Source: Rhodospirillales bacterium
GTDB lineage: Bacteria; Pseudomonadota; Alphaproteobacteria; ATCC43930; CGMCC-115725
Assembly: GCA_019689675.1 (NCBI GenBank)
Contig: JADGGZ010000015.1
Location: 1-32,570 of the forward strand
Reading direction: 5' to 3'
DNA: 32,570 nt
Positions 1 to 32,570 of this stretch are shown here, piece after piece; positions within the stretch are counted from its first letter, which is position 1, and each line of letters starts with the position of its first letter. The notes below the pieces were generated by a model. It saw nothing but the letters and a program-made list of their open reading frames with translations. It did no database searches and was not told the DNA's origin. A program made the translations under genes and the position numbers.

Positions 1-465
1 CTCCCCCGCCCCACGCCCGAGCCGCCGCCCGCCGCCGACGCTGCGCCGGCAGCATCGCCGTCGCCCGAGCCGCCGCCGGCGGCGGCGCCGCAGACGCCGG
101 TTGATGCCGCACCCCTGCCTGCTCCCGCGCCCTCGCAAGCCGCTGCGCCGAAGCCGCCGGCCGCGTCTCTCGCCGCGACACCCGCGCCGGAGTCGCATGC
201 GAGCGCCCCGCAGAAGGCTGCCGGCTCGGTCCGGCTACAGCTCGGCGCGGTCCGCTCCGAAAGCGGGGCCAGGGCGGAATGGGAGCGGTTGCGCCAGCGC
301 CATGCCGATCTCCTGGGATCGCTCGGTCTTGCCGTTTCGCGCTTCGACGACCCGAGCCGCGGCACGTTCTTCCGGCTGCAGGCGGGTCCCGTCGATGCCG
401 CCGCGGCCGAACGCATCTGCGGCGAGCTGAAGCGCCGACACGTGGGGTGCCTCGTTGTCCGTTAG
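1..465 (+). CDS. SPOR-domain protein, C-terminal part (cut by window start)
   Basis: Reading frame 1 is open from the first base to a TAG at 463-465, giving 154 residues with no start inside the window. The first ~75 residues are a Pro/Ala-rich low-complexity linker. The last ~75 residues (VRLQLGAVRSESGARAEWER onward, ending KRRHVGCLVVR) have the pattern of a SPOR domain: a first strand with LGAVRSE, a helix with WERL, a strand with FFRLQAGP, a second helix and a final strand with C-V-V. SPOR domains bind glycan strands stripped of stem peptides at division sites. A proline-rich linker followed by SPOR is the usual build of inner-membrane SPOR proteins, whose N-terminal membrane anchor would lie upstream. 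nagZ follows after 36 bases on the same strand, and this pairing is common in alphaproteobacteria. The fold call is by pattern, not by alignment. Confidence 0.8.
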   Translation, partial: LPRPTPEPPPAADAAPAASPSPEPPPAAAPQTPVDAAPLPAPAPSQAAAPKPPAASLAATPAPESHASAPQKAAGSVRLQLGAVRSESGARAEWERLRQRHADLLGSLGLAVSRFDDPSRGTFFRLQAGPVDAAAAERICGELKRRHVGCLVVR

Positions 466-501
466 CGCGAAGCTCTGTCTGCTGAGGCGGGAAGGAAAGA
501 T

Positions 502-1506
502 ATGAGCGAACCGGTGCTCCCCCGCGCCGTCATCCTCGGCTGCGCCGGCCCGCGCCTCTCCGCCGACGAGCGCGCCTTTTTCCGCGATGCTGATCCGGTC
601 GGCTTCATCCTCTTCCGCCGCAATGTCGAGACGCCCGAGCAGGTGCGGGCGCTCGTCGCAGAGTTGCGCGAGACGATCGGCCGCGCCGACGCGCCGGTAC
701 TGATCGACCAGGAAGGAGGACGGGTCGCGCGGCTGCAGCCGCCGCATTGGCGGACCTATCCCGCCGCCTCCGTCTTGGGCCGCTGCGGCGAAGAGGCCGT
801 TCGCCTCGGCGCGCGCCTCATCGCGGACGACCTCGCGCGGCTCGGCATCACCGTCGACTGCCTCCCGTGCCTCGACATTCCGGTCCCCGGCGCCGATCCG
901 ATCATCGGCGACCGCGCCTACGGCAGCGATCCGGAAACGGTGGCGCAGCTCGGCCGGGCTGCCGCGGAAGGACTTCTCGACGGCGGCGTCCTCCCCGTCA
1001 TCAAGCACATTCCGGGGCACGGGCGCGGCACCGTCGACAGCCATCTCACGCTGCCGGTCGTCGACGCGTCCGCGAGCGAGCTCGACCGCTTCGACATGGC
1101 GCCCTTCAAGGCGCTCGCCGACATGCCGTGGGCGATGACCGCGCACATCGTCTATCGCGCCTTCGACGAAGCCCGGCCGGCGACGCTCTCCCCGATCGTG
1201 ATCTCGGAGGTGATCCGCAGCCGGATCGGTTTCGACGGCGTCCTCGTTTCGGACGACCTCTCGATGAAGGCCCTCGGCGGCAGCTTCACCGCGCGCGCGG
1301 AAGGGGCGCTCGCCGCGGGATGCGATCTCGTCCTTCACTGCAACGGCGACCGCGCCGAGATGGAGGCGGTGGTCGCCGGCGCCCGGCGCCTCACGCCGGA
1401 GAGCGCGGAGCGCCTCGCCCGCGCCGAGGCGCGGCGACGAAGCGCGGGGCCTTTCGACCGGGAGGTCGCGGAGGCGCGCTTCGAGAGCCTCGTCGCGGTC
1501 GCATGA
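502..1506 (+). CDS. nagZ: beta-N-acetylhexosaminidase NagZ (GH3)
   Basis: This 334-residue protein is a family 3 glycoside hydrolase of the NagZ type, close to the usual ~340 residues. Members act in the cytoplasm in peptidoglycan recycling, removing GlcNAc from GlcNAc-anhydroMurNAc peptides. Visible hallmarks are the substrate loop LIDQEGGRVARL (~67-78), the KHIPGHG motif at 168-174 followed by D179-S-H181 (the NagZ Asp/His loop that supplies the general acid/base), and SDDLSMKA at ~250-257, which carries the catalytic nucleophile Asp. The common form of the first motif is KHFPGHG; Ile replaces Phe here. GAAGGAAAGA lies just before the ATG. The stop overlaps the start of the next gene by four bases (ATGA), so translation is probably coupled to the M50 protease. 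No signal peptide is seen, which agrees with a cytoplasmic enzyme. Confidence 0.94.
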   Translation: MSEPVLPRAVILGCAGPRLSADERAFFRDADPVGFILFRRNVETPEQVRALVAELRETIGRADAPVLIDQEGGRVARLQPPHWRTYPAASVLGRCGEEAVRLGARLIADDLARLGITVDCLPCLDIPVPGADPIIGDRAYGSDPETVAQLGRAAAEGLLDGGVLPVIKHIPGHGRGTVDSHLTLPVVDASASELDRFDMAPFKALADMPWAMTAHIVYRAFDEARPATLSPIVISEVIRSRIGFDGVLVSDDLSMKALGGSFTARAEGALAAGCDLVLHCNGDRAEMEAVVAGARRLTPESAERLARAEARRRSAGPFDREVAEARFESLVAVA

Positions 1507-2195
1507 TGGGCAACTTCGAGCAAATTATGCTGCAGCTCTCGGTATGGGCGCTGCCGGCAATCATCGCGATCACCTTCCACGAGGCGGCGCACGGCTTCGT
1601 CGCGCTTCGGCTCGGCGACGACACCGCCTACCGGATGGGCCGCGTCACCTTCAACCCTGTGAAGCATATCGACCCGTTCGGAACGATCCTTCTTCCGGCG
1701 CTCCTCATCTTCTCCGGGTCTCGCTTCCTCTTCGGCTGGGCGAAGCCTGTGCCGGTCAACTTCGCGCGGCTCAACAACCCGCGGCGCGACATGATCTGGG
1801 TCGCCGCGGCGGGTCCCGGCATCAATTTCGCCCTGGCCTTCGTTTCCGCTCTGCTCGCCCACGCAGTCTTTTTTCTGCCGCCGTCAGCCGTCGAATGGAC
1901 TATCAGAAATCTCTACAACTCGATCCAGATCAATCTCGTCCTCGCGGTCTTTAATATGATCCCGCTGCCGCCGCTCGACGGCGGGCGCGTCGCGGTCGGC
2001 CTTCTTCCGGACGCGCTCGCGATACCGCTCGCACGGCTCGAGCGGCATGGCCTGCTGATCCTCATTGGCGCCATCTTTCTTGTCCCGTTCATCGGCGCGC
2101 AGCTCGGAATGAACTTGAACGTTCTGAGCTGGATCTTGCTGCCGCCCGTGAACTTCCTTTATGGCCTCGTCCTCTCGCTCACGGGACACGGATGA
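1503..2195 (+). CDS. Site-2 protease family (M50) membrane metallopeptidase
   Basis: This 230-residue protein is mostly hydrophobic. It has the zinc motif HEAAH at 26-30 inside the first membrane segment, and N-M-I-P-L-P-P-L-D-G-G at ~151-161, where D159 is the third zinc ligand typical of M50 proteases. It belongs to the short group without a PDZ domain; members cleave substrates within the membrane, but the substrate of this subgroup is generally unknown. The ATG at 1503 overlaps the nagZ stop, and the stop overlaps the scpA ATG by four bases. In-frame codons upstream of 1503 lie inside nagZ and are not part of the gene. A second ATG follows directly at 1506. Genes of this kind are often found between nagZ and scpA in alphaproteobacteria. 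The family is certain; the physiological role is not. Confidence 0.9.
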   Translation: MMGNFEQIMLQLSVWALPAIIAITFHEAAHGFVALRLGDDTAYRMGRVTFNPVKHIDPFGTILLPALLIFSGSRFLFGWAKPVPVNFARLNNPRRDMIWVAAAGPGINFALAFVSALLAHAVFFLPPSAVEWTIRNLYNSIQINLVLAVFNMIPLPPLDGGRVAVGLLPDALAIPLARLERHGLLILIGAIFLVPFIGAQLGMNLNVLSWILLPPVNFLYGLVLSLTGHG

Positions 2196-2941
2196 GCGAT
2201 CCGCGCCAGGGCGACCTCTTCCTCGATCTCGGCGCCTACGAGGGGCCGATCGACGTTCTTCTCAACCTCGCGCGCGAGCAGAAGGTCGACCTCACGAAGA
2301 TCTCGATCCTGAAGCTCGCCGATCAGTATCTCGCCTTCATCGCCGAGGCGCGGCGTCTGCGCCTCGAGATCGCCGCCGACTATCTCGTGATGGCGGCTTG
2401 GCTCGCCTATCTGAAGTCCCGCCTCCTCCTGCCCGAGCCGCCGGCCGACGACGAGCCGACGGGCGAGGAGATGGCGGCGGCGCTCACCTTCCAGCTGCAG
2501 CGGTTGGAGGCGATGCAGCAGGCCGGCGTCCGGCTCATGGCAAGGCCGCAACTCGGCCGCGACGTCTTCCGCCGCGGCGCGCCGGAAGGACTTCCCGTCG
2601 TCTCTCGCATCGTCTGGGAAGTCACGCTCTACGATCTTCTGAAAGCCTACGGCGAGCAGCGCAGCCGCGCGGGCGCGCAAGTGCTCGAGATCCGCGCGGC
2701 CGAGCTCTATTCCATGGACGATGCGCTGGAGCGTCTCGCCAAGCTTGTGGGACGCCTGCCCGACTGGCAGACCCTGTCGGCGTTTCTGCCCGAGAACCTG
2801 CGCAGCGGTCTCCATCACCGCTCCGCCTTGGCCTCGACCTTCGCCGCGAGCCTCGAGCTCGCGCGCGCCGGGCGTCTGCAGCTCCGGCAGGACGTCGCCT
2901 TCGGACCGATCTGGGTACGAAGCCCCGAGGAGAGGAAGTGA
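2192..2941 (+). CDS. scpA: Segregation and condensation protein A
   Basis: This 249-residue protein is the kleisin subunit of the Smc-ScpA-ScpB condensin that organises the nucleoid and aids chromosome segregation. The N-terminal part has the standard ScpA signature: FLDLGAYEGPIDVLLNLARE, then KVDLTKISILKLADQYL, then AADYLVMAAWLAYLKSRLLLP. The middle is a variable acidic linker, and the C-terminal ~80 residues form a winged-helix-like region that binds the Smc head. The length is ordinary for alphaproteobacterial ScpA. The ATG overlaps the upstream stop (ATGA) and the TGA overlaps the GTG start of scpB (GTGA), so the whole run looks translationally coupled. Confidence 0.94.
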   Translation: MSDPRQGDLFLDLGAYEGPIDVLLNLAREQKVDLTKISILKLADQYLAFIAEARRLRLEIAADYLVMAAWLAYLKSRLLLPEPPADDEPTGEEMAAALTFQLQRLEAMQQAGVRLMARPQLGRDVFRRGAPEGLPVVSRIVWEVTLYDLLKAYGEQRSRAGAQVLEIRAAELYSMDDALERLAKLVGRLPDWQTLSAFLPENLRSGLHHRSALASTFAASLELARAGRLQLRQDVAFGPIWVRSPEERK

Positions 2942-3678
2942 GCGATACCGAGCAAGACATTCCGACCGAGGACGCGGCCGCGATCGAAGCGCGCGCGCAG
3001 GCACTGCGGCTGCTCGAGGCGCTCCTGTTCGCCTCGCCGAACCCGATGACGGACGAGGCGCTGGCGGTGCATTTCCCCGCCGGCACCGATCTGCCGAGCC
3101 TTCTGGCCGAGCTCGCCAACTTCTATGCCGGGCGCGGCGTCAACCTCACGCGCGTCGCGGGCGGCTGGACCTTCCGCACCGCCGCCGATCTCGGGCCGCG
3201 CCTCAGGCTCGAGCGGACCGTCTCGCGCCGGCTCTCGCGCGCGGCGGTCGAGACGCTCGCGATCATCGCCTACCACCAGCCGGTGACGCGCGCCGAGATC
3301 GAGGAGATACGCGGGGTCGCGCTCGGCAAGGGCACGCTCGACGCGCTGATGGAGTCGGGCTGGATCAAGCCCGGGCGACGCAAGCAGACGCCCGGCCGGC
3401 CGGTCACGTGGGTCACGACCGAAGCCTTTCTCGAGCATTTCGGGCTCGACAGCCTCGCCGACCTTCCCGGGCTCGAGGAGCTGAAGGCGGCGGGGCTTCT
3501 CGATGCGCGCCCGACCTCGCTCGGCGACAGCGCCGAGGAGGCGCCTCGGGAGGAAGCCGAGGACGAGGCCGAGCGGGCGGAAGTGGAGGCCGAGCTCGGT
3601 CTCGACCTTCCCGAGTCCGAGGACAAGGACGGCGAGGGAGAAAAATCCCGCGTCGAGGGAGCCGAGGACGGCGGCTGA
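2938..3678 (+). CDS. scpB: Segregation and condensation protein B
   Basis: This 246-residue protein is the winged-helix partner of ScpA in condensin. Diagnostic stretches are ALRLLEALLFASPNPMTDEA near the N-terminus, then SRAAVETLAIIAYHQPVTRA and EIEEIRGV, and TDALMESGWIKPGRRK-like text reading TLDALMESGWIKPGR; these match the two winged-helix domains of ScpB. The C-terminal ~50 residues are a highly acidic Glu/Asp-rich tail. The start is a GTG at 2938 that overlaps the scpA stop, with GAGAGGAAG just upstream; no ATG in this frame fits. In many alphaproteobacteria scpB is followed by tatABC and serS. Here the next gene is on the opposite strand and unrelated, so the conserved block ends at scpB. 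Confidence 0.94.
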   Translation: MSDTEQDIPTEDAAAIEARAQALRLLEALLFASPNPMTDEALAVHFPAGTDLPSLLAELANFYAGRGVNLTRVAGGWTFRTAADLGPRLRLERTVSRRLSRAAVETLAIIAYHQPVTRAEIEEIRGVALGKGTLDALMESGWIKPGRRKQTPGRPVTWVTTEAFLEHFGLDSLADLPGLEELKAAGLLDARPTSLGDSAEEAPREEAEDEAERAEVEAELGLDLPESEDKDGEGEKSRVEGAEDGG

Positions 3679-3718
3679 GCAAGCCTCCGTCCCTTCCCGC
3701 TCGCTGCAGCGAAGCGAA

Positions 3719-4342
3719 TTACGCCGCGGGCTTCCTCGCGACGAGATCGACGAGAGCCGACGGGCCGACATGCGCGCGGCCCTCGTTCAGGACCGCCTCG
3801 CGCTCGACGAGCTCGAGGATCTCCCAGTCGTCGAACGCGTCGCGCAGCATCTGCGCGGTGTAGAGATTGTCGGCGCGCGGCGGGCCGCCCGTTCCCCGCC
3901 CGACCTGGTTCGGGTGGTAGCCTTCGAGCACGAGAAGCCCGCCGGGTTTCGTCGCGCGCCGGATCGAGGCGAAGAGCTGCCGGCGGCGCGGCGGGTCGGC
4001 AAACTGGATGAAGATCGCCGCAACGAGATCGAAGGCCGATTCCGGCCAGCGCCACTCGAAGACGTCGACGCATTCGGTGCGGAGCGAGACGCCGCGTTCG
4101 GCGGCGAGGCGGCGCGCCTTCTCGATCCCCACCGGGGAGAAATCGACCGAAAGGACGTCGAGCCCGAGCTCGGCGAGAAAGACTCCGTTGCGCCCCTCGC
4201 CATCGGCGAGGGCGAGGGCCTTCATGCCCGGTCTGAAGAGCGCGCGCTGCGAGGCGAGGAAGGCGTTGGGAGCCGTCCCGAAATGGTAGTCCTCGTCGGA
4301 AAAGCGCGCATTCCAGCGTTCGAGGTGAGGGTCGACCGTCAT
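3719..4342 (-). CDS. Class I SAM-dependent methyltransferase
   Basis: This 207-residue protein has the Rossmann-like methyltransferase order. Motif I is A-L-A-D-G-E-G-R-N-G at ~44-53, then comes the acidic end of strand 2 (SVDFSPVGIEKA, ~65-76), a strand with CVDVFEW, motif IV-like FDLVAAIFIQFADPP, and a later KPGGLLVLEGYHP strand. It resembles the TehB-like small-molecule methyltransferases that begin WNARF..DDYHFGTAPN; the true substrate cannot be told. The ATG at 4342 has GGGGCGGAG directly upstream, which decides the start over longer in-frame options. It begins 10 bases after the stop of the binding-protein gene on the same strand, so the two are probably co-transcribed. It ends convergently with scpB, 40 bases away. 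Confidence 0.87.
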   Translation of the reverse strand: MTVDPHLERWNARFSDEDYHFGTAPNAFLASQRALFRPGMKALALADGEGRNGVFLAELGLDVLSVDFSPVGIEKARRLAAERGVSLRTECVDVFEWRWPESAFDLVAAIFIQFADPPRRRQLFASIRRATKPGGLLVLEGYHPNQVGRGTGGPPRADNLYTAQMLRDAFDDWEILELVEREAVLNEGRAHVGPSALVDLVARKPAA

Positions 4343-4352
4343 CTCCGCCCCG

Positions 4353-5321
4353 TCACTCCGCCTTCGCCCCGGTGCGCTTGATGACTTCGGCCCAATGCTT
4401 GGCTTCGGCGCGCCGGTGGCGATCGAACGCCTCCGCGCTGCCGCCGACGATCTCGAAGCCTTGCTTCTCGAGCGCTTTGCGCTGCTCGGGAGCGGCGAGC
4501 GCGGCTTCCGCCGCCTCGTTGAGGCGCTCGATGATCGGCGCCGGGGTACGCGCCGGCGCCAGAAGGCCGATCCAGACATAGGATTCGGCGCCCGCGTAAC
4601 CGAGCTCGGCGAGGGTCGGAAGGTTGGGCGCCGCGGGCCAGCGTTCCGCCGATGTGATCGCGAGGCCCTTCATTTTTCCCGATTCCAACTGCGGCAGGAC
4701 CGAGTTCCCCATCGCGAACATGGCCTGGATCCGGCCGGCGAGGAGATCGTCAACCGCTGTTCGAAAATCGCGGTATGGCACGTGCACGATCTCGACGCCG
4801 AACTTCGCCTTCAGGTCCTCCATCGCGAGGTGGCCGACGCTGCCGCCGACCGAGCCGTACGAGATCTTGCCGGGATTGCGCTTGGCGTGGCCGATAAATG
4901 ATTTGAAGTCGTCGGCCGGGAACGCGTTGCCGACGACGAGAATCTGCGGCGCACGCACGAGCAGCACCACCGGCGCGAGGTCGCGCATCGGATCGTACGG
5001 AAGGTCGGTATGGAGGAGCTGGTCGATCGCGATCGGGCCGTTCGTCGAGACAAGGAGCGTGTGGCCGTCGGGCGGCGCCTTGGCCACCGCTTCCGCCCCG
5101 GTATTTCTGGCGGCTCCGCTTCGGTTCTCGATGATGAAGGGCTGGCCGAGCGCCTGGTGCAGCGCCGGCGCGATCGTTCGCGCCGCGATGTCCGGCATCG
5201 ACCCCGAGGGGAACGAGACGATGACCCGCACCGGCTTCGTCGGGTAGTCCCGTTGCGCCGCAGCCGGGGGCGCCGCCAGCAGGGCGAGCGCGACAAGCAA
5301 CGCCGCGAAAGCGTTCTTCAT
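4353..5321 (-). CDS. Tripartite tricarboxylate transporter (Bug/TctC-type) substrate-binding protein
   Basis: This 322-residue protein has a clear signal peptide (MKNAFAALLVALALLAAPPA, cleavage after AAAQ) and the Bug family layout: YPTKPVRVIVSFPSGSMPDI with the first ligand loop, then VENRSGAA-like text reading IIENRSGAARNTGAEAVAKA, PDGHTLLVSTNG, and YRDFRTAVDDLLAGRIQAMF. Bug proteins bind small carboxylic acids in the periplasm. The usual membrane partners TctA and TctB are not in the window, so this is an orphan binding protein, as is common for this family. The ATG at 5321 has a strong GGAGGGAGGGG upstream; an ATG six codons earlier has none and would spoil the signal peptide. A methyltransferase gene follows within 10 bases. 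Ligand unknown. Confidence 0.92.
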   Translation of the reverse strand: MKNAFAALLVALALLAAPPAAAQRDYPTKPVRVIVSFPSGSMPDIAARTIAPALHQALGQPFIIENRSGAARNTGAEAVAKAPPDGHTLLVSTNGPIAIDQLLHTDLPYDPMRDLAPVVLLVRAPQILVVGNAFPADDFKSFIGHAKRNPGKISYGSVGGSVGHLAMEDLKAKFGVEIVHVPYRDFRTAVDDLLAGRIQAMFAMGNSVLPQLESGKMKGLAITSAERWPAAPNLPTLAELGYAGAESYVWIGLLAPARTPAPIIERLNEAAEAALAAPEQRKALEKQGFEIVGGSAEAFDRHRRAEAKHWAEVIKRTGAKAE

Positions 5322-5354
5322 TTCCCCTCCCTCCGACACGCGTGCGGCACTCGG

Positions 5355-5363
5355 GATATAGCA
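5355..5363 (-). promoter_or_regulatory. Possible extended -10 promoter for the Bug binding-protein gene
   Basis: Read on the - strand this is TGC followed by TATATC (extended -10 type), 34 bases before the ATG at 5321. No convincing -35 hexamer is seen 16-18 bases further up, which is normal for an extended -10 promoter. It lies in the 98-base gap between two divergent genes, the only place where both promoters can be. This is by eye only. Confidence 0.3.
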
Positions 5364-5419
5364 CGCGCCGGGCGGCGCGGTGGGAATCCGGCCGCGCAGC
5401 CCCCATTTTAGGAAGGAGC

Positions 5420-5944
5420 ATGAGCTATCTCCCTCCCGCCCAGCGCGCCCTCGACGTCATTTCCCCTTGTCCCATCTATCGGCAGATCGGTCGCCGCAAC
5501 AGCCGGGTCTTCGTCGACGACAACATGAACGCGACGAAATCGGCAAGGAGCGGACAGCATCGCCTCAAGGAGCGCGTCTTCCTGCGCACGTTCGCAAAGC
5601 CCGGGGACCAGATTCAAGACCGGGCCGGCGGCACGCTGCTCATTACCGCGAAGGGCGAGTGGTACCCCATCCTTCTCGCCGAGCCGCAACCGCTCGACAG
5701 CGCGACCGCCTTCACCCACGCCGACCGCGCGATCCGCGCCGACCGAGAAGTGGCCGAGCGCCTCCTCGCTGAAGGCGTTCTCGCAGAGGCGGCGACCGCG
5801 CGTCGTCCGAAGGGCATGCCTTCGCGTCCGTCAGACCGGCTCCTCGCAGACGACCATCCGCTCGTGGTCGACGAGCTGCCCGGCGGCATGAGCCTCGTCG
5901 ACGAGAACCCGCCCCAACGCCGGCCCTGGCGACGGCGCGGTTGA
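5420..5944 (+). CDS. Unrecognised protein, 174 residues
   Basis: I do not recognise this protein. It is read from an ATG at 5420 with a very good AGGAAGGAG just upstream. Its third codon positions are almost all G or C, as in neighbouring real genes, so coding is likely. There is no signal peptide or membrane segment. The central part (residues ~55-90, KERVFLRTFAKPGDQIQDRA then TLLITAKGEWYPILLAEP) looks like a small beta-rich unit. Residues ~95-125 look like an amphipathic helix rich in Ala, Arg and Glu, and the last ~40 residues are Pro/Arg-rich and probably disordered (ending PPQRRPWRRRG). It stands alone, divergent from the Bug operon and 250 bases before the RNA helicase gene. The basic tail could suit nucleic-acid or membrane contact, but that is a guess. 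Confidence 0.6.
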   Translation: MSYLPPAQRALDVISPCPIYRQIGRRNSRVFVDDNMNATKSARSGQHRLKERVFLRTFAKPGDQIQDRAGGTLLITAKGEWYPILLAEPQPLDSATAFTHADRAIRADREVAERLLAEGVLAEAATARRPKGMPSRPSDRLLADDHPLVVDELPGGMSLVDENPPQRRPWRRRG

Positions 5945-6194
5945 CGACGGCGCCTCGGCGCCCCATCTTGCACCGTATTCTCGCGATCGCGCGAAGCCCG
6001 GCCGGCCAACACCGTGCCGCGGCGGCATCACGAGACCATCTGGAAAAATCGAGGCTCACCGGCTCGCGCGGGGATAGGGCCCAACAAGCCGGGCCCGCCG
6101 CATCTCCTCGCGAGAGCGCGCGCGAGGTCCCTCACCCGACCCCGCGCCGGCACGTTTCGCGCCGCCGCCTCATCCGAAAGCGAATTTACGCATC

Positions 6195-7457
6195 ATGACA
6201 TCGAGTTCCTTTGCCGCCCTCGGCCTCGCCGAGCCGCTTCTTCGCGCCCTCGCGGGCGAAGGCTACGCCACCCCGACTCCTATCCAGGCCAAGGCGATTC
6301 CCCATCTCCTCGCCGGACGCGACCTCCTCGGCCTCGCCCAGACCGGCACCGGCAAGACCGCGGGCTTCGCGCTGCCGATGCTGCAGCGCCTCGCCGAGCG
6401 GCGCGTTCCGCGCGTCCCGCGCAATCCGCGCGCGCTCGTGCTCACGCCGACGCGCGAGCTCGCCGTCCAGGTCGGCGACAGCTTCGCCGCCTACGGGCGC
6501 AACCTTCCGCTGCGCCGCGCCGTGATCTTCGGCGGGGTCGGACAAAAGCCGCAGGTCGATGCGCTCGCACGCGGCGTCGACATCCTCGTCGCGACGCCCG
6601 GACGGCTCCTCGATCTCCTCGGGCAGCGCGCGCTGCGCCTCGACCATGTCGAGATCTTCGTGCTCGACGAGGCGGACCGCATGCTCGACATGGGATTCGT
6701 GCGCGACGTGAAGAAGGTCGTCGCCCTGCTGCCGAAGCAACGCCAGTCGATGTTCTTCTCGGCGACGATGCCGGACGAGATCGGCACCCTCGCGGCCTCG
6801 ATTCTCGCCGATCCCGTACGCGTCGAAGCAGCGCGGATCTCCGCCCCGGCAGAGCGGATCGAGCAGCGCGTCATGTTCGTGAACCAGGCCGACAAGCGCC
6901 GGCTGCTCGAGAAGCTGCTCGAGGACCGGGAACTCGCCCGGGTGCTCGTCTTCACCCGCACGAAGCACGGCGCCAACCGCCTCGCCGACCAGCTCGAGCG
7001 CGCCGGGCACAGCGTCGCCGCGATTCACGGCAACAAGAGCCAGGGCGCCAGGCAGCAGGCGCTGGAGCGCTTCCGCAACGGCAAGGCGCGCGTGCTCGTC
7101 GCGACCGATATCGCAGCGCGCGGGATCGACATCGACGGCGTCACCCATGTCGTCAATTTCGAGCTCCCGAACGAGCCGGAAAGCTACGTCCACCGGATCG
7201 GCCGCACCGCGCGAGCCGGTGCATCGGGCATCGCCTTCTCCTTCTGCAGCGCCGATGAGACCGGCCATCTGCGCGGCATCGAGAAGCTGACGCAGCGTCG
7301 CCTCGCCGTCGTCGAGGATCACCCCTTCCGTGCCGTACCAGGCCATTCGCCGGCGCCGCACCGCGAGCCGCGGCAACATCGACAGGGAGCCGCTTCACGC
7401 CGCAGGGCGGGTGCGCCGGGGCGCCGCCAGCCCGAGCGTCGGGCGGCGCCGCTCTGA
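6195..7457 (+). CDS. rhlE: DEAD-box ATP-dependent RNA helicase, RhlE type
   Basis: This 420-residue protein has all the helicase motifs in order: an FAALGL start, the Q motif GYATPTPIQ (23-31), Walker A AQTGTGKT (48-55), [13 protein letters not shown] at 158-161, SAT at 189-191, [18 protein letters not shown], the [13 protein letters not shown] motif V and HRIGRTAR at 333-340. A basic, disordered tail rich in Arg, Pro and Gln follows (from ~residue 375), typical of RhlE/CsdA-type helicases and used for RNA contact. It unwinds short RNA duplexes, usually in ribosome assembly or mRNA decay and often in the cold. The family begins close to this ATG, but no good Shine-Dalgarno lies before it. The 250-base upstream gap has no other gene and could be a long leader; it holds the palindrome CGCGATCGCG at 5982-5991. 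Confidence 0.93.
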
Positions 7458-7492
7458 GCGCCGGGCGCGCCGGCTAGGGGCGTCGCGTTTCC

Positions 7493-7516
7493 TCCGTACG
7501 TAAATCAGCGTACGGA
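7493..7516. repeat. Perfect inverted repeat TCCGTACG-N8-CGTACGGA
   Basis: Two 8-base arms are separated by the AT-rich octamer TAAATCAG. It lies 35 bases after the helicase stop and 66 bases before the small ORF at 7582. No T-run follows on either strand, so it is not a standard terminator. The symmetry, the 16-base centre-to-centre spacing and the position ahead of the small ORF and the DUF1150 gene suit a protein-binding operator better. No regulator can be named. Confidence 0.5.
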
Positions 7517-7557
7517 CGAGACCCGAATTGCCGCGAGCGCCCGGCAGCGCGAGGTTT

Positions 7558-7573
7558 TCCCGCGAAAGCGGGA
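7558..7573 (+). promoter_or_regulatory. GAAA-tetraloop hairpin covering a ribosome binding site
   Basis: TCCCGC and GCGGGA pair perfectly around a GAAA (GNRA) loop, with possible U-G extension at the base. The 3' arm contains the GGGAG (7570-7574) that would serve as the ribosome binding site of the ORF starting at 7582. Folded, the site is hidden. This is the geometry of a translation-control hairpin or RNA thermometer. DUF1150 genes are often neighbours of small heat-shock genes in alphaproteobacteria, which adds some weight. It lacks the bulged ROSE pattern, and its six G/C-rich pairs may be too stable for a physiological switch. Confidence 0.4.
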
Positions 7574-7581
7574 GCGTTCGG

Positions 7582-7704
7582 ATGCGCGATCTCGAAGCGG
7601 ACTGGAGGCGATGGAGCCTCGGCGAGCGGGTCTCGGCGATCATCCTAACGACTTCGCTCGCTCTCGCGGCCGCTTCCCTCTTCGTCCGCGCGCTCCTCGC
7701 CTGA
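7582..7704 (+). CDS. Possible 40-residue small membrane protein
   Basis: A short frame, ATG to TGA, encodes a charged, Trp-containing N-terminus (MRDLEADWRRWSLGERV) followed by one hydrophobic stretch of about 20 residues (S-A-I-I-L-T-T-S-L-A-L-A-A-A-S-L-F-V). This is the build of single-span small membrane proteins. Codon third positions are mainly G/C. GGGAG sits 7 bases before the ATG, but inside the hairpin at 7558-7573. It ends 20 bases before the DUF1150 start, so the two could form one transcript. I do not recognise a family. Chance ORFs of this length are common in GC-rich DNA, so this is a candidate only. Confidence 0.4.
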   Translation: MRDLEADWRRWSLGERVSAIILTTSLALAAASLFVRALLA

Positions 7705-7724
7705 GGCTCGTCCGGAGAATCGCC

Positions 7725-7934
7725 ATGCGTGCCGGTCTTTCACCCATGTCCCCCGAAGCCTTTGCCGATTTCGCGCTGACCGAGATCGCTTACGTGAAGC
7801 CGCTCGCGAGCGGTCGCGCGACGCGCTACGCGATTCATGCTGCCGACGGGACCCGCCTCGGCATCGCCGACGATCGTGCCACCGCGTTCGCTGCCGTTCG
7901 CCAGCAGGACCTGGAGCCGGTCAGCGTTCAGTGA
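7725..7934 (+). CDS. DUF1150 family protein
   Basis: This 69-residue protein matches the compact DUF1150 pattern known from alphaproteobacteria: MSPEAFADFALTEIAYVKP at the N-terminus, then Y-A-I-H-A-A-D-G-T-R-L-G-I-A-D-D-R-A-T-A and a C-terminal QQDLEPVSVQ. The function of the family is unknown; in rhizobia such genes often sit beside small heat-shock protein genes. Here no Hsp20 gene is present. The ATG at 7725 has CCGGAGAAT upstream; a second ATG at 7746 (MSPEAF) is where some relatives begin, so the true start could be either. It follows the possible small membrane protein by 20 bases and converges on the MarR-GNAT gene, 12 bases away. Confidence 0.77.
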   Translation: MRAGLSPMSPEAFADFALTEIAYVKPLASGRATRYAIHAADGTRLGIADDRATAFAAVRQQDLEPVSVQ

Positions 7935-7946
7935 GCTTCGAGGGAA

Positions 7947-8876
7947 TCAGAGGTCGCGTTCCCAGGTCTCGCCGACAAGGTCGTGCCCGAAGCTGTGGTG
8001 CGGCTCCGAGGCGACGAGCTCGAACCCGGCGGTCTCGTAGATCCGCCGCGCCGCGACGAGGACGCTGTTGGTCCAGAGCGTGATGCGGCGGTAGCCGACG
8101 CTCTTGGCGAAACGCAGGCATTCCTCGACGAGCCGCCGCCCGATCCCGGCGCCGCGCGCGAAAGGCTCGACGTAGAGGAGGCGCAGCTTCGCGATTTCGT
8201 CGGTCTTGCGCACGAGGAAGACCGACCCGACGATCGCCCCGTCCTGCTCCGCGATCCAGCACCGCTCCCGCTTGGGATCGAAATTCTTGATGAACTCGGC
8301 GCCGACCTCGGCGACGAGCGCCTCGAACGTCTCGTCCCAGCCGTATTCCTCGGCATAGAGGACGCCATGCCGGTGCACCACCCAGCCGATGTCGCCCGCT
8401 CGATGCGGGCGAAGGAGGTAGGGCGGGCGGGACGCGGGCCGGTCGCCGAGCAACGTTTCAATGGTGCGCATCGCCTCGACGAGGCGTTGCTGCTGCGGTC
8501 CGGGAAGTCTCTCGAGGAGCGCCGAGATCTCCGCGCGCGAGGCGCGGTCGAGCGGCGCGAAGGCCGCGCGGCCCGCCTCCGTCAGCGCGATCGAGCTCTG
8601 CCGCGCGTCGGTCTTGGACGGAGTGCGCACGATGAGGCCCTCGGTCTCGAATCCGCGCAGAATGCGGCTCAGGTACCCGGCGTCGAGGCCGAGGTCGCGC
8701 GCCAGCTCGGCCGCAGGCAACGGCGGACGCTGGGCGAGCTCGTAGAGCACGCGCGCCTGGGTGAGCGAGAAGCGGCTCTCGTGCAGTCCCTCGCGCAGGA
8801 CCCCGATCTGCTGGGTGTAGAAGCGATTGAAGCGGCGAACGGCCGCGATCCGGTCGTCGAAGGAACCGTCGGGCAT
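7947..8876 (-). CDS. MarR-type regulator fused to a GNAT N-acetyltransferase
   Basis: This 309-residue protein has two domains. Residues ~1-145 are a MarR winged helix: FSLTQARVLYELAQR, then LARDLGLDAGYLSRILRGFE as recognition region and a wing with VRTPSKTDARQ. Residues ~155-309 are a GNAT acetyltransferase: RPHRAGDIGWVVHRHGVLYA, then AEQDGAIVGSVFLV, KLRLLYVEPFARGAGIGRRL with the acetyl-CoA loop (R-G-A-G-I-G-R-R) and LWTNSVLVAARRIYETAGF. This fused type is widespread but poorly studied; the GNAT half may sense or modify a small molecule that controls DNA binding. CGAGGGGG precedes the ATG. Two overlapping palindromes directly upstream suggest autoregulation. The gene lies downstream of the RND pump on the same strand, separated by 61 bases that carry those sites. 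Confidence 0.91.
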   Translation of the reverse strand: MPDGSFDDRIAAVRRFNRFYTQQIGVLREGLHESRFSLTQARVLYELAQRPPLPAAELARDLGLDAGYLSRILRGFETEGLIVRTPSKTDARQSSIALTEAGRAAFAPLDRASRAEISALLERLPGPQQQRLVEAMRTIETLLGDRPASRPPYLLRPHRAGDIGWVVHRHGVLYAEEYGWDETFEALVAEVGAEFIKNFDPKRERCWIAEQDGAIVGSVFLVRKTDEIAKLRLLYVEPFARGAGIGRRLVEECLRFAKSVGYRRITLWTNSVLVAARRIYETAGFELVASEPHHSFGHDLVGETWERDL

Positions 8877-8913
8877 GGCGCACCCCCTCGAAAGAGATGC
8901 GTGACATCGTCAA

Positions 8914-8934
8914 TCAACTAGTTGACTGAGTCAA
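8914..8934. promoter_or_regulatory. Overlapping palindromes, likely MarR operator
   Basis: TCAACTAGTTGA (8914-8925) is a perfect 12-base palindrome. TTGACTGAGTCAA (8922-8934) is a perfect 13-base palindrome around a central G. They share TTGA. They lie 38-58 bases upstream of the MarR-GNAT ATG and immediately after the RND stop codon. MarR proteins bind palindromes of this size in their own promoters, so autoregulation is the natural reading. TTGACT or TTGATT on the - strand could also serve as a -35 element. Confidence 0.55.
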
Positions 8935-8937
8935 TGA

Positions 8938-11900
8938 TCAGTGGCCCGTCGCCGGGGCGTGGCTCGAGCGAACCGGTGCGGGTTTCGGGCCGCGGCGCCA
9001 AGCGCGGGCGTGCTCGAGGTAGAGGTAGATGACCGGCGTGATGAATAGCGTCAGCATCTGCGAGACGATAAGGCCTCCGACGACGGCGAGACCGAGCGGC
9101 TGGCGCAGCTCGGACCCGGCGCCGACACCGATCGCGATCGGCACCGCGCCCATGATCGCCGCCATCGTCGTCATGATGATCGGGCGGAAGCGCAGAATGC
9201 AGGCCTGGAAGATCGCCTCCTCCGGCGCCGCCCCGGCGCGCTGCGCCTCGATCGCGAAGTCGACCATCATGATCGCGTTCTTCTTCACGATGCCGATCAG
9301 CATGACGATGCCGATGATGGCGATGACGTTGAGATCGACCTTGAACAGCATCAGCGTCACGAGCGCGCCGAGCCCGGCCGCCGGCAGGCCCGAGAGGATC
9401 GTGATCGGGTGGATGAAGCTCTCGTAGAGGATGCCGAGCACGACGTAGATCACGAACAACGCGGCGAGGATGAGCAGCCCCTGTCCCTGCAGCGAATCCT
9501 GGAACACCTGCGCCGTGCCCTGAAAGCTCGTCAGCACCGTTGCTGGCAGCGCGAGCGCGCGCTCGGTCGCCTGGATCTGCCCCACCGCCTCGCCGAGCGA
9601 GACGCCGTGCGCCAGGTTGAACGAGATCGTCACCTCCGGGAGCTGCGCCTGGTGGTTGACGTTTACGGGCCCGGTCGTCAGCCGCACGGTCGCGACGGTA
9701 TCGAGCGGCACTAGGTTGCCGTCCGTCGTGGACACGTAGAGCGCGCCGAGCGCGCTCGCGTCCTGCTGGTATTGGCGCCCGACCTCGAGGATGACCTGGT
9801 AGTCGTTGCTGGGCGTGTAGATGGTCGAGATCTGCCGCGCACCGAAGGCGCTGTAGAGCGTGTTGCGCAGCGCGTCGGAGGTGACGTGCAGGGTCGCCGC
9901 CTTCTCCCGGTCGAGCTCCACGATCGCCTGCGGGCTCCTGATCTGCAAATCGCTGCTGACGTCGAGGAGGCCGGGCAGTTCCCGCAGCCGCGCTTCGAGC
10001 TGCGGCGCGATCCGCTTCAGCTCGTCGAAGTCGCTCGCCTGGATCGTATACTGGTACTGGCTCTTCGCGAGGCGGCCGCCGACATTGATGTTCTGGATCG
10101 GCTGCATGTAGACCTTGAGCTCGGGAATCGCCGCGAGCTTCGGCCGCAGCCGCGCGATGACATCCGTCACCGACGCGTGGCGCTGGTCGAACGGCTTCAG
10201 CCCGACGAAGAGGCGGCCCTGGTTGACCGAGGTCGAGAAGCCGCTGGCGCCGACCGAGGAGTTGACGGTCTCAATGTCGGGGTCGGCCACGAGGATGTCG
10301 GCGACCTTCTTCTGCGCCGCGCACATCGCCTCGAACGAGATGTCCTGCGGCGCCTCCGTCACGACGAATATCTGGCCGGTGTCCTCGGTCGGGAAGAAGC
10401 CCTTCGGCACGATCATGAAGAGATAGACGCTGCCGGCCAGCGAGGCGGCGGTGACCACCAGCATCGTGCGCCGATGCGCCAGCGCCTTGCGCAGCGTCCA
10501 TTCATAGCCGCGCAGCATCCGCTCGAAGCCGGCCTCCGACCAGCGGAGCAGGATGAACTCGCGGCCGCGGCGGTGACGCTCGCTCTTCAGGAGCCGGCTG
10601 CAGAGCAGCGGCGTCAGGGTCAGCGAAACGAATCCCGAGACGAGGATCGTCATGCTGATCGTGACCGCGAACTCGCGGAAGAGCCGGCCGACGATGCCGC
10701 CCATGAACAGCACCGGGATGAAGACCGCGACAAGCGAGAGCGTGATCGAGATGATGGTGAAGGCGATCTCGCGGCTGCCCTTGAGCGCCGCCTCGAACGG
10801 CCGCATGCCCTGCTCGACGTAGCGCACGATGTTCTCGAGCATCACGATCGCGTCGTCGACGACGAACCCGACCGACAGCGTCAGCGCGAGCAGCGACAGA
10901 TTGTCGATCGAATAGCCCATCATGTACATGCCGGCGAAGGTGCCGACGATCGAGATCGGCAGCGCCAGCGCGGGGATGACGGTCGCGGTGAGGTTCCGCA
11001 GGAAGAGGAAGATCACCATCACAACCAGCGCGACGGTGAGGCCGAGCGTGAACTGCACCTCGGCGACCGAGGCGCGGATCGACTGCGAACGGTCGAGCAG
11101 CAGGTCGAGATGGACCGAGGCGGGGAGCTGGGCGCGGAACTCGGGCAGCAGCGCCTTGACGCTGTCGACTACCTCGACCGTGTTGGCGTCGGGCTGGCGC
11201 TGCACGGCGAGGATGATCGAGCGCTTGCCGTTGTACCAACTCGCGACCTGGTCGTTCTCGACCCCGTCCACGACCTCGGCGACGTCGCCGAGCCGCACCG
11301 GGTTGCCGGCGCGATAGGCGATGATGAGCGGCCGGTACTGCGCCGCCTTGCCGAGCTGCTCGTTCGCCTGCAACGTCAGGCTCTGCTTCGGCCCGTTGAG
11401 CTGGCCGACCGGCGTGTTGGAGTTGGCCGCTGCGACCGCGTTCTGGATGTCGGCAAGGCTGATCCCGGTCGAGGCGAGCGCCTTAGGGTCGACCTGGATG
11501 CGCACGGCGTATTTCTGCGCGCCATAGACGGCGACCTGGGCGATGCCCGGGAGCGTCGAGATGCGCTCCGCGATCAGCGTCTCGGCGTACTCGTCGACCG
11601 TCGAGAGCGGCAGCAAGCTGGAGTTGAGGCTCAAGTAGAGCACCGGCTGGTCGGCCGGATTGACTTTCCGGAACGACGGCGGGGTCGTCATCTCCTTGGG
11701 CAGCTTGCGCGCCGCCGTGGCGATCGCCGACTGCACGTCGAGCGCCGCGCCGTCGATGTCGCGGTCGAGATCGAACTGCAGCGTGATTCGGGTGACGCCC
11801 TGCCCGTTGATCGACGTCATCGAGGTGATGCCGGCGATGGTCGAGAACTCGCGCTCGAGCGGCGTCGCGACCGAGGCCGCCATCGTCTCCGGGCTCGCTC

Positions 11901-12057
11901 CCGGCAGGGTCGCGCTCACCTGGATGGTCGGGAAATCGACCCGCGGGAGCGCCGCGACCGGCAGCAGCCGGTACCCGAACGCGCCGATGACCACGAAGGC
12001 GATCATCAGCAGCGTCGTCATCACCGGACGACGGATGCAGAGTTCGGGCAGCGTCAC
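8938..12057 (-). CDS. RND efflux transporter, MdtB/MdtC-like
   Basis: This 1039-residue protein is a full-length HAE-type RND drug-proton antiporter. It begins LPELCIRRPVMTTLLMIAFV, has the porter repeat twice (SATLPGASPETMA is the first conserved loop), and carries the proton-relay residues D401-D402 in V-V-D-D-A-I-V-M-L-E-N-I and K925/K926 in G-I-V-K-K-N-A-I-M-M-V-D. F-R-P-I-I-M-T-T-M-A-A-I-M-G near the C-terminus is typical of the MdtB/MdtC/MuxB branch. Unlike enteric mdtBC there is only one transporter gene, so it probably works as a homotrimer. The start is GTG, overlapping the adaptor stop (GTGA). No outer-membrane factor gene is linked, so a TolC-like partner must be encoded elsewhere. 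Substrates are unknown. Confidence 0.95.
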   Translation of the reverse strand: MTLPELCIRRPVMTTLLMIAFVVIGAFGYRLLPVAALPRVDFPTIQVSATLPGASPETMAASVATPLEREFSTIAGITSMTSINGQGVTRITLQFDLDRDIDGAALDVQSAIATAARKLPKEMTTPPSFRKVNPADQPVLYLSLNSSLLPLSTVDEYAETLIAERISTLPGIAQVAVYGAQKYAVRIQVDPKALASTGISLADIQNAVAAANSNTPVGQLNGPKQSLTLQANEQLGKAAQYRPLIIAYRAGNPVRLGDVAEVVDGVENDQVASWYNGKRSIILAVQRQPDANTVEVVDSVKALLPEFRAQLPASVHLDLLLDRSQSIRASVAEVQFTLGLTVALVVMVIFLFLRNLTATVIPALALPISIVGTFAGMYMMGYSIDNLSLLALTLSVGFVVDDAIVMLENIVRYVEQGMRPFEAALKGSREIAFTIISITLSLVAVFIPVLFMGGIVGRLFREFAVTISMTILVSGFVSLTLTPLLCSRLLKSERHRRGREFILLRWSEAGFERMLRGYEWTLRKALAHRRTMLVVTAASLAGSVYLFMIVPKGFFPTEDTGQIFVVTEAPQDISFEAMCAAQKKVADILVADPDIETVNSSVGASGFSTSVNQGRLFVGLKPFDQRHASVTDVIARLRPKLAAIPELKVYMQPIQNINVGGRLAKSQYQYTIQASDFDELKRIAPQLEARLRELPGLLDVSSDLQIRSPQAIVELDREKAATLHVTSDALRNTLYSAFGARQISTIYTPSNDYQVILEVGRQYQQDASALGALYVSTTDGNLVPLDTVATVRLTTGPVNVNHQAQLPEVTISFNLAHGVSLGEAVGQIQATERALALPATVLTSFQGTAQVFQDSLQGQGLLILAALFVIYVVLGILYESFIHPITILSGLPAAGLGALVTLMLFKVDLNVIAIIGIVMLIGIVKKNAIMMVDFAIEAQRAGAAPEEAIFQACILRFRPIIMTTMAAIMGAVPIAIGVGAGSELRQPLGLAVVGGLIVSQMLTLFITPVIYLYLEHARAWRRGPKPAPVRSSHAPATGH

Positions 12058-13208
12058 CCGGCCGGCTCCTTCCGGCCGCGATCCTCGGGCGCCGCCCGCA
12101 CCGTCACCCGCGTGCCGTTATCGAGCCGCAGCTGGCCGTTGACGACGACCTTGTCGCCGGCCGCGAGGCCCTTGGTGATCACCGCCTCGCCGGCGATGCG
12201 GCGGTCGACCGTCACCGGCCGCGCCTCCGCCGTCGAATCCGGCTTCAGCACGAACACGAACGAGGTGTCCTGCCCGGCCTGGACCGCCTCGGCCGGGACG
12301 ACGATCGCGTCCTCCTGGACGCCGAGAACGATCGTCGTGTTGACGAACTGCCCCGGCCAGAGGCGATCATCGGGGTTGTCGAACGTCGCCCGCAGCGCCA
12401 GCGTGTTCGTCGCCGGGTCGATCGCGTTCTCGACATAGGTCAGCTTGCCGGTGAGTGGGCCGCCGCGGTCGCCCGGCACCGTCACCTCGACCGCGAGCGG
12501 GCCTTTCTTCATCGCCGCCCGAATCGGCGCGAAGTTCGCCTGCGGCACCGAGAAGGCGACGTAGATCGGACGGATCTGGTTGAGCGTCACCAGAGGCGTC
12601 GTGTCGTTCGCCTTGATCGAGTTGCCGAGCTTGAAGTTGATCGTGCCGAGCCGGCCGTCGATCGGGGCACGGATCGTCGCGTAGGAGAGCAGGACCCGTG
12701 CCGCCTGGAGCTGCGCCTCGTCGGCTTGCACCGTGGCGGCGAGCGCCGCGGCGTTGGTCTGGGTCTGGTCGAATTGCTGACGCGAGACGAAGTCGCGCTG
12801 ACTCAGTGGCTTGACGCGCTCGACTTCGCGTTTCGCGTTCTCGAGCTGGGCGCGATCGCGCGCCAGCGTCGCCTCCTGCTGCTTCACCGACGCCTCGAGG
12901 GCGCGGCTGTCGAGGGTGAAGAGCACGTCCCCAGCCTTCACCTCCTGCCCATCCTGCACCTCGACCGAGGCGATGACGCCGTCGACGCGCGAGCGGACCG
13001 CCACGCTCGCGATCGTCTGCACCCGGCCGATCGTCGTGAGCTGGACCGGCATCGGCTTCTGCACCGCATCGGCGACCATGACGGGGACGGCCACGTCGGG
13101 CGCCCGGCCGGCAGTCTTCTGGGCGGTCGCGGGCAGGGTGAGCCAGCCGCCGGCCACTGCGACGATGCCAGCCAAGCCTGCCAAGGCTGCGATGACGGTC
13201 CGTCTCAT
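12054..13208 (-). CDS. Periplasmic adaptor (membrane fusion protein) of RND pump
   Basis: This 384-residue HlyD/MdtA-type adaptor has an N-terminal signal/anchor (MRRTVIAALAGLAGIVAVAG), a lipoyl half-motif VDGVIASVEVQDGQEVKAGD, an alpha-hairpin of two long helices (~110-175, rich in Gln, Ala and Glu), the second lipoyl half ATIRAPIDGRLG, then a beta-barrel and a membrane-proximal domain (DRLWPGQFVNTTIVL is typical). It links the transporter to an outer-membrane channel. The ATG at 13208 has GAGGCAGG just upstream and sits in front of the signal peptide; the reading frame continues further up but has no signal-like sequence there. The TGA overlaps the GTG of the RND gene, so they form a coupled operon controlled from the divergent region before tetR. 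Confidence 0.94.
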   Translation of the reverse strand: MRRTVIAALAGLAGIVAVAGGWLTLPATAQKTAGRAPDVAVPVMVADAVQKPMPVQLTTIGRVQTIASVAVRSRVDGVIASVEVQDGQEVKAGDVLFTLDSRALEASVKQQEATLARDRAQLENAKREVERVKPLSQRDFVSRQQFDQTQTNAAALAATVQADEAQLQAARVLLSYATIRAPIDGRLGTINFKLGNSIKANDTTPLVTLNQIRPIYVAFSVPQANFAPIRAAMKKGPLAVEVTVPGDRGGPLTGKLTYVENAIDPATNTLALRATFDNPDDRLWPGQFVNTTIVLGVQEDAIVVPAEAVQAGQDTSFVFVLKPDSTAEARPVTVDRRIAGEAVITKGLAAGDKVVVNGQLRLDNGTRVTVRAAPEDRGRKEPAG

Positions 13209-13281
13209 CCTGCCTCTATCATTGGGTCCGTCCCGAGTCGGGCATCCCGGGGCCATCCTTGCAGCAGGCCGAGACGGTCGA

Positions 13282-13310
13282 TAGATAAAACTCATGAGTT
13301 TCATTTTCAA
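13282..13310. promoter_or_regulatory. TetR operator inside the efflux promoter spacer
   Basis: AAACTCATGAGTTT (13288-13301) is a perfect 14-base palindrome, and the symmetry continues to 13285-13304 with one mismatched pair. On the - strand it lies between a -35-like TTGAAA (13310-13305) and a weak -10-like TATCTA (13287-13282) with a 17-base spacer, so a bound repressor would block the efflux promoter. On the + strand it ends five bases before the tetR ATG. This is a textbook arrangement for a TetR repressor controlling itself and a divergent RND operon. The palindrome is directly seen; the -10 is only a half match. Confidence 0.65.
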
Positions 13311-13918
13311 TGACCGTCGTTGTCGTGGCCCGCGACGGTGAGCGACCGTTCCGCGAGCGGCGACGCAACCGGATCCTCGAAGCGGCGGCGGCGCTGTTCG
13401 GCGAGATGCCGTTTGCCGAGGTCCAGGTCGATGACATCGCCCGGCGGGCCGGCATCGGCAAGGCGACCCTCTACCGCTACTTCCCGTCCAAGGAGGCACT
13501 CTATCTACAGGTGTTCGAGACGGCGCTGGCCCGGCTCGAGGCCGAGCTGGCGGCGATCGGCACCGCCGCGGGGCCGGCGCGCCAGCAACTCGCCCTCATG
13601 CTCGAACGCCTCACGGCGGCTCTGGAGCAGACGCGCACGCTCGGCCTCCTCGACGAGGAGCGCCCGGGCAAGGCCGGCAACTGGCGCGCCCTTTACCGGG
13701 CCCGCCGGCGCGCCATCCTCGCCGCCTTGCGCGCCGTGATCGTCGCGGGGTGCGACGCCGGCGAGTTCAGCCCCGTCGACCTTGACGTCACCCCTGCCCT
13801 CCTCATCGGGATGATCCGCGGCGGCCTCGCCAGCGCACCGCAGGCCTCGCCCGACCGGGTGGCGAGCGCCGCCATCGCCCTCGTCCTCGAGGCGCCGCTG
13901 GCCGCACGCCCTCCCTAG
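13310..13918 (+). CDS. TetR/AcrR family transcriptional regulator
   Basis: This 202-residue protein has a typical N-terminal TetR helix-turn-helix: RRRNRILEAAAALFGEMPFA, VQVDDIARRAGIGKATLYRY then FPSKEALYLQVFE (~residues 17-65). The C-terminal ligand-binding domain is all-helical and, as usual, not conserved. It is divergent from the RND operon and is very probably its repressor. The ATG at 13310 has no Shine-Dalgarno; the palindromic operator occupies that position. Translation may be near-leaderless, or may begin at the GTG at 13325, which also lacks a good site. The gene ends 112 bases before the malic enzyme gene. Confidence 0.89.
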   Translation: MTVVVVARDGERPFRERRRNRILEAAAALFGEMPFAEVQVDDIARRAGIGKATLYRYFPSKEALYLQVFETALARLEAELAAIGTAAGPARQQLALMLERLTAALEQTRTLGLLDEERPGKAGNWRALYRARRRAILAALRAVIVAGCDAGEFSPVDLDVTPALLIGMIRGGLASAPQASPDRVASAAIALVLEAPLAARPP

Positions 13919-14030
13919 CCGGACTCGTCCGCCGTCTGCGCTGAAAAGGATCATTCCCCGACCGTGACACGAGCCGCGAAAGCATTCTAAGAGGGAGGCG
14001 CCAGATGCAACGGAGGGCAGGAGGAGCTAG

Positions 14031-16316
14031 GTGGCGGACGAGGAACTGACCCGGGCTGCGCTCGAGTATCACCGGGTCCCGGTTGCGGGGAAAATCTCGG
14101 TTGCACCGACCAAGCCGCTCGCCAATCAACGCGATCTGGCGCTCGCCTACTCGCCCGGCGTGGCCGCGGCCTGCATGGCGATCGCCGCCGACCCGGCCGA
14201 AGCCTCGAACCTCACGGCGCGCTCCAATCTCGTCGCCGTCATCAGCAACGGCACCGCGGTGCTGGGCCTCGGCGCCATCGGTCCGCTCGCCTCCAAGCCC
14301 GTGATGGAGGGCAAGGGAGTCCTCTTCAAGAAGTTCGCGGGCATCGACGTGTTCGACATCGAGGTCGACGCGAAAGACCCCGACCACTTCGTCGAGGTGG
14401 TTGCCGCGCTCGAGCCGACCTTCGGGGGCATCAACCTCGAGGACATCAAGGCGCCCGAATGCTTCGAGATCGAGCGCCGGCTGCGCGAGCGGATGAAGAT
14501 TCCGGTCTTCCACGACGACCAGCACGGAACCGCGATCATCGTCTGCGCGGCAATACGGAACGGGCTGCGCCTCCTCGGCAAGAACCTTTCGGACGTCAAG
14601 ATCGTCACCTCGGGCGCGGGCGCGGCCGCGATCGCCTGTCTCGACCTTCTCGTCGACATGGGCGCGAAGCCCGAGAACATCTGGGTCACCGACATCCACG
14701 GCGTCGTCTACGAAGGCCGCAAGCAGGACATGGACGCGCGCAAGGCGCGCTATGCGAAGCGGACGAACGCGCGCACGCTCGGTGACGTGATCGAAGGCGC
14801 CGAGATCTTCCTCGGCCTTTCCGCTCCGCGTGTCCTGAAGCCGGAAATGGTGGCGCGGATGGCGGAGCGGCCGCTGATCCTCGCCCTCGCCAATCCAGAC
14901 CCCGAGATTCTTCCGGAAGAGGCGCGCAAGGTACGCCCCAACGCGATCATCGCGACCGGGCGGTCCGACTACCCGAACCAAGTCAACAACGTCCTCTGCT
15001 TCCCCTTCATTTTCCGCGGCGCGCTCGACGTCGGCGCCACCACGATCAACGAGGCGATGAAGATCGCGTGCGTCGAGGCGCTCGCCGCGCTGGCGATGGA
15101 GCCGCCCTCCGACGTCGTGGCCGCCGCCTATGCCGGCGCCGAGCTCACCTTCGGTCCCGACTACCTCATTCCGCGGCCGTTCGACCCGCGCCTCATCTCG
15201 ACCGTGGCGCCGGCGGTCGCCAAGGCGGCCATGGACAGCGGCGTCGCGACCCGGCCGATCGCCGATTTCGATGCCTATCGCGAGAAGCTTTCCCAGTTCG
15301 TCTTCCGGTCCGGGCTCACGATGCGGCCGGTCTTCGAGCACGCGAAGACCGACCCCAAGCGCGTCGTCTACTGCGAGGGCGAGGACGAGCGCGTGCTCCG
15401 CGCCGTCCAGCAGGTGCTCATCGACCGCATCGCGCGCCCGATCGTGATCGGTCGGACGGAGGTGGTGAACCGGCGGCTTAAACGTCTCGCGCTCGCGATG
15501 CGCCCGGGCGAGCATTTCGAGCTCGTCGATCCCGAGAACGACCCGCGCTACAACGATTACTGGACGCATTACCACCGCCTCACCGAGCGCAAGGGCGTCT
15601 CGCCGGACTTCGCGCGCCGCCTCGTTCGCACGCGCGAGACCGTGATCGGCGCGCTGATGGTCGCGCGCGGCGATGCGGACGCGCTCATCTGCGGCGCGGT
15701 CGGCCAGTATCACAGGCACTTGCGACACCTCGTCGACATTCTCGGCCTCGCGCCGGACGTCTCGGTGCCGGCGGCGCTCTCCGTCCTGGTGCTGCCGAAG
15801 ACGACGGTCTTTCTCTGCGACACCTACGTCAACCCGGAGCCGACCGCCGAACAGCTCTGCTGCATTACGCTGCGCGCGGCCGAGCAGATCCGCCATTTCG
15901 GGATCGAGCCGAAGGTCGCGCTCCTCTCGCACTCGAATTTCGGCAGCTCCGACACGCCCTCTGCGCGCAAGATGCGCGAGGTGCTGGCGCTGCTGCGCGA
16001 AGCGGCGCCCGAGCTCGAGGTCGAAGGCGAGATGCACGGCGACGCCGCGATCTCGGAGGAGATCCGCAGCCGCATCTTCCCGAACTCGCGCCTCAAGGGC
16101 GCCGCGAACCTTCTCGTGCTGCCGACGCTCGACGCCGCCAACATCGCCTTCAATCTCTTGAAGACGCTCGGCGACGGGCTCCATGTCGGCCCGATCCTTC
16201 TCGGCATGGCGAAGCCGGCGCATATCGTGACGCCGTCCGTGACGGTGCGCGGGCTCGTCAACGTGAGCGCGATCGCCGTCTACGACGCGCAGGTGCAGGC
16301 GGCCGCGGCGTCGTGA
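14031..16316 (+). CDS. maeB: NADP-dependent malic enzyme with C-terminal phosphotransacetylase-like domain
   Basis: This 761-residue protein oxidatively decarboxylates malate to pyruvate and CO2, making NADPH for gluconeogenic growth and biosynthesis. Residues ~1-420 are the malic enzyme: [12 protein letters not shown] (substrate Tyr), [20 protein letters not shown] with the catalytic Lys, the metal site around FHDDQHGTA (~160-168) and the dinucleotide motif SGAGAAA at 194-200. Residues ~430-755 resemble phosphotransacetylase ([31 protein letters not shown]); in this family that domain does not catalyse acetyl transfer but takes part in acetyl-CoA inhibition and oligomer formation. The length is normal for MaeB. 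The start is GTG with a strong GGAGGAG upstream. The 112-base gap before it holds a weak promoter-like GTGACA...ATTCTAA (13964-13990). Confidence 0.95.
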
Positions 16317-16351
16317 GGGGGGTGCTGTCCTCCGCAGGAAGGGAACGCTAT

Positions 16352-16373
16352 GGTCGGCGACAGACGTCCGACC
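16352..16373 (+). repeat. Small hairpin just before the OsmC ribosome binding site
   Basis: GGTCGG (16352-16357) and CCGACC (16368-16373) pair around a 10-base loop and directly abut the CGGAGGACC binding site of the next gene. It could modulate entry of ribosomes or be chance in GC-rich DNA. It has no T-run and is not a terminator for maeB. Confidence 0.3.
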
Positions 16374-16383
16374 GGAGGACCCC

Positions 16384-16851
16384 ATGAGGAAGTCGCACCA
16401 CTTCGCCTGCCGCACCGTATGGACCGGCGCCGCCGAAGGCCCGACCCGCGATTACGACAGCTACTCGCGTACCTACGAGGTTTCGATCGAAGGCAAGCCC
16501 ACCCTCACCGGCTCCTCGGCCGGCGAGTACAAGGGAGACGAGTCGAAGCACAATCCCGAGGATCTTCTCCTCGTCGCGCTTTCGACCTGCCACATGCTGA
16601 GCTATCTCGCGCTCGCCGCCCGCGAGGGCATCCCCGTCACCTCCTACGTGGACGAGGCGGAAGCGACGATGGCGATGAAGGACCGTCGGGTGCGCTTCAC
16701 CGACGCGCTCTTGAAGCCGCGCGTCACCGTCGCGCCCGGCGCCGACCGCGCGAAGGCGGAAGCGCTGCACGAGCGGGCGCACGACATCTGCTTCATCGCG
16801 AACTCGGTCAACTTTCCCGTTCGTCATCAGCCGGTGATAGAGATCGGATGA
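16384..16851 (+). CDS. OsmC-family protein
   Basis: This 155-residue protein belongs to the OsmC/Ohr fold. Members with two reactive cysteines reduce organic hydroperoxides. The two expected cysteines are present: C69 in LLLVALSTCHMLSYL (peroxidatic) and C136 in HDICFIANSVNFPV (resolving), and the conserved N-P-E-D-L-L-L segment precedes the first. This places it in the OsmC-like group, annotated simply as OsmC family, rather than classical Ohr. The ATG at 16384 has CGGAGGACC upstream. It lies 67 bases after maeB on the same strand. No OhrR-like regulator is adjacent. Substrate not determinable from sequence. Confidence 0.9.
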   Translation: MRKSHHFACRTVWTGAAEGPTRDYDSYSRTYEVSIEGKPTLTGSSAGEYKGDESKHNPEDLLLVALSTCHMLSYLALAAREGIPVTSYVDEAEATMAMKDRRVRFTDALLKPRVTVAPGADRAKAEALHERAHDICFIANSVNFPVRHQPVIEIG

Positions 16852-16869
16852 TCGCATCGTCGAGACGTT

Positions 16870-16896
16870 CTCCCTCTCCCCTCGCGGGAGAGGGAG
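16870..16896. repeat. Intergenic palindromic repeat, 11-base arms with 5-base loop
   Basis: CTCCCTCTCCC (16870-16880) and GGGAGAGGGAG (16886-16896) pair perfectly around CTCGC. This polypyrimidine/polypurine hairpin type is a very frequent intergenic repeat in alphaproteobacterial genomes. It fills the gap between the OsmC and thioesterase genes, could stop or stabilise RNA, and no T-run follows. It ends 19 bases before the TTG start of the next gene. Confidence 0.75.
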
Positions 16897-16915
16897 CTCG
16901 GCAGGAGAGCCTCGC

Positions 16916-17365
16916 TTGACTCCTCCCGACCCCGACTACGAGGCGCGCGTTCGCGCCAGCTTCCGGCGGCAGAGGGCGATGGGGTTCATCGGCGCCGAAA
17001 TAATCGTCGTCGAGCCCGGCCTCGTCGAGATCGCCCTTCCCTACCGCCCCGAGCTGACCCAGCAGCACGGCTACTTCCACGGCGGCATCGTCTCGACCAT
17101 CGCGGACAGCGCCGGCGGCTACGCCGCCTACACGCTCTTCCCCGCCGACAGCTCGATCCTCACCGTCGAGTACAAGATCAACCTCGTCGCGCCCGCCGCC
17201 GGCGACCGGCTCATCGCGCGCGGCCGCGTGCTGAAGCCGGGACGCACCCTCACCGTCTGCGAGCTCGAGGTCGCCGCCGTCAAGGAGGGCGTCTCCAAGA
17301 CCTGCGCGCTCGGCCTCCAGACCCTCATCTGCCTCGAAGGCCGTCCCGACACCGGAGAGAACTGA
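16916..17365 (+). CDS. PaaI-type hotdog-fold thioesterase
   Basis: This 149-residue protein hydrolyses an acyl-CoA thioester; the exact substrate is unknown. The PaaI signature is clear: [20 protein letters not shown] with H55-G-G and D64 at the active site, followed by [20 protein letters not shown] and a strand with CELEVAAVK. The start is an unusual TTG at 16916; AGGAGAG lies 8 bases upstream and the family N-terminus fits, whereas the first in-frame ATG (residue 22) would remove a helix. The TGA overlaps the ATG of the acyl-CoA dehydrogenase gene by one base (TGATG), so the two are coupled and the thioesterase may act on intermediates of the same pathway. Confidence 0.88.
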
Positions 17366-18537
17366 TGCTGAAGAACGAATTCCCCGCGCTCGACCACGAT
17401 CTCGGGCCCGAGATCGACATGCTCCGCGACACGGTGCGCGCCTTCAGCGCCGCCGAGCTCGCGCCGATCGCGGCGGAGATCGACAGGACCGACACCTTCC
17501 CGCGCCGCATCTGGCCGGAGCTCGGCCGCCTCGGCCTCCTCGGCATCACGGTCGAGGAGGAGTACGGCGGCGCCGGCATGGGCTATCTCGCGCACTGCGT
17601 CGCGATGGAGGAGGTGAGCCGCGGCTCCGCCTCGATCGGCCTCTCCTACGGCGCCCACTCCAATCTCTGCGTCAACCAGATCCGCCGGAACGGCACGGAG
17701 GCGCAGAAGCGCAAGTACCTGCCGAAGCTCATCTCGGGCGAGCATGTCGGCGCGCTCGCGATGTCGGAGCCCGGCGCCGGCTCCGACGTCGTCTCGATGC
17801 GCCTGCGCGCCGACAAGAAGGGCGACCGCTACGTCCTCAACGGCTCGAAGTTCTGGATCACCAACGGCCACGAGGCCGACACGCTCGTCGTCTACGCCAA
17901 GACCGACCCCGACGCGGGCCCGCGCGGCATCACCGCCTTCATCATCGAGAAGGGAATGAAGGGCTTCCGCGCGGCGCAGAAGCTCGACAAGCTCGGCATG
18001 CGCGGCTCGCCCACCTCCGAGCTCGTCTTCGAGGATTGCGAGGTGCCGGAGGAGAACGTGCTGGGGCGCGTCGGCAGCGGCGTCAACGTGCTCATGAGCG
18101 GGCTCGACTACGAGCGCGCCGTGCTCGCGGCGGGGCCGCTCGGCATCATGCAGGCCTGCCTCGACGTGGTGATCCCCTACGTCCACGAGAGGAAGCAGTT
18201 CGGCCAGCCGATCGGCGAGTTCCAGCTCGTCCAGGGCAAGCTCGCCGACATGTACACGCAGCTCCACGCCGCCAAGGCCTATGTCTACGCGGTCGCGCGC
18301 GCCTGCGACAAAGGCAAGACGACCCGCAAGGACGCCGCGGGCGCCATTCTCTACGCCGCCGAAGCGGCGACGCGCATGGCGCTCGACGCGATCCAGCTCC
18401 TCGGCGGCAACGGCTACATCAACGACTACCCGACAGGGCGGCTCCTGCGCGACGCCAAGCTCTACGAGATCGGCGCCGGTACGAGCGAGATCCGCCGCTG
18501 GCTCATCGGCCGCGAACTCTTCGGGGAAACCGCGTGA
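17365..18537 (+). CDS. ivd: Isovaleryl-CoA dehydrogenase
   Basis: This 390-residue acyl-CoA dehydrogenase oxidises isovaleryl-CoA to 3-methylcrotonyl-CoA in leucine breakdown, passing electrons to ETF through FAD. General family motifs are [39 protein letters not shown] and [20 protein letters not shown]. The catalytic base is probably E250 in [11 protein letters not shown], the helix-G position specific to isovaleryl-CoA dehydrogenase; most other acyl-CoA dehydrogenases carry it near the C-terminus instead. This and the overall match to the human enzyme support the specific name. It overlaps the thioesterase gene by one base and the xth gene by four. The methylcrotonyl-CoA carboxylase genes that normally follow it are absent here. 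Confidence 0.92.
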
Positions 18538-19301
18538 TCGTCGCGTCCTGGAACGTCAACTCGATCAAGGCCCGGCTCGGCAACGTCCTCTCCTGGCTCG
18601 AGGAGGTGCGGCCCGACGTCGTCTGCCTCCAGGAGACGAAGTGCCTCGAGAGCGACTTTCCGGGGCTCGAGCTCAAGAGCCTCGGCTACGAGCTCGCCTG
18701 CGTCGGGCAGCGCGCCTATAACGGCGTCGCCATCCTCTCGCGGCCCAAGCTCGAGGACGTCACGACCGGACTGCCGGGCGATCCCGGCGACGAGCAGGCG
18801 CGCTGGATCGAGGCGACGGTCGAGGGCGTGCGCATCGTCTCCCTCTACCTTCCGAACGGGAACCCGGTGGGCAGCGACAAGTTTCCCTACAAGCTCGCCT
18901 GGATGGACCGGCTCATCGCCCGCGCCAAGGCGCTGCTCGCCCTGGAGCGTCCGGTCGTGCTCGCCGGCGACTACAACGTCTGCCCAACCGACGACGACGT
19001 CTACGACCCGATCGGCTTCCGGCACGACGCGCTCTGCCAGCCGGAATCGCGCGCGAAGTTCCGCACCCTGCTCAATCTCGGCTGGACCGACGCCTACCGG
19101 ATCTTCGACCCGGAACCGCACAAATACACGTTCTGGGACTACCAGCAGGGCCGCTGGCCGCGCGACGAGGGGCTCCGGATCGACCATCTCGTCTGCTCGC
19201 CGCACGCCGCCGACCGGCTGCTGCGCGCGTGGATCGACAAGTCCCCGCGCGGCAAGGAGCGGGCGTCCGACCACACGCCAATCCTCTGCGAGCTCGCCTG
19301 A
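18534..19301 (+). CDS. xth: Exodeoxyribonuclease III
   Basis: This 255-residue protein is an AP endonuclease/3'-5' exonuclease of the ExoIII family used in base-excision repair. Visible active-site elements are [10 protein letters not shown] (Asn at ~7), LQETK with E34 (metal ligand), G-D-Y-N-V with D146 and N148, and the final S-D-H-T-P with D246-H247. The start is GTG overlapping the stop of the isovaleryl-CoA dehydrogenase gene (GTGA). This coupling of a repair gene to a catabolic gene is unexpected in function but clear in sequence. The end is convergent with the MocR gene, 50 bases away. Confidence 0.93.
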
Positions 19302-19329
19302 CGCACGGCGGATCGGCTCTCAGGCGAGC
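19292..19329. repeat. Inverted repeat across the xth stop codon
   Basis: GCTCGCCTGA (19292-19301, ending in the xth TGA) and TCAGGCGAGC (19320-19329) are perfect 10-base complements with an 18-base loop, between two convergent genes. The position suits a bidirectional terminator or RNA-end stabiliser. There is no T-run, so a classical intrinsic terminator is not proven. Confidence 0.4.
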
Positions 19330-19351
19330 GCGCCCGCACGCCCTGACGGGT

Positions 19352-20764
19352 TCAGGACGCCTCAGCGGGCTGCCGGGCGGCGGCCCGAATTCCCCCGCAT
19401 TGCTCCGCCATGAAGCGCAGGAACCGCGGATCGTCCGCGTAGGCGACGTTGATCCGCAGCGCGGGCGTGTGCGTCTCGCGGTCCGCCGCGAAGATGGAGC
19501 TCGGGGCGAGGAAGATCCCCTCGTCCGACGCGCGCCGCGCGAGCTGAACGTCGTCGATTCCTTCGGGGAGCCGGCACCAGAGATAATAGCCGCCCGCAGG
19601 CGCGCTGAACCCGTCGAGGCCGATCCGCGCGAGATTCGTCATCGCCTGAACGGAGGCGCGGGCGACGCGCTCGCGCAGCCGGTTGAGGTGATGGCGGTAA
19701 TGGCCGTCCGCGATGACGTCGTGGATGAGCCGCTCGACATAGCCCGAGCTGTTCACCACGGTGAGCATCTTGACGTCGCTGAGCGAGCGGACGAGCTCGG
19801 CGTTCCCCGCGATGTAGCCCGTGCGCAGGCTCGCCGACAGCGTCTTCGAAAAGGTGCCGACATAGATCACGCGCTCGAGCTGGTCGAGCGTCGCCAGGCG
19901 CGGCGTGATCGGCGGCAGGAGATCGGCGAAAGGATCGTCTTCGACGAGGATGATGTCGAGGCGCTCCGCCTGCTGCAGCAAGCGGTGGATCGCCGCCGGC
20001 GCCATCGAGGTTCCGGTCGGGTTGTGCGCGAGCGTCTGGGTGAAGAAGAGCCGCGGCCGGTACCGCGCCGCCTTCGCTTCAAGGTCCTCGGGATCGGGGC
20101 CTTCGTCGGTGCGGCGAACGCCGACGACGTTGGCGCGCGCCAGGCGCAGCTTGCCGAAGAGCGGGTAATAGCCGGGGCTGTCGACCAGAACGGCGTCGCC
20201 CGGCTCGACGAAGTGGCGCACGATGAGGTCGAGCGCATGGTTCGCCCCGAAGGTGAGGAGAATCTGCTCGGTGGTGACGTGGATCGAGCGTTCGATGAGC
20301 CGCGCCGCGATCACCTCGCGCAAGGGGCCGTAGCCCTGCGGGTTGCCGTAGCCGTGATCGACGCGACCGGCGGCGGCGCGCGTGCCGAGCCGCAGATGGC
20401 GGCCGAGCTCGGAAGCCTCCATCCAGTTCGCAGGGGGCCTGCCGTCGCCCACCCGGACCTCGTAATGCTGGTTCAGCTGCTCGCGGAGGAGCGAGACGAG
20501 GTCGACGGCTTCGCTCACATGCGCGGGGCGGATCGCCGCGGCCTTGGGGCGCGGCCGCACGACGTAGAAGCCGGAGCCCCGCTTCGGCTCGAGATAGCCG
20601 CGCGCGACGAGCCGGTCGTAGGCCTCGACGATCGTGTTCTTCGAGACGCCGAAGGTCGCGGCGGCCTCCCGCACCGAGCCGATCCGCACGCCCGGCATGA
20701 GATGCCCCTCCTCGACCTGGCGCGCAATGTTGCGAGCGATCTGTTCGGCCCGCGCGAGCCGCAT
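19352..20764 (-). CDS. MocR-type regulator (GntR helix-turn-helix fused to aminotransferase fold)
   Basis: This 470-residue protein joins a GntR-type winged helix (residues 1-70: RIGSVREAAATFGVSKNTIV, then EAYDRLVARGYLEPKRGSGF) to a fold type I aminotransferase domain (~110-470). The PLP lysine is K307 in YVGTFSKTLSASLRTGYI; N248-P249 and D276-D277 are the other cofactor contacts. MocR proteins use PLP plus an amino compound as effector and often control a divergent catabolic operon. Here the divergent operon is HMG-CoA reductase plus TRAP transporter. The ATG at 20764 has GGGAG upstream; the frame stays open for hundreds of codons further, but that part is only the shadow of the reductase gene. 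An effector containing an amine is not obvious from the neighbours. Confidence 0.91.
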   Translation of the reverse strand: MRLARAEQIARNIARQVEEGHLMPGVRIGSVREAAATFGVSKNTIVEAYDRLVARGYLEPKRGSGFYVVRPRPKAAAIRPAHVSEAVDLVSLLREQLNQHYEVRVGDGRPPANWMEASELGRHLRLGTRAAAGRVDHGYGNPQGYGPLREVIAARLIERSIHVTTEQILLTFGANHALDLIVRHFVEPGDAVLVDSPGYYPLFGKLRLARANVVGVRRTDEGPDPEDLEAKAARYRPRLFFTQTLAHNPTGTSMAPAAIHRLLQQAERLDIILVEDDPFADLLPPITPRLATLDQLERVIYVGTFSKTLSASLRTGYIAGNAELVRSLSDVKMLTVVNSSGYVERLIHDVIADGHYRHHLNRLRERVARASVQAMTNLARIGLDGFSAPAGGYYLWCRLPEGIDDVQLARRASDEGIFLAPSSIFAADRETHTPALRINVAYADDPRFLRFMAEQCGGIRAAARQPAEAS

Positions 20765-20785
20765 GCGACTGTCTCCCGTCCCGCC

Positions 20786-20842
20786 GTACCAGAGAATCGA
20801 CCGGTACAGTTCCTCGCACAATAGCCGGAATTGTCCCTTGTC
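20786..20842. promoter_or_regulatory. Candidate MocR control region between mocR and mvaA
   Basis: The 153-base gap between the two divergent genes holds GTACC (20786-20790) and GGTAC (20803-20807) as an inverted repeat with a 12-base spacer, and two direct TTGTC repeats (20831 and 20838) spaced 7 bases. On the - strand TATTGT (20823-20818) could be the mocR -10, with GTGACA 15 bases up. MocR proteins often bind direct repeats, so the TTGTC pair is the better operator candidate. These are short motifs seen by eye only. Confidence 0.35.
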
Positions 20843-20917
20843 ACGACAGGTTTGCCGCCCGAGTTTGGCCGGCAAAGAGGCCAGTCGGCGAGAAGCGGCT
20901 CGCATGGAGGAACACCG

Positions 20918-22237
20918 ATGAGCAAGGCGGGACCCGCCGGTGCGGCGGGGCGGCAAGTCAATTCCCGGCTCGAGAACTATCGCAACATGTCGCCCGAGGA
21001 GCGGCTCGACACGCTCGTCAAGGCGGTCGGCCTCGACGCCTCGGACCGCGCGCTGCTGGCGGCTCCTGGCGCGCTGCCGCTCGCGCGGGCGAACGGCATG
21101 ATCGAGAACGTGGTGGGGACGTTCGAGCTGCCGCTCGCGATCGCCACCAACTTCCGGATCAACGGCCGCGACTACCTCATCCCGATGGCGGTCGAGGAGC
21201 CATCGATCGTCGCGGCGGCCTCCTACATGGCCCGCATCGCCAGGACATGCGGCGGGTTCGAGACCTCGAGCACCGATCCCGTCATGCGCGCGCAGGTGCA
21301 GGTGATCGGGCTCACCGACCCGTTCGGGGCGCGGCTCGAGCTTCTTGCCGCACGCGACGAGATCCTCGCTGCGGCGAACGAGCGGGACAAGGTGCTGATC
21401 GGCCTCGGCGGCGGCTGCCGCGACATCGAGGTGCACGTCTTCCCGCAGACGCCGCGCGGGCCGATGGTCGTCCTGCATCTCCTCGTCGACGTTCGCGACG
21501 CGATGGGCGCGAACACCGTGAACACGATGGCCGAGACCGTGGCGCCGATCGTGGAGCGGATCACAGGCGGCACGGTGCGCCTGCGCATCCTCTCGAACCT
21601 CGCCGACCGCCGCCTCGCGCGGGCGCGCGTCTGCCTCACCGAGGAGGCGCTCGCCACGAAGGAGTTTTCCGGCCGCCGCATCATCGAGGGCATTCTCGAC
21701 GCCTATACCTTCGCGGCGGTCGATCCCTACCGCGCGGCGACGCACAACAAAGGGATCATGAACGGCATCGATCCCGTCGTCGTCGCCACCGGCAACGACT
21801 GGCGTGCGATCGAGGCGGGCGCGCACGCCTGGGCCGCCCGCGACGGCCGCTACACCTCGCTCACCACGTGGGAGCTCGACAAGGACGGCCGCCTCGTCGG
21901 CACGCTCGAGATGCCGATGGCCTTGGGCCTCGTGGGCGGGGCGACCAAGACCCATCCGCTGGCGCAGCTCGCCTTGCGCATTCTCGGCGTCGGCTCGGCG
22001 CAGGAGCTGGCCGAGGTCGCGGTCGCGGTCGGCCTCGCGCAGAACATGGCAGCGCTGCGGGCGCTGGCGACCGAAGGCATCCAGCGCGGCCACATGGCCC
22101 TCCACGCGCGCAACATCGCGATCGTCGCGGGCGCCGTCGGCGAGGAGATCGACAAGGTGGCGAGCGAGCTCGCGGCGGCGCACGACGTGCGCACCGACCG
22201 CGCGGCGGAAATCCTCGCCCGCCTGCGGAAACGCTGA
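20918..22237 (+). CDS. mvaA: Hydroxymethylglutaryl-CoA reductase, degradative class II
   Basis: This 439-residue protein is the class II enzyme that runs mostly from mevalonate plus CoA and 2 NAD+ to HMG-CoA. Catalytic residues line up with the Pseudomonas mevalonii enzyme with a constant offset of 11: E94 (A-V-E-E-P-S-I-V), K278 (T-H-N-K-G-I-M-N-G), D294 (G-N-D-W-R-A) and H392 ([11 protein letters not shown]). The same offset puts D157 at the position (146 there) linked to NAD rather than NADP preference; the reference numbers are from memory. Also seen are [17 protein letters not shown] and [11 protein letters not shown]. There are no mevalonate kinase genes nearby, so biosynthesis is unlikely. 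GGAGG lies 8 bases before the ATG. A TRAP transporter follows after 65 bases, and a MocR regulator is divergent. Confidence 0.95.
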
Positions 22238-22302
22238 TCCGGGCGGGCCGCCGCTCGCAGGACGAATACGAAGACGATGAACATCAACGGAGGAGACGGG
22301 AT

Positions 22303-23340
22303 ATGACGATCAATCGACGGACCTTGCTCGGCTCGACGGGCGCCGTGCTCGGCGCTGCGACCTTCACGGCGGCGGCGCCGGCGCTGGCGCAGGGCAACGT
22401 GAAATGGCGCATGCAGGCTCTCTGGGATCCCGGCACCACGCCGCAGAAATTCGAGGAGCGGTTCGTCAAGCGCGTCGCCGAGCTCACCGGCGGCAAGTTC
22501 GTCATCGAACTCTTCGCCGGCGGCCAGATCGTCCCGGCGGCCCAGGCCTTCGACGCCGTGCGCGGCGGCGCCTTCGAGATGATGAAGACGTTCGACGGCT
22601 ACGAGGCCGGCAAGATCCCTGCCTTCGCGTTCACGAGCACAATTCCCTTCGGCTTCCCCGAGTCGGATCAGTACGAGGCCTGGTTCTACGAGGTGGGCGG
22701 CCTCGAGCTCGCGCGCGAAGCCTACGGCCAGGCGGGGCTCTTCTACATCGCGCCGACGGTCTACGGCCAGGAGCCGATCCACTCGAAGACGCCGATCACC
22801 AAGATCGCCGACATGGCAGGCAAGAAGGGCCGCTTCGTCGGACTCGCCTCCGCGGTGATGGCGGCCTTCGGCGTCAGCGTCTCGCCGCTGCCGACGGGCG
22901 AGGTCTACTCGGCACTCGACAAGGGCGTCATCGACATCGCCGACCGCGGCGACCTCACGGCGAATTTCGAGGCCGGCCTCGCCGAGGTGGCGAAGCACGT
23001 GATTCTGCCCGGCGTCCACCAGCCGACGACGGCGACGAGCTACGTCGCCAACCGGGGCGCCTACGAGAAGCTGCCGGCCGAGTTCAAGGCCGCCCTCGCG
23101 ACGGCGGCGCGCGAGGTCTCCTCGAGTCTCCGCCAGCATATTCTCGTGCAGGACGCGCTCGTGCTCGAGAAGTACAAGGCGAAGGGCTGCACCATCCATT
23201 ACCTCGACCCGGCCGACATCCTCGCGAACCGTCCGAAGGCGGTCGCGGCCTGGCAGGCGGCGACCAAGGAGAATCCCTTGGCGAAGAAGATCCTCGAGAG
23301 CCAGCTCGCTTTCATGAAGCAGCTCGGCGTGCTGGTGTAA
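22303..23340 (+). CDS. TRAP transporter substrate-binding protein (DctP family)
   Basis: This 345-residue periplasmic binding protein starts with a twin-arginine-like signal (N-R-R-T-L-L-G-S-T-G then a hydrophobic stretch ending PALAQG), so it may be exported folded by Tat. The mature part follows the DctP pattern: WDPGTTPQKFEERFVKRVAE, then GGKFVIELFAGGQIVPAAQA, and LPTGEVYSALDKGVIDIADR. The last segment resembles the TakP-like subgroup that binds 2-oxo or hydroxy acids. GGAGGAGAC precedes the ATG. It lies 65 bases after HMG-CoA reductase, so its ligand is most simply mevalonate or a close relative, but that is inference from context. The carboxylate-binding Arg is probably in KKGRFVGLASA. 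Confidence 0.93.
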   Translation: MTINRRTLLGSTGAVLGAATFTAAAPALAQGNVKWRMQALWDPGTTPQKFEERFVKRVAELTGGKFVIELFAGGQIVPAAQAFDAVRGGAFEMMKTFDGYEAGKIPAFAFTSTIPFGFPESDQYEAWFYEVGGLELAREAYGQAGLFYIAPTVYGQEPIHSKTPITKIADMAGKKGRFVGLASAVMAAFGVSVSPLPTGEVYSALDKGVIDIADRGDLTANFEAGLAEVAKHVILPGVHQPTTATSYVANRGAYEKLPAEFKAALATAAREVSSSLRQHILVQDALVLEKYKAKGCTIHYLDPADILANRPKAVAAWQAATKENPLAKKILESQLAFMKQLGVLV

Positions 23341-23351
23341 GCTCGTCGATG

Positions 23352-23382
23352 CGGCGGGCGCGGCGCTCGGGCCCGCCCGCCG
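23352..23382 (+). terminator. Hairpin between dctP and dctQ, possible attenuator
   Basis: CGGCGGGC (23352-23359) and GCCCGCCG (23375-23382) pair perfectly around a 15-base loop, followed by the pyrimidine-rich TTCCATTTCTTC. It lies in the 73-base gap after the binding-protein gene. Partial termination or 3'-end protection here would give more binding protein than membrane subunits, as often observed for binding-protein transporters. The T-tract is interrupted, so full termination is unlikely. Confidence 0.5.
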
Positions 23383-23413
23383 TTCCATTTCTTCACGGGA
23401 ATTGGGAGCAGCA

Positions 23414-23947
23414 ATGCCGCGCGCGATAGCCGGCTTCGTCCGAGCCGTCACGTTCGTCAACCGCGCGGCGTTCTATCTCGCGATACTGCTCGTCTACGCC
23501 ATCGTCCCGGTAATGCTGATCGACGTGACGATGCGCTACGGATTCAACGCGCCGACGGTCTGGGGCATGGAGCTGGCCGTGCTGCTGTTCGGCCCGTACT
23601 TCCTCCTCGCCGGCCCCTACGTGCTGCACCTCAAGGGGCATGTCGCGATGGACCTCGTCCGGCGGCGGCTGAGTCTGCGCGCCGACCGGCTCGTGGAGCT
23701 CGTCAACCTCCCGGTCATCATCGCCTTCTGCGCCATCCTCCTGTGGTTCTCGGTGCCGGCGGCGATCGACTCCTGGAGGTACGGCGAGACTTCCTTCTCG
23801 GCGTGGAACCCGCCGATCTGGTGGACCAAGGCGGCGGTGCCCCTGTCGCTCCTGCTGATGCTGCTGCAGGCGGTCGCGGAATTCTTCCGAGTGCTCTTCC
23901 GCGAGCCCGCCGACCCGCGATCCTCCGACATCGAGGCCGCGGCGTGA
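23414..23947 (+). CDS. TRAP transporter small permease (DctQ family)
   Basis: This 177-residue protein has four hydrophobic segments in the DctQ layout: FYLAILLVYAIVPVMLIDVT, LAVLLFGPYFLLAGPYVL, VELVNLPVIIAFCAILLWFS and AAVPLSLLLMLLQAVAEFF. The conserved W-G-M-E-L segment before the second helix is present. It forms the small membrane subunit that supports the large DctM subunit and docks the binding protein. ATTGGGAGCA precedes the ATG. The TGA overlaps the GTG start of dctM (GTGA), so the two membrane subunits are made in step. Confidence 0.92.
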   Translation: MPRAIAGFVRAVTFVNRAAFYLAILLVYAIVPVMLIDVTMRYGFNAPTVWGMELAVLLFGPYFLLAGPYVLHLKGHVAMDLVRRRLSLRADRLVELVNLPVIIAFCAILLWFSVPAAIDSWRYGETSFSAWNPPIWWTKAAVPLSLLLMLLQAVAEFFRVLFREPADPRSSDIEAAA

Positions 23948-25254
23948 GCTCGACCGCCATCCTCGTCCTGATGTTCGGCGGGCTGACGGCCTTCATGCTG
24001 ACCGGCCTGCCGATCGCCTTCGTGCTCGGCGGCCTGTCGCTGCTCTTCACGGTCCTCTTCTGGAACCCGCAGGCCGTCGTCATCCTCGTCCTGCAGATCT
24101 TCGACACGATGAAGTCGGAGGCGCTGCTGGCGATCCCGCTCTACATCCTCATGGCGGCGATCCTGTCGCGCTCCGGGGTCATCGAGAAGCTCTACCGCGC
24201 GATGGAGCTCTGGTTCGGCCGGGTGCGCGGCGGGCTCGCGGTCGGCACCGTCGTGATCTGCGTCATCATGGCGGCGATGACGGGCGTCGTCGGCGCGGCG
24301 GTGACGGCGATGGGCATCCTCGCTTTACCGGAAATGCTGCGCCGCCGCTACAGCCCCGAGCTCGCCACCGGGACGATCTGCGCCGCCGGCACGCTCGGCA
24401 TCCTCATCCCGCCCTCGGTGCTTACGATCGTCTACGCCGTGACGGCCCAGGTCTCGATCGGGAAGATGCTCATCGCCGGCATCGTCCCGGGGGTCGTCCT
24501 CGCCGCGCTCTACATCGTCTACATCCTGATCGTCGCCTGGCTGAAGCCGGAAGCGGCCCCGCTGCGCGCGGACTACGCGCCGACGCCGCTCCGCGAGCGG
24601 CTTCTCTCCCTCAAGGCGCTGGTGCTGCCGGCCCTTCTCATCGTGATGGTTCTCGGCGCGATCTTCTTCGGCATCGCGACGCCGACCGAGGCCGCCGCGG
24701 TCGGGGTGCTCGGCGCCTGCATCGCGGCCGCGATCGAGCGGAAGCTGAACGGAGACGCGCTCCTCGGGGCGGCCGTCGACACCGGCAAGGCGACCGCGAT
24801 GATCCTCTGGATCACCATCGGCGCCAAGGCGTACGTCGCCATCTTCACCGGCCTCGGCGGCGCCGATTCGCTGCTCGCCTTCATCAAGTCGCTCGATGTG
24901 GCGCCTTACCTCATCCTCTCGGTGATGCTCCTGATCCTCATCTTCCTCGGCACCGTCCTCGACGAGATCGGGATCATTCTGCTCACCGTCCCGGTCTTCA
25001 TGCCGATCGTGAAGTTCCTCGGCTTCGACGAGATCTGGTTCGGCGTCCTCTACGCGATCACGATTCAGATGGGCTACATCTCGCCGCCCTTCGGCTACAC
25101 GCTCTTCTACATGAAGGGCGTCCTGCCGCGGGAGCTGCACATGGGCACCGTTTATCGCGGCATCTTCCCGTTCTTCCTTCTTCAGGGATTGGGCCTCCTC
25201 ATCGCCATGGCCTTCCCGGGCCTGATGACGTTCCTGCCGCGCCTCATGGATTGA
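23944..25254 (+). CDS. TRAP transporter large permease (DctM family)
   Basis: This 436-residue protein has about 12 hydrophobic segments. Family motifs are FMLTGLPIAFVLGGLSLLFT, SEALLAIPLYILMAAILSRS, a cluster G-V-V-G-A-A-V-T-A-M, CAAGTLGILIPPSVLTIVYA and FLGTVLDEIGIILLTVPVFM followed by QMGYISPPFGYTLFYMKGV. It is the sodium-coupled transport subunit of the TRAP system. The start is a GTG at 23944 overlapping the dctQ stop; a longer version in the same frame upstream is the shadow of dctQ. With dctP and dctQ it completes a three-gene transporter in one operon with HMG-CoA reductase. It converges with the PilZ gene, 30 bases away. Confidence 0.94.
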   Translation: MSSTAILVLMFGGLTAFMLTGLPIAFVLGGLSLLFTVLFWNPQAVVILVLQIFDTMKSEALLAIPLYILMAAILSRSGVIEKLYRAMELWFGRVRGGLAVGTVVICVIMAAMTGVVGAAVTAMGILALPEMLRRRYSPELATGTICAAGTLGILIPPSVLTIVYAVTAQVSIGKMLIAGIVPGVVLAALYIVYILIVAWLKPEAAPLRADYAPTPLRERLLSLKALVLPALLIVMVLGAIFFGIATPTEAAAVGVLGACIAAAIERKLNGDALLGAAVDTGKATAMILWITIGAKAYVAIFTGLGGADSLLAFIKSLDVAPYLILSVMLLILIFLGTVLDEIGIILLTVPVFMPIVKFLGFDEIWFGVLYAITIQMGYISPPFGYTLFYMKGVLPRELHMGTVYRGIFPFFLLQGLGLLIAMAFPGLMTFLPRLMD

Positions 25255-25284
25255 GCGCCGCCGGAAAGGAGTGGCAGGGGCGCG

Positions 25285-25632
25285 TCAGAGGCGGCGGATG
25301 ATGCGGCGGGCGAGCGCCTTGTCGAGATGGTCGATCGCGCCGGGCGCGAGCTCCCGGAAATGCGCCGCCATGGTCGCGGCCTCGTAATCGGTCCGCACCA
25401 CCTCGGCGACGAAAGCGAACTCGGGCCCTTGCGCCTCGATGCGGAACGTGCCCTCGACGGTCTCGCCGGGAAGATGCGGCCCCTCGTAATTGCCGAGGAG
25501 GAAGCCGCCGAGGGACCAGTTGATCGTCTGGTAGACTTTCTCGCCGAGCGTCACCGTGAGCGTCGGGAGCGGGTGGCGCCGGTCGCGGCGTCCTTCGTTC
25601 CGGTCGAAGCTCGTGCGGACGATGTACCGCAT
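25285..25632 (-). CDS. PilZ-domain protein
   Basis: This 115-residue single-domain protein shows the PilZ pattern: an R-R-D-R-R-H-P stretch at ~15-21 (the RxxxR part of the c-di-GMP site) and N-W-S-L-G-G-F-L-L at ~38-46 (the [D/N]xSxxG part), followed by beta strands (EFAFVAEVVRTDYEA) and a C-terminal helix. Both parts of the c-di-GMP site look intact, so it probably binds the messenger; its partner is unknown. The ATG at 25632 is the only sensible start because the PilZ core begins within 15 residues, which means the gene starts inside the end of the upstream kamA-like frame (82-base overlap). A hairpin abuts the ATG. Confidence 0.86.
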   Translation of the reverse strand: MRYIVRTSFDRNEGRRDRRHPLPTLTVTLGEKVYQTINWSLGGFLLGNYEGPHLPGETVEGTFRIEAQGPEFAFVAEVVRTDYEAATMAAHFRELAPGAIDHLDKALARRIIRRL

Positions 25633-26648
25633 CCTGAAGATGATGCGCCTTCAGGGTTAAGAGAATGTTTCCCGCCCCAGGGATCCTCGACGATTCCGTC
25701 GGCGAGATAGACCGGTCCCACGGGCACTTTCCCGTACCCGCCGGGAATATCGAGAACGTAGGTCGGCTGGGCGATGCCCGAGAGACGCCCGCGCAGCGCC
25801 CGCATCGCCGCCTGCCCCGCCTCGATCGTGCCGCGGAAGGACGCCGTTCCGGGCGCGAGGTCGGGATGGTGCAGGTAGTAGGGCTTGACCCGGAGCGCGA
25901 CGAGCGCGCGGAAGAGCGCCTCGAGCGTGTCGGGATCGTCGTTGACGCCCTTCAGCAGCACCGTCTGGGCGAGAAGCGGGATGCCGGCGCGGACGAGCTT
26001 GCCGATCGCCCGGCGCGCTTCTTCCGACAGCTCGCGCGCGTGGTTCACATGGAGCACGACCCAGACCGCCTTCTCCGCGGCGAGCGCGGCGGCGCTGACG
26101 CGCTCGGGGGCGACGACCGGGACGCGGGTGTGAATCCGGATCGAGCCGAGATGCGGAATTTCGTCGAGCTTGCCGATGAGCGCCTTGAGGCGTCGCGGCG
26201 AGAGGAGCAGCGGGTCGCCGCCCGAAAGGATCACCTCCCAGATCGCGGGCCGCGCCCGGATGTAGTCGAGGGCGCGCTCGAGCGAGCGGGCGTCGAGCGC
26301 GGCGCCGCCCGGCCCCACCTGCTCGCGCCGGAAGCAGAAGCGGCAATAGACGGCGCAGGCGTGGTGCGGCTTCAGGAGCACGCGGTCGGGGTAGCGATGG
26401 ACGAGCCCCGGCACGGCCTCGTGCGCCGCGTCGCCGATCGGGTCGAGGCGCTCCTCCGGCGTGATCGCGAGCTCGCCCTCGCTCGGCACGAACTGCCGCC
26501 CGATCGGGTCGCCCGGGCTTTCGACGAGCGCCGCCATCGCCGGCGTCACCGCGACGGCGTAGCGCGAGGCGACGCGCTCCAGCGCCGCGGCCCGCTCGGG
26601 CTCGACGAGGCCGGCGGCGACGAGATCCTGGATGCGGCGGAGAGTCAT
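25551..26648 (-). CDS. Lysine 2,3-aminomutase-like radical SAM protein
   Basis: This 365-residue protein has the radical SAM cluster motif C98-A-V-Y-C102-R-F-C105 (CxxxCxxC), a SAM-binding G-G-D-P at ~143-146, IHTRVPVVAPERV, the ligand segment LLKGVNDDPDTL, and the PLP lysine K307 in Y-V-L-D-I-P-G-G-Y-G-K. This matches the KamA/EpmB family, which moves the amino group of lysine from C2 to C3. EpmB works on EF-P with EpmA; no epmA or efp gene is in the window, so either role is open. The family-like part ends near WGGKHSLNPEG (~332). The last ~30 residues are a Ser/Thr/Arg/Ala-rich tail read through the start of the PilZ gene. The ATG at 26648 has no strong ribosome site. Confidence 0.9.
   Translation of the reverse strand: MTLRRIQDLVAAGLVEPERAAALERVASRYAVAVTPAMAALVESPGDPIGRQFVPSEGELAITPEERLDPIGDAAHEAVPGLVHRYPDRVLLKPHHACAVYCRFCFRREQVGPGGAALDARSLERALDYIRARPAIWEVILSGGDPLLLSPRRLKALIGKLDEIPHLGSIRIHTRVPVVAPERVSAAALAAEKAVWVVLHVNHARELSEEARRAIGKLVRAGIPLLAQTVLLKGVNDDPDTLEALFRALVALRVKPYYLHHPDLAPGTASFRGTIEAGQAAMRALRGRLSGIAQPTYVLDIPGGYGKVPVGPVYLADGIVEDPWGGKHSLNPEGASSSGCGTSSARASTGTKDAATGATRSRRSR
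25633..25655 (-). promoter_or_regulatory. Hairpin directly before the PilZ start codon
   Basis: On the - strand CCTGAAG and CTTCAGG pair around a 9-base loop, with the 3' arm touching the PilZ ATG. The nearest Shine-Dalgarno-like GAAGG lies at the 5' arm, about 17 bases from the ATG. Ribosomes finishing the kamA-like gene run through the hairpin and would open it, so PilZ synthesis could depend on translation of the upstream gene. Confidence 0.35.
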
Positions 26649-26685
26649 GGGGCCGCAGGTAGCGCGCCGGCGGCGCCCCGGCAAG

Positions 26686-27117
26686 CTACTTCGGGGCGAG
26701 GCCCGGCCAGGCCTCGTCGGCCTTGGCAATGTAGCCGCTCGTGTCCTCGAGCCAGTCGCGCTTCACCGACTGCGAGTAGTTGAGATAGAGCACCCCGTCG
26801 ACGATCGACCATGCCTCGGGGTCGATGTCGACCTTGTAGCCGTGCGCGACGCCGTAAGCGCAGAACCCGCCGTAGCGCGGCGCGTATTTGTCAGGCGCGG
26901 CGGCGAAGGCGTCGCGGTGCTCGGCCGAGACGAAGCGCCATGTGGCGCCGTTCCAGGCATACGCATGCGTCGGCGAGCCCTTCACGGCTTTCGCCTCGGT
27001 GAAATAGGCGACGGGATCGTAGCCCTTGATCGCGAGCCCGCCCTTCTCGTTGACGGGTCCTGCGAGGGCGGGCGCGGCGAAAAGGAGAAGGAGGACGAGG
27101 CAGAGGGCGCGGCGCAT
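26686..27117 (-). CDS. YHS-domain protein, exported
   Basis: This 143-residue protein has a signal peptide (MRRALCLVLLLLFAAPALAG) and the pattern of the YHS-domain family common in proteobacteria: I-K-G-Y-D-P-V-A-Y-F-T-E, then NGATWRFVSAEHRDAFAAAP, KYAPRYGGFCAYGVAHGYKV and PEAWSIVDGVLYLNYSQSV. YHS domains are suspected metal binders; the conserved Cys of GGFCAYG is present. The function is unknown. GAGG lies ~10 bases before the ATG at 27117; the frame runs further up inside the next gene's shadow, but the signal peptide fixes the start. It lies 47 bases after the SAM hydroxide adenosyltransferase gene and 37 before the kamA-like gene. Confidence 0.9.
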   Translation of the reverse strand: MRRALCLVLLLLFAAPALAGPVNEKGGLAIKGYDPVAYFTEAKAVKGSPTHAYAWNGATWRFVSAEHRDAFAAAPDKYAPRYGGFCAYGVAHGYKVDIDPEAWSIVDGVLYLNYSQSVKRDWLEDTSGYIAKADEAWPGLAPK

Positions 27118-27164
27118 GGGCGCGAGCCTCGCGCCCCGCGCGGCCCTCGGCAACGCACGCCTGT

Positions 27165-27899
27165 TCAAGACCGGGTGAGGATTGCGACCGGGCTGCCGAT
27201 GCCGATCTGGAGCGCGCGGCCCGCATCGCCGCCGTTCACCGCGATCTCCACGAGCCCGTTCGCGTTCTCGTACCAGAACGCCTCGCCCGGCGGCACGTCG
27301 GAGAAGGTGCGGGCCCGCCCGAGCGCGCGGCCGCCCGCCGACAACGCCGCCCCTTCCGGCACGGAAGAGGCGCGCAGCCCGGTCATCGCGTTCCCGTAAT
27401 GATCGAGATAGACGATCTCGGCGAGATCGTCGGGCCATTCGGGGCGGCGGGTGAAATCGGGATCGCGAGCCGCCCCCTCCGGCGCCTCGCCCCGCGCGAG
27501 GCGCGCCGCCGTCGGCGCGAAGAGATCGCGCCCGTGGAAGCTCGCCGAAAGCTGCTCGGGGCGCCAGGCGATCTCCCAGACGCGCGTCGCCTTCGCGCGG
27601 CGCTGCACCAGCTCGAAGAGCCCGTTGCCGGGGCCGACGTAGCGACGTCCGTCGGCCTCGACGACGAGCGCCGGGCGGTCGCTGCCGACGCCCGGGTCGA
27701 CGACGGCGAGAAACACCGTCCCGGGCGGGAACCAGGGCGCGTAGGCGGCGAGGAGATAGGCAGCCGCCTTGGGGTTCCGCATCGGCGCGTCGGCGAAGAG
27801 ATCGACGACCGGCACCGACGGCGCCTCCCGGTGCAGCACCGCCTTCACCTGTCCCGTGTAGGGCCCGGCGAGACCGAAATCGGTGAAGAGCACGATCAT
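27165..27899 (-). CDS. SAM hydroxide adenosyltransferase family protein (DUF62)
   Basis: This 244-residue protein belongs to the family that splits S-adenosylmethionine to adenosine and methionine with hydroxide; fluorinase and chlorinase are relatives. Family motifs are FTDFG at 5-9, VVDPGVG at 66-72, R75, F-H-G-R-D-L-F-A-P at 121-129 and LDHYGNAMTG. The Asp-Arg-His triad is D68, R75 and H122, intact. The halide-loop insertion of the fluorinase is not apparent, so plain hydrolysis is expected. The physiological role is unknown for most members. GGAGGAGAGG precedes the ATG. It lies 43 bases after ilvD, perhaps co-transcribed. Confidence 0.92.
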   Translation of the reverse strand: MIVLFTDFGLAGPYTGQVKAVLHREAPSVPVVDLFADAPMRNPKAAAYLLAAYAPWFPPGTVFLAVVDPGVGSDRPALVVEADGRRYVGPGNGLFELVQRRAKATRVWEIAWRPEQLSASFHGRDLFAPTAARLARGEAPEGAARDPDFTRRPEWPDDLAEIVYLDHYGNAMTGLRASSVPEGAALSAGGRALGRARTFSDVPPGEAFWYENANGLVEIAVNGGDAGRALQIGIGSPVAILTRS

Positions 27900-27942
27900 C
27901 GGTCCTCTCCTCCGGCCGCGGGGCGAGGGTTACGCGCCGAGG

Positions 27943-29679
27943 CTAGACGTCGGCGTAGACGTGCGTCTCGGCCTTCGCCCCCGGATGGGTCACCGCCCCC
28001 TTCTCGGCGTCGCCCACCGTCTGCGCGTATTTCCAGAGCGCGCCCGACTGGAAGTCGTGGCGGCGCGGCTTCCAGCGCTTGCGCCGCCTCTCCAGCTCCT
28101 CGTCCGAGAGCTCGACCTCGAGCGTCCCCTTCTCGGCGTCGATCGAGATGATGTCGCCGTCCTGGAGAAGCCCGATCGGGCCGCCGACCGCCGCCTCGGG
28201 GCCGACATGGCCGATGCAGAAGCCGCGCGTCGCGCCGGAGAAGCGGCCGTCGGTGATGAGCGCGACCTTCTCGCCCATGCCCTGCCCGTAGAGCGCCGCC
28301 GTCGTCGCCAGCATCTCGCGCATGCCGGGGCCGCCGCGCGGCCCCTCGTAGCGGATGACGATGACCTCGCCTTCCTTGTAGGTGCGCTTCTCGACCGCCT
28401 CGAACGCGTCCTCCTCGCAATCGAAGCAGCGCGCGGGCCCGCGGAACTGGAGCTTCGCCATGCCCGCGACCTTCACGATCGCGCCCTGCGGCGCGAGGTT
28501 CCCCCTGAGCCCGACGACGCCGCCGGTGGGCGAGATCGGGTTCTTGGTCGAGCGGACGACGTCCTGGCCGCTCGGCACCACGACGTCGGCGAGGTTCTCG
28601 GCGACGGTCTTGCCGGTCACCGTGAGGCAGTCGCCGTGGAGATAGCCGCCGTCGAGCAGCGCCTTCATCAGCACCGGCACGCCGCCGATATCGAAGAGGT
28701 CCTTGGCGATGTATTTGCCACCCGGCTTCAGGTCCGCGATGTAGGGCGTGCGCCGGAAGACCTCGGCGACGGCGTGGAGGTCGAAGTCGATCCCGGCCTC
28801 GTGCGCGATCGCCGGAAGATGGAGCGCCGCATTGGTCGAGCCGCCCGAGGCGGCGACGACGGTGGCGGCATTCTCGAGCGCCTTCCTCGTCACGATGTCG
28901 CGCGGCCGGATGTTGCGCCGGAGGCACTCCATGACGGCGTGGCCCGAGGCCTCGGCGTACTGGTCGCGGGATTCGTAGGGCGCCGGCGCGCCGGCCGAGC
29001 CGGGCAGCGCGAGGCCGATCGCCTCGGAGACGCAGGCCATGGTGTTCGCGGTGAACTGCCCGCCGCATGAGCCCGCCGAGGGGCAGGCGTGGCACTCGAG
29101 GTCGTGCAGGTCCTCGTCGCTCATGTTGCCGACGCTGTGGAGGCCGACCGCCTCGAACACGTCCTGGACGGTGACGTCCTTGCCCTTGAAGCGGCCGGGC
29201 AGGATCGAGCCGCCGTACATGAAGACGGACGGCACGTTGAGGCGGACCATCGCCATCATCACGCCGGGCAGCGACTTGTCGCAGCCGGCGAGACCGACGA
29301 GCGCGTCGTAGCAATGGCCGCGCATCGTGAGCTCGATCGAATCCGCGATCACCTCGCGGCTCACCAGCGACGACTTCATGCCCTGGTGGCCCATCGCGAT
29401 GCCGTCGGTGACGGTGATGGTGCAGAACTCGCGCGGCGTGCCGTTCGCGGCGGCGACGCCCTTCTTCGCCGCCTGGGCCTGGCGCGAGAGCGCGATGTTG
29501 CAGGGCGCGGCCTCGTTCCAGGTCGTCGCGACGCCGACGAGCGGTTGCGCGATCTGCTCGTCGGAGAGCCCCATCGCGTAGAGATACGACCGGTGCGGCG
29601 CGCGCTCCGGCCCGACCGTCACGTGGCGGCTCGGCAGCTTCGACTTGTCGATCGCGGGCTTGCGGACGTCGTCTGGCAT
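27943..29679 (-). CDS. ilvD: Dihydroxy-acid dehydratase
   Basis: This 578-residue protein catalyses the step from 2,3-dihydroxy-isovalerate (or -3-methylvalerate) to the 2-oxo acid in valine, isoleucine and leucine synthesis. The three cysteines expected to hold the iron-sulfur cluster are C60 (E-A-A-P-C-N-I-A-L), C133 (A-G-C-D-K-S-L-P-G) and C205 ([13 protein letters not shown]). Later motifs are [20 protein letters not shown] and [19 protein letters not shown]. Length and start agree with the family ([19 protein letters not shown]). The ATG has GGGGAGAAGAAG upstream. The 92-base gap before it holds a - strand TGATATTC that could be part of a -10 element. This pathway also supplies the leucine whose breakdown is represented by ivd. 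Confidence 0.96.
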
Positions 29680-29771
29680 GATCTTCTTCTCCCCAGAGGG
29701 TGTGCTTCTCGGCGAAAGCGAATATCAGGAGGCGGCGGCGGGCGCAGCCCTAATCGGCCGGGGTGCGGCGA

Positions 29772-30446
29772 TCAAGCGTCGTCGTGGCCGTTGATGAGCG
29801 GCTTCACGCCCGTTCCGCCGGGCCGGCGCACGTAGATGTTGAAGCCGAGATCGTGGTGCGCGCCCGGCATGAAGCGCTTGATCGCGGCCGCGACGCTCTG
29901 CACCCGCTCGAGCTCGCCGACGTTGGAGTCGATCGAGTAGTAATGATTCCAGAAGAAGAGATCGACCACCGACGAGCTCATCCAGTTGACCGGCGTCTTG
30001 TAGCCCGCGATCCAACGGATCTTGTGGTCGCGCTGGTCGCCCGCTCCCAGCATGTAATCCATCGTATCCGGGTTGGCGAAGAGGCAGGAGCCGAAGAAGA
30101 GGCCGTTGAGCTTGGCGCTGCGCTCCTTCATGAGCGTGTGGAGAATGTTCCGCAGCCGGATGCGCGAGACGTAGTTCCGGCGCCGCGCCATGCGCCCGTT
30201 GGTCGCCGCGCCGTAGATGCCGCCCTCGTCGCCGTGCGCGGCGATGTAGATGTTGGCGACGGACCGCTTCATGCTCAGGCGGAACAGCACTTCGCGAAGC
30301 GATTCCGCGTTGTTGAACATCTCGTAGTGATAGGCGGAAGGGTTGTCGACGAGGATGTCGGCGAGGACGTCGAAGAGGCCCTTCACCGAGGAGTTGCCGT
30401 CGACCCACCACCGGCTCTCGATGACCGCCAGATCCAGCTTCCGCAT
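29772..30446 (-). CDS. Unannotated protein with caspase/CHAT-like His-Cys arrangement
   Basis: I recognise no named family for this 224-residue protein, but its layout suggests a clan CD (caspase/CHAT-type) cysteine peptidase fold. V-A-N-I-Y-I-A-A-H71-G-D-E-G ends a hydrophobic strand with His-Gly. N-G-L-F-F-G-S-C121 ends the next hydrophobic strand with a Cys. The spacing is 50 residues, as between the catalytic His and Cys of caspases. A third strand (I-R-W-I-A-G-Y) leads to M-S-S-S-V-V-D-L-F-F-W-N-H-Y-Y, which resembles the helix after the active site in CHAT domains. No signal peptide, membrane segment or partner domain is seen. The ATG has a poor ribosome site and lies 22 bases after the M81 peptidase stop, so the two may be co-transcribed. 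Activity is inference. Confidence 0.7.
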   Translation of the reverse strand: MRKLDLAVIESRWWVDGNSSVKGLFDVLADILVDNPSAYHYEMFNNAESLREVLFRLSMKRSVANIYIAAHGDEGGIYGAATNGRMARRRNYVSRIRLRNILHTLMKERSAKLNGLFFGSCLFANPDTMDYMLGAGDQRDHKIRWIAGYKTPVNWMSSSVVDLFFWNHYYSIDSNVGELERVQSVAAAIKRFMPGAHHDLGFNIYVRRPGGTGVKPLINGHDDA

Positions 30447-30468
30447 GGCGCGGATTGAAGCATGAGAG

Positions 30469-31944
30469 CTAACCCGCCGCGAGTGGCTTCAAGCGCAACC
30501 CGGGGCGCAATTTCCGGAATGGCAAAGATGCCGGGTCGGCCGGCAATGCGCCCGGCGCGGCGGCGACCAGCACCTCGGCGGCGATCGGCTCGAAATCGGC
30601 CCGGAAATGGACCGAGCTCTTGAGGACGAGGAGGCGCTGCGCCGCCGGCTCGACCCCGACATGGCGGAAGATCGCCTGGTCGGCGGCCTGGAGCTTCTTC
30701 GAGGCGACCACGACCCGGACGCCGCCGAGCCGCAAGGCGGCCATCGGCCCCAGGCGGCATCTGGCGCCGCCCCACATCGGCCCGGTGCCGGTGAAGCTGC
30801 CGTCGCCGAGCCGCTCGACGACGAACCGGCCGCGGAACGGCGCGTCGCCCGGAATGCCCGAGCGGCCGCCGAGGACGAGCTCGATCTCGGCGCCTTCCCC
30901 CGCCGCGTGCGCCGCTAGAGCCGCCTCGGGATCCGCCATGACGCCGAGCGCGGCGCCCTCTGCCCCGTTCCGAACCAAAGCGGCGAGCATCCCGGTCGTG
31001 TCCGAGGTGCCGCCGCCGCCCGGATTGTCCTGCGTGTCCGCGATCACCACGGGCTTGCCCGGGCTCGCCGCCATCGCGTGCCGGACGGCCTCGTCGGGCG
31101 ACCAGATCCGCCCGGCGAAGCGGGGCTCGGCGGCTTCGACGAGGCGGAGAAGCGCCTCGGCGGCGCGGTCGGCGGCCTCCTGGGTCTCGGCATAGGCGAG
31201 AACCGCGGGGCCGCAATCGGCGATGTCGGCGGCCGGAAAGCCGGGCGTGAAGGAGGCGGACTCCGCGCCGGCCTCGTCGAGCGCGGCATAGATCGACCGC
31301 GCCGGCTCGACGAGGGTGCACTGCCAGGTGATCGGGATGAGGAAGGAGGCCTGGCGGAAGGCCTTCCCGCGGGGGCCGGCGCCCTCGAGGAAGCGGTGCA
31401 GGAGCATCGCCGCGCGCCCGCCGGTCTCGGCCATGTCCGTATGGGGGTAGTGGCGATAGGCGACGAGCGCGTCGGAATGCTCGACCATCGCGGCGGTGGT
31501 GTTCGAATGGAGGTCGAGGCTGGCCACGACCGGCACCTTCGGCCCCACCACCGCCCGGACGCGGCGGAGGAGCTCGCCCTCGCCGTCGTCGAGATGCTCG
31601 GCGACCATCGCGCCGTGGAGGTCGAGATAGACCGCGTCGAACGGCCCCTGCGCGGCGAGGTCCTCGATCAGCATCCCGACGATACGCTCGTAGGCGTCCT
31701 CGGTGACGTGCGCGGACGGCGTCGCCGCCGCCCAGACGAGCGGCACGGGCTGATGGCCGAGCTCCTTCAGCGTCGAAAGGGCGCCCGCGACCGGCAGGTT
31801 GGCGCCGGAAACGGCGTCGACGAGGCCCAGGCCGCGCTGCAGCGCCGGCCAGCCGCCGCCCTCGGCGAAGTCCCGGAACGTCGCCTTCGCAGGCGCGAAA
31901 GTGTTGGTCTCGTGCTGGAACCCGCCGACCGCGATCCGCGCCAT
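30469..31944 (-). CDS. M81 family metallopeptidase (MlrC/microcystinase-C-like)
   Basis: This 491-residue protein matches the M81 family in length and motifs. The N-terminus is MARIAVGGFQHETNTFAPAK. Y-L-D-L-H-G-A-M-V, then A-S-L-D-L-H-S-N-T-T and Y-R-H-Y-P-H-T-D-M-A-E-T-G supply the zinc ligands, and DTQDNPGGGGTSDTTGMLAA and VASKKLQAADQAIF (the C-terminal domain) follow. MlrC cleaves linearised microcystin peptides; most soil relatives have unknown peptide or amide substrates. There is no signal peptide, so it is cytoplasmic. GCGAGG lies ~8 bases before the ATG. Downstream, after 22 bases, is the caspase/CHAT-like protein. The 85-base gap before it contains a CCACC-GGC-GGTGG hairpin that may end the VOC transcript. 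Confidence 0.93.
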   Translation of the reverse strand: MARIAVGGFQHETNTFAPAKATFRDFAEGGGWPALQRGLGLVDAVSGANLPVAGALSTLKELGHQPVPLVWAAATPSAHVTEDAYERIVGMLIEDLAAQGPFDAVYLDLHGAMVAEHLDDGEGELLRRVRAVVGPKVPVVASLDLHSNTTAAMVEHSDALVAYRHYPHTDMAETGGRAAMLLHRFLEGAGPRGKAFRQASFLIPITWQCTLVEPARSIYAALDEAGAESASFTPGFPAADIADCGPAVLAYAETQEAADRAAEALLRLVEAAEPRFAGRIWSPDEAVRHAMAASPGKPVVIADTQDNPGGGGTSDTTGMLAALVRNGAEGAALGVMADPEAALAAHAAGEGAEIELVLGGRSGIPGDAPFRGRFVVERLGDGSFTGTGPMWGGARCRLGPMAALRLGGVRVVVASKKLQAADQAIFRHVGVEPAAQRLLVLKSSVHFRADFEPIAAEVLVAAAPGALPADPASLPFRKLRPGLRLKPLAAG

Positions 31945-32029
31945 CCGAGGCCCTCGCTCTGTTCTGCCGGCCGACTATAGCGCGCCCGTCCGCGGCCGCC
32001 ACCGGCGGTGGAGCGGAGCCGCCGACGGC

Positions 32030-32443
32030 TCAGGTCGCCGAGGGCCCCTTGAGCTCGACGCCGTTGCCGTCGGGATCGGTGATGTAGATCGAGGGGCCGT
32101 CGCCCTCGGCGCCGAAACGGGAGACGACCTCCCCCGGCTCGACCCCGTGCGCCCGGAGATGGGAGACGACTGCCGCCGCGTCGAAGGGCGCGATGCGGAG
32201 CGCGAAATGATCGACGTTGCGGCCCTCTTTGCCGGGACCGGCGCCGCCCGCGCGGCCGATCTCGCCGTCGAGCGTGACGAGGTCGATGAGCGTGTCGCCC
32301 GCCCGCAGATGCGTGAGCCCGAGCCGTTCCTGCGTCTTCTCGAGGGTGCAGCCGAGAACGTCGCAATAGAACCGGATCGAGCGCTCGAGATCGGCGACCC
32401 GGAGCACGACGTGATCGAGCCCCCGCAGGCGGAACGGGATCAT
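32030..32443 (-). CDS. VOC (glyoxalase/dioxygenase superfamily) protein
   Basis: This 137-residue protein has the vicinal-oxygen-chelate fold pattern: L-D-H-V-V-L-R-V-A-D-L-E-R-S-I-R-F-Y (first metal His), then THLRAGDTLIDLVTLDG, V-D-H-F-A-L-R-I (second metal His) and P-S-I-Y-I-T-D-P-D-G-N-G-V-E-L-K (metal Glu). It is a single-repeat-pair protein that works as a dimer. Substrate class is unknown; relatives include glyoxalase, fosfomycin-resistance-like and extradiol dioxygenase-like enzymes. The ATG overlaps the stop of the upstream dioxygenase gene by four bases (ATGA), so the two are coupled and may act on related compounds. Confidence 0.88.
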   Translation of the reverse strand: MIPFRLRGLDHVVLRVADLERSIRFYCDVLGCTLEKTQERLGLTHLRAGDTLIDLVTLDGEIGRAGGAGPGKEGRNVDHFALRIAPFDAAAVVSHLRAHGVEPGEVVSRFGAEGDGPSIYITDPDGNGVELKGPSAT

Positions 32444-32570
32444 CGGAACGCGTAGGCGTCCATGCGCAACGCCCCCATTGACGTGCTGGAATGGAGCCGC
32501 TCGGCCCGCCCGCCCGCGCCGAGCGCGACGAAGAGCGGCAGGAAATGCTCCTCGGTCGGATGGTTGCGGA
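32440..32570 (-). CDS. DODA-type extradiol aromatic ring-opening dioxygenase, C-terminal end (cut by window end)
   Basis: The last 42 residues of a gene entering from the right edge read R-N-H-P-T-E-E-H-F-L-P-L-F-V-A-L-G-A-G-G, then a short tail ending MDAYAFR and TGA. HPTEEHFLPL is a hallmark of the C-terminus of LigB/YgiD-like (4,5-DOPA dioxygenase type) enzymes, with the His near the non-haem metal site. The family is fairly clear even from this piece; the substrate is not. The stop overlaps the start of the VOC gene. Confidence 0.82.
   Translation of the reverse strand, partial: RNHPTEEHFLPLFVALGAGGRAERLHSSTSMGALRMDAYAFR

Follow-up and report, generated by a model that had tools for sequence, protein, structure and literature searches.

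The window, that is, the whole 32,570-nt stretch of DNA that was analyzed, contains a compact locus at which a gene for a membrane microprotein is followed, after 20 nt, by a gene for a DUF1150 protein. The two genes, each equipped with its own Shine-Dalgarno motif, are flanked by a DEAD-box RNA helicase gene, which we take to be RhlE-like, and by a convergent gene for a MarR-GNAT fusion protein. The features are compiled in Table 1. Scanning positions 7350-8000 revealed neither a sigma-70-type promoter nor a terminator-like site, and a search for plasmid homes of the microprotein and the DUF1150 protein found none. A sequence match (80%, about 57 nt) was also seen on another contig of the same genome (G000:C316).

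Table 1. Features of the microprotein-DUF1150 locus and, in the last row, ROSE_3 matches at hsp20 loci.
Feature	Position	Strand	Basis
DEAD-box RNA helicase, 420 aa, upstream flank	6195..7457	+	Pfam DEAD 170.9 bits, Helicase_C 114.1 bits
Perfect 8-bp inverted repeat TCCGTACG-TAAATCAG-CGTACGGA (TCCGTACG-N8-CGTACGGA)	7493..7516	.	Sequence; no T-run after it
Hairpin TCCCGC-GAAA-GCGGGA	7558..7573	+	-11.0 kcal/mol at 37 C
Shine-Dalgarno GGGAG of the microprotein gene; overlaps the 3' arm of the hairpin	7570..7574	+	7 nt before ATG 7582
Single-span membrane microprotein, 40 aa, member of a multicopy family	7582..7704	+	Homologs in the bacterial family
Shine-Dalgarno GGAG of the DUF1150 gene itself	7714..7717	+	7 nt 5' of the ATG
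DUF1150 protein, 69 aa, C-terminal EPVSVQ; second LarA (larA2)	7725..7934	+	Pfam PF06620
MarR-GNAT fusion protein, 309 aa, convergent flank	7947..8876	-	Pfam MarR 50.1 bits, Acetyltransf_1 60.9 bits
ROSE_3 matches below threshold, at hsp20 starts	L008:846-909, L017:2404-2476, L019:714-785, L024:849-912

The microprotein family and its neighbors

The 40-aa open reading frame, proposed as a gene in the preliminary description of this DNA, is indeed a real gene: its homologs keep the start as well as seven invariant residues (D3, D7, W8, W11, E15, R16, and A19) and have a hydrophobic tail. The alignment of the family (A1) consists of 17 rows from 19 loci, without L073 and without L058, the latter being located within a long unrelated frame; 16 of the 17 members begin with M. 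The family comprises single-span proteins of 35-51 aa with the pattern M[RK]D..ADW[RK][RK]WS..ER..A, among them those at L069 (G000:C73), L100 (G000:C292), L046-L057, and L070-L072. Three copies are present in the genome from which the window is derived. At a loose E value of 10, matches were obtained in 24 of the 39 genomes of the same bacterial family; a profile search at an E value of 0.01 retrieved 10 of 26 genomes, and five matches, the weakest with an E value of 0.004, come from a single genome (G038). A shallow first look across the class yielded matches in 8 of 387 genomes. In Pfam and NCBIfam, no family reached a convincing score, DUF6101 being among the best (E value 0.004 in 3 of the 17 members), and a literature search on the microprotein found nothing relevant. 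These microproteins are an unnamed multicopy family with respect to the curated Pfam and NCBIfam libraries.

The neighborhoods of the microprotein genes were compared at 29 loci, at three of which an adjoining gene is DUF1150-like: in the window, on contig C292 of the same genome, and at G017:C66. On C292, the DUF1150-like gene overlaps the microprotein gene by 4 nt; its Pfam score (20.2 bits) is below the cut-off, and a profile comparison gives it a probability of 96. At G017:C66, the order is reversed, with the DUF1150 gene first. At four other loci (L049, L071, L098, and L101), the microprotein gene is followed by a different small gene, the product of which starts like M.LVFGPVL..GYA; the copy at L071 seems to be broken, and the one product scanned had no Pfam match. 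A 78-aa partner of other microprotein copies, considered as a candidate DUF1150 protein, was rejected: it is not a DUF1150 protein and has no Pfam match. The remaining loci have assorted neighbors. Because a DUF1150 neighbor is present at only 3 of the 29 loci, the two genes are associated but separable.

Microprotein relatives at L083 (Azospirillum sp. TSH64), L107, and L108 adjoin similar chemotaxis-type neighbors, identified by Pfam at L083 as CheZ, patatin, and MotB-like. Upstream of 6 of the 29 microprotein genes, putative CtrA-like sites (TTAA-N7-TTAA) score 7 of 8 (L047, L052, L053, L057, L108, and L110; 64-107 nt before the start), compared with 5 of 29 for a spacer of 6; none precedes the microprotein gene of the window. 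The statistics are weak, and these candidate sites are a lead only.

The DUF1150 gene and its hsp20-linked counterparts

The preliminary assignment of the second gene to DUF1150 was borne out by a PF06620 score of 54.7 bits, compared with a curated cut-off of 25. According to PMC10665427, the DUF1150 protein of Caulobacter is LarA, a heat-shock activator of Lon that is coproduced with sHSP2 under the control of sigma32 and acts on Lon via its last five residues, the terminal one being a histidine; the H89D substitution disturbs both binding and activation. LarA, described as a heat-shock activator of Lon in PMC10662116 also, speeds the degradation of a sigma factor, sigmaT, by Lon according to that report. 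A single-term literature search for DUF1150 returned PMC10665427 only.

Among the 39 genomes of the window's bacterial family, a protein search found DUF1150 matches in 30, and 30 of the 35 DUF1150 places adjoin hsp20. The five places without hsp20 are the window, G017:C66, G010:C5, G033:C106, and G035:C5. Apart from the window, three DUF1150 genes without hsp20 (L040, L043, and L044) lie in other contexts. Throughout the class, PF06620 matches 162 of 290 genomes, with two copies in only two of the 162, the window's genome and G010, a count that is to be read in light of the fact that the model misses weaker second copies, further ones having been found by the protein search in G017, G033, and G035.

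It had been stated that the heat-shock gene is missing here. This holds for the immediate surroundings, as there is no hsp20 near the DUF1150 gene of the window, but not for the genome, in which an ordinary larA follows hsp20 on another contig (C375); the products of the two DUF1150 genes are 43% identical. The hsp20 gene on C375 is preceded by an RpoH-like promoter scoring 12/14, which was reached by none of 300 shuffles, and has a ROSE_3 match over its start codon (25.5 bits, below the gathering score of 43). The promoter test covered 23 of the 30 hsp20-linked loci, and 11 of these 23 genes have scores that were reached by at most 4 of 300 shuffles, the other 12 not. The ROSE scan covered 18 of the 30 loci; ROSE_3 matches at the hsp20 start were found at four of the 18, including C375 (Table 1, last row), all below the gathering score, and these are likely to be diverged thermometers. 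The leader of the window has an RpoH-like score of 9, which was equaled or exceeded by 108 of 300 shuffles, and no match to the ROSE covariance models was found at the window locus, where the only match of any covariance model, itself below threshold, was to a microRNA model (mir-354). Given that C375 has both the promoter and the ROSE_3 match and the window locus has neither, it is hsp20-larA at C375, rather than the window locus, that bears the marks of heat-shock control in this genome.

The window protein has kept its reading frame, its hydrophobic tail, and the core residues that are invariant in the alignment. Its C-terminal PVSVQ retains both valines, and the final residue is Q. Among the 35 DUF1150 places in the bacterial family, the last residue is H in 31 and Q in 4; since two of the four Q-ending copies are hsp20-linked, a Q end alone does not imply loss of function. 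The branch of LarA2 in the tree is long (1.5, compared with a median of 0.15; few columns, weak support), so that its function may have drifted. Judging from the sequences, larA2 of the window is a fast-evolving second copy of larA.

The hairpin and the inverted repeat

Both palindromes of the preliminary description are present, the perfect TCCCGC-GAAA-GCGGGA hairpin (7558-7573) and the 8-base inverted repeat (7493-7516), and the hairpin does cover the ribosome site, as its 3' arm overlaps GGGAG, the sole Shine-Dalgarno motif of the 40-aa frame. Perfect stems of 6 bp closed by a 4-nt loop occur 26 times in the window; 15 first-order Markov sequences have 23.1 on average (range 13-28). For stems of 8 bp with loops of 3-12 nt, the count is 34 and the Markov mean 22.1 (range 14-33). 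In view of these counts, neither palindrome belongs to a class that is rare in this GC-rich DNA. The gapped pattern of the inverted repeat has a single match within the window and none in 100 shuffles. A genome scan of the forward pattern that allowed as many as 3 mismatches found one perfect site and six with 3 mismatches, altogether seven, compared with 20 for the reversed pattern as a control. Hence, the earlier suggestion that the inverted repeat serves as an operator of the unit found no second near-copy in the genome to lean on; an operator function is possible but unsupported.

Most likely, the hairpin either keeps microprotein translation at a low level or is without a role. The former reading, according to which it is a static clamp on that translation, or opens only with the help of a protein factor or of a start site within the hairpin, has a good chance of being correct but falls somewhat short of probable. 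It is favored by the fold of the leader, which is better than that of 197 of 200 shuffles and equaled by the other 3 (z -2.49), and by the Shine-Dalgarno motif being only 10% unpaired, compared with a mean of 44% after shuffling of the upstream sequence, although 10% of 40 such shuffles, that is, one in ten, bury the motif equally well.

Almost as plausible, if a little more tentative, is the reading that the hairpin has no regulatory role, being either the core that is left of a worn, dispersed palindromic repeat or a GC-rich palindrome that arose by chance. The 16-mer of the hairpin occurs five times in the genome and not at all in the reversed control, and the other four copies all lie within a longer repeat, CGTCATTCCCGCGAAAGCGGGAATCCA. 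Moreover, TTCCCGC-N4-GCGGGAA has 10 sites in the genome, with none in the control, and is a dispersed palindromic repeat of this genome (G000). A literature search on the repeat found nothing relevant, and the 39 genomes of the bacterial family include no other genome of the window's genus. As the stem counts given above indicate, such stems are about as common in the window as expected by chance. Further, in the accessibility set of 18 microprotein and 12 hsp20 starts, a Shine-Dalgarno motif of 4 bases is lacking at 7 and 2 starts, respectively, and the hairpin was not seen in the examined leaders of the other microprotein copies. Two points speak against a hairpin without a role: the window copy, albeit identical in its core, lacks the CAT...ATCC flanks of the dispersed repeat, and its placement on the sole Shine-Dalgarno motif would be a coincidence. 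A possible origin of the window hairpin is a worn repeat.

Interpretation and comparison with known systems

The genome contains two complete lon genes. One, on C306, adjoins a gene that, from its sequence, we assume to be HU-like. The other, on C153, lies directly behind hsp20, with an overlap of one base (L153:5600-8337, G000:C153), and hsp20 and lon are likely to form an operon there.

On balance, and with moderate confidence, we interpret the locus as a two-gene unit that consists of a single-span membrane microprotein and a fast-evolving larA2, a variant freed from heat shock. Homology and gene order, the absence of hsp20, an RpoH-like promoter, and a ROSE match at this locus, and the presence of hsp20-larA with an RpoH-like promoter elsewhere in the genome are the observations behind this interpretation; at the level of sequence, larA2 is a second larA that lacks signs of heat-shock control and follows a microprotein of an unnamed family. 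The two genes would share one message. The stable hairpin would simply hold microprotein translation at a low level, or the transcript might begin downstream of the hairpin, and larA2 would be translated from its own Shine-Dalgarno motif. LarA2 would bind Lon by its C-terminal tail and tune Lon activity outside the heat-shock response, the product of either of the two full lon genes being a candidate target. Counting against such a unit are the Q instead of H at the end of LarA2, its long branch, the rarity of the pairing (3 of 29 loci, of which two belong to this genome), the reversed order in G017, and the absence of a sigma-70-type promoter.

Alternatively, LarA2 could be a duplicate in decay, or it could act as a decoy, binding Lon but not activating it. 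The long branch, the change of the C-terminal H to Q, and the separation from hsp20 point in this direction, but the retention of the reading frame, the invariant residues, and the hydrophobic tail, as well as the Q end of two hsp20-linked copies, make decay or a decoy function unlikely. A broader proposal, more doubtful still, is that LarA-like proteins act together with membrane microproteins of the D..DW..W...ER..A type as a module by which the regulation of Lon is moved to the membrane, independently of heat shock, and that each of the two Lon proteases has a LarA regulator of its own, with LarA2 serving one protease specifically. In the cited reports, LarA is a heat-shock activator of Lon; a larA duplicate without hsp20, accompanied by a microprotein and by two Lon proteases, would allow a direct test of whether Lon activators have specialized.

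Temperature control, suggested in the preliminary description, is by far the least probable reading: a hairpin that shuts the ribosome site at low temperature and melts as the temperature rises, which would place the unit under heat control, would fit the position of the Shine-Dalgarno motif in the 3' arm and the role of DUF1150 as a heat-shock gene elsewhere, but the perfect, GC-rich stem is too stable (-11.0 kcal/mol at 37 C for the isolated hairpin and still -2.95 kcal/mol at 80 C), the center of the Shine-Dalgarno motif (7571-7572) in the leader is predicted in silico to be less than 5% unpaired up to 65 C (unpaired probability of at most 0.011 at 48 C), a ROSE match is absent here, in contrast to four matches below threshold among hsp20 leaders from the same bacterial family, an RpoH-like promoter is likewise absent, and the stem would govern the microprotein, larA2 having a separate Shine-Dalgarno motif. 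The thermometer reading should be dropped. Like the ROSE-type thermometers of hsp20 leaders (Rfam ROSE_3), the window has a stem over a Shine-Dalgarno motif; however, this stem is perfect and far too stable, lacks a covariance-model match, and is not located ahead of hsp20. With the REP-like repeat of its own genome, TTCCCGC-N4-GCGGGAA, the hairpin shares an identical 16-nt core, but neither the CAT flank nor the ATCC flank.

The closest known counterpart of the protein is LarA of Caulobacter crescentus (CCNA_03707). The window protein is likewise a short DUF1150 protein with a hydrophobic tail (EPVSVQ), but it ends with Q, not H. Unlike its Caulobacter counterpart, the window gene is not located behind a small heat-shock gene and has no RpoH-like promoter; instead, it is a second copy preceded by a gene for a membrane microprotein. 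Sharing an operon with a small heat-shock gene under sigma32 is a mark of the Caulobacter operon, not of the LarA protein family.

Follow-up and report, generated by a model that had tools for sequence, protein, structure and literature searches.

The window, which is the whole 32,570-nucleotide stretch of DNA analysed here, contains an intact open reading frame for a stand-alone protein with a predicted caspase/CHAT-type fold, located between the genes for an M81/MlrC-type metallopeptidase and dihydroxy-acid dehydratase (Table 1). Considering that a composition-scored gene call picks this reading frame as the gene of its stretch and that an orthologue pair (L003/L004) displays purifying selection (dN/dS 0.10), we regard it as a real gene. 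The preliminary description had placed it exactly, with H71 and C121 correctly numbered, but had left its strand unstated. The GC content of the gene is 0.64 versus 0.71-0.74 in its neighbors, and its GC3 is similar to theirs, which is weak evidence for an acquired gene that has since adapted. A scan for promoters and terminators yielded none.

Table 1. Genes and conserved protein segments of the locus, with positions in the window
Feature	Positions	Strand	Basis
Caspase/CHAT-fold protein, stand-alone, 224 aa	29772..30446	minus	Intact ORF; ATG at 30446; stop codon 29772-29774
M81/MlrC-type metallopeptidase, upstream neighbor	30469..31944	minus	Pfam; ends 22 nt before the 224-aa ORF
ilvD (dihydroxy-acid dehydratase), downstream neighbor	27943..29679	minus	Starts 92 nt after the 224-aa ORF; not conserved as a partner
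E10-V21 (ESRWWVDGNSSV), conserved loop between strand 1 and helix 1	30384..30419	minus	Position of the caspase S1-pocket loop; putative role
Y39-N46 (YHYEMFNN), subfamily signature, strand 2 and following turn	30309..30332	minus	10-sequence alignment
His71 codon (CAC), end of strand 3, followed by invariant Gly72	30234..30236	minus	Alignment conservation
Cys121 codon (TGC), putative nucleophile, end of strand 4	30084..30086	minus	Alignment conservation
W145-D162, strand 5 (WIAGY) and start of next helix; conserved G148, W155 and D162	29961..30014	minus	Alignment and model

A functional pair with the adjoining M81 metallopeptidase (zymogen and regulator, or two enzymes acting on a common peptide substrate) had been proposed in the preliminary description. 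The two genes lie on the same strand with a gap of 22 nt and possibly share a transcript. However, their adjacency was seen in the window genome alone: in the flanks examined, M81 orthologues of this bacterial family do not have the gene beside them, and M81 is absent from the DNA examined at all 15 homologue loci. Because no homologue locus encodes M81 nearby, the pairing is unsupported, and we consider it highly improbable. The host has two M81/MlrC-type genes (30469-31944 and one at G000:C153), and related genomes have up to ten matches.

Predicted fold and candidate catalytic residues

An AlphaFold2 model built on an alignment of 10 sequences that are 36-47% identical to the window protein reached a pLDDT of 86 and a pTM of 0.87, and its topology follows the caspase order b1-a1-b2-a2-b3(His)-b4(Cys)-b5, then a helix, in a caspase-like alpha/beta/alpha sandwich. 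H71 is located close to the end of strand 65-73 (NIYIAAHG) and C121, 50 residues later, close to that of strand 115-122 (GLFFGSC), so that His-Gly ends one strand and Cys the next as in clan CD; the Cys strand is followed by a third one at 145-149 (WIAGY) and by a helix at 155-171. The arrangement read from the letters in the preliminary description, with AAHG and GSC at strand ends followed by a third strand and a helix, is therefore borne out by the model. All Foldseek matches in the PDB at E <= 0.001 were clan CD proteins or complexes containing one, including SAVED-CHAT, MALT1, caspases 1, 3, 4, 7, 9 and 11, CED-3, and a CRISPR effector with a caspase regulator. Clan CD proteins also ranked on top in VIA-align, in which the protease domain of SAVED-CHAT came first (Z 14.7; next match 11.2) and C11, legumain, gingipain, caspase-8 and Csx29 were found at Z 10.5-11.2. 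The fold search thus agrees with the clan CD-like fold that had been suggested, and so does the domain layout, as the caspase fold covers the 224 residues and no other domain was found. Based on the model and the conserved residues described below, the window protein almost certainly has a caspase-type fold with a His/Cys dyad. Among structural models of viral proteins, the best match was an uncharacterised 320-aa protein of a metagenomic myovirus (BFVD A0A8S5MXG5, E 6e-9), which suggests a phage-carried protein with a predicted caspase fold; named caspases and a C11 protease were further matches in this set.

Conservation of residues was examined in two alignments. In the 10-sequence alignment, H71 and C121 never vary, and neither do 24 further positions, including E10, W13, N18, Y39-N46, G148 and D162. 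In a wider alignment of 20 sequences, with pairwise identity down to 11% (median 21%) and 178 well-covered columns, H71, G72 and C121 are the sole invariant residues (20/20). Two of these three had been picked beforehand as a catalytic pair, and their exclusive invariance at such a median identity is as expected of an enzyme active site. Neither of the two outcomes named beforehand as refuting, a model without the caspase sandwich and a variable H71/C121 pair, was observed. E10 is kept in 19 of the 20 sequences, and the E10-V21 loop falls in the expected region of the S1 pocket as judged by sequence and fold order. Taken with the model, this conservation makes it likely that the window protein is an active peptidase. 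A caspase-fold enzyme with altered chemistry (a transpeptidase or ligase, cf. butelase and GPI transamidase), or a dead relative acting by binding, would be an alternative, considering that the VIA-align matches include legumain-type ligases as well as a chain of GPI transamidase and that the reaction is not fixed by the fold alone. However, both catalytic residues are absolutely conserved at approximately 20% identity, which argues against a dead relative, and nothing pointed to ligase chemistry; we thus consider this explanation improbable.

Family identity and distribution

Scans of the window protein with the Pfam, NCBIfam, PADLOC and PHROG libraries yielded no model that recognises it, and a match to beta-glucuronidase in NCBIfam (E 0.03) was rejected as chance. 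PADLOC-DB 2.0 gave no match for the protein or for seven of its homologues, and a sequence search of the PDB found nothing significant. With regard to individual families, the protein has no Pfam match to CHAT (PF12770), nor does any part of the host genome; it has no Pfam match to the C14 caspase profile (PF00656) at E up to 5; and it is unrecognised by the DUF6642 model (PF20347), for which the host genome is negative. Sub-threshold Pfam matches to C13 and C25 were seen for its homologues. The CED-3 profile matches in register with both catalytic residues aligned, though its E-value of 0.65 is not significant. Alignment of profiles with TPR-CHAT is weak but in register, placing AAHG over ATHG and GSC over SAC (hhalign score 33.0, P 6e-4, probability 28.7%), versus scores of at most 18.8 for 100 column-shuffled profiles.

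Homology was detected with DUF6642. The profile of the 10-sequence alignment retrieves a DUF6642 member at E 8.8e-13, and the close subfamily aligns with four DUF6642 members with an hhalign probability of 98.9% and E 2.5e-17, the His and Cys residues being aligned. On these grounds, the window family is placed by sequence as a sister branch of DUF6642. We class it as a new family of clan CD type. The protein had been called an orphan, which holds for the library models used but not for its homology to DUF6642. The Pfam cut-off of DUF6642 is passed by three diverged cousins (two genomes also having close relatives) and by a protein from a Brevibacterium plasmid. A DUF6642 scan of 398 genomes of the phylum gave no matches, but its controls were silent too, and thus it says nothing firm on absence. 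A literature search found neither a paper nor a function for DUF6642, and the main text of DefensePredictor mentions no caspase or CHAT.

Nine true relatives (36-47% identity over the alignment) were detected in a scan of approximately 85,000 species genomes, from Azospirillum, Desertibaculum, Thalassotalea and several proteobacterial MAGs; one further candidate (L011) was rejected because the reading frame of its match is unrelated. More members, several of them very distant, came from plasmid records of Rhizobium, Pseudomonas, Vibrio and Brevibacterium. Within the bacterial family to which the host belongs, the gene is present in 1 of 39 genomes, and it is present in 3/385, 2/398 and 2/369 genomes in samples of the class, the phylum and the class of another relative, respectively (query genome counted each time), implying a rare accessory gene; the family occurs in approximately 0.5-1% of sampled genomes and is horizontally scattered between distant bacteria. 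No match to the family was found in phage genomes, and neither viral contigs nor E. coli DNA encoded a relative. The member on a Pseudomonas veronii plasmid (L062:9005-10015) has an annotated N-terminal extension of approximately 100 residues, and an ADP-ribosylglycohydrolase and PDC-M16A/B candidate defence genes are located nearby. In the genome of L006, a second copy (L053:106-582 and L010) is frame-broken after the Cys strand, its remainder being in a different frame, and an intact GmrSD gene adjoins it.

Genomic settings and possible function

All-against-all comparison of neighboring genes found no constant partner: apart from members of the family itself, the only recurrent neighbors were GmrSD and common metabolic and transport families. 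The loci do not reveal a partner, a substrate or a trigger. A self-poisoning toxin of an addiction pair, checked by an unrecognised small antitoxin, might be considered, since members are mobile and plasmid-borne and the enzyme is small and single-domain. However, no small partner common to the loci emerged from the same comparison, and such a role appears even slightly less probable than altered chemistry.

Loci often lie in defence islands, whose genes include SspC/SspD (L055), a Dsr1-type SIR2 gene directly downstream (L006/L052), HsdR of type I restriction with LeoA, LeoB and two GmrSD (L054), an adjacent GmrSD (L053), GmrSD one gene off (L059), and PDC-M16A/B (L062). The DUF6642 member of the Brevibacterium plasmid is located near an abortive-infection gene. 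At three independent loci, GmrSD was found at a distance of no more than 10 kb, versus approximately 0.08 expected from 13 above-cutoff matches in 46.7 Mb and approximately 14 spans of 20 kb (Poisson P ~8e-5, a value that is indicative only because GmrSD was picked after being seen). The host genome has no GmrSD. At L005, which also belongs to the defence setting, the gene and an AAA-WYL gene share 4 bases. A distant member (L091:7270-10158) is preceded, at 135 nt, by a gene encoding two AAA ATPase domains, and an ATPase neighbor thus possibly recurs.

On the other hand, approximately half of the loci, the window included, are outside recognisable defence islands. Settings in housekeeping operons were observed between the M81 gene and ilvD (window), around nuoF, between rplL and rpoB, upstream of pntA, and between SDR and carboxyltransferase genes, the last insertion being maintained in two related genomes (L057/L058). 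Two diverged cousins of the DUF6642 type are located between nuoE and nuoF (L049:8177-8779) and directly after nuoF (L049:10187-10840), and their genome carries a close relative of the window gene as well; a distant cousin together with a DUF1398 gene is located between rplL (L7/L12) and rpoB (L060:8966-10297). These housekeeping settings of the window copy and its cousins, and the SDR-carboxyltransferase arrangement common to L057 and L058, speak for an accessory but active clan CD peptidase with a non-defence role, such as host-protein processing, stress signalling or regulated proteolysis. However, the gene is rare and scattered, even among members of a single bacterial family, its neighbors vary and defence islands are frequent, and we consider such a role rather unlikely, if still the strongest competitor to defence.

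On balance, we favor a minimal, stand-alone and sensor-less caspase-type cysteine peptidase that is accessory and probably serves as an anti-phage effector. For the defence role taken by itself, most likely against mobile elements, we see about an even chance. In the proposed mechanism, Cys121 would attack the scissile peptide bond with His71 as the putative base, and the conserved strand-1 loop E10-V21 may shape the substrate pocket. Because a pro-domain and a sensor are absent, we propose that the enzyme is probably held latent by its active-site loops, as shown for Csx29. It might be switched on when it dimerises or binds a trigger (a stress signal or a phage product), and once activated could cleave at least one host or phage protein, stopping the infected cell. 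As a one-gene accessory effector, it would use the promoters of the operons that it has entered. More tentatively, the subfamily and DUF6642 could together be an unrecognised family of sensor-less, single-gene bacterial immune caspases; it is similarly doubtful, but conceivable, that such a single-gene caspase both detects the invader and cuts the target without an NLR, CRISPR, cyclic-nucleotide or gasdermin partner.

A testable enzymatic identity, namely a caspase-type peptidase with C121 as its nucleophile, can thus be suggested for a family unnamed in the libraries used and, by homology, for DUF6642. If the defence role is true, we are dealing with a minimal immune protease, and a single gene together with a single point mutant could suffice to find its trigger and its substrate. 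The protein would also bear on how caspase-type proteases operate before fusion to sensors.

Comparison with known systems

DUF6642 (PF20347) is homologous to the window protein over nearly the full length and is similar in size, with HG and C invariant in both, whereas the window protein is missed by its Pfam model and the window subfamily has its own ESRWW...YHYEMFNN signature. C11 (clostripain-like), C13 (legumain) and C25 (gingipain) peptidases are structurally similar (Z 10.7-11.2), but the matched enzymes are larger and have no above-threshold sequence match. Metazoan caspases, CED-3 and MALT1 (C14 and relatives) match in Foldseek at E 1e-5 to 1e-3, but the window protein lacks CARD/DED and a recognised p20/p10 activation linker, and identity is approximately 9-16%. 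Csx29/TPR-CHAT of Craspase (PDB 8eex, Z 10.5) has a caspase-type His/Cys site, the dyad being H585/C627, 42 residues apart, whose distance decreases from ~7 to 3 A upon activation (PMC9729208). Unlike the window protein, Csx29 has a TPR domain and acts bound to Cas7-11/gRAMP. The best structural match, SAVED-CHAT of type III CRISPR/CBASS (PDB 8tl0), aligns over 186 residues of its CHAT domain at 8% identity, and its binding of cA3 leads to a proteolytic cascade (PMC11229360), whereas the window protein is stand-alone without a fused SAVED (cA3-binding) sensor. By analogy, the window protein may work like SAVED-CHAT and Csx29 at the level of the catalytic domain, without their sensors.
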